Positions 1 to 38,783 of a stretch of DNA of 38,783 nt are shown piece after piece. The stretch spans positions 1 through 38,783 of the forward strand of contig VHDH01000021.1 in NCBI GenBank assembly GCA_016871445.1. Reading direction: 5' to 3'. The notes below the pieces were generated by a model. That model made no database searches. It was not told the origin of the DNA and saw only the letters and a list, made by a program, of their open reading frames with translations. The first letter of the stretch is position 1; the number at the start of each line of letters is the position of its first letter. The stretch is from Verrucomicrobiota bacterium (GTDB lineage Bacteria; Verrucomicrobiota; Verrucomicrobiia; Limisphaerales; SXTU01). The translations under genes were made by a program, and so were the position numbers.

Positions 1-329
1 TGAAGGTGGACGGGGCCAAAGCACGCGTCTCATTCAAGAGCGCCGAGGGGGGCCTCAAGTCGCTCGATGGCAAGCCGTTGACATGGTTCACTATCGCCGG
101 CGCGGACAAAAAGTTCGTCGTGGCCCACGCAGAGATTTCCGGCGACAGCGTCATTGTTAGCTCCCCAGAGGTGAAAAAACCAGTGGCAGTGCGCTTCGGC
201 TGGGATCAAATCGCCGAGCCCAACCTCGCCAACGCTGCTGGCCTCCCTGCCTCGCCCTTCCGCACGGACAAGTGGACGGATGGGACCATGCCAGCGGTCG
301 TAGTTCCCGCCCCACCCGGCAAGAAGTGA
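1..329 (+). CDS. Sialate O-acetylesterase-like protein, C-terminal end (partial)
   Basis: The reading frame is open from the window edge (first complete codon at 3) to TGA at 327-329; about 108 residues are visible and the start lies upstream. The segment resembles the C-terminal beta-rich part of sialate 9-O-acetylesterases (SGNH/SASA family): a FTIAGADKKFV stretch, a VSSPEVKKPVAVRFGW stretch, then LANAAGLPASPFRTDKW, which is the usual end of these enzymes. Such proteins remove O-acetyl groups from sialic acid or other sugars and are normally exported. The catalytic Ser and His lie outside the window, so activity cannot be judged. The GTG at 6 is internal, not a start. The short Pro-rich tail after the conserved region ends in two lysines. 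Confidence 0.7.
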   Translation, partial: KVDGAKARVSFKSAEGGLKSLDGKPLTWFTIAGADKKFVVAHAEISGDSVIVSSPEVKKPVAVRFGWDQIAEPNLANAAGLPASPFRTDKWTDGTMPAVVVPAPPGKK

Positions 330-492
330 TCGGCCGTGCGTCGCCCTCTGCGCGCTGCCCGTGGCCGCGTGAAGCGGTGTCACCCACCCCCCTCCCAATC
401 CCGATCCACTAATAGGTCAATCGGCATTGTCCGCGGCGCCGCCGATCGCCCGCGCTTGCCCAGCGGGCCGACTTCCGCCGACACTCGCGCCC

Positions 493-1446
493 ATGCCGCT
501 GCGCATCGTCTTCATGGGCACGCCAGACATCGCGTGTCCGACGCTCCAAGCCCTCGCCACGTCGCCTGACTTGCAGGTCGTCGGCGTCATCGCGCAGCCG
601 GACAAGCCGCGCGGTCGCGACCTCAAGCTCCAGCCGCCGCCCGTCAAGGAACTCGCGCTTCGCCTAGGCCTGCCCGTGCTTCAGCCCGAACGGGCGCGGA
701 ACGAAGCCTTCCTTGCGCAACTCCGCGAGTTGCGCCCCGATCTCGTCGCCGTGCTGGCCTACGGCCAGATCCTGCCTCAAGCCCTCCTCGACATCCCGCC
801 GCACGGCTGCCTCAACGTCCACACCTCCCTCCTCCCGCGTTGGCGCGGCGCGGCCCCGATCCAGTGGGCCATCCTCGCAGGCGACGCCGCAACCGGCGTG
901 ACCATCATGCGCATGGACGCGGGCCTCGACACCGGCGGCATCCTGGCCACGCGCGCCACGCCCATCGCGCCCGACGACAATGCGCAAACCCTCCATGACC
1001 GGCTCGCCACGCTCGGGGCGGAACTTCTCTTGCAGACGCTCCCGCGTTATGTCAGCGGTGAAATCCCACCGCTCCCGCAGCCCGCCGAGGGCGTCACCCA
1101 CGCGCGCAAGCTGACCAAGGACGATGGCCGCCTCGACTGGTCGCAGCCCGCCGCCGTGCTCCACCGCCGCCTGCGCGCCTTCACCCCGTGGCCCGGCACG
1201 TTTACCTTCCTCTCCACGCAGCCCCGACCGCTGTTGCTGAAAGTCTGGCGCGCAGAAATCACTGACCGGCAATCGCCGTCCCCAACGCCCGGCACAATCC
1301 TAGCCGCCGACAAATCAGGCCTCGTTGTCGCCTGCCGCGAGGGCGCGCTGCGACTGCTGGAGGTTCAGAAAGAAGGCAGCCGCCGCCTGCCCATCGGCGA
1401 ATTCCTCGCCGGCCATCCACTGACGGAACTCGCGCGGCTTGGGTGA
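493..1446 (+). CDS. fmt: Methionyl-tRNA formyltransferase
   Basis: A 317-residue cytoplasmic enzyme that formylates Met-tRNAfMet with 10-formyl-tetrahydrofolate for translation initiation. The start is ATG 493 because the conserved N-terminus MPLRIVFMGTPDIA begins there; the frame stays open upstream to 427, but that stretch does not look like the family. The catalytic triad is visible: Asn108 and His110 in the NVHTSLLPRWRGAAPI region (about 108-123) and Asp146 in GLDTGG. The C-terminal tRNA-binding domain begins around residue 205, with a KLTKDDGRLDW stretch typical of the family. The length is normal (about 310-320). The usual partner def (peptide deformylase) is not adjacent. The gene is convergent with rtcB, with only about 32 bp between the stops and no clear terminator hairpin. 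Confidence 0.96.
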   Translation: MPLRIVFMGTPDIACPTLQALATSPDLQVVGVIAQPDKPRGRDLKLQPPPVKELALRLGLPVLQPERARNEAFLAQLRELRPDLVAVLAYGQILPQALLDIPPHGCLNVHTSLLPRWRGAAPIQWAILAGDAATGVTIMRMDAGLDTGGILATRATPIAPDDNAQTLHDRLATLGAELLLQTLPRYVSGEIPPLPQPAEGVTHARKLTKDDGRLDWSQPAAVLHRRLRAFTPWPGTFTFLSTQPRPLLLKVWRAEITDRQSPSPTPGTILAADKSGLVVACREGALRLLEVQKEGSRRLPIGEFLAGHPLTELARLG

Positions 1447-1478
1447 CCTGTGGGTCGTGAGTCTGCGAATCGCTTGCC

Positions 1479-2873
1479 TCAATCCTCTGGGCGCTCGCCA
1501 TGCGGGGCCATCTTGACCAGCTTGGGATTGAACTGGCCAAGAGTTTCTACAAGGTCGCTTTGCGCGGCCATGACTTGGTGAATATTTTTATAAACCATCG
1601 GCACTTCGTCGAGGCCGGCGCTGATGAGGTGGACGCCGGCTTCTTTGAGGACGCGGTTCACTTTATGCCACTCGAAGGTCTCATTAGCTTTCTTGCGGCT
1701 CATCACTCGGCCCGCGCCGTGCGAGGCGGAATTTAATGAGCCGACCCCACCTTTGCCGCGCACGATGAAGCCGGGCGATGCCATGGACCCGGGAATGATA
1801 CCCAGAACACCGGCCCCGGCCGGGGTGGCGCCTTTGCGGTGAACGACGAGGTCGCGCTCAACGCGGTTGATGAGGTGGCGTTCCTTCCACGCGAAGTTGT
1901 GGTGGTTTTCGAGGTCGAGGAGGACTTGAAGGCGGAGGTGCTCGGCAATGTGCTGGTGAATGAGGGCGTGGTTAGCGGCAGCGTAACGGCCCATGAGTTC
2001 CATGGCGGCCCAGTATTCCTGACCCTCGGCGGAGTCGAGAGTGAGCCAAGCGAGGTGTTTGTGTTCCTTGGGCAGCTCGGGGTGACGGTCCATCGCGAGC
2101 TTGCTGTAGTGGTCGCAAACCGCTGCGCCGGTGCCGCGACTGCCGCTGTGAGTGAGGAGGGCGACGTATTCACCGGGCGGGAGATCGTGGATTTTTTCGC
2201 GCGCGGTAAAAACGCCAAATTCAACGAAGTGATTGCCGCTGCCACTGGTGCCGAGTTGAGACCAAGCGCGCATTTTGTTCTGCTTGGTCACGGGGCTGAC
2301 AGACCAATCGGCGTCGAGGACTTCGTGTTTGCGGACATTCTCGAAGCGCGCGCCGACGCCAAAGCGGGTTTCGTCTTCGATGGCCTTGATGAGGCGCTCG
2401 CGCTTGCGGTCCAGCTCGCGCACGGGAAGGTCGAGCACGGTCATCTTCATGCGGCACGCGATGTCCACGCCGACGGCGTAGGGGATGACGGCGTTGTCGG
2501 TGGCGAGGACGCCGCCGATGGGCAGGCCGTAGCCGACGTGGGCATCGGGCATGAGCGCGCCGGCGACGGAGACGGGGAGCTGGCAGGCGCGGGCCATTTG
2601 GTTGATGGCTTCGGGTTCGAGGCCGTCGCCCCATTGCTGCCACGGGGCGGGGGCGGCGGTAATGGGGCGGGGCGATTTGAGCAAGGCTTTGGCAAATTCG
2701 CCACGCAAAGAGTCAGTGGTGAAGTCCGCCGGGACACGGACAACGGCCTCGACGGCGGCAGGGAGTTGGGTTTTATCGCCGCCGCGGAGGACGAAGTTGG
2801 CGATGAACTCCATGGCACGCCGAGTGGCTTCGCCGGGCGGGACACCGAGGGCGATGAGGTTTTTGGTGTTCAT
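1479..2873 (-). CDS. rtcB: RNA-splicing ligase RtcB family protein
   Basis: A 464-residue protein of the RtcB family, which joins RNA 2',3'-cyclic-phosphate or 3'-phosphate ends to 5'-OH ends using GTP and Mn2+ and acts in tRNA/rRNA repair or splicing. The start is the ATG at 2873 (MNTKNLIALG); the frame is open up to 2981, but those extra 36 residues are unlike the family. Visible motifs are the metal ligands in PDAHVGYGLPIGG (Asp110, His112) and VGVDIACRM (Cys140), GSGNHFVE (211-218), HSGSRGTG (242-249), NHHNFAW (323-329), HRKGATPA (345-352) and SASHGAGR, with the His385 that is guanylylated in characterised homologues. It is slightly longer than E. coli RtcB (about 408). No archease or RtcA gene is adjacent. 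Two inverted repeats sit just upstream. Confidence 0.93.
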   Translation of the reverse strand: MNTKNLIALGVPPGEATRRAMEFIANFVLRGGDKTQLPAAVEAVVRVPADFTTDSLRGEFAKALLKSPRPITAAPAPWQQWGDGLEPEAINQMARACQLPVSVAGALMPDAHVGYGLPIGGVLATDNAVIPYAVGVDIACRMKMTVLDLPVRELDRKRERLIKAIEDETRFGVGARFENVRKHEVLDADWSVSPVTKQNKMRAWSQLGTSGSGNHFVEFGVFTAREKIHDLPPGEYVALLTHSGSRGTGAAVCDHYSKLAMDRHPELPKEHKHLAWLTLDSAEGQEYWAAMELMGRYAAANHALIHQHIAEHLRLQVLLDLENHHNFAWKERHLINRVERDLVVHRKGATPAGAGVLGIIPGSMASPGFIVRGKGGVGSLNSASHGAGRVMSRKKANETFEWHKVNRVLKEAGVHLISAGLDEVPMVYKNIHQVMAAQSDLVETLGQFNPKLVKMAPHGERPED

Positions 2874-2911
2874 GAGCCGAGGCCTAAGCAAGGTAGCGAA
2901 CGGCGTCTGGG

Positions 2912-2929
2912 ACGAAAGATTTCTTTCGT
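2912..2929. promoter_or_regulatory. Perfect inverted repeat upstream of rtcB (operator candidate)
   Basis: ACGAAAGA and TCTTTCGT form a perfect 8-bp dyad with a 2-base centre, 39 to 56 bases upstream of the rtcB ATG. A loop of 2 bases is too tight for a good RNA hairpin, so a DNA-binding dimer site is the likelier reading. A second dyad, ACAACT/AGTTGT at 2933-2957 with a 13-base centre, lies directly beyond it. The regulator is unknown. Confidence 0.4.
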
Positions 2930-3119
2930 GGGACAACTCGCTAGCTCGGCCAGTTGTTGGTGAGTCTTCCAGGCAGCCCATGGCATGAATAGAGGTGAGT
3001 CAGTGTGGACTTCGCCTAAAGCTGCCGTGCCAAACGACTCAAGACCGAGCGATTGATTTAAAGGGGCCTAAAAGGTCTGCAGGCGGCGGGCTTGGAATCA
3101 AAGAGGAGCTGTTCGTTTA

Positions 3120-3134
3120 GCGCAAAAATTGCGC
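3120..3134. promoter_or_regulatory. Candidate enhancer (UAS) dyad for a sigma-54 activator
   Basis: GCGCAA-AAA-TTGCGC is a perfect 15-base palindrome whose centre lies about 113 bases upstream of the predicted sigma-54 start site. This is the usual distance for the upstream activating sequence of an NtrC-family protein. Such a protein is encoded at 18664-20025. That this site binds it is inference. Confidence 0.45.
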
Positions 3135-3213
3135 GCTTTAAGGCTTTTGAGCAGTGCTTGCCCGAGATTAACAGGTTTGGCTTAGAATTCTGCGGAAAAA
3201 CAGCAAAGTCGCC

Positions 3214-3229
3214 TGGCACAGACCTTGCT
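3214..3229 (+). promoter_or_regulatory. Sigma-54 (RpoN) -24/-12 promoter for the secretion operon
   Basis: TGGCAC-AGACC-TTGCT matches the sigma-54 consensus TGGCACG-N4-TTGC(A/T) at every conserved base except the G after CAC, with exactly 10 bases between the GG (3215-3216) and GC (3227-3228) pairs. The predicted start is near 3240, giving a leader of about 60 bases before the ATG at 3301. It points into the small exported protein and the gsp genes. An activator with a GAFTGA loop, obligatory for this promoter class, is encoded just after the operon. Confidence 0.75.
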
Positions 3230-3300
3230 TTAATAATTACAAATCTGCGGCCGCCACGCGGGCGCAACTGTCAACACAACAGCCAAACCACCAGAACACT

Positions 3301-3861
3301 ATGAAAAGACTAGCCCTCGTTGCCGCCGCGATCATCGCGCTCGGCAACCTCACCAGCACCGCCACCGCTCAGGTCCTCCAACGATTCAACCCCGAAGACA
3401 TGCGCGCGCGCATGGCCGAAGGCCTCCGCACGCTCCTCGAAGTCAAAAATGAAGACGAGTGGAAGCTCATTTCCGCCCGCCTCGAAAAGGTCCGCGAAGC
3501 CCGCGACAAGATGAATTCCTTCAGGGGCGACTTCCGCCTGCTTTTTAATGTGGGCCGTGAAGGCGGCGGCGATCAGAACCGTGGCGGTGACCAAGGCCGT
3601 GGCGGTGACCAAGGCCGTGGCGGTCCCGGCGGCCGTGGCCCCGGCGGATTTGGCGGCGGCACCCCGAACCCGGATTCCGAAGCCTTCTCCAAGGCCGTGC
3701 AAAACAAAGCCCCAACCGACGAACTCAAGCAACGCATGGCCCGCTATCGCGACGCCCGCAAAGCCGCTGAGGCCGAATACGAAAAAGTTTCCGAGGAACT
3801 CCGCCAGCTCCTGACCGTCCGCCAGGAAGCCGCGCTCGTCGCCATCGGCACCCTCAAGTAA
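3301..3861 (+). CDS. Small exported helical protein with Gly-rich repeats
   Basis: A 186-residue protein of unknown family. A signal peptide covers about residues 1-24 (MKRLALVAAAIIALG... ending TATA-Q). Next come a charged helical segment (about 35-80), a Gly/Arg/Asp-rich repeat region (about 88-122, units of DQGRGG) and a second charged, probably coiled-coil helix (about 128-186) containing LLTVRQEAALV, which loosely recalls the LTxxQ motif of Spy/CpxP-type periplasmic proteins. It is the first gene after the sigma-54 promoter and ends 25 bp before gspE, so it is probably co-transcribed with the secretion genes. A periplasmic accessory or a secreted substrate of the machine are both possible; neither is shown by the sequence. 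The repeat region is built on an 18-bp tandem DNA repeat. Confidence 0.75.
   Translation: MKRLALVAAAIIALGNLTSTATAQVLQRFNPEDMRARMAEGLRTLLEVKNEDEWKLISARLEKVREARDKMNSFRGDFRLLFNVGREGGGDQNRGGDQGRGGDQGRGGPGGRGPGGFGGGTPNPDSEAFSKAVQNKAPTDELKQRMARYRDARKAAEAEYEKVSEELRQLLTVRQEAALVAIGTLK
3581..3625 (+). repeat. 18-bp tandem repeat inside the exported protein gene
   Basis: The unit GTGGCGGTGACCAAGGCC occurs at 3581-3598 and 3599-3616, followed by a partial third copy. It encodes the RGGDQG repeats. The unit length is a multiple of three, so copy changes would alter the length of the Gly-rich linker without a frameshift. Confidence 0.8.
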
Positions 3862-3886
3862 TCACGAAGCCAACCGGGAAACAGGG

Positions 3887-5629
3887 ATGAGCCAACTCAC
3901 CATCGCCGACGGAGCCACGCGGGAATTGCTGGAACGCATGCTGGCGGACCGGCAACTCTCCGTGCTCGACGCCCAGGTCTTCGCCAAGTCCGGCGGAGCC
4001 GCCACCGAGGATGCGGTCCTACGCTGGCTGGCGAAGGAATACGACGTGCCGTTCAACGCGCTCGACACCATTGAGCCCGACCGGCAAGTGCTCTCCCTGT
4101 TTCCCGCGCGCGTGCTGCTCAAGGAGCAACTGCTACCACTTAAACGCGACAACGGCACGGTGGAAATCGCCACCAGCCGCCTCTTCGCCACGCAGGGCCT
4201 CGACACGCTGAAGGCCATGACCGGCCTCTCGCTCCGGCCCGTGCTCGCGCCCACCGAAGCCATCGGGCGCGAGATGAAGAAACACCTCGGCGTGGGCGCG
4301 GACACCATCGGCACGCTCAATGAGGAGGCCGACCTTGAAGTTGTTCAAGAGGGCTCCGCCGACGACACCGACCTCGACAGCGCCGCCGAGGACGCAAGCA
4401 TCATTCGCTTCGTCAACCAAGTGCTCCGCGACGCCATCGAACTGCGCGCGTCGGACGTTCACCTTGAACCCTTCGAGGACGAGTTCCGCATCCGCTACCG
4501 CATTGACGGCGACTTGCAGGAAGTGCCCGTGCCTCCGGCGCTCAAGCGCTTCCAGCCCGCCATCGTCTCGCGTGTTAAAATCCTTTCCCACTTGAACATC
4601 GCGGAGAAGCGCGTGCCGCAGGACGGGCGCATCAAAATCCGCGTGGACACGCACGAGGTGGACATCCGCGTCTCCATCATCCCGATGCTCCACGGCGAAG
4701 CAGTGGTGATGCGTTTGCTGCGGCAAAATTCCAAGCTGCGCGGCATGGGCGACCTCGGCATGGGCACGCGCGAACTGGACTGCTTCCGGCGCGTCGTGCA
4801 GCTCCCGCACGGCATCGTGCTCGTCACCGGCCCCACCGGCTCCGGCAAGACTTCGACGCTTTACACGGCGCTGAACGAAATCAACGACCACGTCCGCAAA
4901 ATCATCACGATTGAAGACCCCGTCGAATATCAGCTCAAGGGCGTGAACCAGATTCAGGTCAACGAAAAGTCCGGCCTGACCTTCGCGCGTGGTCTGCGTT
5001 CGATTCTCCGCCACGACCCGGACGTCTGCCTCATCGGTGAAATCCGCGACCAGGAGACAGCGCAGATTGCCGTGCAGGCATCGCTCACGGGCCACTTGGT
5101 TTTCTCCACCCTGCATACCAACGATGCCCCCGGCGCGCTGACCCGCCTCGTAGACATGGGCGTCGAACCGTATCTCGTCGCCAGTTCGCTCGAAGCCGTG
5201 CTGGCACAACGCCTGGTGCGCGTGCTTTGTCCGCATTGCAAACAGGTAGACGATTCGCCCACGGCGGCGGTTTATAAAGACAAGCTCGGCATTCCGCTGA
5301 ACCACAAAATTTACAAGGCCGTCGGCTGCCGCGAGTGTCGCAATACCGGTTTCCATGGTCGGCACGCCATCTTCGAGTGGATGGATACCAACGTCGAAAT
5401 TCGCCAACTCATTCTCAAGAACGTCTCGACCGACATCATCCGCGAAGCCGCCATCCGCGACGGCATGAAAACACTGGCCGAAGATGGCTGGCGGCTCGTG
5501 CGCCTCGGCATGACAACGGTTGAAGAAGTGCTGAGCGTGACTACCGCAAAGGAAGTCTCCCGCACCAACGTGGATGAAAAAGACGGCGGCGATGAACCCA
5601 CGGCGGCGGAACTGGCGGTGGCAAGATAA
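3887..5629 (+). CDS. gspE: Type II secretion / type IV pilus assembly ATPase GspE
   Basis: A 580-residue hexameric cytoplasmic ATPase that powers pseudopilus assembly. Domains in order: the N-terminal GspE/PilB (MshEN-like) domain (about 1-140), an acidic linker (145-170), the N2 domain (about 170-290, with ASDVHLEP at 188-195), then the RecA-like ATPase core: Walker A GPTGSGKT (315-322), Asp box TIEDPVEY (341-348), Walker B LIGEIRD (382-388) and His box STLHTNDA (407-414). A zinc-binding loop is present, with Cys448, Cys451, Cys481 and Cys484. All catalytic motifs are intact and the length is normal. The C-terminus has about 40 extra charged residues after the core. It is followed after 2 bp by gspF, in the same operon. 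Confidence 0.96.
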   Translation: MSQLTIADGATRELLERMLADRQLSVLDAQVFAKSGGAATEDAVLRWLAKEYDVPFNALDTIEPDRQVLSLFPARVLLKEQLLPLKRDNGTVEIATSRLFATQGLDTLKAMTGLSLRPVLAPTEAIGREMKKHLGVGADTIGTLNEEADLEVVQEGSADDTDLDSAAEDASIIRFVNQVLRDAIELRASDVHLEPFEDEFRIRYRIDGDLQEVPVPPALKRFQPAIVSRVKILSHLNIAEKRVPQDGRIKIRVDTHEVDIRVSIIPMLHGEAVVMRLLRQNSKLRGMGDLGMGTRELDCFRRVVQLPHGIVLVTGPTGSGKTSTLYTALNEINDHVRKIITIEDPVEYQLKGVNQIQVNEKSGLTFARGLRSILRHDPDVCLIGEIRDQETAQIAVQASLTGHLVFSTLHTNDAPGALTRLVDMGVEPYLVASSLEAVLAQRLVRVLCPHCKQVDDSPTAAVYKDKLGIPLNHKIYKAVGCRECRNTGFHGRHAIFEWMDTNVEIRQLILKNVSTDIIREAAIRDGMKTLAEDGWRLVRLGMTTVEEVLSVTTAKEVSRTNVDEKDGGDEPTAAELAVAR

Positions 5630-5631
5630 GC

Positions 5632-6975
5632 ATGACCTCCTTCTCCTATCGCGCGTTGCAGGCAAATGGCTCCGTCACCGAAGGTGTGCTAGAGGCGGGT
5701 AGCCGCGCGGACGCGTTCAAGCAGATGGAGGCGCGCGGCCTGCGGCCCATCACCCTGAGCGAGCGCAATGGTTCGACCAAAACCGTTACCACCGCCTCAC
5801 CCAAACCCGTCACGAAAGATAACAAGCCCGCACCCAAAGACCCGGCCACGAAGACCACAACGGCGTCAAAGGAAACCAAAACCTCCGCGCCCGTCGCAAA
5901 TGTTCCCTTGGCAACAAGCTTCGGCTTCGGCGCCAACAAAATTACGCCGCGGATGCTTGAGAATTTTACCCGCCTGCTTTCCAGTTTGCTGGCCGCGGGC
6001 GTGCCGTTGAGCCGCGCGCTGGTGATTCTGCAACGCGAGGCCGCTAACCCCGCCGCGCAAGCAAAGTGGAAGGAAGTTCACGACCTCGTCGTGGACGGCC
6101 TCTCGCTCGCCGACGCGATGGCAAAGTCGCCGGAGGTTTTTCCGCGCGTGTATGTCGCGATGGTCGAGGCCGGCGAGACCGGCGGCTTTCTCGATGTGGT
6201 GCTCAAGCAAATCGCCGACTTTCAGGCCAGCGAGAAGGAGATGAAGTCGAAGGTGATGACCGCGATGCTCTATCCGGCCATTCTGCTCGTGCTCGCGCTT
6301 GGCGTGCTGGTCTTCCTGCTCGTCTTCTTCATCCCGCGCTTCCAACTCGTCTTCCAAGGTTTTGGCGCGAAGCTCCCGCTGCTCACCCAAATCATTATCG
6401 GCGCAAGCGACGTGTTGCGGAACTACGGCGTCCTGCTGCTGCTGGGCGTGGGCATCGGCGGTTACCTAGCGCGGAACTGGGTGACTTCGCCGGTCGGCCG
6501 TCGCGCGTGGGAAGGCTTCATCCTGAAGGTGCCGACCATTGGCGCGCTGGTTGCGCAGTTCGCGATGGCGCGCTTCTGCCGAATGCTTGGCACGCTGCTG
6601 GGCGCGGGCGTGCCGCTCATCGCCTGCTTGAACGTCGCGCGCCGCTCCATTGGCAATCAAATCCTAGTGGATGCTGTGGCGCACTCCATTGACCGCGTGA
6701 AGGAAGGCAAATCCCTCGGCCCGAGCTTGGGCGACTGCCGCATCCTTTTCAGCGGCTCGACGCTGGAAATGATTTCTGTCGCTGAGGAAAGCGGCAAGCT
6801 GGACGGCGAACTTATCCGCATTGCGGACGTGACGGAAGGCGATTTGGACCGGCAGTTAAAGACCGCCGTGGCGATGGCTGAGCCGCTGATGCTCTTCGTC
6901 ATTGCCGGGTTCATCGGCACCATTTTCATCGGCATGGTCATCCCGATTTTCACACTCCAAGAACACATCAAGTAG
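5632..6975 (+). CDS. gspF: Inner-membrane platform protein GspF
   Basis: A 447-residue polytopic membrane protein that anchors GspE and the growing pseudopilus. It starts with the conserved FSYRALQANG segment, followed by a Lys/Thr/Pro-rich linker (about 48-95) that is longer than in typical GspF and probably disordered. Two homologous GspF domains follow (about 105-235 and 305-440), each with the TRLLSSLLAAGVPLSRAL / CRMLGTLLGAGVPL type helix and the VAxVEAGETGG / VAEESGKLD motif. Membrane helices are near 212-236, 264-281 and 417-441. The start ATG lies 2 bp after the gspE stop codon, indicating translational coupling. Confidence 0.95.
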   Translation: MTSFSYRALQANGSVTEGVLEAGSRADAFKQMEARGLRPITLSERNGSTKTVTTASPKPVTKDNKPAPKDPATKTTTASKETKTSAPVANVPLATSFGFGANKITPRMLENFTRLLSSLLAAGVPLSRALVILQREAANPAAQAKWKEVHDLVVDGLSLADAMAKSPEVFPRVYVAMVEAGETGGFLDVVLKQIADFQASEKEMKSKVMTAMLYPAILLVLALGVLVFLLVFFIPRFQLVFQGFGAKLPLLTQIIIGASDVLRNYGVLLLLGVGIGGYLARNWVTSPVGRRAWEGFILKVPTIGALVAQFAMARFCRMLGTLLGAGVPLIACLNVARRSIGNQILVDAVAHSIDRVKEGKSLGPSLGDCRILFSGSTLEMISVAEESGKLDGELIRIADVTEGDLDRQLKTAVAMAEPLMLFVIAGFIGTIFIGMVIPIFTLQEHIK

Positions 6976-6993
6976 CTCTCAACTTCAAACACC

Positions 6994-7452
6994 ATGAACA
7001 TCCGCATCACTGAAACCCGAGTCCCTCAACTCCAAATCTGGAAAGGCCAACGAGGCTTCACTCTTATCGAGTTGCTACTCGTGCTGGTCATCCTCGGCAT
7101 CCTCGCTGCCATTGTCGTGCCGAAGTTCTCCGGTCGCACCGAGCAGGCCAGGGAGACTGCCGCGAAAACGCAAATCGCCGGCTTTAGCACTGCGTTGGAT
7201 GCCTATGAGGTAGACACCGGTGGCTACCCGAAAGGAGCCGACGGGCTGATGAATCTCATACAAGCCCCGAGCGACGTGCAGGGCTGGAAAGGCCCTTACA
7301 TGAAAGACGTGCCGTCCGATCCGTGGGGTCGCCCTTACGTTTATGTGAGTCCCGGTCGCAACAACCCCAACGGCTATGATCTCTACTCCATCGGCGCAGA
7401 CGGCCGCGAAGGCACCGAAGACGACGTGACCAACTGGAATCGGACGCGGTAA
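6994..7452 (+). CDS. gspG: Major pseudopilin GspG
   Basis: A 152-residue type II secretion major pseudopilin. A 21-residue leader ends in Gly21, and prepilin peptidase would cut before Phe22 (G/FTLIELLLVLVILGILAAIVVP), leaving the conserved Glu at mature position 5 (Glu26). The C-terminal domain carries the GspG signature: GGYPKGADGLMNL, GWKGPYMKDVPSDPWGRPY, and NGYDLYSIGADGREGTEDD, the loop that binds calcium in known GspG proteins. It forms the pseudopilus shaft. No prepilin peptidase gene is in the window. The leader is longer than the usual 5-8 residues; no closer in-frame ATG is available. Confidence 0.96.
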   Translation: MNIRITETRVPQLQIWKGQRGFTLIELLLVLVILGILAAIVVPKFSGRTEQARETAAKTQIAGFSTALDAYEVDTGGYPKGADGLMNLIQAPSDVQGWKGPYMKDVPSDPWGRPYVYVSPGRNNPNGYDLYSIGADGREGTEDDVTNWNRTR

Positions 7453-7573
7453 GGCACCAGAGATGAAGTTCCCTACATCCAAGTTTAAACGTCCGACGCT
7501 GAAGGTTCAAGGCGCACGCCCTGAACTTTGGCGCTTGTGCCTTGAACATTGGGCGTTTCGGCCTTCGGGCATC

Positions 7574-8158
7574 ATGCACTTCCGCCGCGCCTTCACCCTC
7601 ATCGAACTTATCCTCGTCATGGCGCTCATCACCATTGTAGTGAGCGTGTCGCTGCCTTCGCTAAAAGGTTTCTTCCAAGGCCGAGACCTAGATTCCGAGG
7701 CACGCCGTTTCCTCTCGCTCACGCGCTACGGCGCAAGCCGCGCGGTGGCCGAGGGCATCCCCATCGAGCTGTACGTGGATACCGCACAACGCCTTTACGG
7801 GCTGCGTGCGCAGGCTGGGTTTCTCGAACGTGACCCCAAGCGCGTCGAATACAAATTGCTGCCTGAGGTCTTGCTGGAAGTCACCGCCGCACCGCAAAAG
7901 AAAGCCTCCGGCGAGGACAACTTGGACAATCCCGACGAGCAGTTCCTTAACAACACCGAGGACACCTCTGACACTGGCAACTCCATCAAAGTTATCCGCT
8001 TCACTTCCGATGGCTTTATCGGGGACAAGAGCCCCGCCGCCGTCATCCTTCGCCAACGTGGCGACAGCGCCCCCGCTGCTAACGGCGACGCCATCGCCAT
8101 AGCGCAAAGCGCCACGCGCTTGAACTATGAAATTCGCACCCTCCAACTCCAGCGTTAA
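7574..8158 (+). CDS. gspH: Minor pseudopilin GspH
   Basis: A 194-residue protein with a class III prepilin signal, FRRA/FTLIELILVMALITIVVSVS: Ala at -1 (Ala6), Phe7 at +1, Glu11 at +5. After the hydrophobic helix comes a GspH-type domain (SLTRYGASRAVAEGIPIELYVD). I chose ATG 7574 because it gives the compact 6-residue leader typical of pseudopilins. An upstream in-frame ATG at 7463 would add 37 residues encoded by an inverted-repeat-containing stretch (7505-7547) that does not look like coding sequence. The gene lies between gspG and gspI and overlaps the gspI start by 32 bp. GspH is a minor tip/initiation pseudopilin. The acidic insert near residues 112-130 (DNLDNPDEQFLNNTEDTSD) is unusual. 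Confidence 0.88.
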   Translation: MHFRRAFTLIELILVMALITIVVSVSLPSLKGFFQGRDLDSEARRFLSLTRYGASRAVAEGIPIELYVDTAQRLYGLRAQAGFLERDPKRVEYKLLPEVLLEVTAAPQKKASGEDNLDNPDEQFLNNTEDTSDTGNSIKVIRFTSDGFIGDKSPAAVILRQRGDSAPAANGDAIAIAQSATRLNYEIRTLQLQR

Positions 8159-8528
8159 GCGCCACCGCGCCGCGTTCACGCTGGCCGAGGTGCTGGCGGC
8201 GCTGCTATTCATGGCCATCGTCATCCCTGTGGCGCTGGAGGGTCTCCGCATTGCCAGCCGCGCAGGGCAAGTTGGCGAGCGGAAGGCTGCGGCGGCGCGA
8301 GTGGCCGAGCGGGTTTTGAACGAGTTGTCAGTGACAGGTGCAGGCCCGGGCGGCACGAACGACGGAACCATCACGGAGGGCGTGCACGAGTTTCGGTGGA
8401 CTATCCAATCCGAGGCGTGGCCCGAGGACAACTCGCTGCAACAAACTATGGTGCGCGTGATCTATTTTGTGCAGGGCAGCGAATACGAAGTAACCGTATG
8501 CACGCTGACGGGAACAGCGACGCTATGA
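8127..8528 (+). CDS. gspI: Minor pseudopilin GspI
   Basis: A 133-residue protein with a type III signal: a basic leader of 16 residues ending Ala16, then F17-TLAEVLAALLFMAIVIPVA with Glu21 at +5. The -1 residue is Ala rather than Gly. The short C-terminal domain (VAERVLNELSVTG, then HEFRWTIQSE) fits GspI in size and layout; its partner GspJ follows. It begins 32 bp inside gspH, and its stop overlaps the gspJ start as ATGA (8525-8528), so translation is coupled. GspI normally complexes with GspJ and GspK at the pseudopilus tip. Confidence 0.88.
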   Translation: MKFAPSNSSVKRHRAAFTLAEVLAALLFMAIVIPVALEGLRIASRAGQVGERKAAAARVAERVLNELSVTGAGPGGTNDGTITEGVHEFRWTIQSEAWPEDNSLQQTMVRVIYFVQGSEYEVTVCTLTGTATL

Positions 8529-9355
8529 ACCGCGCTTTGGCCAAAGTTAACGAGTCCGAAGTCCGAAGTCTTGCGACTGCCGGACGCGTTGCTGGTTTTT
8601 CATTTTTGACCCGCACCCGCTCCGCTTTCTCCCTTCTCGAACTGCTTATCGCCATCATGGCTTTTGCTATCGTGCTGGTGGCCATCAACGGCGTTTTTTA
8701 TAGCGGCCTTAAACTTCGTAACCGCACCGCCGCGTCACTCGAAAAATCCCTGCCGCTCACGCAGGCGTTGCTGATCCTCAAACGCGACCTCGCCAACCTC
8801 GCCCCCCCGTCCACCAGTAACTCCCGCCTCGTCGGTGAGTTGCAGTCCACACCGACCGGGGGCGCAGGCGGCCTAACAAGCGCGCCACGCTTCGGTTCCA
8901 TCGCGGGCGCGACCGGCGCCATAAGCGGCCAGACCGCACAAGTTAGCCCAGACTTCCACACGCTCTCCGGCCTGCTGGACACCGCAGCGCCTTGGCCCAA
9001 CGCACAGCGGGTCGCCTACCTGCTCACAGACTCCACCAACCGCAATGCGCTGGGCAAGGATCTCGTCCGGGCCGTCACGCGGAACCTGCTTCCAGCCGGC
9101 GGCTTTGAGGAAGTGCCCACCGAGCAATTACTGCTAACCGACGTGGAGAATGTGTTCTTCCTCTACCACGACGGCACAACTTGGGTGGAGACGTGGGACT
9201 CGACGGCGGATGAAACGAGGAAACTCCCGCGGGCAATCATGGTGCGAATCCAGTTTGCGGCAGAGACGCGGTCCGACCTGCCGCCACCAGTGGAACTCGT
9301 CGTACCCATCGTGGCCCAGGCCGGTACGAACTCGGTCAGCGGAGGTTCGCTATGA
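8525..9355 (+). CDS. gspJ: Minor pseudopilin GspJ
   Basis: A 276-residue protein with a late pseudopilin signal: TRSA/FSLLELLIAIMAFAIVLVAI, with Ala34 at -1 and Glu39 at +5. The 34-residue leader is long; an in-frame TTG nearer the signal (codon 28) is an alternative start. The leader DNA contains the doubled motif GTCCGAA (8548-8561 region), which looks like spread intergenic repeat sequence rather than conserved coding. The C-terminal domain is larger than in proteobacterial GspJ (about 195-200) and includes a Gly/Ala-rich stretch around residues 105-140. It is joined to gspI and gspK by ATGA overlaps at both ends. Confidence 0.87.
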   Translation: MNRALAKVNESEVRSLATAGRVAGFSFLTRTRSAFSLLELLIAIMAFAIVLVAINGVFYSGLKLRNRTAASLEKSLPLTQALLILKRDLANLAPPSTSNSRLVGELQSTPTGGAGGLTSAPRFGSIAGATGAISGQTAQVSPDFHTLSGLLDTAAPWPNAQRVAYLLTDSTNRNALGKDLVRAVTRNLLPAGGFEEVPTEQLLLTDVENVFFLYHDGTTWVETWDSTADETRKLPRAIMVRIQFAAETRSDLPPPVELVVPIVAQAGTNSVSGGSL

Positions 9356-10824
9356 AACTTCCCCACTCGCTCAGCTGCCGACGCATGGGAGTGGAACCCT
9401 GCGACGGAAAACTCCGCCATCGCACCTCAGTGACGACGAGCCAACGTGCCTCGGTTCTAATCATTGTTATGTGGGTTGCATTCGGCCTCGTGAGCCTCGC
9501 AATTTACTTCGCGAACTCTTCCTCGCTGGAACTGCGCGCGGCAGACAACCGCGTTGCTGCACTCGAGGCCGAGCAAGCCATTGCCGGCGCGGCGCGTTAC
9601 GTGAGCAACGCCCTTGCGAATGTAACCGAGCCGGGCCTGCCTCCGGATCCTGCTTTCTTCCGAACCGAAGCTCTGCTCATCGGCAATGCGCGCTGTTGGC
9701 TCATCGGCCAGCCGCTGGAGGAGGAGGATGACTTGCGGGTCACCTTCGGGCTGGTAGACGAGAGTGCAAAGCTCAACCTCAACACCGCCACGCTCGCCAT
9801 GCTCAATAAGCTTCCGCGCATGACCGATGCGCTTGCCGCCGCCATCATTGATTGGCGCGACGCGGACAGTGAGATCTCTGAGAACGGCGCGGAGGACGAA
9901 GTCTATGGCCGGCTAAACCCCGCATATCGCTGCAAGAACGCGCCCTTCGAGACCATTGAAGAACTGCGCCTAGTCAATGGCTTCACCTACGACGTCCTTT
10001 ACGACGAGGACGCGAACATGAACGCCGTGCTCGACGACAATGAAAACAACGAGGCCGCCAGTGCGCCGAACGACAACCAAGACGGAGTGCTCAACCGCGG
10101 CGTGCTCGCCTACCTCACCGTTCACGGCCAGCTCTCAAATCTCCGCACCAACGGCGAGCCGAAGGTAAACATCGCTACCGTGGATGCAAACACGCTTCGG
10201 CAAGTGATGAGCGACATGGGTATCGGCAACGATACGATTCTCCGCGTGCTGGCCACCTTCTCGGGTATTGGCGGACCCAACGGCGGCGGCGGTCAACCCG
10301 GCCGGCCTAGCGGCGGAGGCGGAGGCGGCAACCCCTCCCTGACCAACAACAGCGTGCTGCAGTTCTATATGCGGAGCGGGCTCACGGCGGAGGAGTTCGC
10401 GCTCATTGAAAACGATTTAACCGTGTCCACCAACGCAGTGATTGAAGGCTTGGTAAACGTCAACACTGCGACCGCCACCGTGCTCGCCTGCCTGCCTGGC
10501 TTGGACGCCGCCAAGGCAGACGCGCTCATCGCCGCACGTGCGGGGCAGGCAACCTTGCAGACCTCCATCGCGTGGGTAAAGGACGTGCTGGACGAACAAA
10601 GCGCGACACAAGTAGGGCCATTCATCACCGGCCGCAGCCAGAGTTTCTCGGCCGACATCGCGGCAGTGGGCCGGCACGGCCGCGGTTACTCGCGCGTAAA
10701 GTTCATTTTCGATACTATCGAAGGCACGCCCAAAATCCGCCTGCGGCAGGAACTCACGCACCTAGGCTGGGCTTTAGGCTGGGCCGTCCGCGAGCAGATC
10801 GCCGAGATGCAGAACGCACCATGA
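9352..10824 (+). CDS. gspK: Minor pseudopilin GspK
   Basis: A 490-residue protein matching the large tip pseudopilin GspK. The leader is followed by a hydrophobic helix (RASVLIIVMWVAFGLVSLAIYF, about 32-53) that lacks Glu at +5, as is normal for GspK. The GspK domain includes GLVDESAKLNLNTATLAMLNKLP (about 137-159) and a second helix-hairpin-helix-like motif near 365-395 (VNVNTATATVLACLPGLDAAKADALIAAR). It is longer than the usual 320-340 residues, with an Asp/Asn/Glu-rich insert around 220-245 that could bind calcium and a Gly-rich insert near 304-325. It overlaps gspJ (ATGA at 9352) and gspL (ATGA at 10821). Confidence 0.9.
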   Translation: MKLPHSLSCRRMGVEPCDGKLRHRTSVTTSQRASVLIIVMWVAFGLVSLAIYFANSSSLELRAADNRVAALEAEQAIAGAARYVSNALANVTEPGLPPDPAFFRTEALLIGNARCWLIGQPLEEEDDLRVTFGLVDESAKLNLNTATLAMLNKLPRMTDALAAAIIDWRDADSEISENGAEDEVYGRLNPAYRCKNAPFETIEELRLVNGFTYDVLYDEDANMNAVLDDNENNEAASAPNDNQDGVLNRGVLAYLTVHGQLSNLRTNGEPKVNIATVDANTLRQVMSDMGIGNDTILRVLATFSGIGGPNGGGGQPGRPSGGGGGGNPSLTNNSVLQFYMRSGLTAEEFALIENDLTVSTNAVIEGLVNVNTATATVLACLPGLDAAKADALIAARAGQATLQTSIAWVKDVLDEQSATQVGPFITGRSQSFSADIAAVGRHGRGYSRVKFIFDTIEGTPKIRLRQELTHLGWALGWAVREQIAEMQNAP

Positions 10825-12275
10825 ACGTCCCCCTAAAAACCACTGCGAATACGCTGCTCGGCCTCGTGCTGGACGGCAACCGGCTGGAGTTTGCCAGCGT
10901 GAAACGCACTAACGGCTCGGCGGAGATTCGCAAGTCCGCTTCCGCCGCGCTCATGCTCGATCCGCTCACGAACGACCCCGAACTCGTCGGAGCTGAGATC
11001 CGCTCGCACCTGGAAAAGGCCGGGGTGCGCGACCGCCGCTGCGTGGTAGGCGTACCCCTCAACTGGGCGCTTACGTTGTCCATGAAGGTGCCCGCCGGAC
11101 TCGCAGCCGAGGACGTGCACAGCCTGCTGGCAATGGAAGCCGAACGCGGCTTCCCCTACGCGCCGGATACATTGATGGTCTCGTCGTCGCTCGTGGGCCC
11201 GGCGGACGGAGAGCGCACGGCCACACTCGTAGCCATCCCGCGCGACCATATCATACGGCTGCAAGAGGCTCTGGAATCCATCGGGCTGCGGCCGGTGAGC
11301 TTTTCCCTTGGCCTTGCGGCGTTGCAGCCAGTCGGGGAATCCGAAACCGCCGGCGGCGTAATGGTGCTCTTACCCGGCGAGAAGGGTGTGGGCCTGCAGA
11401 TCACCGCGCAAGGCGGCGTAGCCGCGCTGCGGCTGCTGGAAGGCGCCCTTGAGCAAGAGGGAGCGGAGCGTCGTGTGCAAAAGGATTACGTGGCCCGCGA
11501 ACTGCGTATCACGCTGGGACAATTACCTGACGACGTGCGAAGCGTAGTGCGAAACCTGAAGGTGTTTGGCAGCGACGAACTAGCCGAGGAGCTTTACGAG
11601 CAGGTGAAGCCGCGCGCCGAAGCACTTGGGCTGCGCGCACAACTGGTAAGAGAATTTGCCCCGATGGAGCTTGGCCCCACGATACCGAACGGAACCGCTG
11701 TCTCCACCGCGCTGGCGCTGGCACTGCGGCACTTAGCCGGCCGGTCCATGAGCTTCGAATTCTTACCGCCGCGCGTGAGCAAGTGGAAACAATTCACCGA
11801 GCAACATGCATCCAAGAAACTCGTCTATGCCGCCGCCGTATGCGGCTTTGTGGTGCTGGGTGTGGTCGGGCTATTTGGCTGGCAGCAGTGGCGTTTGAAC
11901 CAGTTAGAAAAGCAATGGCGAGGGATGGAGGCGCGCGTCAACACCGTCAAAGACATGGAGGCGCGCATCCGCAAATATCGACCGTGGTATGACGAGTCCT
12001 TCCGCGCGTTGAGCATCCTTAAAGCCGTCACGCAAGCGTTCCCCGAGGACGGCACCGTGGCCGCCAAGTCCGTCGAAATCCGCGAGCGCGCCGGCGTGAC
12101 TTGCAGCGGCACCGCACGCAACAATGCCGCGCTCCTCCGCATGCTCGACTTACTCCGCGCCTCCAAGCTAGTCAAAGACCTGAAAGTCGAGCAGGTCAAG
12201 GGCGGGCAAAATAACCAGCCGCTCGAGTTCACCTTCAACTTCAACTGGGCCGATCCCGTTCAAGGCAACCGATGA
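10821..12275 (+). CDS. gspL: GspL-type protein (PilM-like actin-fold domain fused to PilN-like domain)
   Basis: A 484-residue bitopic inner-membrane protein. The cytoplasmic part (about 1-320) has the actin-like PilM/GspL fold: LLGLVLDGNRLEFASV at the start, VVGVPLNWALTLSMKVP near 75-91, and a later LPGEKGVGLQITAQGG strand pair near 184-199. One membrane helix lies at about 334-353, followed by a coiled-coil (about 354-390) and a PilN-like periplasmic domain. GspL recruits GspE to the membrane. The start is ATG 10821, overlapping the gspK stop; the frame is open upstream to 10572 but only as a shadow of gspK. It overlaps gspM by ATGA at 12272. Confidence 0.88.
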   Translation: MNVPLKTTANTLLGLVLDGNRLEFASVKRTNGSAEIRKSASAALMLDPLTNDPELVGAEIRSHLEKAGVRDRRCVVGVPLNWALTLSMKVPAGLAAEDVHSLLAMEAERGFPYAPDTLMVSSSLVGPADGERTATLVAIPRDHIIRLQEALESIGLRPVSFSLGLAALQPVGESETAGGVMVLLPGEKGVGLQITAQGGVAALRLLEGALEQEGAERRVQKDYVARELRITLGQLPDDVRSVVRNLKVFGSDELAEELYEQVKPRAEALGLRAQLVREFAPMELGPTIPNGTAVSTALALALRHLAGRSMSFEFLPPRVSKWKQFTEQHASKKLVYAAAVCGFVVLGVVGLFGWQQWRLNQLEKQWRGMEARVNTVKDMEARIRKYRPWYDESFRALSILKAVTQAFPEDGTVAAKSVEIRERAGVTCSGTARNNAALLRMLDLLRASKLVKDLKVEQVKGGQNNQPLEFTFNFNWADPVQGNR

Positions 12276-12826
12276 ATCCCAAGAGTCGCGAACAACTGCT
12301 GGCGCTCCTCGCCGTCACCGCCGTCCTGCTAATGGTGGGCGACAAATTCGTCCTCCAGCCACTCACGGCGAGTTGGGCCGCGCGCAACAAGCGCATTGCC
12401 GACCTTGAGAAGCAGGTAGTCGAGGGTGCAGCGAAACTCGACCGGGAAAGCGCCATCAGCGACCGTTGGAAAACCATGCGCGTCACCGCGCTGACCAACG
12501 ACATCTCGGCCGCCGAGAGCCAGGCATTGCGCGCCTTCGAGCGTTGGGGCAAAGACGCAAACGTGACCGTAAGCGGCCTGAAACCGGCGTGGAAACGCAC
12601 CTCCGACCGCGAGGAGTATCAGACGCTCGAATGCCGCGCCGACGCCACTGGCAGCCTGTCGAGCCTCGCGCGCTTCTTATATCAAATTGAAAGGGACCCG
12701 CTGGCCATGAAGGTTGAGGTCGTGGATCTCACAACTCGGGATAACGAAGGCAGAAACCTCACCCTGTCGCTGCAACTAAGCGGCCTGGTGCTCACCCAAA
12801 AGAAGAATGACAACGGCGCCAAATAA
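12272..12826 (+). CDS. gspM: GspM/PilO-like inner-membrane protein
   Basis: A 184-residue protein with one N-terminal membrane helix (about 8-30, LLALLAVTAVLLMVGDKFVL), a coiled-coil (about 36-75) and a ferredoxin-like periplasmic domain (about 95-175; LECRADATGSLSSLARFLYQIE). This is the GspM/PilO layout, and its place right after gspL supports the call. GspM forms heterodimers with GspL in the assembly platform. The start ATG overlaps the gspL stop (ATGA, 12272-12275). Confidence 0.85.
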   Translation: MNPKSREQLLALLAVTAVLLMVGDKFVLQPLTASWAARNKRIADLEKQVVEGAAKLDRESAISDRWKTMRVTALTNDISAAESQALRAFERWGKDANVTVSGLKPAWKRTSDREEYQTLECRADATGSLSSLARFLYQIERDPLAMKVEVVDLTTRDNEGRNLTLSLQLSGLVLTQKKNDNGAK

Positions 12827-12887
12827 CCCCGTGCTCACCTCCGTCATCCCTCTGGCCCCCGTGCGCCAGTCATGCCAGAATCACGCC

Positions 12888-13979
12888 ATGAAGCCGATTC
12901 GCCCGATCGCGTTCACCTGCATCCTCACGCTACTGCTCGGCACTTGCCTCGCGCCCGCACAACCGGTGCGCACCAACAGCCCCGCGCCGTCCAATGCGTC
13001 CGTTAAGTCCTCGTCTAAGCAGTCCGCCGTCAAGGCCACGCCCGCACCGCCCACGGGCACCTTCGACGACTTCAAATCCATACCGGATCGGAATATCTTC
13101 AATACTCGCCGCTACGCCGGCCGCGCCGCTAACCCCGACACCCAACCACCCCCCCCACCGCGCCGCGACCCTGTCATTGAGTCCTTTTCGCTACTCGGCA
13201 CGATGGAGTATGAAAAAGGCAGCGTGGCGTTCTTTGAGGGATCCAATTCCAGCCTGCGCAGGTCCGCCAAAGTGGACGACTCCATCGCCGGCTGTAAGAT
13301 TACGGCCATCGAGCCATCGGTCATTACACTCGAGACGGATGGCAAGCCCATGCAGTTGAGAGTCGGCTACATGCTACGGCGCGAAGACCAGGGACAATGG
13401 CAGACGCGCGAGGCGGAACGACCCTACGAATCAGCCTTTTCCTCGAGCTTTTCCTCAGGCTTTTCCTCAGGCTTTTCCTCGGGAACCAGCCCTAACTCAT
13501 CATTCGGCGGCTTTTCCTTCGGCTCCCGAGACTCGCGAAGTTCATCCTTCTTCAGCCGCGACTCACGCAGTTCCTCTAGCTCCCGCTCAAGCTCGTCATT
13601 TGGCAGCGGCAATCCATCGGAAATAGCCCAATCCCGCATCCGCGATCAGGACCGCAACGGCGATGGCCGGGTCTCACGCGAGGAAGCTGACAGCCGACTG
13701 CGCGACCGTTTCCGCGAGATTGACCGCGATGGCGATGGTTTCGTGACGGGCGACGAATACACCGCCTACTACACCGCCCGCTTTGGCGGCGGCTCTGGCA
13801 CACCATCCCCCACGGGCAGTTCCTTCAACAATTCCGCCAGTCCCGGGACTTTCAGCTCCGGGAGCAGCGGAAACAATTCCAGCGGTGGCGGCTCTCCCTC
13901 TGGCTCGACCAGTTCGAGCAGCGGTGAAAGCGACCTGCTGCGCCGTCTCATGGAACAACGTGCCCGGGAAAACCGATAA
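12888..13979 (+). CDS. GspC/PilP-like protein with a Ser-rich linker and two EF-hands
   Basis: A 363-residue envelope protein. N-terminal hydrophobic segment (about 5-25; signal peptide or membrane anchor), a Ser/Pro linker, then a GspC homology-region-like domain (about 58-165): DDFKSIPDRNIFN, SFSLLGTMEYEKGSVAFFEG, and a VGYMLRRED ending. A Ser/Phe/Arg-rich low-complexity linker (about 183-243) leads to two canonical EF-hand loops, Asp255-Glu266 and Asp279-Glu290, and a Gly/Ser tail. The gene lies between gspM and the secretin, where the linker protein between inner membrane and secretin is expected. EF-hands are not part of known GspC proteins. Start: ATG 12888 precedes the hydrophobic segment directly; an in-frame ATG at 12807 overlaps gspM and is less likely. 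The GspC assignment rests on position and weak motifs. Confidence 0.65.
   Translation: MKPIRPIAFTCILTLLLGTCLAPAQPVRTNSPAPSNASVKSSSKQSAVKATPAPPTGTFDDFKSIPDRNIFNTRRYAGRAANPDTQPPPPPRRDPVIESFSLLGTMEYEKGSVAFFEGSNSSLRRSAKVDDSIAGCKITAIEPSVITLETDGKPMQLRVGYMLRREDQGQWQTREAERPYESAFSSSFSSGFSSGFSSGTSPNSSFGGFSFGSRDSRSSSFFSRDSRSSSSSRSSSSFGSGNPSEIAQSRIRDQDRNGDGRVSREEADSRLRDRFREIDRDGDGFVTGDEYTAYYTARFGGGSGTPSPTGSSFNNSASPGTFSSGSSGNNSSGGGSPSGSTSSSSGESDLLRRLMEQRARENR
13437..13484 (+). repeat. 12-bp tandem repeat (four units) in the Ser-rich linker
   Basis: TTTTCCTCAGGC and variants occur four times in a row (13437-13448, 13449-13460, 13461-13472, 13473-13484), encoding FSSG-type units. Two neighbouring units are identical, which suggests recent slippage. 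Length changes would stay in frame and only alter the spacing between the GspC-like domain and the EF-hands. Confidence 0.85.
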
Positions 13980-13980
13980 T

Positions 13981-15666
13981 ATGAAAAACACCCTAACCCT
14001 TATCCTCACCGCCGGCCTCGCCGGTTTCACGCTCGCGCAAACTCCGCCGACACCGCCCGCCGTTCCAGCTCCTACTCCGGCAACACCAACGCCCAAAACT
14101 GATGACGAGCCCCGCCCGGCTGGTCTGGCCGCCGCCCTCGCGGCCGAAGCTGCCGCCAAGGCCGCCGAGGCCGCGCGCCCGCCCGTGCCGAAGGAGCCGA
14201 TAAAACGCATCACCAGCGATACCGAGAAGGGTATCAAGCTCAACTTTCGCGGCGTGCCACTAGAGATGGTTCTCAATTACTTCGCTGAGGCCGCCGGCTT
14301 CACCATCATCCCGAAGGTGGACATTCGCGGCCGCGTAGACGTGTGGAGCGAGGATGCCCTCACCAAGACGGAAGCTGTTGACGTACTTAATAATGTCCTG
14401 TCCCGCAATGGTTACGCCGCCTACCTCTCTGGCCGCACGCTCAACGTGGTGAACAAGGACGAGATGAAGCAACGCCCCCTCCCGGTGAACGCCGGGACCG
14501 ACCCCGAGAAAATCCCGACCAGCGAAAACATGGTCACGCAGATTCTCCCGGTGAAGTTCATCAGCGCCGAGCAGCTCATCCGCAACCTCGAGACGCTGCT
14601 GCCCACGACCTCCGTGATGTCGGCCAACGCCGGTGCCAACGCCCTCATCCTCACCGACACGCAGGTCAACATCCGACGCGTAGCCGAGATCATCAAGGCT
14701 TTGGACACCCCCGTAGCCAGCGTCACTAGTATCAAGGTTTTCAGCCTCAAGTTCGCTGACGCCAAAGCACTAACAACCATAGTTAAAGACCTCTTCAACC
14801 CGGACAACTCCTCCAGCGGCGGCGGCCGGGGCCAACAGGGTGGCATTGACCCTCGCCAGATCCTTTTCCAACGTTTCGGTGGTGGTGGTGGTGGTGGTAG
14901 CAGCGGCAGCAGCACCCAAGGCGGAGGACGTGTCTCCACCCCCAAAGTCGTGGCAGCGGCAGATGAGCTGAGCAACTCGCTCATTGTTAGCGGACCCGAA
15001 GCGCAGATGGCGCTAATTGAGGACGTTATTAAGCAAGTGGATGTGCCAGTGGAAGACGTGACTGAGGTGAAAGTTTTCCGCCTCAAGCACGCTAACGCCG
15101 ACGATACGGCTACGCTGATTAAAAACCTCTTCCCTGACACCACCACGCAGGGCAACCGCACCGGTGGCTCGCGGGGCGGGTTCACCGGCTTCCGGCCGCC
15201 GGGCTCAGGCGGAGGCGGGACGGCGGCTACCTCCAACAGCAGTGAGCGTCTCCTTAAACAAAACCGTGTAGTGGCCGTGGCCGACAATCGCACTGCATCA
15301 GTAATTATCACCGCCTCGCCTGCGCTGATGGAGCAGATCAGCGGAATGATCTCACAACTGGATTCTGACCCTTCCAAACAGCAAAAAGTCTTTGTGATAC
15401 CCGTGGAGAACGCCGACCCCTCACAGGTGCAACAAATCCTACAGAACCTCTTCCCGACCGCCAGCGGGCGGGCCGCCTCGCAAAATAACGGCCTCAACGG
15501 CCGCAGCGGCTTCGGCACCGGCACCACCACCCGTAACAACGGCGGGCGCAACACCGGCGCGGGCACGGGCGCGGGCACAGGCTTCTCCGGCCGCAACTCC
15601 TCCAGCGGGTTTGGCGGGGGCGGCAACAGCGGCTTCGGTGGCAGCGGTTTTGGCAACAGCCGTTAA
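13981..15666 (+). CDS. gspD: Split secretin GspD, periplasmic N-domain part
   Basis: A 561-residue exported protein holding secretin N-domains but no secretin barrel. Signal peptide about 1-19, a Pro/Ala-rich linker, N0 (about 80-160, from GIKLNFRGVPLEMVLNYFAE), then KH-like N-domains starting near VTQILPVKFISAEQ, VTSIKVFSLKFADAK and VTEVKVFRLKHANAD. The last two have Gly-rich inserts between their halves. The protein ends with only the first half of another N-domain (KVFVIPVENADPSQVQQILQ) and a Gly/Asn-rich tail. The matching second half opens the next gene. It would sit in the periplasm and contact the inner-membrane parts. ATG 13981 follows the GspC-like stop by 1 bp. The domain assignment is by eye. 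Confidence 0.85.
   Translation: MKNTLTLILTAGLAGFTLAQTPPTPPAVPAPTPATPTPKTDDEPRPAGLAAALAAEAAAKAAEAARPPVPKEPIKRITSDTEKGIKLNFRGVPLEMVLNYFAEAAGFTIIPKVDIRGRVDVWSEDALTKTEAVDVLNNVLSRNGYAAYLSGRTLNVVNKDEMKQRPLPVNAGTDPEKIPTSENMVTQILPVKFISAEQLIRNLETLLPTTSVMSANAGANALILTDTQVNIRRVAEIIKALDTPVASVTSIKVFSLKFADAKALTTIVKDLFNPDNSSSGGGRGQQGGIDPRQILFQRFGGGGGGGSSGSSTQGGGRVSTPKVVAAADELSNSLIVSGPEAQMALIEDVIKQVDVPVEDVTEVKVFRLKHANADDTATLIKNLFPDTTTQGNRTGGSRGGFTGFRPPGSGGGGTAATSNSSERLLKQNRVVAVADNRTASVIITASPALMEQISGMISQLDSDPSKQQKVFVIPVENADPSQVQQILQNLFPTASGRAASQNNGLNGRSGFGTGTTTRNNGGRNTGAGTGAGTGFSGRNSSSGFGGGGNSGFGGSGFGNSR
14878..14898 (+). repeat. (GGT)7 microsatellite in gspD
   Basis: Seven consecutive GGT codons encode a poly-Gly run in the loop of the third N-domain. 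Slippage would change loop length by whole residues and leave the frame intact. Confidence 0.85.
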
Positions 15667-15701
15667 TCGCCAGAAACAAGACACTTCAACTGAAAGGTAT
15701 C

Positions 15702-16895
15702 ATGATGAAATTGACATCGTTAAAATGGATGAGTGCAACCTGTCTTTTGGTGGGTGCGCTGGCGGGAACTGCTCACGCACAGTTTCAAGGTTTTGGTGGT
15801 TTCGGAGGATTTGGAGGTGGCGGTGGTGCTGGCAATCGCACCTCCACCCAGAGCACAGGTGGACGCCCACTGGGTGGGGCGGACATTTCCTTTGACCCAG
15901 AAACGCGCCGACTAATCGTGGTCACGGACGACCAAACGGTTGAGGACATACGCAAAGTAATCACCGGCTTAGACCGTCCCTCGCCGCAGGTGCTCATCAA
16001 GGTGATCTTTCTGGAAGCGACTTATCGCAAGGACATGGATCTCGGTTTTGCCGGCGGTTACAACCATGATACCAAGCTTAATGGCGTAAGCGGGGTGGTA
16101 GGCCAAGGATTTGGAAATTCTCCCATCACCACGCTGGCGGGTCTCGCCGCCCAAGCCACTCCCGGCGCGGGCATTTACTCGATCCTCGGCAGCGACTTTC
16201 AAGCCACGCTCCGGGCCATAGCTACCGCCGGCAAGACTGAGGTGCTCTCCCGTCCTTCAATTCTCGCCCGCAATAATCAATTGGCCACCATCAGTTTGGG
16301 TCAGCAGGTGCCGTTGATCACTAACACGCGTTTCGACAACTTCGGCAACCAGATCAATAGCGTCAGTTACCAGAGCGTCGGTGTAAATCTGAGTGTCACC
16401 CCATTTATCTCGTCCGACGGTAATGTGGAGATGACCGTCACGCCGGAAATTTCATCACTCGCGGATCGTTCCCAGTGGGTAGCCATCGCTGGCGGCACCA
16501 ACTCGGTGGCTGCGCCCGTAATCAACTCCCGCGCGGCTACCACGACTGTGGTGGTGCCCAACGGCCAGACCGTCGTCATCGGCGGCCTCATGGAAAACAC
16601 CCAACAGGAGTCGGAAAATAAAATTCCCGGACTGGGGGATATCCCGCTGCTCGGAAACCTCTTCAAGCGGAAGCAAAAGGAGAACGTTAAGCGCGAGTTG
16701 ATGATATTCCTCACGCCAACGATCGTCCAAGCACCAGCTCAACTCGCTGGCATCACCAAGTCCGAACAGGAGAACAAGGTCGTCACACCCAAGGCCTTTT
16801 CACAGGAAGAATTGGATCGCTTTCTCGAAGCGCTGCCCAACAAGCCCGCGCCCGCCGCCCCGACCCCACCTCCAAAAGCGCCTGCGCCCAAATAG
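15702..16895 (+). CDS. gspD: Split secretin GspD, outer-membrane secretin barrel part
   Basis: A 397-residue protein with its own signal peptide (about 1-26, ending AHA/Q), a Gly-rich segment (about 28-57), the second half of an N-domain (DISFDPETRRLIVVTDDQ... VITGLDRP, about 60-93), and a complete secretin barrel (about 95-345): VLIKVIFLEATYR, LSRPSILARNNQLATISLGQQVP, VGVNLSVTPFIS and the signature VVIGGLMENTQQESENKIPGLGDIPLLGNLF. A Pro/Ala-rich tail follows. It would form the outer-membrane pore through which substrates leave. It lies 35 bp after the N-domain gene, with an AAAGGT ribosome-binding-like site 5 bases before ATGATG (second ATG at 15705), which is stronger than most starts here. 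No lipobox or pilotin-binding S-domain is obvious. Confidence 0.92.
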   Translation: MMKLTSLKWMSATCLLVGALAGTAHAQFQGFGGFGGFGGGGGAGNRTSTQSTGGRPLGGADISFDPETRRLIVVTDDQTVEDIRKVITGLDRPSPQVLIKVIFLEATYRKDMDLGFAGGYNHDTKLNGVSGVVGQGFGNSPITTLAGLAAQATPGAGIYSILGSDFQATLRAIATAGKTEVLSRPSILARNNQLATISLGQQVPLITNTRFDNFGNQINSVSYQSVGVNLSVTPFISSDGNVEMTVTPEISSLADRSQWVAIAGGTNSVAAPVINSRAATTTVVVPNGQTVVIGGLMENTQQESENKIPGLGDIPLLGNLFKRKQKENVKRELMIFLTPTIVQAPAQLAGITKSEQENKVVTPKAFSQEELDRFLEALPNKPAPAAPTPPPKAPAPK

Positions 16896-17032
16896 GACGT
16901 CGGGAATGACTCTTTCGTGATGCTCATAGTCCAATCACGGCCCGATGACCGGCGCGGGCCAATGGGTTGCCTCAGACATTTTGATTTGGTGATTGATGAG
17001 GCCTTGGATCCTGGGCATCCATCATTCCCGTC
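16896..17032. other. Gap between secretin gene and histidine kinase
   Basis: This 137-bp gap has no clear terminator with a T-run. CGGGAATGA at 16901-16909 recurs inverted as TCATTCCCG at 17022-17030, and a GCCCG/CGGGC hairpin lies in between. I found no sigma-54 -24/-12 pair here, so the kinase may be read through from the gsp operon or use a promoter I cannot recognise. Confidence 0.4.
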
Positions 17033-18550
17033 ATGATCCACAACCCTCGCATTGCCTTCTTGCTGCTGTTGGCCGCTTGGGTGGCGCTCGCCATCTGGCA
17101 GACCGTGGAGCACAACCGCGTCGAAACCGCCGCTCGCGAAGTCCTTTTGCGCCGCTCGCGCGACATCACCGGCACGCTGGGCAAGTTCATCGAGTCACAA
17201 CGACGGTTCGGCGTTGTCTCACAAGAGCGGATGGAGATTGCCCTGCAATCCGTTATCACCTTCGGCGGATTGCAATCCCTCGCCCTGCTTAACAAAGCCG
17301 GTGACGTCGTCGCCTCCGCCGGGCAACCCGCCGACCTCGAAGCCCGCGGCCTCGTGCAGAACGGCGTCCACTGGGGCGATAAAATCCTCACCGTCGTCAA
17401 CCCGATCGACCTAGGCACCAACATCGTCGTCGTTCTGCCGCCCCGCGACACCAATGCCCCGCCGCGCGAGGACTTCCGGCCAACGCCGCCGCAGCAGCGC
17501 CCGCCCCGCGAGCCACGCCCGGACGAGACCAACACCGTTCCCGTCACTCTGAGTGTTGACAGCACCAATGCCGCCGGCAGCAGCGTCACCTCCACCAACC
17601 GCAACGACCGCCGCGATGCCCTGCGCCGCGCGTTCAGCGGATCCTTCGGGCGGCCGCCGTGGATTCCCGAAGCGGACTTCAAGCGCCTCACCGAGACTCG
17701 CACCACGCACGGCTTCGTCATCGCGCTATCCACCGACCCATTGCTCCGCGCGAAAGAGGAAGACCTGTGGACCCGCACGCTCATTGTCAGCTTCGCCGGC
17801 GTTGCGGCCCTTGGCATCGCGCTCGCCCTCCGCAACCTCAGCCAGTCCGCTGACCTCCAGTTCCGCCTTCTCCGCGCCAGCGAGATGAACACCCACCTGC
17901 GCGAGATGAACCTCGCCGCCGCCGGCCTCGCGCACGAGACCAAGAACCCCCTCAACATCATCCGCGGCCGCGCCCAAATGATCTCCCGACAAGACGACGC
18001 GCCAGCCACCATCCGCGAAAATTCACGCAGCATAGTTGACGAGGCCGACCGCGTGACCGCGCAGTTGAACGAGTTCATCAACTACTCGCGCCCGCGTGAG
18101 GTGAAGCGTGCCCCCGTGGCCCTTGGCAACGCCGTCGCCGAGGTCGGCCGTGCGCTCAGCTACGACCTCGGGGAGAAGGCCATCCAAATCACCGTCCAGC
18201 CCGACCTCCCGCGGATCGAGGCGGATGAGCAGCTCCTCCGGCAGGCGCTTTTCAACCTGCTCATAAACGCCACGCAGGCACTGGAGCCCGGCGGCCAAAT
18301 CCACGTCACCGCCACACGCAGCCCGAACGGCACGCTGGCCTTGGAAATCCGCGACAACGGCCCCGGCGTCGCGGCCGAAAACCGGAAAGAGATTTTTAAG
18401 CCCTATTTTACCACGCACCAGAAAGGCACCGGCCTCGGTCTTGCCATCGTGCAGCAAATTGTCCTCGCCCACGGTTGGGAGATTGAATGCCTGGCGAACG
18501 AGCCGCGCGGCGCATGCTTCCGCGTAAGCCACGTCAAGACGCTCGGGTGA
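17033..18550 (+). CDS. Membrane sensor histidine kinase (PilS/ZraS/NtrB-like)
   Basis: A 505-residue two-component sensor. TM1 about 7-22, a periplasmic sensor segment (about 23-245) containing a Pro/Arg/Thr-rich stretch (137-190), and TM2 about 249-266. The cytoplasmic part has the H-box AAGLAHETKNPLNIIRG with phospho-accepting His301, N-box NLLINATQAL (408-417), G1 DNGPG (441-445), F-box-like IFKPYFTT (454-461) and G2 GTGLGL (465-470). The HExKNPL form of the H-box and the short linker fit kinases that pair with NtrC-class regulators, and such a regulator follows 113 bp downstream. What it senses is unknown; its place after the secretion operon suggests an envelope or pilus signal, as for PilS. 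Confidence 0.92.
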   Translation: MIHNPRIAFLLLLAAWVALAIWQTVEHNRVETAAREVLLRRSRDITGTLGKFIESQRRFGVVSQERMEIALQSVITFGGLQSLALLNKAGDVVASAGQPADLEARGLVQNGVHWGDKILTVVNPIDLGTNIVVVLPPRDTNAPPREDFRPTPPQQRPPREPRPDETNTVPVTLSVDSTNAAGSSVTSTNRNDRRDALRRAFSGSFGRPPWIPEADFKRLTETRTTHGFVIALSTDPLLRAKEEDLWTRTLIVSFAGVAALGIALALRNLSQSADLQFRLLRASEMNTHLREMNLAAAGLAHETKNPLNIIRGRAQMISRQDDAPATIRENSRSIVDEADRVTAQLNEFINYSRPREVKRAPVALGNAVAEVGRALSYDLGEKAIQITVQPDLPRIEADEQLLRQALFNLLINATQALEPGGQIHVTATRSPNGTLALEIRDNGPGVAAENRKEIFKPYFTTHQKGTGLGLAIVQQIVLAHGWEIECLANEPRGACFRVSHVKTLG

Positions 18551-18663
18551 CGGCCCGAGGCGCGCGATTGGGGACACTTCGTTTGGCCGCGTGAATTCAA
18601 AGCCCGTGCTGCCAAGCTGGACGAATTTACTGCTTTAACGAACAGTCTGCCTCCACGAGCCGC

Positions 18664-20025
18664 ATGACTGCCAAGCCCAAAGAGACCGCCGCACCTCGCA
18701 TTCTTGTCGTGGACGACGACCCTGGCCAGCGCAGCCTTCTGCAGACTTTCCTCGAGCGTAACGGCCACCAGCTGCTGGTAGCCGAATCGGGCGAAGCCGC
18801 GCTCCAGATACTCGCCGCCGCGCCCGTCAGCCTGATGATCTCCGACGTGCGGATGCCCGGCATGACTGGCCTGGAAACGCTCCGCCGCGCACGCCAACTC
18901 CACCCCAAGCTCCCGGTGCTGCTGGTCACCGCCTACGCCGATATTCGTGAAGCTGTCGGCGCAATGCGCGACGGCGCAGTAAACTATCTTTCCAAGCCTA
19001 TTGATCTCGATGAGTTGCTCCGCAGCATCGAGCAAATCACCGGCCCGCAAACGGCCACCGTCGGCGACCCACCGCCGCTGCCACCAGGCATACTCGCCGT
19101 CAGCCCGCTCATGCGGGCGGTGTTCCACGACGCCGCGCTCATTGCGCCATCCGAAAGCCGGGTGCTCATCACGGGCGAAAGTGGCGTGGGCAAGGAGGTG
19201 CTGGCCGACGCCATCCATCGCTGGAGCCCACGCGCGAAGGGGCCGCTGGTGAAGGTGAATTGCGCAGCCATCCCCGAGACGCTGCTGGAGAGCGAGCTGT
19301 TTGGCCACGAGAAGGGCGCATTCACCGGCGCACACCAGGCGCGCACGGGCCGCTTCGAAGAAGCCGGCGGTGGCACCATTTTCCTGGACGAGATCAGTGA
19401 GATGTCGCCGCAGTTGCAAGCCAAGCTGCTACGCGTGACACAAGATGGCACCTTCCGGCGCGTCGGCTCCGGCAAGGAACTGCTCACGAACGCGCGCATC
19501 CTCGCGGCGACGAACAAGAATCTTGAGGCGCTAATTAAAGAAGGCCGCTTTCGCGAGGACTTGTTCTACCGGCTGGCGGTTGTCGAACTTGGCGTGCCCC
19601 CGTTGCGCGAGCGGCGTGAGGACATATTACCGCTAGCCTCGCACTTCATCGCGCAGTTCGGCAGTGACCAGACGCGCTTTTCGCCCGCCGTGACCGAGGG
19701 GCTGGAACGTTACGCATGGCCGGGCAACGTGCGTGAGCTGCGCAACGCGATGGAGCGCGCGGCACTTCTCTCGCGCGGCGGCGTGGTGCTGTCCGAGCAC
19801 TTGCCCGGCCGGGTGCGGCCCAGTGATACCAATGCTTCAGCCGCCGGGCCGGGCGACCCGCAACGACTTGAGGAAATCGAGCGCGACGCTATCCTCGCGG
19901 CGCTGAAGCGACTCGACTACAACCGCACCGAGACCGCCAAGGCCCTAGCCATCAGCCGCCGAGCATTGACCTACAAGATTCAACGGTTGCGTGAATTGGG
20001 GTTCCCGGTGGACCCGCCGGCGTAG
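18664..20025 (+). CDS. NtrC-family sigma-54-dependent response regulator
   Basis: A 453-residue regulator with three domains. Receiver (about 11-125): acidic pocket Asp17/Asp18, phospho-acceptor Asp61 in ISDVRMPG, Lys111. AAA+ sigma-54 activation domain (about 142-370): Walker A GESGVGKE (171-178), GAFTGA (218-223, contacts sigma-54), Walker B GTIFLDEI (237-244), arginine-finger region FREDLFYRL, and WPGNVREL. Fis-type helix-turn-helix (about 403-443): NRTETAKALAISRRALTYKI. All key residues are intact, so it should hydrolyse ATP to open sigma-54 promoters. The best such promoter in the window is at 3214-3229. Its cognate kinase is the gene upstream. A PilR- or ZraR-like role is inferred from context. 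Confidence 0.94.
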   Translation: MTAKPKETAAPRILVVDDDPGQRSLLQTFLERNGHQLLVAESGEAALQILAAAPVSLMISDVRMPGMTGLETLRRARQLHPKLPVLLVTAYADIREAVGAMRDGAVNYLSKPIDLDELLRSIEQITGPQTATVGDPPPLPPGILAVSPLMRAVFHDAALIAPSESRVLITGESGVGKEVLADAIHRWSPRAKGPLVKVNCAAIPETLLESELFGHEKGAFTGAHQARTGRFEEAGGGTIFLDEISEMSPQLQAKLLRVTQDGTFRRVGSGKELLTNARILAATNKNLEALIKEGRFREDLFYRLAVVELGVPPLRERREDILPLASHFIAQFGSDQTRFSPAVTEGLERYAWPGNVRELRNAMERAALLSRGGVVLSEHLPGRVRPSDTNASAAGPGDPQRLEEIERDAILAALKRLDYNRTETAKALAISRRALTYKIQRLRELGFPVDPPA

Positions 20026-20109
20026 GGCAATTCCACCGGCCCCGGAAGCAAGCCCTACTTTGGTTTCCAGCAATTGACGCCTCGACCCGCCACTGCCATG
20101 TTCGCCTCA

Positions 20110-20904
20110 ATGAAGTTTGACATCTCGCGCTTGCTCGAGTCTTGGGAATACAAGCCCGGTCAGGTGCTCGTTCGCCGTTTTAAGACCAAAGATGGACAAG
20201 AAAAAATCCAGCTCAGGCTCGACCTCGGAGTGCTGCAGATGAACGCCGAGGGCCGCCCCGACGGAAAGCGCCCCCTCGGCCACGAGTCCTATTTCCACCA
20301 CCATGTCAGCCAGTTGGAGAAGCACCGCGCTGCGCACGCCGGTAGCGACGAGGAGTTCACGCTCTCCGCTGAGGACTGCGCACGCCTCCAGCAAGAGGCC
20401 ATCCAGTACCACCATCGTTACATCTGCCTTTACCAACTTGGCGATTACCAAACCGTTGTACGGGACGCAGACCGAAACCTCGCCGTCTTTGACTTCGTGG
20501 ATGAGTTCGCCGAGACCGACGAGCTATCTTGGGCACTGCAGCAATTCCGCCCCCAACTCTTGCTCATGCTCACGCGGGCTAAAGGCATGATCGCTTTGGA
20601 GAAAAAGGAGTTTGCCGCCACCGCCCGCGAGGTAGAAAACGGCATCGCTACCATCCGCGAGTTTTACAATGCCTTCGAGCGACCTGAAATGGCCGAGCAA
20701 TCGGGCGAAATCAACTCGCTCGAGCAATGGCTAGATAACCTGCGCAGCAACCACGAAAAACGCTCGGAAAAGCCCGAGGCTGAGCCACCGCAACTCTCGG
20801 AACGCGAGCGATTGGAGCGTGCTCTGCAGGATGCCGTCTCACGCGAAGATTATGAGCAGGCTGCACGCGTGCGCGACGCGTTGAAGAATTTAAAAACCCC
20901 CTGA
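20110..20904 (+). CDS. UvrB/UvrC-motif protein of unknown function
   Basis: About 264 residues, cytoplasmic, no signal peptide. The N-terminus (MKFDISRLLESWEYKPGQV, then QLRLDLGVLQMNAEGRPDGKRP) resembles a conserved uncharacterised family that I associate with Verrucomicrobia and Planctomycetes. The middle is helical and TPR-like (tyrosine-rich YHHRYICLYQLGDY near 105-118). The C-terminus (about 233-262) is a UvrB/UvrC motif: ERLERALQDAVSREDYEQAA, followed by RVRDALKNL, a helical hairpin used for protein contacts. ATG 20110 fits the conserved beginning; in-frame ATGs at 20098 and 20074 are alternatives. It is not a UvrB or UvrC nuclease subunit. No functional link to neighbours is evident. 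Confidence 0.75.
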   Translation: MKFDISRLLESWEYKPGQVLVRRFKTKDGQEKIQLRLDLGVLQMNAEGRPDGKRPLGHESYFHHHVSQLEKHRAAHAGSDEEFTLSAEDCARLQQEAIQYHHRYICLYQLGDYQTVVRDADRNLAVFDFVDEFAETDELSWALQQFRPQLLLMLTRAKGMIALEKKEFAATAREVENGIATIREFYNAFERPEMAEQSGEINSLEQWLDNLRSNHEKRSEKPEAEPPQLSERERLERALQDAVSREDYEQAARVRDALKNLKTP

Positions 20905-20935
20905 ACTGCGCCGGGTTTAACCGACGTTTCTTGTC

Positions 20936-21715
20936 ATGAAGCCGCTGTGGTCCCTCCTCTCGTTCGCTGCCAGCTTGCTGTTTGCGGGCTGCATGACTGT
21001 TCCCGAGACCGGCCGCCGCCAAGTCATGCTCATTTCCACCCAGCAAGAGATGCAGCTCGGGCTGAGCGCGTTCACTCAAATGAAAAAGGAAACGCCTATC
21101 AGCAAGGATCCCGCTGTGAACGCTCTGGTGCAGCGCGTAGGTCGACGCATCGCCATGGTGGCAAACCTACCGGGCGCGCAATGGGAATTCGTAGTTTTCG
21201 AAAGCAAAGAAGCCAACGCCTTCTGCCTGCCCGGCGGCAAGGTAGGCATCTACACCGGCATCCTGCCGATCACAAAGGACGAGGGCGGCATGGCCACGGT
21301 CATCGGGCATGAGGTTGCACACGCCGTTGCCCGGCACGGCGCGGAGCGCGTGAGCGAGGGCCTGCTACTCCAGACCGGCGGCGGTATCCTCGGGGCCAGC
21401 ATTTCTAACGCCGACCCACGCACGCAGGGGCTCGTGATGACTGCTTATGGCCTTGGCGCAAAGTTGGGCCGCGAGTTGCCACACAGCCGGGCACAAGAGT
21501 CCGAGGCTGACCGCATCGGGCTAATCTACATGGCGCGCGCCGGCTACAAGCCTGAGGCGGCCATCGACTTCTGGCAGCGCTTCGCTGACTACAACCGTAC
21601 CCGGGGCGGTAACGCCACCCCGGCGTTTCTCCGCACCCATCCGCTGGACAATCTCCGGATACAGCAAATCCGGCAATGGATGCCAGAGGCGCAGGCGAAT
21701 TTCCGGCCGCAATAA
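20936..21715 (+). CDS. M48-family metallopeptidase, lipoprotein (LoiP/BepA-like)
   Basis: A 259-residue envelope protease. Lipoprotein signal with lipobox LFAGC (Cys19). The peptidase M48 domain has the zinc motif HEVAH (His125, Glu126, His129) and the downstream ESEAD with Glu188 as likely third ligand. The sequences MLISTQQEMQLGLSAF and NAFCLPGGKVGIYTGIL are typical of the Oma1/LoiP/BepA branch, which degrades or assists misfolded outer-membrane proteins. No TPR domain follows, so it is closer to LoiP than to BepA. Lack of Asp after the lipid Cys favours outer-membrane sorting if Lol rules apply. A quality-control role near secretin genes is possible but only inferred. Confidence 0.93.
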   Translation: MKPLWSLLSFAASLLFAGCMTVPETGRRQVMLISTQQEMQLGLSAFTQMKKETPISKDPAVNALVQRVGRRIAMVANLPGAQWEFVVFESKEANAFCLPGGKVGIYTGILPITKDEGGMATVIGHEVAHAVARHGAERVSEGLLLQTGGGILGASISNADPRTQGLVMTAYGLGAKLGRELPHSRAQESEADRIGLIYMARAGYKPEAAIDFWQRFADYNRTRGGNATPAFLRTHPLDNLRIQQIRQWMPEAQANFRPQ

Positions 21716-21809
21716 AAACGGTTCTCAGAGTTCAGAAACCGCGGTGTTTGTTGGGTCTGCTGGATATCGGCCTCAGATTGCTGCGAAGTCCAGCTAGTCA
21801 GTTTCCAAC

Positions 21810-22376
21810 TCAATTCCAGCTCAAATCGTCCGGCTGGTCACTCAATAGCCGGTATTGCCAGCCCTGCTCCCGCACCAGCGCCGCCCAAAGTTTTTTTTCA
21901 CCCTCGCCAAAAACCAGTTCCACCGAGGCCGGGTGCGTGAGCCACGCGCCGCGCTTCAGCTCATCGTCAAGCTGACCAGGCGACCAACCGGCGTAACCAG
22001 CAAACACTTTGAGCTTCTGCGGCGCGGAGAAAGAACCACTCAGCTCTACCAATTCGTCAAGCGAGTGGTCGAGGTTGAGGTTGGGCAACACGTTCGCATC
22101 AGGCAGGAAATCACCCGCGTGCAGGAAACTCATCGCCTGCGGCTGCACGGGACCCCCGAGAAATAGCGCTTGATCCTTAAGCGTTTCCGGGAGGTCTGCC
22201 ACCAATGCCTCGCCGACTTTCTTATCCGTCGGGCGGTTGACAATGAGGCCAAACGCCCCCTCGGGGTCGTGCTGACAGATGAGAACAACGCTGCGGTGAA
22301 AGTAGGAGCCAGCCAACTTGCCGCCATCTAGGAGGAACTGGCCCTTGAGCGATTTGAACTTGGCAGGCTTAGCCAT
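21810..22376 (-). CDS. YqgE/AlgH family protein (DUF179)
   Basis: A 188-residue soluble protein of the widespread YqgE/AlgH family, whose biochemical role is not settled. Family features: KGQFLLDGGKLAGSYFHRSVVLIC at the N-terminus, EGAFGLIVNRPT near 40-50, FLGGPV near 72-77, VFAGYAGWSPGQLDDEL near 125-140 and GAWL shortly after. Start ATG at 22376. It is transcribed away from the small lipoprotein gene at 22436, from which only 59 bp separate it, and is convergent with the M48 gene. Confidence 0.92.
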   Translation of the reverse strand: MAKPAKFKSLKGQFLLDGGKLAGSYFHRSVVLICQHDPEGAFGLIVNRPTDKKVGEALVADLPETLKDQALFLGGPVQPQAMSFLHAGDFLPDANVLPNLNLDHSLDELVELSGSFSAPQKLKVFAGYAGWSPGQLDDELKRGAWLTHPASVELVFGEGEKKLWAALVREQGWQYRLLSDQPDDLSWN

Positions 22377-22435
22377 GAATCACCATTAATTTGCTCCACA
22401 CTTGCGGGACTGACAACCTCGTTTATGCTCCCAGC

Positions 22436-22555
22436 ATGAAACCGCTGCTGCTGCTCGCCCTCCTCGCCGTAGCCCTCGTCGCCACCGGCTGCCAGACTGA
22501 TGGCGGCAGCCGCGAGTTCATCCCCGGCAAGGGCTGGGTGCCAATGCGGAAATGA
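22436..22555 (+). CDS. 39-residue lipoprotein with IPGKGW tail
   Basis: ATG 22436 to TGA 22553-22555 encodes a Lys-Pro start, a hydrophobic stretch of Leu/Ala/Val and a lipobox VATGC with Cys19, followed by only 20 residues that include REFIPGKGWVPM. After lipidation the mature peptide would be about 21 residues anchored in the envelope. From memory, small verrucomicrobial lipoproteins ending in (Y/F)IPGKGW are recurrent; I cannot verify that here. It is divergent from yqgE and followed by the convergent amidohydrolase gene. No function is known. Confidence 0.65.
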   Translation: MKPLLLLALLAVALVATGCQTDGGSREFIPGKGWVPMRK

Positions 22556-22639
22556 CCGCGGCCGCAGCGAGGTGGCATTGTCAGAGCGCTTTTTATTGGC
22601 AGTACCCCCAAGCGGCGACCACAAAATCAGCGGCCCAAG

Positions 22640-25588
22640 CTACTGAGATTTTTGGTTCAGCCGGCACTCCAAGCACTCCGCGATGCCTAATTCGTGCAAC
22701 TTTTCTAGCGCACGCTGAAAGAACAAAGTCTGCGCCGCGACCGCACCTTCACCACCGCCACCGGCAAGTGAAGCGACTTTCTTGGCCTTCGCAATCAAGT
22801 CGGCGCGCTCCTTCGCCAGCGTCTCGGCGCGCTGTGCAGCGAAGGCGCGGTCGAAGTACTTGCGGCCCTCGATCCACGTCTGCTCACAGACGGTGTTGTA
22901 GGCCAGCGGCGAGTGCGACCAGAGGGTGAAGTCGGCATCCTTGCCCGGCTCCAGGGACCCAACCCATTTGTCCACGCCAAGCTGCTTGGCCGGGTTAAGC
23001 GTCACGAACTTGAGCGCCTCTGGCTCCGGCGTGGCGCCGTATTTTACCCCCTTCGCGGCTTCGAGATACATGCGGCGGGCCAACTCGGAGGAGTCGGAGT
23101 TGAAGGACACGTTCACGCCGCGCGCATGCATCAGGCTGCCGGCGTAGGGAATGGCATCCCAAACCTCAAACTTGTAGGCCCACCAATCCGTGAAACACGA
23201 GCCGCCCGCACCATGCTTGGCAATTTCGTCGGCGACCTTGTAGCCCTCGAGAACGTGCTGGAGCGTAGCCACGCGCACGCTAAAGCGCTCGCAAACGCGA
23301 AGGAACGCAAGAATTTCATCGCCGCGATAGCTGTGGCAGTGAATGAGCCGGGTGCCGTTAAGAATCTCGCCAAGCGCCTCCAACTCGAAATTCGTGCGTG
23401 GCGGCACGCCCCCCTTGCGTCGGTACTCAGCCCAAGCATTTTGGTACTGCCGTGCAGCAGTGAAGCGGTTCTCAAAAAACGTGGGCACGCCCATGCGCGT
23501 CTGCGGAAAGCGCGTGGTGTTACGGTCACCCCAATTACTTTGCTTCACGTTCTCGCCCAGCGCGAACTTGATGCCCGCGGGAGCGTTGGTGAATTTGAGT
23601 CCCTCCGGACCCGCGCCAAAGCGGAGCTTGATGATGCTATTTTGACCGCCGATGGGATTCGCCGAGCCGTGCAGGAGGTTCGCCATCGTCAAGCCACCGG
23701 CGAGCTGCTGGAACAGGTTCTCCGTCTCCGAATTGACTACGTCAGCAATGCGCACCATCGCGGTGCTGGGCAAGGTACCTTCATTGACGCCGCCAAGAAT
23801 CGCCGTGTGGCTGTGGCAATCAATGAGGCCAGGCGCAAGGTGTTTGCCCGTCGCATCGATAACCAGCGTGTCGCTACTCAACTGCGGCTTAAAGAACCCG
23901 ACCTGCTGCACTTTTCCACTGACTACCAGGACGTTCGCGTTGGTAAGAACGCCTTGTGGGCCACAGGTCCAGACCGTGGCATTCTGAATGAGCACGGATC
24001 TCGGAGTGAGCAAGGCGCCACGCGAGGCATTGGGCGACTGGGCGACACGTTGTTTTTGAAGCGCGGTGAGTTCGGCCTTCTTCGTGGCGGCGACACTTTT
24101 GTCACCTTTAGGCGTAACATCCTTCCCGCCATTGGAGACAACGTTAGGCGTCTCTGACTTTTTCCCAGTAGGAGGCGGTTCGGCTTTTGTCGTAAGTTGC
24201 CTCGCATCGGCAGGTTTTCTGGCTGGCTGAGTCTCAAACGGCACACCGTCAATCCACACCTGCCGAACCTTCGCGTCGGCATCGAAGTAACCCACCCCCT
24301 CGACCACGGTAAGGTTCGCAATTTTTCCCGGCTCAATCGTCCCGAGGCGGTCCGCGACGCCGCAGAGCTTCGCTGGCACGGTGGTCAGCGCAGCCAACGC
24401 CTCGGGCTCGGCCAAGCCCCGGTCCAACGCGAGGCGGAGATTTTTGCGGAAAACTTTGCGGTCCGTCAGCGCGTGCGTGGTGAGCGCCACTTCGAGGCCC
24501 TGCGCCCGGAGCAAGGCCGCGTTTTCCGCCGCCCAATCCCACTGACGGAGTTGGTCGAGCGAGACATCCAGCCAGTCGTCCTCGTCCGGCAACTTGGGCG
24601 CGGAAGGCAAGTTCAGCGGCACAATGAACGGGGCATCGACCGCTTTCATCAAGTCCGGCCGACGCCACTCATGGCCGCTCGCGACCACGGCGAAGTTGAG
24701 CCCAAGTTCGCGCGCGAGGTGGCCGGCGCGGTCGCCCATCAGCACGCTGCCTGGCTCGATGACAACGGTCGTGGCTTTGTTCAACACCGGCGCGAGCGCG
24801 TCGAGCGCGGGATTGAATTCGGGGCGTTTACGCGCAGTGGGCTTGGCGCGGTAATCGGCTTGATCGAGCACGTAATGGCGGGCGTCCGCGAAAGCCTGGC
24901 GTACCACGGCAATCGTGCCCATGAGCGACTTGGGATAAACCTCCTGCGACTCTAACGCGATGTGCTGGTGCGTGTCCGCGCGGAGGATGACTTCGTTGGG
25001 CGGCGCGTCACTGAGATTTACGAACGCGCTACTGCCACGGATGATTCCGTGCGCAGGTACCACGTTGCCAGCGGTGAAACCGAGTTCGCGCAAGGCTTCG
25101 AGCGTCTTGGCGGGCGGCGCGTAATCGCGAGCTACGCGCGCGTGCGGCGTGACACTGGCGACTTCGTAGCCCGCACCAGGCTGCGTGCGGGCCTTTTCCT
25201 GACTCTCAACACCAAGGAAGTTGATGCCACTGGTCAGCCCATCCACGGGATCGAAGTGCATGGTGGAAACCGGCGGGTTGGTGCTAGCAATGCTGAGGTA
25301 AGCATCAATGAAGCCGGCATAAATCACCGAGTTGCTGGCGGGCCAAACGCGCGCGTCGGCAGGCACGGGCAAATCGCGCCCGGCGGCTTCGATGAGGCCG
25401 TCGCGGAGGATGACGGTGGCGTTGGTAAGCGCAGTGGTCGGGTTGAGGAAGACTTTCGCGCCTACAAGCGCGTGTACGCCGGGCGGCTTGGGCCGGTGAC
25501 CAGCCGAAAGCAGTTCAGCAGCGCGCCCGAGCGAGGCGGCGGCGAACAGACTGGCGGCGCACACAAGGCGGAGAACAACGATGCTCAT
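22640..25588 (-). CDS. Exported double amidohydrolase-domain protein
   Basis: A 982-residue protein with a signal peptide (about 1-23) and two tandem imidazolonepropionase-like amidohydrolase domains. The first (about 38-455) has the composite-domain framing (ALVGAKVFLNP... and LGTIEPGKIANLTVVEG), but where the metal motif should be it reads YAGFIDAYLS (90-99), with no HxH. A Lys/Thr/Pro linker (about 456-525) follows. The second (about 530-935) is intact: APGLIDCHSH (His592, His594), IHCHSYRGDE, a TLQHVLEGYK His, and FNSDSSE Asp, ending with LGVDKWVGSLEPGKDADF. It is probably a periplasmic metal-dependent hydrolase of unknown substrate, with a catalytically dead first half. It is divergent from the M20 peptidase gene. 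Confidence 0.88.
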   Translation of the reverse strand: MSIVVLRLVCAASLFAAASLGRAAELLSAGHRPKPPGVHALVGAKVFLNPTTALTNATVILRDGLIEAAGRDLPVPADARVWPASNSVIYAGFIDAYLSIASTNPPVSTMHFDPVDGLTSGINFLGVESQEKARTQPGAGYEVASVTPHARVARDYAPPAKTLEALRELGFTAGNVVPAHGIIRGSSAFVNLSDAPPNEVILRADTHQHIALESQEVYPKSLMGTIAVVRQAFADARHYVLDQADYRAKPTARKRPEFNPALDALAPVLNKATTVVIEPGSVLMGDRAGHLARELGLNFAVVASGHEWRRPDLMKAVDAPFIVPLNLPSAPKLPDEDDWLDVSLDQLRQWDWAAENAALLRAQGLEVALTTHALTDRKVFRKNLRLALDRGLAEPEALAALTTVPAKLCGVADRLGTIEPGKIANLTVVEGVGYFDADAKVRQVWIDGVPFETQPARKPADARQLTTKAEPPPTGKKSETPNVVSNGGKDVTPKGDKSVAATKKAELTALQKQRVAQSPNASRGALLTPRSVLIQNATVWTCGPQGVLTNANVLVVSGKVQQVGFFKPQLSSDTLVIDATGKHLAPGLIDCHSHTAILGGVNEGTLPSTAMVRIADVVNSETENLFQQLAGGLTMANLLHGSANPIGGQNSIIKLRFGAGPEGLKFTNAPAGIKFALGENVKQSNWGDRNTTRFPQTRMGVPTFFENRFTAARQYQNAWAEYRRKGGVPPRTNFELEALGEILNGTRLIHCHSYRGDEILAFLRVCERFSVRVATLQHVLEGYKVADEIAKHGAGGSCFTDWWAYKFEVWDAIPYAGSLMHARGVNVSFNSDSSELARRMYLEAAKGVKYGATPEPEALKFVTLNPAKQLGVDKWVGSLEPGKDADFTLWSHSPLAYNTVCEQTWIEGRKYFDRAFAAQRAETLAKERADLIAKAKKVASLAGGGGEGAVAAQTLFFQRALEKLHELGIAECLECRLNQKSQ

Positions 25589-25693
25589 GGGCGCGGGTTA
25601 TGCCGCCACTGACGCACTTCTTCAACGAGATTCCCCCTTGCCATACCACTTGCGGGCGACGGGAGCGTGGGTTCACACTTGTTGAAAGCCGCC

Positions 25694-27091
25694 ATGAAAC
25701 GACTTTTCCTCTTCAGCCTCGGGTTCGCTGCCGCCCATGTATTACCCGCGGCACCCCTACCGCAGCCAAACTTTCCCGCCGCGCTCAACGAAATTGTCAC
25801 AAACTTGTCCGCCTTCATCCGCGTGGACACGGTGAACCCGCCGGGCAACGAAACGCGCGGCGCGCAGTTCCTCAAGGCCCTCCTCGACCGCGAGGGCATC
25901 CCCAGCGAAATCCTCGCGCTCGAACCTGCACGCGGCAGCCTCGTGGCGCGGCTTAGGGGCAACGGTAAGAAAAAACCTTTGATGCTGCTGGGCCACACGG
26001 ACGTCGTCGGCGTCGAGCGCGAGAAGTGGAACGTCGAGCCGTTCGCCGGGATCGTGAAGGACGGCTGGATTTACGGGCGCGGCGCGCTGGACGACAAGGG
26101 CATGACCACGGCCTTCCTCGAAATCTTCCTGCTGCTGCACCGCCACAAGGTGCCGCTGGACCGCGATGTGATCTTCCTCGCGGAGTCCGGCGAAGAGGGC
26201 ACCACACATGTCGGCATTGATTTTCTGGTGGCGAAGCACTGGGACAAAATCGCTTGCGAATACGCCCTCAACGAGGGCGGGCGCATCCACGAGGCCAACG
26301 GCAAAGTCACCTACGTCGGCGTCTCGACCACGGAGAAGGTGCCGCGCCCGTTCCTCATCTCGGCCAAGGGCACCAGCGGCCACGGCTCCCGCCCGCGCCC
26401 GGACAACGCCATCGTCCACCTGTGCGCCGCCGTCGCGAAGATCGGCGAGTGGCAGGCCCCGATGCGGCTTAACGACACAACACGCGAGTTTTTTAAACGC
26501 CTCGCCACCATCAGCTCACCTGCGGACGCACTCCTCTTCCGGCAGCTCGAGGACCCCGCCGCCGGCCCGATGGCGCAAGAACAACTGCGGCTGAACTTTG
26601 GCACTTACCACGCCATGACTCGCACCACGCTCACGCCCACCATCATTAAGGGCGGCTTCCGCATCAACGTCATTCCCGGGGATGCGTTGGCGCAGATTGA
26701 TGTGCGGGCGCTGCCGGACGAGGACGTAGAACGGCTCGCCGAGGCGATGCGCAAGCTCATCAACGACCCGCAAATCGAAGTCGTCCCCCCCGTCGGCGGT
26801 CGACCCGCCGCGCCCCCGTCTAGGTATGACAATGAAATGTTCGGCGCGCTGGAGCGCTCGCAGAAGCGGCAGTTCCCCAGCGCGATCACGATGCCCATGA
26901 TGGTCGTGGGCGCGACCGACTCCGCGCAACTACGGGCCAAGGGCGTGCAGGCCTACGGTGTCGGAACAGTGTATGCCGATAAGGAAGTCACCGGCATGCA
27001 CGGTAACGACGAGCGCATCAGCGTCAACGGCCTCGGGCAGTTCATCGAATTTATCTGGCACGCGGTGACCGACGTGGCGGCCACGAAATAG
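25694..27091 (+). CDS. M20-family metallopeptidase, exported
   Basis: A 465-residue zinc peptidase/amidohydrolase with a signal peptide (about 1-20). Metal and catalytic residues are in place: HTDVV (His101, Asp103), GALDDKG (bridging Asp133), SGEEGT (Glu167 and Glu168) and the late VTGMHGNDERI His. The dimerisation (lid) domain includes KGTSGHGSRPRPDNAI. It resembles the carboxypeptidase/CPG70/ArgE-like M20 group that removes residues from peptides or N-acyl amino acids. ATG 25694 directly precedes the signal peptide; an in-frame ATG at 25667 is possible but would bury it. It is divergently arranged with the double amidohydrolase, with which it may share peptide or amide turnover outside the cytoplasm (inference). 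Confidence 0.92.
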   Translation: MKRLFLFSLGFAAAHVLPAAPLPQPNFPAALNEIVTNLSAFIRVDTVNPPGNETRGAQFLKALLDREGIPSEILALEPARGSLVARLRGNGKKKPLMLLGHTDVVGVEREKWNVEPFAGIVKDGWIYGRGALDDKGMTTAFLEIFLLLHRHKVPLDRDVIFLAESGEEGTTHVGIDFLVAKHWDKIACEYALNEGGRIHEANGKVTYVGVSTTEKVPRPFLISAKGTSGHGSRPRPDNAIVHLCAAVAKIGEWQAPMRLNDTTREFFKRLATISSPADALLFRQLEDPAAGPMAQEQLRLNFGTYHAMTRTTLTPTIIKGGFRINVIPGDALAQIDVRALPDEDVERLAEAMRKLINDPQIEVVPPVGGRPAAPPSRYDNEMFGALERSQKRQFPSAITMPMMVVGATDSAQLRAKGVQAYGVGTVYADKEVTGMHGNDERISVNGLGQFIEFIWHAVTDVAATK

Positions 27092-27416
27092 CCTAGCATC
27101 TTTGCTCTTCTGTTTTTTCCTACGAAACGGCAGTTTCCCAACATGGAAGCCGACGCTGGAATCTGGTTGTATGGAGTAAGCCTGACACTTTCCGCCCCCA
27201 TGCTCGTTGCCGACCAACACAAGGCAAAGCAAGCGGACGCCGGCACGGTGCTGATGCCGAATTGGTGCACCCCCAACAAATACATGCGGGGCGAGCAGAC
27301 TCAGCGCTTGCTTGAAGACTTAACCGGGTTTGACAGACCCACACCCGCCACGCCGGCGGAGAGACAATAGAACTATTGGCCATTGGCGTCTGCCATTGGC
27401 TGTTAGTTATTCCCCT
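27092..27416. other. Gap before dnaG, with GCCATTGGC direct repeats
   Basis: This 325-bp stretch holds no gene I can defend. A 75-codon plus frame at 27143-27370 has no recognisable features and no ribosome-binding site. The last 40 bases contain GCCATTGGC twice (27379-27387 and 27392-27400), 17 bases before the dnaG ATG. Confidence 0.5.
27379..27400. repeat. Two GCCATTGGC direct repeats upstream of dnaG
   Basis: Identical 9-mers start 13 bases apart; each is nearly palindromic (GCCA-T-TGGC). They may be a fragment of a dispersed intergenic repeat or a protein-binding site. A 13-base spacing places them on nearly the same helix face but not exactly. Confidence 0.5.
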
Positions 27417-29453
27417 ATGGCCGGCCTGATCCCACCGCAGAAGCTCGAGGAAATCCGCGCCGCCAGCGACATCGTGGATGTTATCACCGGCTACCTTGGG
27501 CCGCTTAAGCGCGCCGGCGGCAGCAACTTCGTTACGCTCTGTCCGTTCCACCGCGAGAAGTCGCCCAGCTTCAATGTCAGTGCGTCAAAGCAATACTTCC
27601 ATTGCTTCGGCTGCCACAAGGGCGGCGACGTGTTCACCTTCGTCAAGGAATACGAAAACCTCTCTTTCATCGAGGCCGTCCGCCGGCTCGCTGATCGTGC
27701 GCGCATCGTGCTCGAATTCGAGGACAACCCGCACGCCAAGCAACAGCGCGGCGAGAAGGAATCGCTGCTCCTCCTACACGAGGAGATTTGTAAGCGCTGG
27801 CAGACCGCGCTGGCGAACGACGCCGGCGGACAGCTCGCGCGCGACTACCTCGCCAAGCGCGGCGTTTCCGCCGAGGCCGTGAAGCTCTTCCGGCTTGGCT
27901 ATGCCCCCGACGCGTGGGACGACACGGTGAACTGGGCGAAGTCCAAGAACTTTGACCTAGCACTTGTCGAGAAAGGCGGTCTGATCATCCGCAAAGAGGG
28001 TGCAGACCGTTTCTACGACCGCTTTCGAGGCCGGCTCATGTTCCCCATCTGCGACGAACAGGGCCGGGTCATTGGCTTCAGCGGGCGCGTGCTGTCCGGC
28101 GACGAGAAAACCGCGAAGTATGTCAACTCGCCAGAAACGCCCATCTTTACCAAAGGCCGGGTCATTTTCGGCCTGGACAAGTCCAAGCGCGCCGTTGCCG
28201 ACCAAGACTGTGCGATCATCTGCGAAGGCCAACTGGACCTCATCGCTTGCTTCATGGCTGGCGTGAAGCATGTCGTCGCGCCGCAAGGCACAGCGCTCAC
28301 CGCCGACCACTGCCGCATCCTCAAGCGTTACGCCGACGAGGTTGTGCTTTGCTTTGATTCCGACAACGCGGGGCAAAACGCGGCCGTGCGCTCCCTCGAC
28401 ATCTTGCTCGCCAGCGGCCTCGCCGTTCGCGTCGCAACCATACCCGCACCGCACGACCCAGACAGCTTCATCAAAGCGCACGGCGGGGCGGCTTTTGGAC
28501 AACTCATTGAGCGGGCAGAAAACTTTTTTGACTACTATCTCAACCGGCTGTGCGTGCAGAACGATCTCGCAACCGACAAAGGTCGGCTAGCCGTGCTGCA
28601 CGCGATGGCCGAAGCCACGCAGAAAACCGGTAACGCCGTGCTTACCGACACCTACGCGCAGAGAACCGCCGCGCGACTGGGCGTTGCGCCGGAAGCAGCG
28701 CGAGCGGAGTTTAAGAAAATTGCTGCTGCAGTGCGAAAGTTCACGCCACGCCCAGAGTCGCCCACTCTCCGAACCGGTGGTTTGGAATCAGCTTCGGTTC
28801 CGCCCCATTCGCCCAACCGCAGCTCTTCCAAATCACCAGCACGAGCCGATCCTGACAGCCCGCCTGATGACTATTACGATTCGCAGCCCGCCGCACCTAA
28901 CGAAGGGCATTCTAATGATCTATTGCCCAGTCCCGAGCCAGCGCCAGAGCCGGAAGGCCCGCCACCAAAACAAGAGTTATGGCTGCTACAGGCGCTCTTT
29001 CACGCCGACGACCAAATGGAGTGGCTCGCCGCCACGCTCCAACTCGAATGGCTGACGCATTCGGGCGTGCGAGATATCGTAGCGCTGCGGCTCGTGGGGA
29101 TTGCTGGCGGCCTTTCGCCCAGTCCCGCGCAATTGCTCGGCGAACTACCCAATGACGCCACGCGCGCCCTTTGCACGCAGGCATTAGCCGAAAGCGAGCG
29201 GATGCTGGCTGATCCCGCCGATGTGCCAGGCACCGACCCGCTTCGCGCCGCACGCATCAAGGCCGACCGAGCCAAGGCCCGACAAGCCATGCTCCGCGAC
29301 GCCCTCACCCGGCTGCGAAACGAACACTTAGACCGCCGAATGACCGAATTAAATCGTGAATTGAATCTGCCCCAGCTCGAAGACTCTGAGCAGAATGCCA
29401 TTCTCCGTGAGCGCGAACAATTGCGGCAGCAAAAGCAACAGCCGTTGGGTTGA
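27417..29453 (+). CDS. dnaG: DNA primase
   Basis: A 678-residue replication primase that makes RNA primers for Okazaki fragments. The start is ATG 27417, where the conserved IPPQKLEEIRAASDIVDVI begins. CHC2 zinc finger: Cys42, His45, Cys63, Cys66. Catalytic core with Toprim domain about 262-350: CEGQLDLIA (Glu270) and FDSDNAGQ (Asp314, Asp316), plus DPDSFIKAHG. After the core comes a long Ser/Pro/Asp/Glu-rich segment (about 455-535) that looks disordered, and then a helical C-terminal domain (about 537-678) in the position of the DnaB-helicase-binding domain. The usual rpoD neighbour is not downstream. Confidence 0.96.
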   Translation: MAGLIPPQKLEEIRAASDIVDVITGYLGPLKRAGGSNFVTLCPFHREKSPSFNVSASKQYFHCFGCHKGGDVFTFVKEYENLSFIEAVRRLADRARIVLEFEDNPHAKQQRGEKESLLLLHEEICKRWQTALANDAGGQLARDYLAKRGVSAEAVKLFRLGYAPDAWDDTVNWAKSKNFDLALVEKGGLIIRKEGADRFYDRFRGRLMFPICDEQGRVIGFSGRVLSGDEKTAKYVNSPETPIFTKGRVIFGLDKSKRAVADQDCAIICEGQLDLIACFMAGVKHVVAPQGTALTADHCRILKRYADEVVLCFDSDNAGQNAAVRSLDILLASGLAVRVATIPAPHDPDSFIKAHGGAAFGQLIERAENFFDYYLNRLCVQNDLATDKGRLAVLHAMAEATQKTGNAVLTDTYAQRTAARLGVAPEAARAEFKKIAAAVRKFTPRPESPTLRTGGLESASVPPHSPNRSSSKSPARADPDSPPDDYYDSQPAAPNEGHSNDLLPSPEPAPEPEGPPPKQELWLLQALFHADDQMEWLAATLQLEWLTHSGVRDIVALRLVGIAGGLSPSPAQLLGELPNDATRALCTQALAESERMLADPADVPGTDPLRAARIKADRAKARQAMLRDALTRLRNEHLDRRMTELNRELNLPQLEDSEQNAILREREQLRQQKQQPLG

Positions 29454-29565
29454 GCTAAATCAACACCATGCTGCGGGGAGCAGAGGCAAACAACATAAGA
29501 CGGCTCATCATCTCCCCACGCCCAACAAGCTAGCGACGAATTTGTTATTGGAGCGAAACCGCCCG

Positions 29566-29579
29566 TGATAACTTTATCA
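29566..29579. promoter_or_regulatory. TGATAA/TTATCA dyad upstream of the M50 protease gene
   Basis: A perfect 6-bp inverted repeat with a 2-base centre lies in the 212-bp gap after dnaG, about 87 bases before the next ATG. It could be an operator; no regulator is suggested by the context, and chance is not excluded. Confidence 0.25.
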
Positions 29580-29665
29580 GGATGTTCATGGCCAATCGAT
29601 CCAAGGAATGCCCACTGAGACTTCCGCTTGGGCTTTAGTCGATCATCCGCTACCATCTACGTGCG

Positions 29666-30319
29666 ATGAATCAATCGGCGATCATTGACGGGCTGCTAAC
29701 CTACTTGTTTTTCATCCCGTTGCTTACGTTCCACGAGTGGGCGCACGCGTGGGTAGCGTGGAAGTGCGGCGATGATACGGCTTACTCACAGGGCCGCGTG
29801 ACCCTAAACCCCATCATGCACATGGAGCTAATCGGCACCGTGGTGCTGCCGCTGTTGGGGATCTTCCTGTCGCTCAGTAACTCCGCGCTCGCCGGCTTCA
29901 TCATCGGCTGGGGCCGGCCCGTGCCGGTGAACATCTCTAACCTGCGTAGCCCACGCCGCGACGACACGCTGGTCGCGCTGGCCGGCCCGGCCATCAACCT
30001 CGCGCTCGCGTTCGTCCTGCTCGCGGCGGTGAAGGGTTGCGCGCTAACAGGCTTCACGGGCTTTAACGACGTTGGCATGCGCATGGCGGTGTTGAGCCTC
30101 TTCCTTTGCTTTTTCAACCTCCTGCCCATCCCGCCGCTGGATGGCTCGCACGTGCTTAAAAACGCCATCGGCATGAGCCATGAAACCTATTGGCGGCTCT
30201 GCCAATACGGGTTTATTGCCGTCATCATCGTCATTAACCTGCCCGGCGTGCGCGAAGCTTTAGCATGGGTAACCTTTAGCACGTTGACTTTCATGGCAGC
30301 CGTGCTCGGCTTGCGCTGA
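29666..30319 (+). CDS. Membrane-embedded site-2-protease-like peptidase (M50 family)
   Basis: A 217-residue polytopic membrane protein. The zinc motif HEWAH (His23, Glu24, His27) lies in the first membrane helix, and the third ligand motif NLLPIPPLDGSHV (Asp159) in a later one. GRVTLNPIMHMELIGTVVLPLL and GWGRPVPVN are hallmarks of the compact bacterial S2P/M50B group with about six helices and no PDZ or CBS domain. Substrates of this group are mostly unknown; some cut anti-sigma factors or other single-pass proteins. The gene stands alone, 55 bp before the kinase pair. Confidence 0.92.
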   Translation: MNQSAIIDGLLTYLFFIPLLTFHEWAHAWVAWKCGDDTAYSQGRVTLNPIMHMELIGTVVLPLLGIFLSLSNSALAGFIIGWGRPVPVNISNLRSPRRDDTLVALAGPAINLALAFVLLAAVKGCALTGFTGFNDVGMRMAVLSLFLCFFNLLPIPPLDGSHVLKNAIGMSHETYWRLCQYGFIAVIIVINLPGVREALAWVTFSTLTFMAAVLGLR

Positions 30320-30374
30320 GATGTAAAATGCGTTGTCTTCCCTTGCCCTGCCGCAGAATCTCCCCCCGTCCGAC

Positions 30375-31061
30375 ATGATGAAGACCTTCGCTGAACTCGG
30401 CTTCCCCGGTCGCCTCATCGCGGTCGAGGGACTCGACGGCTCCGGCAAGTCCACGCAGATTTACCTGCTCAAGCGCTGGCTGGAGCTGCGCGGCCTCAAG
30501 GTCTTCTTCAGCGAGTGGAACTCTTCTGAATTGGTTAAGTCCGCCACCAGCAAAGGTAAGAAGATGACCCTGCTGACGCCCACTACATTCAGCCTGATCC
30601 ACGCCACGGACTTTGCCGACCGCTACGAGCGTCAGCTGGTGCCGCTATTGCGGGCGGGCTACCTCGTGCTGTGCGACCGTTTTTTCTTCACGGCCTTTGC
30701 GCGCGACGTGGTACGAACCTGCCCGCCCGAGTGGGTACGCGGCCTCTACAGCTTCGCCGCGCAGCCGGACCTGACGTTCTTCTTCCGCGCGGACTTGGAG
30801 GTGTCATTGAACCGCATCCTCGATGGCCGGCCCGAACTAAAATACTTTGAAGCCGGCATGGACATGGGGTTTTCCAACGATCCTTACGAGAGCTTCCGTA
30901 TCTTCCAAGGCCGCATCCTTGAGCAGTACCTCGCCATGAGCCGCGAATTTAACTTTAACGTAATTGACGCCAACGAAACCGTTGAGACGCAGCAGGCCAT
31001 CGTGCGCAAGCTTGTCGCCGATCGCATTAATTTGCCCTCCTTCGCCCTCCAAAAAGCGTGA
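30375..31061 (+). CDS. Thymidylate-kinase-like protein, first of a tandem pair
   Basis: A 228-residue P-loop nucleoside monophosphate kinase fold protein. Walker A GLDGSGKS (19-26) is intact, and CDRFFFTAFARDVVR corresponds to the DRY/F helix of thymidylate kinases. The REPGGT motif that binds dTMP in classic Tmk is replaced by SEWNSSELVKS, so the true acceptor is uncertain. A C-terminal FEAGMDMGFSNDPYESF motif is shared with the next gene (WESGMDLGLSRDMFDSF). The start could be ATG 30375 or the adjacent ATG 30378. Its stop overlaps or abuts the next start, so the pair is co-translated and may work as a heterodimer (inference). Confidence 0.8.
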   Translation: MMKTFAELGFPGRLIAVEGLDGSGKSTQIYLLKRWLELRGLKVFFSEWNSSELVKSATSKGKKMTLLTPTTFSLIHATDFADRYERQLVPLLRAGYLVLCDRFFFTAFARDVVRTCPPEWVRGLYSFAAQPDLTFFFRADLEVSLNRILDGRPELKYFEAGMDMGFSNDPYESFRIFQGRILEQYLAMSREFNFNVIDANETVETQQAIVRKLVADRINLPSFALQKA

Positions 31062-31063
31062 TC

Positions 31064-31825
31064 ATGCCCATCCCGCGCAAACTCAAACGCCTCGCCGCTG
31101 CGCCCCGCACGCCGGAAGTCCGCATCCCCAAGCTCACCCCCAAACGCTTTTACGGCGAGGGCATTCCCGGCGTCGACGAGGAGAGGCTCAAGGGCAAACT
31201 CATCGTCGTCGAGGGTGCGGACGGCTCCGGCCGCTCGACACAAATCGCCCAACTCGTGCAATGGCTTGAGGGCAGCGGCCACGCCACCGTGCAGGTCGGC
31301 CTCAAGCGCTCCACCCTCGTGAGCGAGGAACTGGAGAAAGCCCAGAATGGCAACATTCTCAGCCACACCACCCTTAGCCTCTTCTACGCCACTGACTTTG
31401 CCGACCAAGTCGAAAACATCATGCTGCCCGCGCTCAAGGCGGGCTTCATGGTTCTGGCCGACCGCTACATCTACACCCTCATGGCGCGCGACCTCGTGCG
31501 CGGCATGGACGAAGCGTGGCTCAAGAACCTTTACGGCATTGCACTGGTACCCGACGCCGTCTTCTACCTAAACATCACGCCTGAGCAGCTCGTGCAGCGA
31601 AATTTCGCAAAAAACAAAGCACTCGACTACTGGGAGAGCGGCATGGACCTCGGCCTTTCGCGCGATATGTTTGACAGTTTTCTAAAATACCAAGTGCTCA
31701 TGGCCGGGCAGTTTACCCGCCTGCAAGCCACTTACGGCTTCGACATCGTAGACGCCGATCGCTCGCCCGACGACATCAACGCCGACCTACGCCGCAAGAT
31801 CGAGTCTGTGTTAGCGGGGCGCTAA
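31064..31825 (+). CDS. Thymidylate-kinase-like protein, second of a tandem pair (Arg in Walker A)
   Basis: A 253-residue paralogue of the preceding gene with a basic N-terminal extension of about 45 residues. The P-loop reads GADGSGRSTQ: the Walker A Lys is replaced by Arg (Arg57). ADRYIYTLMARDLVR matches the DRY helix. The dTMP-binding REPGGT motif is absent here too (VGLKRSTLVSE). The C-terminus carries the shared ESGMDLGLSRD segment. Start ATG 31064 is chosen; an in-frame GTG at 31058 overlaps the upstream stop as GTGA. Whether it is active, or a regulatory partner of the Lys-bearing copy, cannot be read from sequence. No other tmk is in the window. Confidence 0.8.
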   Translation: MPIPRKLKRLAAAPRTPEVRIPKLTPKRFYGEGIPGVDEERLKGKLIVVEGADGSGRSTQIAQLVQWLEGSGHATVQVGLKRSTLVSEELEKAQNGNILSHTTLSLFYATDFADQVENIMLPALKAGFMVLADRYIYTLMARDLVRGMDEAWLKNLYGIALVPDAVFYLNITPEQLVQRNFAKNKALDYWESGMDLGLSRDMFDSFLKYQVLMAGQFTRLQATYGFDIVDADRSPDDINADLRRKIESVLAGR

Positions 31826-31939
31826 ACTGCCAGCTCACTTGAACGACTCCAATCTGGCTGCTGGCGGTGGGCTGGTTAAGTCGCGAAAGTTTTCGCCGTC
31901 CGTGCCTTTCACGCGACGGGCAATGTAAATTTACCACGC

Positions 31940-32929
31940 ATGGCCGAGTTCTCTGGCAAACGCGAATACTTCGTCGGCGTGGATCTTGGTGGCACCAAGA
32001 TCCTCGCTGGTGTTTTCACGCCGCAACTCAAGTGCCTCGGTAAAGTCAAGATGAGCACCAAGCCTGAGCGCGGCCCCGAGGGCGTGCTGGAGCGCGTCAC
32101 CCGCTGCGTGAAGGAGGTGGTGGGTGAGTGTAACCTCAAGCCGGATGACATCCGCGCCGTGGGCATCGGCGCGCCAGGGGCGGTTGACCCGGAGGCAGGC
32201 CGGATGATCTTCGCGCCAAACCTCAAGTGGGAGGATGTACCGTTGAAGAAGGCGTTGGAGAAGCAGCTTGATCTGCCAGTCTTCGCCGAGAACGACTGCA
32301 ATGTCTGCGCTCTTGGTGTGTATGAGACGGAGCTAGACCCCAAGCCGCGTTCGATGGTGGGCATCTTCCTCGGCACGGGCATCGGCGCGGGCATCGTGCT
32401 CGATGGCAAGCCTTACTCGGGCTTCAACCGCACCGCCGGTGAGATCGGCCACATGGTGCTGGACGTGGATGGTCCCAAGTGCGGTTGCGGCAATAAGGGC
32501 TGCTTCGAGGCCCTTGCCAGTCGCACCGCGCTCTTTCGCCGCATCCAGACTGCCGTAAAGGACGGCCAAAAGACTGTGCTGACCGACATGCTCGGCCCGG
32601 AGCTCACCGATATGCGCAGTGGCGACCTCCGCAAGGCGCTGCGGCGCGGAGACAAGTTCATCGAGCAAATCGTGGAGGAGGCAGCCGAATACACCGGCAC
32701 CGCCGTCGCCAACGTTATTAACTTTTTGAACCCAGAGGTCGTTGTCCTCGGCGGCGGGGTGATGGACCAACTCGCCGACGAAATGATGGCTATCATCATC
32801 GCGACGGCGGAGGATTACGCGCTGCCCGGCACAGCCAAGGGCATCAAGATCATCGCCAGCAAGCTCGGTGACGACGCCGGCATCACGGGCGCGGCCGTGC
32901 TCGCAATGCGCGAGTCAAAGGAGAGATGA
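31940..32929 (+). CDS. ROK-family sugar kinase (glucokinase-like)
   Basis: A 329-residue cytoplasmic kinase. Phosphate-binding VDLGGTK (Asp15) at the N-terminus, FAENDCNV with catalytic Asp119, LGTGIGAGIVLDG (144-156), the ROK signature GEIGHMVL (Glu168, His171) and the zinc cluster CGCGNKGCFE (Cys181, Cys183, Cys188). It lacks the N-terminal helix-turn-helix of ROK repressors, so it is an enzyme: it phosphorylates glucose or a related hexose with ATP. The gene lies just before a Ppx/GppA gene with only 10 bp between, suggesting co-transcription. Confidence 0.93.
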   Translation: MAEFSGKREYFVGVDLGGTKILAGVFTPQLKCLGKVKMSTKPERGPEGVLERVTRCVKEVVGECNLKPDDIRAVGIGAPGAVDPEAGRMIFAPNLKWEDVPLKKALEKQLDLPVFAENDCNVCALGVYETELDPKPRSMVGIFLGTGIGAGIVLDGKPYSGFNRTAGEIGHMVLDVDGPKCGCGNKGCFEALASRTALFRRIQTAVKDGQKTVLTDMLGPELTDMRSGDLRKALRRGDKFIEQIVEEAAEYTGTAVANVINFLNPEVVVLGGGVMDQLADEMMAIIIATAEDYALPGTAKGIKIIASKLGDDAGITGAAVLAMRESKER

Positions 32930-32939
32930 TTAATAACCA

Positions 32940-33944
32940 GTGCTTAGTCCCGTGAGCCAAGACCCTGAGCATTTCACTGCCTCCGCCTCACGGGCCGCAT
33001 TCCGCATTCCGCGTTCGGACCGCCGCGCGGTCATCGATATTGGCACCAACTCAGTAAAGTTGCTCGTCGCAGATGTTTTCCCCGCCGCCGTCGAGCCAAT
33101 CTGGGAAGGCAGTGAGCAGACGCGCCTGGGCCGAGGCTTTTATGACGACCACCGGCTCCGCCCCGAGGCCATCGCCGACACCGCCAAGGCCGTCGCCCAT
33201 TTCACCGCCATCGCCCAAAAGCAGGGCGCCTCACATCTCCGAGTTATCGCCACCAGCGCGGCGCGCGACGCAGAAAACGCGAATGAGTTGCTCGCGGCCG
33301 TGCGCACGGCCAGCGGCGTAACAATCGAGGTGATTAGCGGCGAGCAAGAGGCAGACTGGGTATTTCAAGGCGTGCTGACAAACGACTCTTTGAGCAACCA
33401 AACGGTGCTACTGCTCGATGTGGGCGGCGGCAGTACGGAGTTCATCCTCGGCAACGCTGACTGTGCGATCTTTCGTGACAGCTTCAAACTCGGTACCGTC
33501 CGGCTGCTAGAATCTGCGAGCCTCTCTGACCCGCCCACACCCGCTGAGTTGGCCAATCTCCGTGCACAGCTCCGTGCCTTTCTGGAATGCGAAGTGCGCC
33601 CGCGGCTCGCGCCGCACCTGGACCAGCTCTTGCCGGCCCGGCCCTGCCTTGTCGGCACTGGTGGCACCACAAGCATCCTGGCGCGACTAGAACTCCAACT
33701 CGCCGACTACGACCGCGAACGCATCGAAGCCACGCGCTTCACCGCCGCGCGGCTGCGCTGGCACGTTGAGCGGCTCTGGCATCTGCCGCTGGCAAAAAGG
33801 CGCGAGTTGCCCGGTTTGCCACCCACGCGTGCGGACGTGATCCTGTTCGGCGCGGCCATCTACGAGGCGGTGATGGAAGCCTTCGGCCTCGCCGAGTTAC
33901 GTGTGAGCACACGCGGGTTGCGCTTTGCCGCCGTGCGCCCATGA
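32940..33944 (+). CDS. Exopolyphosphatase / pppGpp phosphatase family (Ppx/GppA)
   Basis: A 334-residue protein of the ASKHA fold. Motifs: AVIDIGTNSVKLLVAD (30-45), LRVIATSAARDAENANELL (100-118), ISGEQEA (132-138, catalytic Glu region) and LLDVGGGSTEFILG (158-171). It comprises the two core domains only and lacks the C-terminal HD-like extension of E. coli Ppx, like many short Ppx/GppA proteins. Substrates in the family are polyphosphate and pppGpp; which one applies here is open. The start is GTG (32940, or GTG 32952); no ATG fits. Its stop overlaps the next start as ATGA. Confidence 0.9.
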   Translation: MLSPVSQDPEHFTASASRAAFRIPRSDRRAVIDIGTNSVKLLVADVFPAAVEPIWEGSEQTRLGRGFYDDHRLRPEAIADTAKAVAHFTAIAQKQGASHLRVIATSAARDAENANELLAAVRTASGVTIEVISGEQEADWVFQGVLTNDSLSNQTVLLLDVGGGSTEFILGNADCAIFRDSFKLGTVRLLESASLSDPPTPAELANLRAQLRAFLECEVRPRLAPHLDQLLPARPCLVGTGGTTSILARLELQLADYDRERIEATRFTAARLRWHVERLWHLPLAKRRELPGLPPTRADVILFGAAIYEAVMEAFGLAELRVSTRGLRFAAVRP

Positions 33945-35362
33945 CGCAGAAGGCGCGCTTGCGCTTGTCGCCGAGAGCCGCCATAAACGCGACTGTGTCC
34001 GTCACCTATCTGCTGTCAGCCCTGTTCAGCACGCTGCTGGCCTGCGTACTGCCCGCCATTGCTCAAGTTGAAAGAGCAACTGGCAGCAAGAGTCTGCTCG
34101 CCCCGTGGAGTTCCCACGAACTGGTGCTGTACGCAAACGCAACCGTCCACACTGTCGCTGGCGAAACGCTCGCGCCCGGCTTCGTCCTGACGCGCGGAAC
34201 CAAGATTCTTTCCGTCACGAAGACCTCGCCCAACGCGAAGCCCGACCGCACGGTGGACTTGAATGGGTTACACCTTTTTCCCGGCCTCATCCTGCCGACA
34301 AGTTCACTTGGCCTCACCGAGATTTCCGCCGTGCGCGCCACGCAAGATACGACCGAGACCGGTACCCACACGCCCGACGTGCGCGCATGGTTATCGGTCA
34401 ACCCGGACTCAGAACTGATCCCCGTCGCGCGCGCCAACGGCATCACACACGCGCTGGTGCTCCCGCTCGGCGGCACGGTCAGCGGCCAGTCCGGCGTCAT
34501 CTCGCTCGCCGGCTGGACGATGGAGGAGATGACCGTCAAGGCGCCCATCGCGCTGCACGTCTTCTGGCCCGCGATGCAACTGAACGTCATGCCCAAGGAA
34601 CTCTCTCGCGGGACAAAGGCCAAATCGCCCGAGGACCAAGCCAAGGAACGCAATAAACGCCTCAAAGACCTCGACGATTTTTTTGACGAGGCGAACGCCT
34701 ATGCAAAGACTGAAAGCGGTAAAACCAAGGATGGCAAACCGCCAGCGAAGGTTCCCGCCTGGGAAGCAATGCTGCCCTTCGTGCGCGGCGAACTGCCGCT
34801 CATCGTCCACGCCAACGATGTGCGCCAAATCAAGGCCGCACTCGCTTGGGCCGCGCAGCGCAAATACAAGATCACCATCGCCGGCGGACGCGACGCATGG
34901 CGCGTGGCCGAAGACTTGGCCGCCGCGAAGGTGCCGGTTATTTTCGAGTCCACATTCGACCAGCCATTTCGCGATACGGACGCCTACGACGCGCAATTCA
35001 AGGGCGCAGCCACGCTGCACAAGGCCGGCGTGAAGGTGCTGTTCAGCGAGGGTTCCGGCGCGAGCAACGCAACTTCTGCGCGCAACACACCCTATGCAGC
35101 CGCGCATGCTGTGGCCTTCGGCCTGCCTGAAGTCGAGGCGCTCAAGGGCCTCACGCTATATCCCGCACAGGTGCTCGGCCTTGCTGACCGCCTCGGCTCA
35201 TTGGAGGTAAACAAGGACGCAACTTTCATTGCCTGCGACGGAAACATCCTCGACCTCCGCGCGAATGTGAAGCGGATGTGGATTGCCGGCCGCGAAGTAT
35301 CACTCGACAGCCGCCACACTCGACTCTACGAGAAATACAAGGATCGGCCCACCGCGAAGTGA
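33941..35362 (+). CDS. Exported amidohydrolase-like protein lacking the HxH metal site
   Basis: A 473-residue protein with a hydrophobic export signal (about 17-42) and an imidazolonepropionase-like amidohydrolase fold: N-terminal composite strands (LYANATVHTVAGETLAPGFVL), then HLFPGLILPTSSLG (111-124) where PGLIDxHxH is expected, so both metal-binding histidines are missing. One His survives in PLIVHANDVRQI. The end (YPAQVLGLADRLGSLEVNKDATFIA) is standard. A charged coiled segment (about 225-265) is inserted. It parallels the dead first half of the 982-residue protein at 22640-25588. It is probably a non-catalytic or altered-chemistry family member. ATG 33941 overlaps the previous stop. Confidence 0.82.
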   Translation: MTQKARLRLSPRAAINATVSVTYLLSALFSTLLACVLPAIAQVERATGSKSLLAPWSSHELVLYANATVHTVAGETLAPGFVLTRGTKILSVTKTSPNAKPDRTVDLNGLHLFPGLILPTSSLGLTEISAVRATQDTTETGTHTPDVRAWLSVNPDSELIPVARANGITHALVLPLGGTVSGQSGVISLAGWTMEEMTVKAPIALHVFWPAMQLNVMPKELSRGTKAKSPEDQAKERNKRLKDLDDFFDEANAYAKTESGKTKDGKPPAKVPAWEAMLPFVRGELPLIVHANDVRQIKAALAWAAQRKYKITIAGGRDAWRVAEDLAAAKVPVIFESTFDQPFRDTDAYDAQFKGAATLHKAGVKVLFSEGSGASNATSARNTPYAAAHAVAFGLPEVEALKGLTLYPAQVLGLADRLGSLEVNKDATFIACDGNILDLRANVKRMWIAGREVSLDSRHTRLYEKYKDRPTAK

Positions 35363-35369
35363 TGTCGAA

Positions 35370-35576
35370 TTAAGACGGCTTCGACCCGGCCACCAACAAG
35401 AGATGCGTCTGTTGAGGGCGAGCGGGCTGAGGGGGCTGCCACTCAATAGCGCCATCCACAGCACGGCGCATTTGCTCAAACCACCAGCCTGCGCTGGGTA
35501 AGCGGCGCTGACGACGCGGCGCTGGGTAGCGGGAGGGGGTGGCATTGGCGAGGGTGAGTTGCATTTGGTGCTTCAT
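35370..35576 (-). CDS. Small basic conserved-looking protein with WWFEQMRRAVD motif
   Basis: ATG at 35576 (minus) encodes 68 residues: a short start (MKHQMQL), a Pro/Arg-rich segment (SRYPAPRRQRRLPSAG), then WWFEQMRRAVDGAIEWQP and a Pro/Gln tail (PARPQQTHLLL). The Trp/Phe/Met-rich amphipathic helix is not what random antisense sequence looks like, and I associate similar short proteins (WWF..MR..VD...W.P) with Verrucomicrobia, from memory only. The frame is open to 35744, but the upstream part looks unrelated. It ends 7 bp from the convergent amidohydrolase stop. No function is known. Confidence 0.5.
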   Translation of the reverse strand: MKHQMQLTLANATPSRYPAPRRQRRLPSAGWWFEQMRRAVDGAIEWQPPQPARPQQTHLLLVAGSKPS

Positions 35577-35833
35577 AATTTGTCTTTCTTTTGCACCAGT
35601 CTGCGCGGGTTGGTCGGACATAGGCTGTCCTAGCAAAAAATTTCTTTGCATCCTCCGGTTGGTTTTTCCTTCCCGAACTCTTGACCTAATCGCACATTGC
35701 AGACTGATGCGACCATCGCCGCTTGCCAGCCCTGTCCGTTTCACACGTTCCTTTTGGCCTTCACGACAATTAAGAGCTAGTTCAACAGTGAGAAGAGAAT
35801 TAGGCCAAAAAAGGCGCGGCCGAATTTAGCGAG
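35577..35833. other. AT-richer intergenic region with short dyads
   Basis: Between the small minus-strand gene and the next plus frame. It is less GC-rich than its surroundings. A 96-codon plus frame at 35539-35829 antisense to the small gene has no recognisable features. An interrupted palindrome, AATTAGGCC...GGCCGAATT, lies at 35798-35826. Promoters for both directions are likely here but no clear -35/-10 pair can be assigned. Confidence 0.4.
35798..35826 (+). promoter_or_regulatory. Interrupted inverted repeat before a short ORF
   Basis: AATTAGGCC and GGCCGAATT pair in 8 of 9 positions around an 11-base A-rich loop and end 8 bases before the ATG at 35834. As RNA it would occlude the start region; as DNA it could be an operator. 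There is no T-run, so it is not a standard terminator. Confidence 0.3.
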
Positions 35834-36067
35834 ATGAGCCTTTTTCTACGCGCGCGATCAAAGATCGAAGAAGTGGTCGTCGAACTCACCCCACCGCCGC
35901 GAGTGACAAAACAATCCTTGCACCGCGCGCGACTACGGGATGAGTGGCTCATCGCCTCAACCCAAGCGGGCCAACGCAATTTCAGGTCGAACGTTCAGAT
36001 CGCGCTGGGTATCACCAGCGTGCGGAAGGGAGCCAAGTTAGGTTTGCGAAAAATCGCCACCCACTAG
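35834..36067 (+). CDS. Possible small basic protein, unknown
   Basis: A 77-residue frame ending 6 bp before the pseudouridine synthase start. It is basic, rich in Arg/Lys and without a signal peptide or membrane helix. I recognise no motif. Supporting it: it sits in the gap in the same direction as, and nearly coupled to, the next gene, with ordinary codon use. Against it: no family resemblance and no clear ribosome-binding site. Treat as tentative. Confidence 0.3.
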   Translation: MSLFLRARSKIEEVVVELTPPPRVTKQSLHRARLRDEWLIASTQAGQRNFRSNVQIALGITSVRKGAKLGLRKIATH

Positions 36068-36073
36068 CCAACC

Positions 36074-36640
36074 ATGCTACTCGCTTTCCACAAACCTTAC
36101 GGGGTCCTGTCCCAATTCACACCCGAGCCGGGTTCGAAGTTTCGCACCCTCGCGGAGTTTGGCTTTCCGCCCCGCGTATATGCGATTGGTCGACTAGATG
36201 CGGACTCAGAGGGCTTGCTGCTGCTAAGTGACGAAGTGGAATTGAACCAACAGCTCCTTCATCCACGCCATGCACATGAACGCGAGTATTGGGTGCAGGT
36301 GGAGCGAATTCCCACCGCCGCAGCCCTGCGCCAAATGGAGCAGGGCCTTGTGATCCAAGGCCACCGCACCCTGCCCTGCCGCGCGCGCCTGCTCGACCCG
36401 TCTCCCGAAATACCCCCGCGCGATCCGCCTATACGCACACGTAAGAGCGTGCCGGAATGCTGGCTCGCGCTCGAGCTAATCGAGGGTAAAAACCGCCAGG
36501 TACGCCGCATGACTGCCGCCATTGGTCACCCGACTTTGCGCCTAGTTAGAATGCGAATCGGCGGCTTTTGGTTGGGCAGCTTACCTACAGGGGATTGGAA
36601 GCGAATTGAACCTAAGGAACGAAAGCTCATACTGGGTTGA
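36074..36640 (+). CDS. 23S rRNA pseudouridine synthase, RluE/RsuA-like
   Basis: A 188-residue enzyme that isomerises uridine in rRNA. The catalytic core motif AIGRLDADSEGLLLLSDE (catalytic Asp42) and the C-terminal ELIEGKNRQVRRMTAAIGHPTLRLVRMRIG are those of the RsuA/RluB/RluE/RluF family. The short length without an N-terminal S4 domain and the FHKPYGVLSQF beginning match RluE, which modifies a 23S rRNA site in E. coli; the target here is inferred. Start ATG 36074. Confidence 0.92.
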   Translation: MLLAFHKPYGVLSQFTPEPGSKFRTLAEFGFPPRVYAIGRLDADSEGLLLLSDEVELNQQLLHPRHAHEREYWVQVERIPTAAALRQMEQGLVIQGHRTLPCRARLLDPSPEIPPRDPPIRTRKSVPECWLALELIEGKNRQVRRMTAAIGHPTLRLVRMRIGGFWLGSLPTGDWKRIEPKERKLILG

Positions 36641-36707
36641 GCCGCCCGCCAGTTTAAGCCCTATTACCTGAATACTGAATACCGCCCACCTCGTCCGCAA
36701 TTGACTC

Positions 36708-38117
36708 ATGCGCCCCAAGCTCTTCGTTGCCGTCTTGTTACTCGCCACTGCCTCGCACGCCGCGCACTGGCCGCAATTTCGCGGCCCCGATGCCACCGCC
36801 TCCGCTGTCGGCACGGGCAAACCGCCTGTTCATTTTGGGCCAAAGACTAACCTTCTTTGGAGCACCGAACTACCGCCGGGGATTTCCTCACCGGTGCTCT
36901 GGGACGGCCGCATTTTCCTTACCGGCGTGGACAATGGGAAACTGGTCACTCTGGCAATCGACCGTATCACAGGCAAAATGCTCTGGCTCCAGCCCGCGCC
37001 TGCCGAAAAACTGGAGGCTGCCCACCGCATCGGCAGTCCCGCTGCACCCACGGCCTGTACCGACGGAGAACGCGTGATCACATATTTCGGCAGTTACGGG
37101 CTGCTGGCATATGATTTGGCCGGTAAGGAACTGTGGCGGCATCCGCTTCCCACACCAGTGGTCGAGTTCGGCTCCAGCAGCTCGCCTATTCTCCTCGGCG
37201 ACCTCGTCATCCAGCTCTGTGACTCGGACATGAACTCCTTTCTCGTGGCGGTGGACAAGCGCACGGGCAAACAAGTTTGGAAAACCGCGCGGCCTGATCA
37301 CCGGCGCGGCTTTGCCACGCCCTACGTCTGGCGGCACAACGGCGTCGAGGAACTTATCGTCAACGGCTCGCTCAAGCTTTCCTCCTACGACCCGAAGACT
37401 GGCAAACTCCTCTGGTCCTCGCGGGGCATGGCGCGCGTCGCCAACGCTTCGCCCACCGCGGGCGACGGCCTGCTGTTCATCGCGAGTTGGAACATCGGTA
37501 GTGACGCCGGTGATCGGTTGGCCTTGTCGCCCCACGCCGATTTCTTGGAGCAACATGACAAAAACAGGGACGGCAAGCTGACCAAGGACGAATTCCCCAC
37601 TGGCCCGTTCAAGGACCGCTTCAGCCAGTTTGATCTCGACAAAGACGGCCTCGTGACCAAGGCCGAATACGAGGGCATGGCGGACCAGTTCGTGCAGGCG
37701 GAGAACGCCATTTTCGCCGTGAAGCCGGGCGGGCGTGGCGAGATTTCCGGCACCCACATCGCGTGGAAGCACAACCGAAGCCTGCCCTACGTGGCCTCGC
37801 CGCTTTACCATCAGGGTCGGGTCTATACCGTGCGCAGCGGCGGCATGGCGACCTGCTACGACGCGAAGACCGGTGAGATAATCTACCGCGACGAACGCCT
37901 CGGCGCGTTGGGTGACTACTACTCCAGCCTAACGGCGGCTGACGGGACCGTTTATGCGATCTCCCAGAAGGGCACTGTGACCGTCTTCGGCGGTAGCAAC
38001 GCACTTGAGGTAATCGCCCGCAACGAAATGGGCGAAATCGTTATGTCCACGCCCGCGATCGTGGACGGCCGCATTTATTTGCGGACGGAAAAGCGCCTGA
38101 TGTGCTTTGGAAAGTAA
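36708..38117 (+). CDS. Exported PQQ-type beta-propeller protein with inserted EF-hand pair
   Basis: A 469-residue protein with a signal peptide (about 1-18, ending SHA/A) and WPQFRGPDA, the usual start of verrucomicrobial/planctomycetal quinoprotein-like propellers. Blades are marked by repeated (D..TGK..W) motifs: AIDRITGKMLW, AYDLAGKELW, AVDKRTGKQVW, SYDPKTGKLLW, YDAKTGEIIY. Between blades, at about 276-330, are two EF-hand loops (Asp284-Glu295 and Asp309-Glu320) with canonical Asp/Asn/Asp-Gly spacing, likely binding calcium. No catalytic residues of PQQ dehydrogenases are evident, so this is probably a binding or scaffold protein. It is monocistronic. Confidence 0.88.
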   Translation: MRPKLFVAVLLLATASHAAHWPQFRGPDATASAVGTGKPPVHFGPKTNLLWSTELPPGISSPVLWDGRIFLTGVDNGKLVTLAIDRITGKMLWLQPAPAEKLEAAHRIGSPAAPTACTDGERVITYFGSYGLLAYDLAGKELWRHPLPTPVVEFGSSSSPILLGDLVIQLCDSDMNSFLVAVDKRTGKQVWKTARPDHRRGFATPYVWRHNGVEELIVNGSLKLSSYDPKTGKLLWSSRGMARVANASPTAGDGLLFIASWNIGSDAGDRLALSPHADFLEQHDKNRDGKLTKDEFPTGPFKDRFSQFDLDKDGLVTKAEYEGMADQFVQAENAIFAVKPGGRGEISGTHIAWKHNRSLPYVASPLYHQGRVYTVRSGGMATCYDAKTGEIIYRDERLGALGDYYSSLTAADGTVYAISQKGTVTVFGGSNALEVIARNEMGEIVMSTPAIVDGRIYLRTEKRLMCFGK

Positions 38118-38427
38118 AGCAACCCGCGCCTGAAGTTTGTTTCTTGTTGGTCAAATGCTACGTACAAACAATTCTTGCCAAACGTGCCATGCATTTGTCC
38201 GTGGTCAGAATCTAGTCCCGCTCTACTTGTTTCAGCCCAACGGGCAGATGGGCTTTTGGGAGACACTCCGCCCGTATGCTCTTCCTGAGGCGCAATGGCT
38301 TGGGGAGGCTGACCGGGCGTTGGCGCAGGCAGCTACCGGACGGTGGGCTGTGCGGCGGCCAACCTGATAAACTTTCTCAGGTTCTTGGCTTGCACAGAGC
38401 CGAATGCACCCTAAATTACGCATACGT
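38118..38427. other. 310-bp gap with a foldable leader before the flavoprotein gene
   Basis: No convincing gene; plus frames at 38137-38367 and 38276-38533 look like noise and the latter overlaps the flavoprotein gene in another frame. The last 80 bases hold the nested inverted repeats described at 38346-38401. No terminator with T-run was found for the propeller gene. Confidence 0.5.
38346..38401 (+). promoter_or_regulatory. Candidate structured 5' leader (nested stems)
   Basis: Outer stem GGCTGTGC (38346-38353) pairs with GCAC-AG-AGCC (38392-38401) with a 2-base bulge. An inner stem GCCAACCTGA (38358-38367) pairs with TCAGG-TTC-TTGGC (38377-38389) with a 3-base bulge, closing a 9-base loop. 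The element ends 26 bases before the ATG of the flavoprotein gene. It does not match a riboswitch class that I recognise. Confidence 0.4.
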
Positions 38428-38783
38428 ATGTTTTCACAAAACTCCTACGATGCGATCGTGGTTGGCGGTGGTCCTTCTGGCGCCTCATCTTCCTACATTC
38501 TCTCTGAGCACGGACACCGTGTGCTTTTGTTAGAGCGCGAGAAGTTTCCTCGCTACCACATCGGCGAGTCCATGATCCCTTTTACCTACGGACCGATGGA
38601 GCGTCTGGGCCTAATCCCGAGGATGAAGCAGTCACATTTCATGAAGAAGTATAGCGTGGTATTCATCTCCCCCAACGGAACTGTCAGCACCCCGTTTTAC
38701 TTTTTCAATCGTTACGACCGCGATAGTGTCGCACAGACTTGGCAGGTGCTGCGCAGCGAACTCGATCAAATGCTTCTCGACCA
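38428..38783 (+). CDS. FAD-dependent halogenase / geranylgeranyl-reductase-like oxidoreductase, N-terminal part
   Basis: ATG 38428 opens a frame that runs off the window end (118 complete codons). The N-terminus has the Rossmann FAD-binding motif YDAIVVGGGPSGASSSYIL (7-25), the glutamate that binds FAD ribose (LLLERE, 34-39) and FPRYHIGESMIPF (41-53), which is characteristic of flavin-dependent halogenases and related geranylgeranyl-reductase-family oxidoreductases. The Lys of the halogenase active site and the WxWxIP motif would lie beyond the window, so the choice between halogenase and reductase is open. The preceding gap carries a foldable leader. Confidence 0.85.
   Translation, partial: MFSQNSYDAIVVGGGPSGASSSYILSEHGHRVLLLEREKFPRYHIGESMIPFTYGPMERLGLIPRMKQSHFMKKYSVVFISPNGTVSTPFYFFNRYDRDSVAQTWQVLRSELDQMLLD

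Follow-up and report, generated by a model that had tools for sequence, protein, structure and literature searches.

A type II secretin apparently encoded as two exported chains broken inside one N-domain in Verrucomicrobiota

A large group of Verrucomicrobiota appears to encode the channel of its type II secretion system (T2SS) in the outer membrane as two, and sometimes three, exported proteins, with the break lying inside a small domain. In the textbook picture a secretin ring is built from a single kind of chain. The products of the two genes described here, A and B, are very probably two chains of one T2SS secretin, in which the last N-domain (N4) is rebuilt by complementation in the periplasm, as suggested by gene sequences and a predicted structure. 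Since the break falls inside a small domain, the pieces would have to meet beyond the inner membrane and restore the domain there. We infer a physical A-B complex with 1:1 stoichiometry and a function in secretion; the split-secretin species are known mostly from draft genomes.

Organization of the locus

The window, i.e., the whole stretch of 38,783 nt that was analyzed, lies on contig C21 in the draft genome (3.5 Mb) of an uncultured member of Verrucomicrobiota, the close relatives of which in a scan of named genomes were labelled Pedosphaera, Limisphaera, Limisphaerales and Verrucomicrobia subdivision 3. It carries a T2SS operon that ends with genes A and B (Table 1). The operon contains the GspE, F and G genes, minor pseudopilins and GspK, L, M and C, among which the matches to E, F, G, J and K are clear and those to L, M and C are weak. 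The GspC-like protein is the likely partner of the N0 domain of A. Directly 3′ of the secretin genes, at 17033-20025 of the window, a sensor kinase and a sigma-54-type response regulator were read from the sequence.

Table 1. Features of the T2SS operon and of the secretin genes A and B (window coordinates).
Feature	Position	Strand	Basis
T2SS operon upstream of the GspC-like gene, A and B	3887..12826	+	
GspE	3887-5629	+	Clear match
GspF	5632-6975	+	Clear match
GspG	6994-7452	+	Clear match
Pseudopilin	7463-8158	+	
GspJ	8396-9355	+	Clear match
GspK	9352-10824	+	Clear match
GspL/PilM-PilN-like	about 10815-12275	+	Weak match
GspM-like	12272-12826	+	Weak match
GspC-like protein (HR-like region, EF-hand, Ser/Gly-rich tail)	12807..13979	+	GspC_delta NF041515 1.5e-7 (weak); EF-hand 2.2e-8
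Gene A, secretin N-domain protein, 561 aa	13981..15666	+	Profile matches; kept upstream of B in relatives
A signal peptide MKNTLTLILTAGLAGFTLA	13981..14040	+	Sequence
A N0 (GspC-binding domain in T2SS)	14230..14463	+	PF21305 E=1.4e-9
A N1, without insert	14533..14712	+	PF03958
A N2, Gly-rich insert at 14797-14946	14728..15048	+	Broken in this insert in three-chain relatives
A N3, Gly-rich insert at 15133-15267	15064..15372	+	PF03958
A N4a QKVFVIPVENADPSQVQQILQNLF, putative first (beta-alpha) half of split domain	15382..15453	+	Read-through model of the same-genus pair, pLDDT 93-94; co-variation with N4b
A Gly/Asn tail	15454..15663	+	Invariant arginine at 15532-15534
Gene B, secretin barrel protein, 397 aa	15702..16895	+	Profile matches
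B signal peptide, ends GTAHA/Q	15702..15779	+	Sequence
B Gly-rich lead	15780..15881	+	pLDDT <50 over most of the lead in models
B N4b, putative second (beta-beta-alpha) half of split domain	15882..15980	+	PF03958 positions 26-69; model; co-variation
B secretin barrel domain	15981..16736	+	PF00263 E=4.3e-50

Both open reading frames and their layout had been proposed in an initial annotation of the sequence and were borne out by profile searches. The Pfam profiles recognize N0 and four Secretin_N stretches in A (PF03958, 6.5e-44), and no secretin barrel was found in A by profile search. The domain count of the annotation, whose layout stood, had to be corrected to N0 plus four KH-like domains, one above the three of canonical GspD. 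The Gly-rich inserts reported for two complete N-domains are present: they take up residues 273-322 between the N2 halves and 385-429 between those of N3, at the same point at which N4 is broken. B covers positions 26-69 only of the Secretin_N profile (PF03958, 6.9e-6), that is, the profile half that is missing from A. An AXA-like signal peptide site was found in 167 of 171 B proteins.

With the GspD model TIGR02517 (NCBIfam) A covers positions 1-334 (215 bits) and B positions 279-600 (242 bits), the bits of which are not summable as a score because the matches overlap at profile positions 279-334. Neither protein alone reaches the 351-bit cut-off for membership of a single protein in GspD. 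The barrel of the family (PF00263) is carried by B and its N0 and KH-like N-domains (PF21305, PF03958) by A, and in place of the single polypeptide there are two genes throughout the clade and three in some lineages.

The tail of A holds an arginine that is present in 178/178 A-B pairs, mostly within an N-x-A/P-L-x-x-R motif, and that lies, in the rows listed, 12-21 residues beyond the point where the aligned N4a block stops. This residue and the free end may have a docking or lumen-facing role. A-type genes without an adjoining B were also observed (L215-L226); judged by eye they retain the half-domain and the arginine motif, and most of the genomes that contain them have an A-B pair too.

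Predicted reconstitution of the N4 domain

In locus L094, which belongs to the same genus, the two genes lie in one frame with a single stop between them, and the read-through chain was folded with AlphaFold from a 72-row alignment of A, B and read-through sequences, a setup in which the halves are covalently joined instead of being separate chains. The two halves close into one KH-like domain in this model, as had been anticipated in the initial annotation: N4a and N4b have pLDDT of 90-94 across a 130-residue linker with values below 50, and, like these halves, N3 and a large part of the barrel are predicted at high confidence. The best structural matches of the whole model are the T2SS secretins GspD, ExeD, EpsD and PulD. 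In a second-look structural alignment the contiguous N-domain 144-205 of XcpQ superposes across the break on model residues 108..307 (62 residues, 1.3 Å, Z 10.3).

Co-variation was studied by mean-field coupling analysis of 178 A-B pairs, for which Neff was a modest 94, over the halves of N2, N3 and N4. Shared ancestry alone raises coupling values, and to control for this N4a-N4b was compared with the remaining block pairs from these genomes. N4a-N4b was the strongest of the 15 block pairs, with a mean top-ten Z of 5.10, compared with 4.63 and 4.42 for the halves of the intact N2 and N3, respectively; the remaining block pairs gave at most 4.33, a value reached by the non-partner pair N3a-N4b, which is nearly as strong. 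When the A-B pairing was shuffled (40 shuffles), Z of N4a-N4b fell to 1.98 on average, with a maximum of 2.76. The pair contributes 10 of the top 40 cross-block couplings, and its strand couplings cluster around a single antiparallel beta1-beta3 register, which is also that of a top coupling in the intact N3. The margin over the control block pairs is real, though not large. N4a is also about as conserved as the intact halves (1.65 bits; N2a 1.89, N3a 1.30), and the A tail reaches 2.29 bits.

It is conceivable, if unlikely, that B alone forms a complete pore and that A is a periplasmic scaffold between GspC and the pore, touching B elsewhere, with N4a being a relic or pairing otherwise. B folded alone with AlphaFold, meant as a negative control, kept a fairly confident half-domain (pLDDT 82-88 vs. 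90-94 in the read-through chain), and this mild loss implies that N4b folding may not strictly need A; the existence of A genes without an adjacent B points in the same direction. Yet N4a is conserved, co-varies with N4b above any other block pair and completes the N-domain at 1.3 Å, and even the A genes that lack B retain the half-domain and the arginine motif.

In three lineages A is broken once more, in the Gly-rich loop of N2, namely in family f48 (three genomes), in G036 (f27) and in G013/G071 (f4), at loci L157, L175, L183, L205, L209, L212 and L213. There A1 ends after the beta-alpha half of N2, A2 has its own signal peptide followed by the second N2 half, N3 and N4a, and B comes last. 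These N2-loop breaks occur at three separate places in the tree, where well-supported branches require three changes. Three exported chains, with the homologous loop of two rings broken, would be hard to explain unless loop-broken N-domains reassemble.

Conservation of the split

Within the genus B was found in 8 of the 11 genomes, each time with an A ending at the same place, and as a short frame in 123 of 196 genomes and 78 of 107 genera of the order, as well as in other orders and families of the class and in two genomes outside it. The family set comprises 182 loci with an A-type sequence upstream of B on the same strand; every B with upstream DNA examined has such a sequence, and the one family B that lacks it (L161) sits at a contig edge. 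The adjacent pair, a search for which the initial annotation had suggested, is conserved across the phylum, and together with the model and the co-evolving halves it supports the proposal, already made there, of a working two-chain secretin that would be split at a flexible loop and re-form one N-domain in the periplasm. In the B protein tree all split forms make up one clade against the one-chain secretins of related genomes (SH-aLRT 99), a pattern expected from one old fission. As the same break recurs in the genus, across the order and in the one-contig genome G081, an assembly or sequencing error was rejected.

The genome has three other secretin loci, on contigs C1, C42 and C152, so that a cell losing A-B would still have secretins of other kinds. 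This lends some weight to the idea that A and B are decaying and that the working pore of the operon is a one-chain secretin elsewhere (C1, C42). Such decay is nevertheless very improbable, since the pair is kept in 78 of the 107 sampled genera of the order with both halves under constraint. The initial annotation had held that a separate full-length GspD for this system would speak against two chains; one-chain GspD-like proteins do exist on C1 and C42, but each is near its own GspE-type ATPase, and both fall outside the split clade, as judged from their genus relatives.

The one-chain secretin on C1 (G000; L236:883-12819, + strand) is 3,978 residues long. Its single barrel is preceded by 35 matches to Secretin_N (1,138 bits), against three such domains in canonical GspD, and next to it lie its own GspE (ATPase, L237:669-2339), GspF (L237:2400-3602) and a gene resembling GspH. 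Elsewhere in the genus and the order the matching hit again falls in frames of about 3,600-4,300 aa. If these N-domains are stacked as rings, they would form a very long periplasmic tube.

The gap between the A stop and the B start has a median of about 36 nt (mostly 0-65 nt), and its length modulo 3 is distributed as 30/23/31 over the three frames (84 non-redundant pairs). In two loci (L150, L153) A and B are separated by an insertion of about 770-840 nt that is repeat-like and apparently non-coding. The random phase and these insertions indicate two genes, and on the same grounds frameshift and read-through were rejected. Three-chain genes and a frameshifted A in L141 are, besides the insertions, the other causes of apparently large gaps. 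No fused A-B orthologue was seen in the loci examined; stop-to-stop frames of 942, 765 and 638 aa around some B matches were rejected as fusions because A is in a different frame. The B ribosome-binding site, called good in the initial annotation, is only fair (AAAGG), and within the family SD-like sites precede 58 of 171 B genes (34% vs. 27% at random), which is barely above background and makes the Shine-Dalgarno sequence weak as proof of separate B translation. The chance that A and B are truly one protein, through sequencing error, programmed frameshift, read-through or later ligation, is negligible, because the short gap and the adjacency in nearly all genomes, which would suit it, are outweighed by the gap phase, the B signal peptide, the occurrence in many genera and the non-coding insertions.

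Proposed assembly and its implications

In the proposed two-chain secretin, A and B would each be exported by Sec via their own signal peptides. In the periplasm N4a (beta1-alpha1, at the end of A) would pair with N4b (beta2-beta3-alpha2, at the start of B) into one KH-like N-domain, B would form the outer-membrane barrel, and A would hang below it, with the N3-N0 rings reaching the GspC-like protein. The gene break probably arose in a long Gly-rich loop, and the tail of A, with its invariant arginine, and the lead of B may stay as free ends in the lumen or help in docking.

A conserved natural break in one ring domain that recurs at the equivalent loop of a second ring would show where a secretin tolerates cutting, and the split makes the order of secretin assembly (barrel first, vestibule later) testable. 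A separately added vestibule could permit pore insertion before the trans-periplasmic connection is made, or vestibule exchange. A bolder and rather doubtful extension is a modular secretin, in which one B would take alternative vestibules (A, or A paralogues without an adjoining B) by domain complementation; if true, the same outer-membrane pore could be connected to different inner-membrane machines.

Comparison with known secretin systems

The T2SS secretin GspD (ExeD, EpsD, PulD, XcpQ; TIGR02517), which provides the closest solved folds to the A-B model, has in common with A-B the N0, the KH-like N-domains, the barrel and an operon with GspE, F, G, J, K and L-, M- and C-like genes. A-B differs from it in being split over two chains, in having a fourth KH-like domain after N0 where GspD has three, in its Gly-rich inserts and in the break within the last N-domain. 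A-B appears to work as GspD and departs from the family by not being one chain.

In RhcC1/RhcC2 of rhizobia and the P. syringae T3SS-2, too, one gene provides the N-domains of the secretin and another the barrel, but these parts are of different origin, RhcC2 being derived from a Tad secretin with a BON domain (PMC3574062, PMC3459982). Although often called a split secretin, RhcC1/RhcC2 was for this reason rejected as a precedent of true fission (PMC3459982); no shared split domain is reported for it, whereas A and B are both GspD-type and complementary. The best match of B is GspD, and a BON domain is absent from it by Pfam. In the same filament superfamily, TadB/TadC arose by ancient gene fission of a two-domain archaeal platform protein, with the break between domains, while that of A/B lies inside one (PMC6668835).

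The initial annotation knew of no described case of such a break, and no description of domain-internal secretin fission in bacteria was found in the searchable literature on split secretins and Verrucomicrobia GspD, which covers few subscription journals. This novelty is softened by the mitochondrial T2SS, where the GspD pieces GspDN1-GspDN3 are on separate chains and GspDN2/GspDN3 are half N-domains (PMC8134430). A secretin in several chains, with half N-domains on separate ones, is what is found here, with N4a on A and N4b on B. The mitochondrial system is eukaryotic, has lost N0 and GspC, and its halves are not assignable to one domain (PMC8134430), whereas in A-B N0 is retained, a weak GspC-like gene adjoins, the genes are adjacent, and the halves can be assigned to N4 and are linked by co-variation. 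The split described here would offer a counterpart in bacteria to the puzzling divided GspD of mitochondria.
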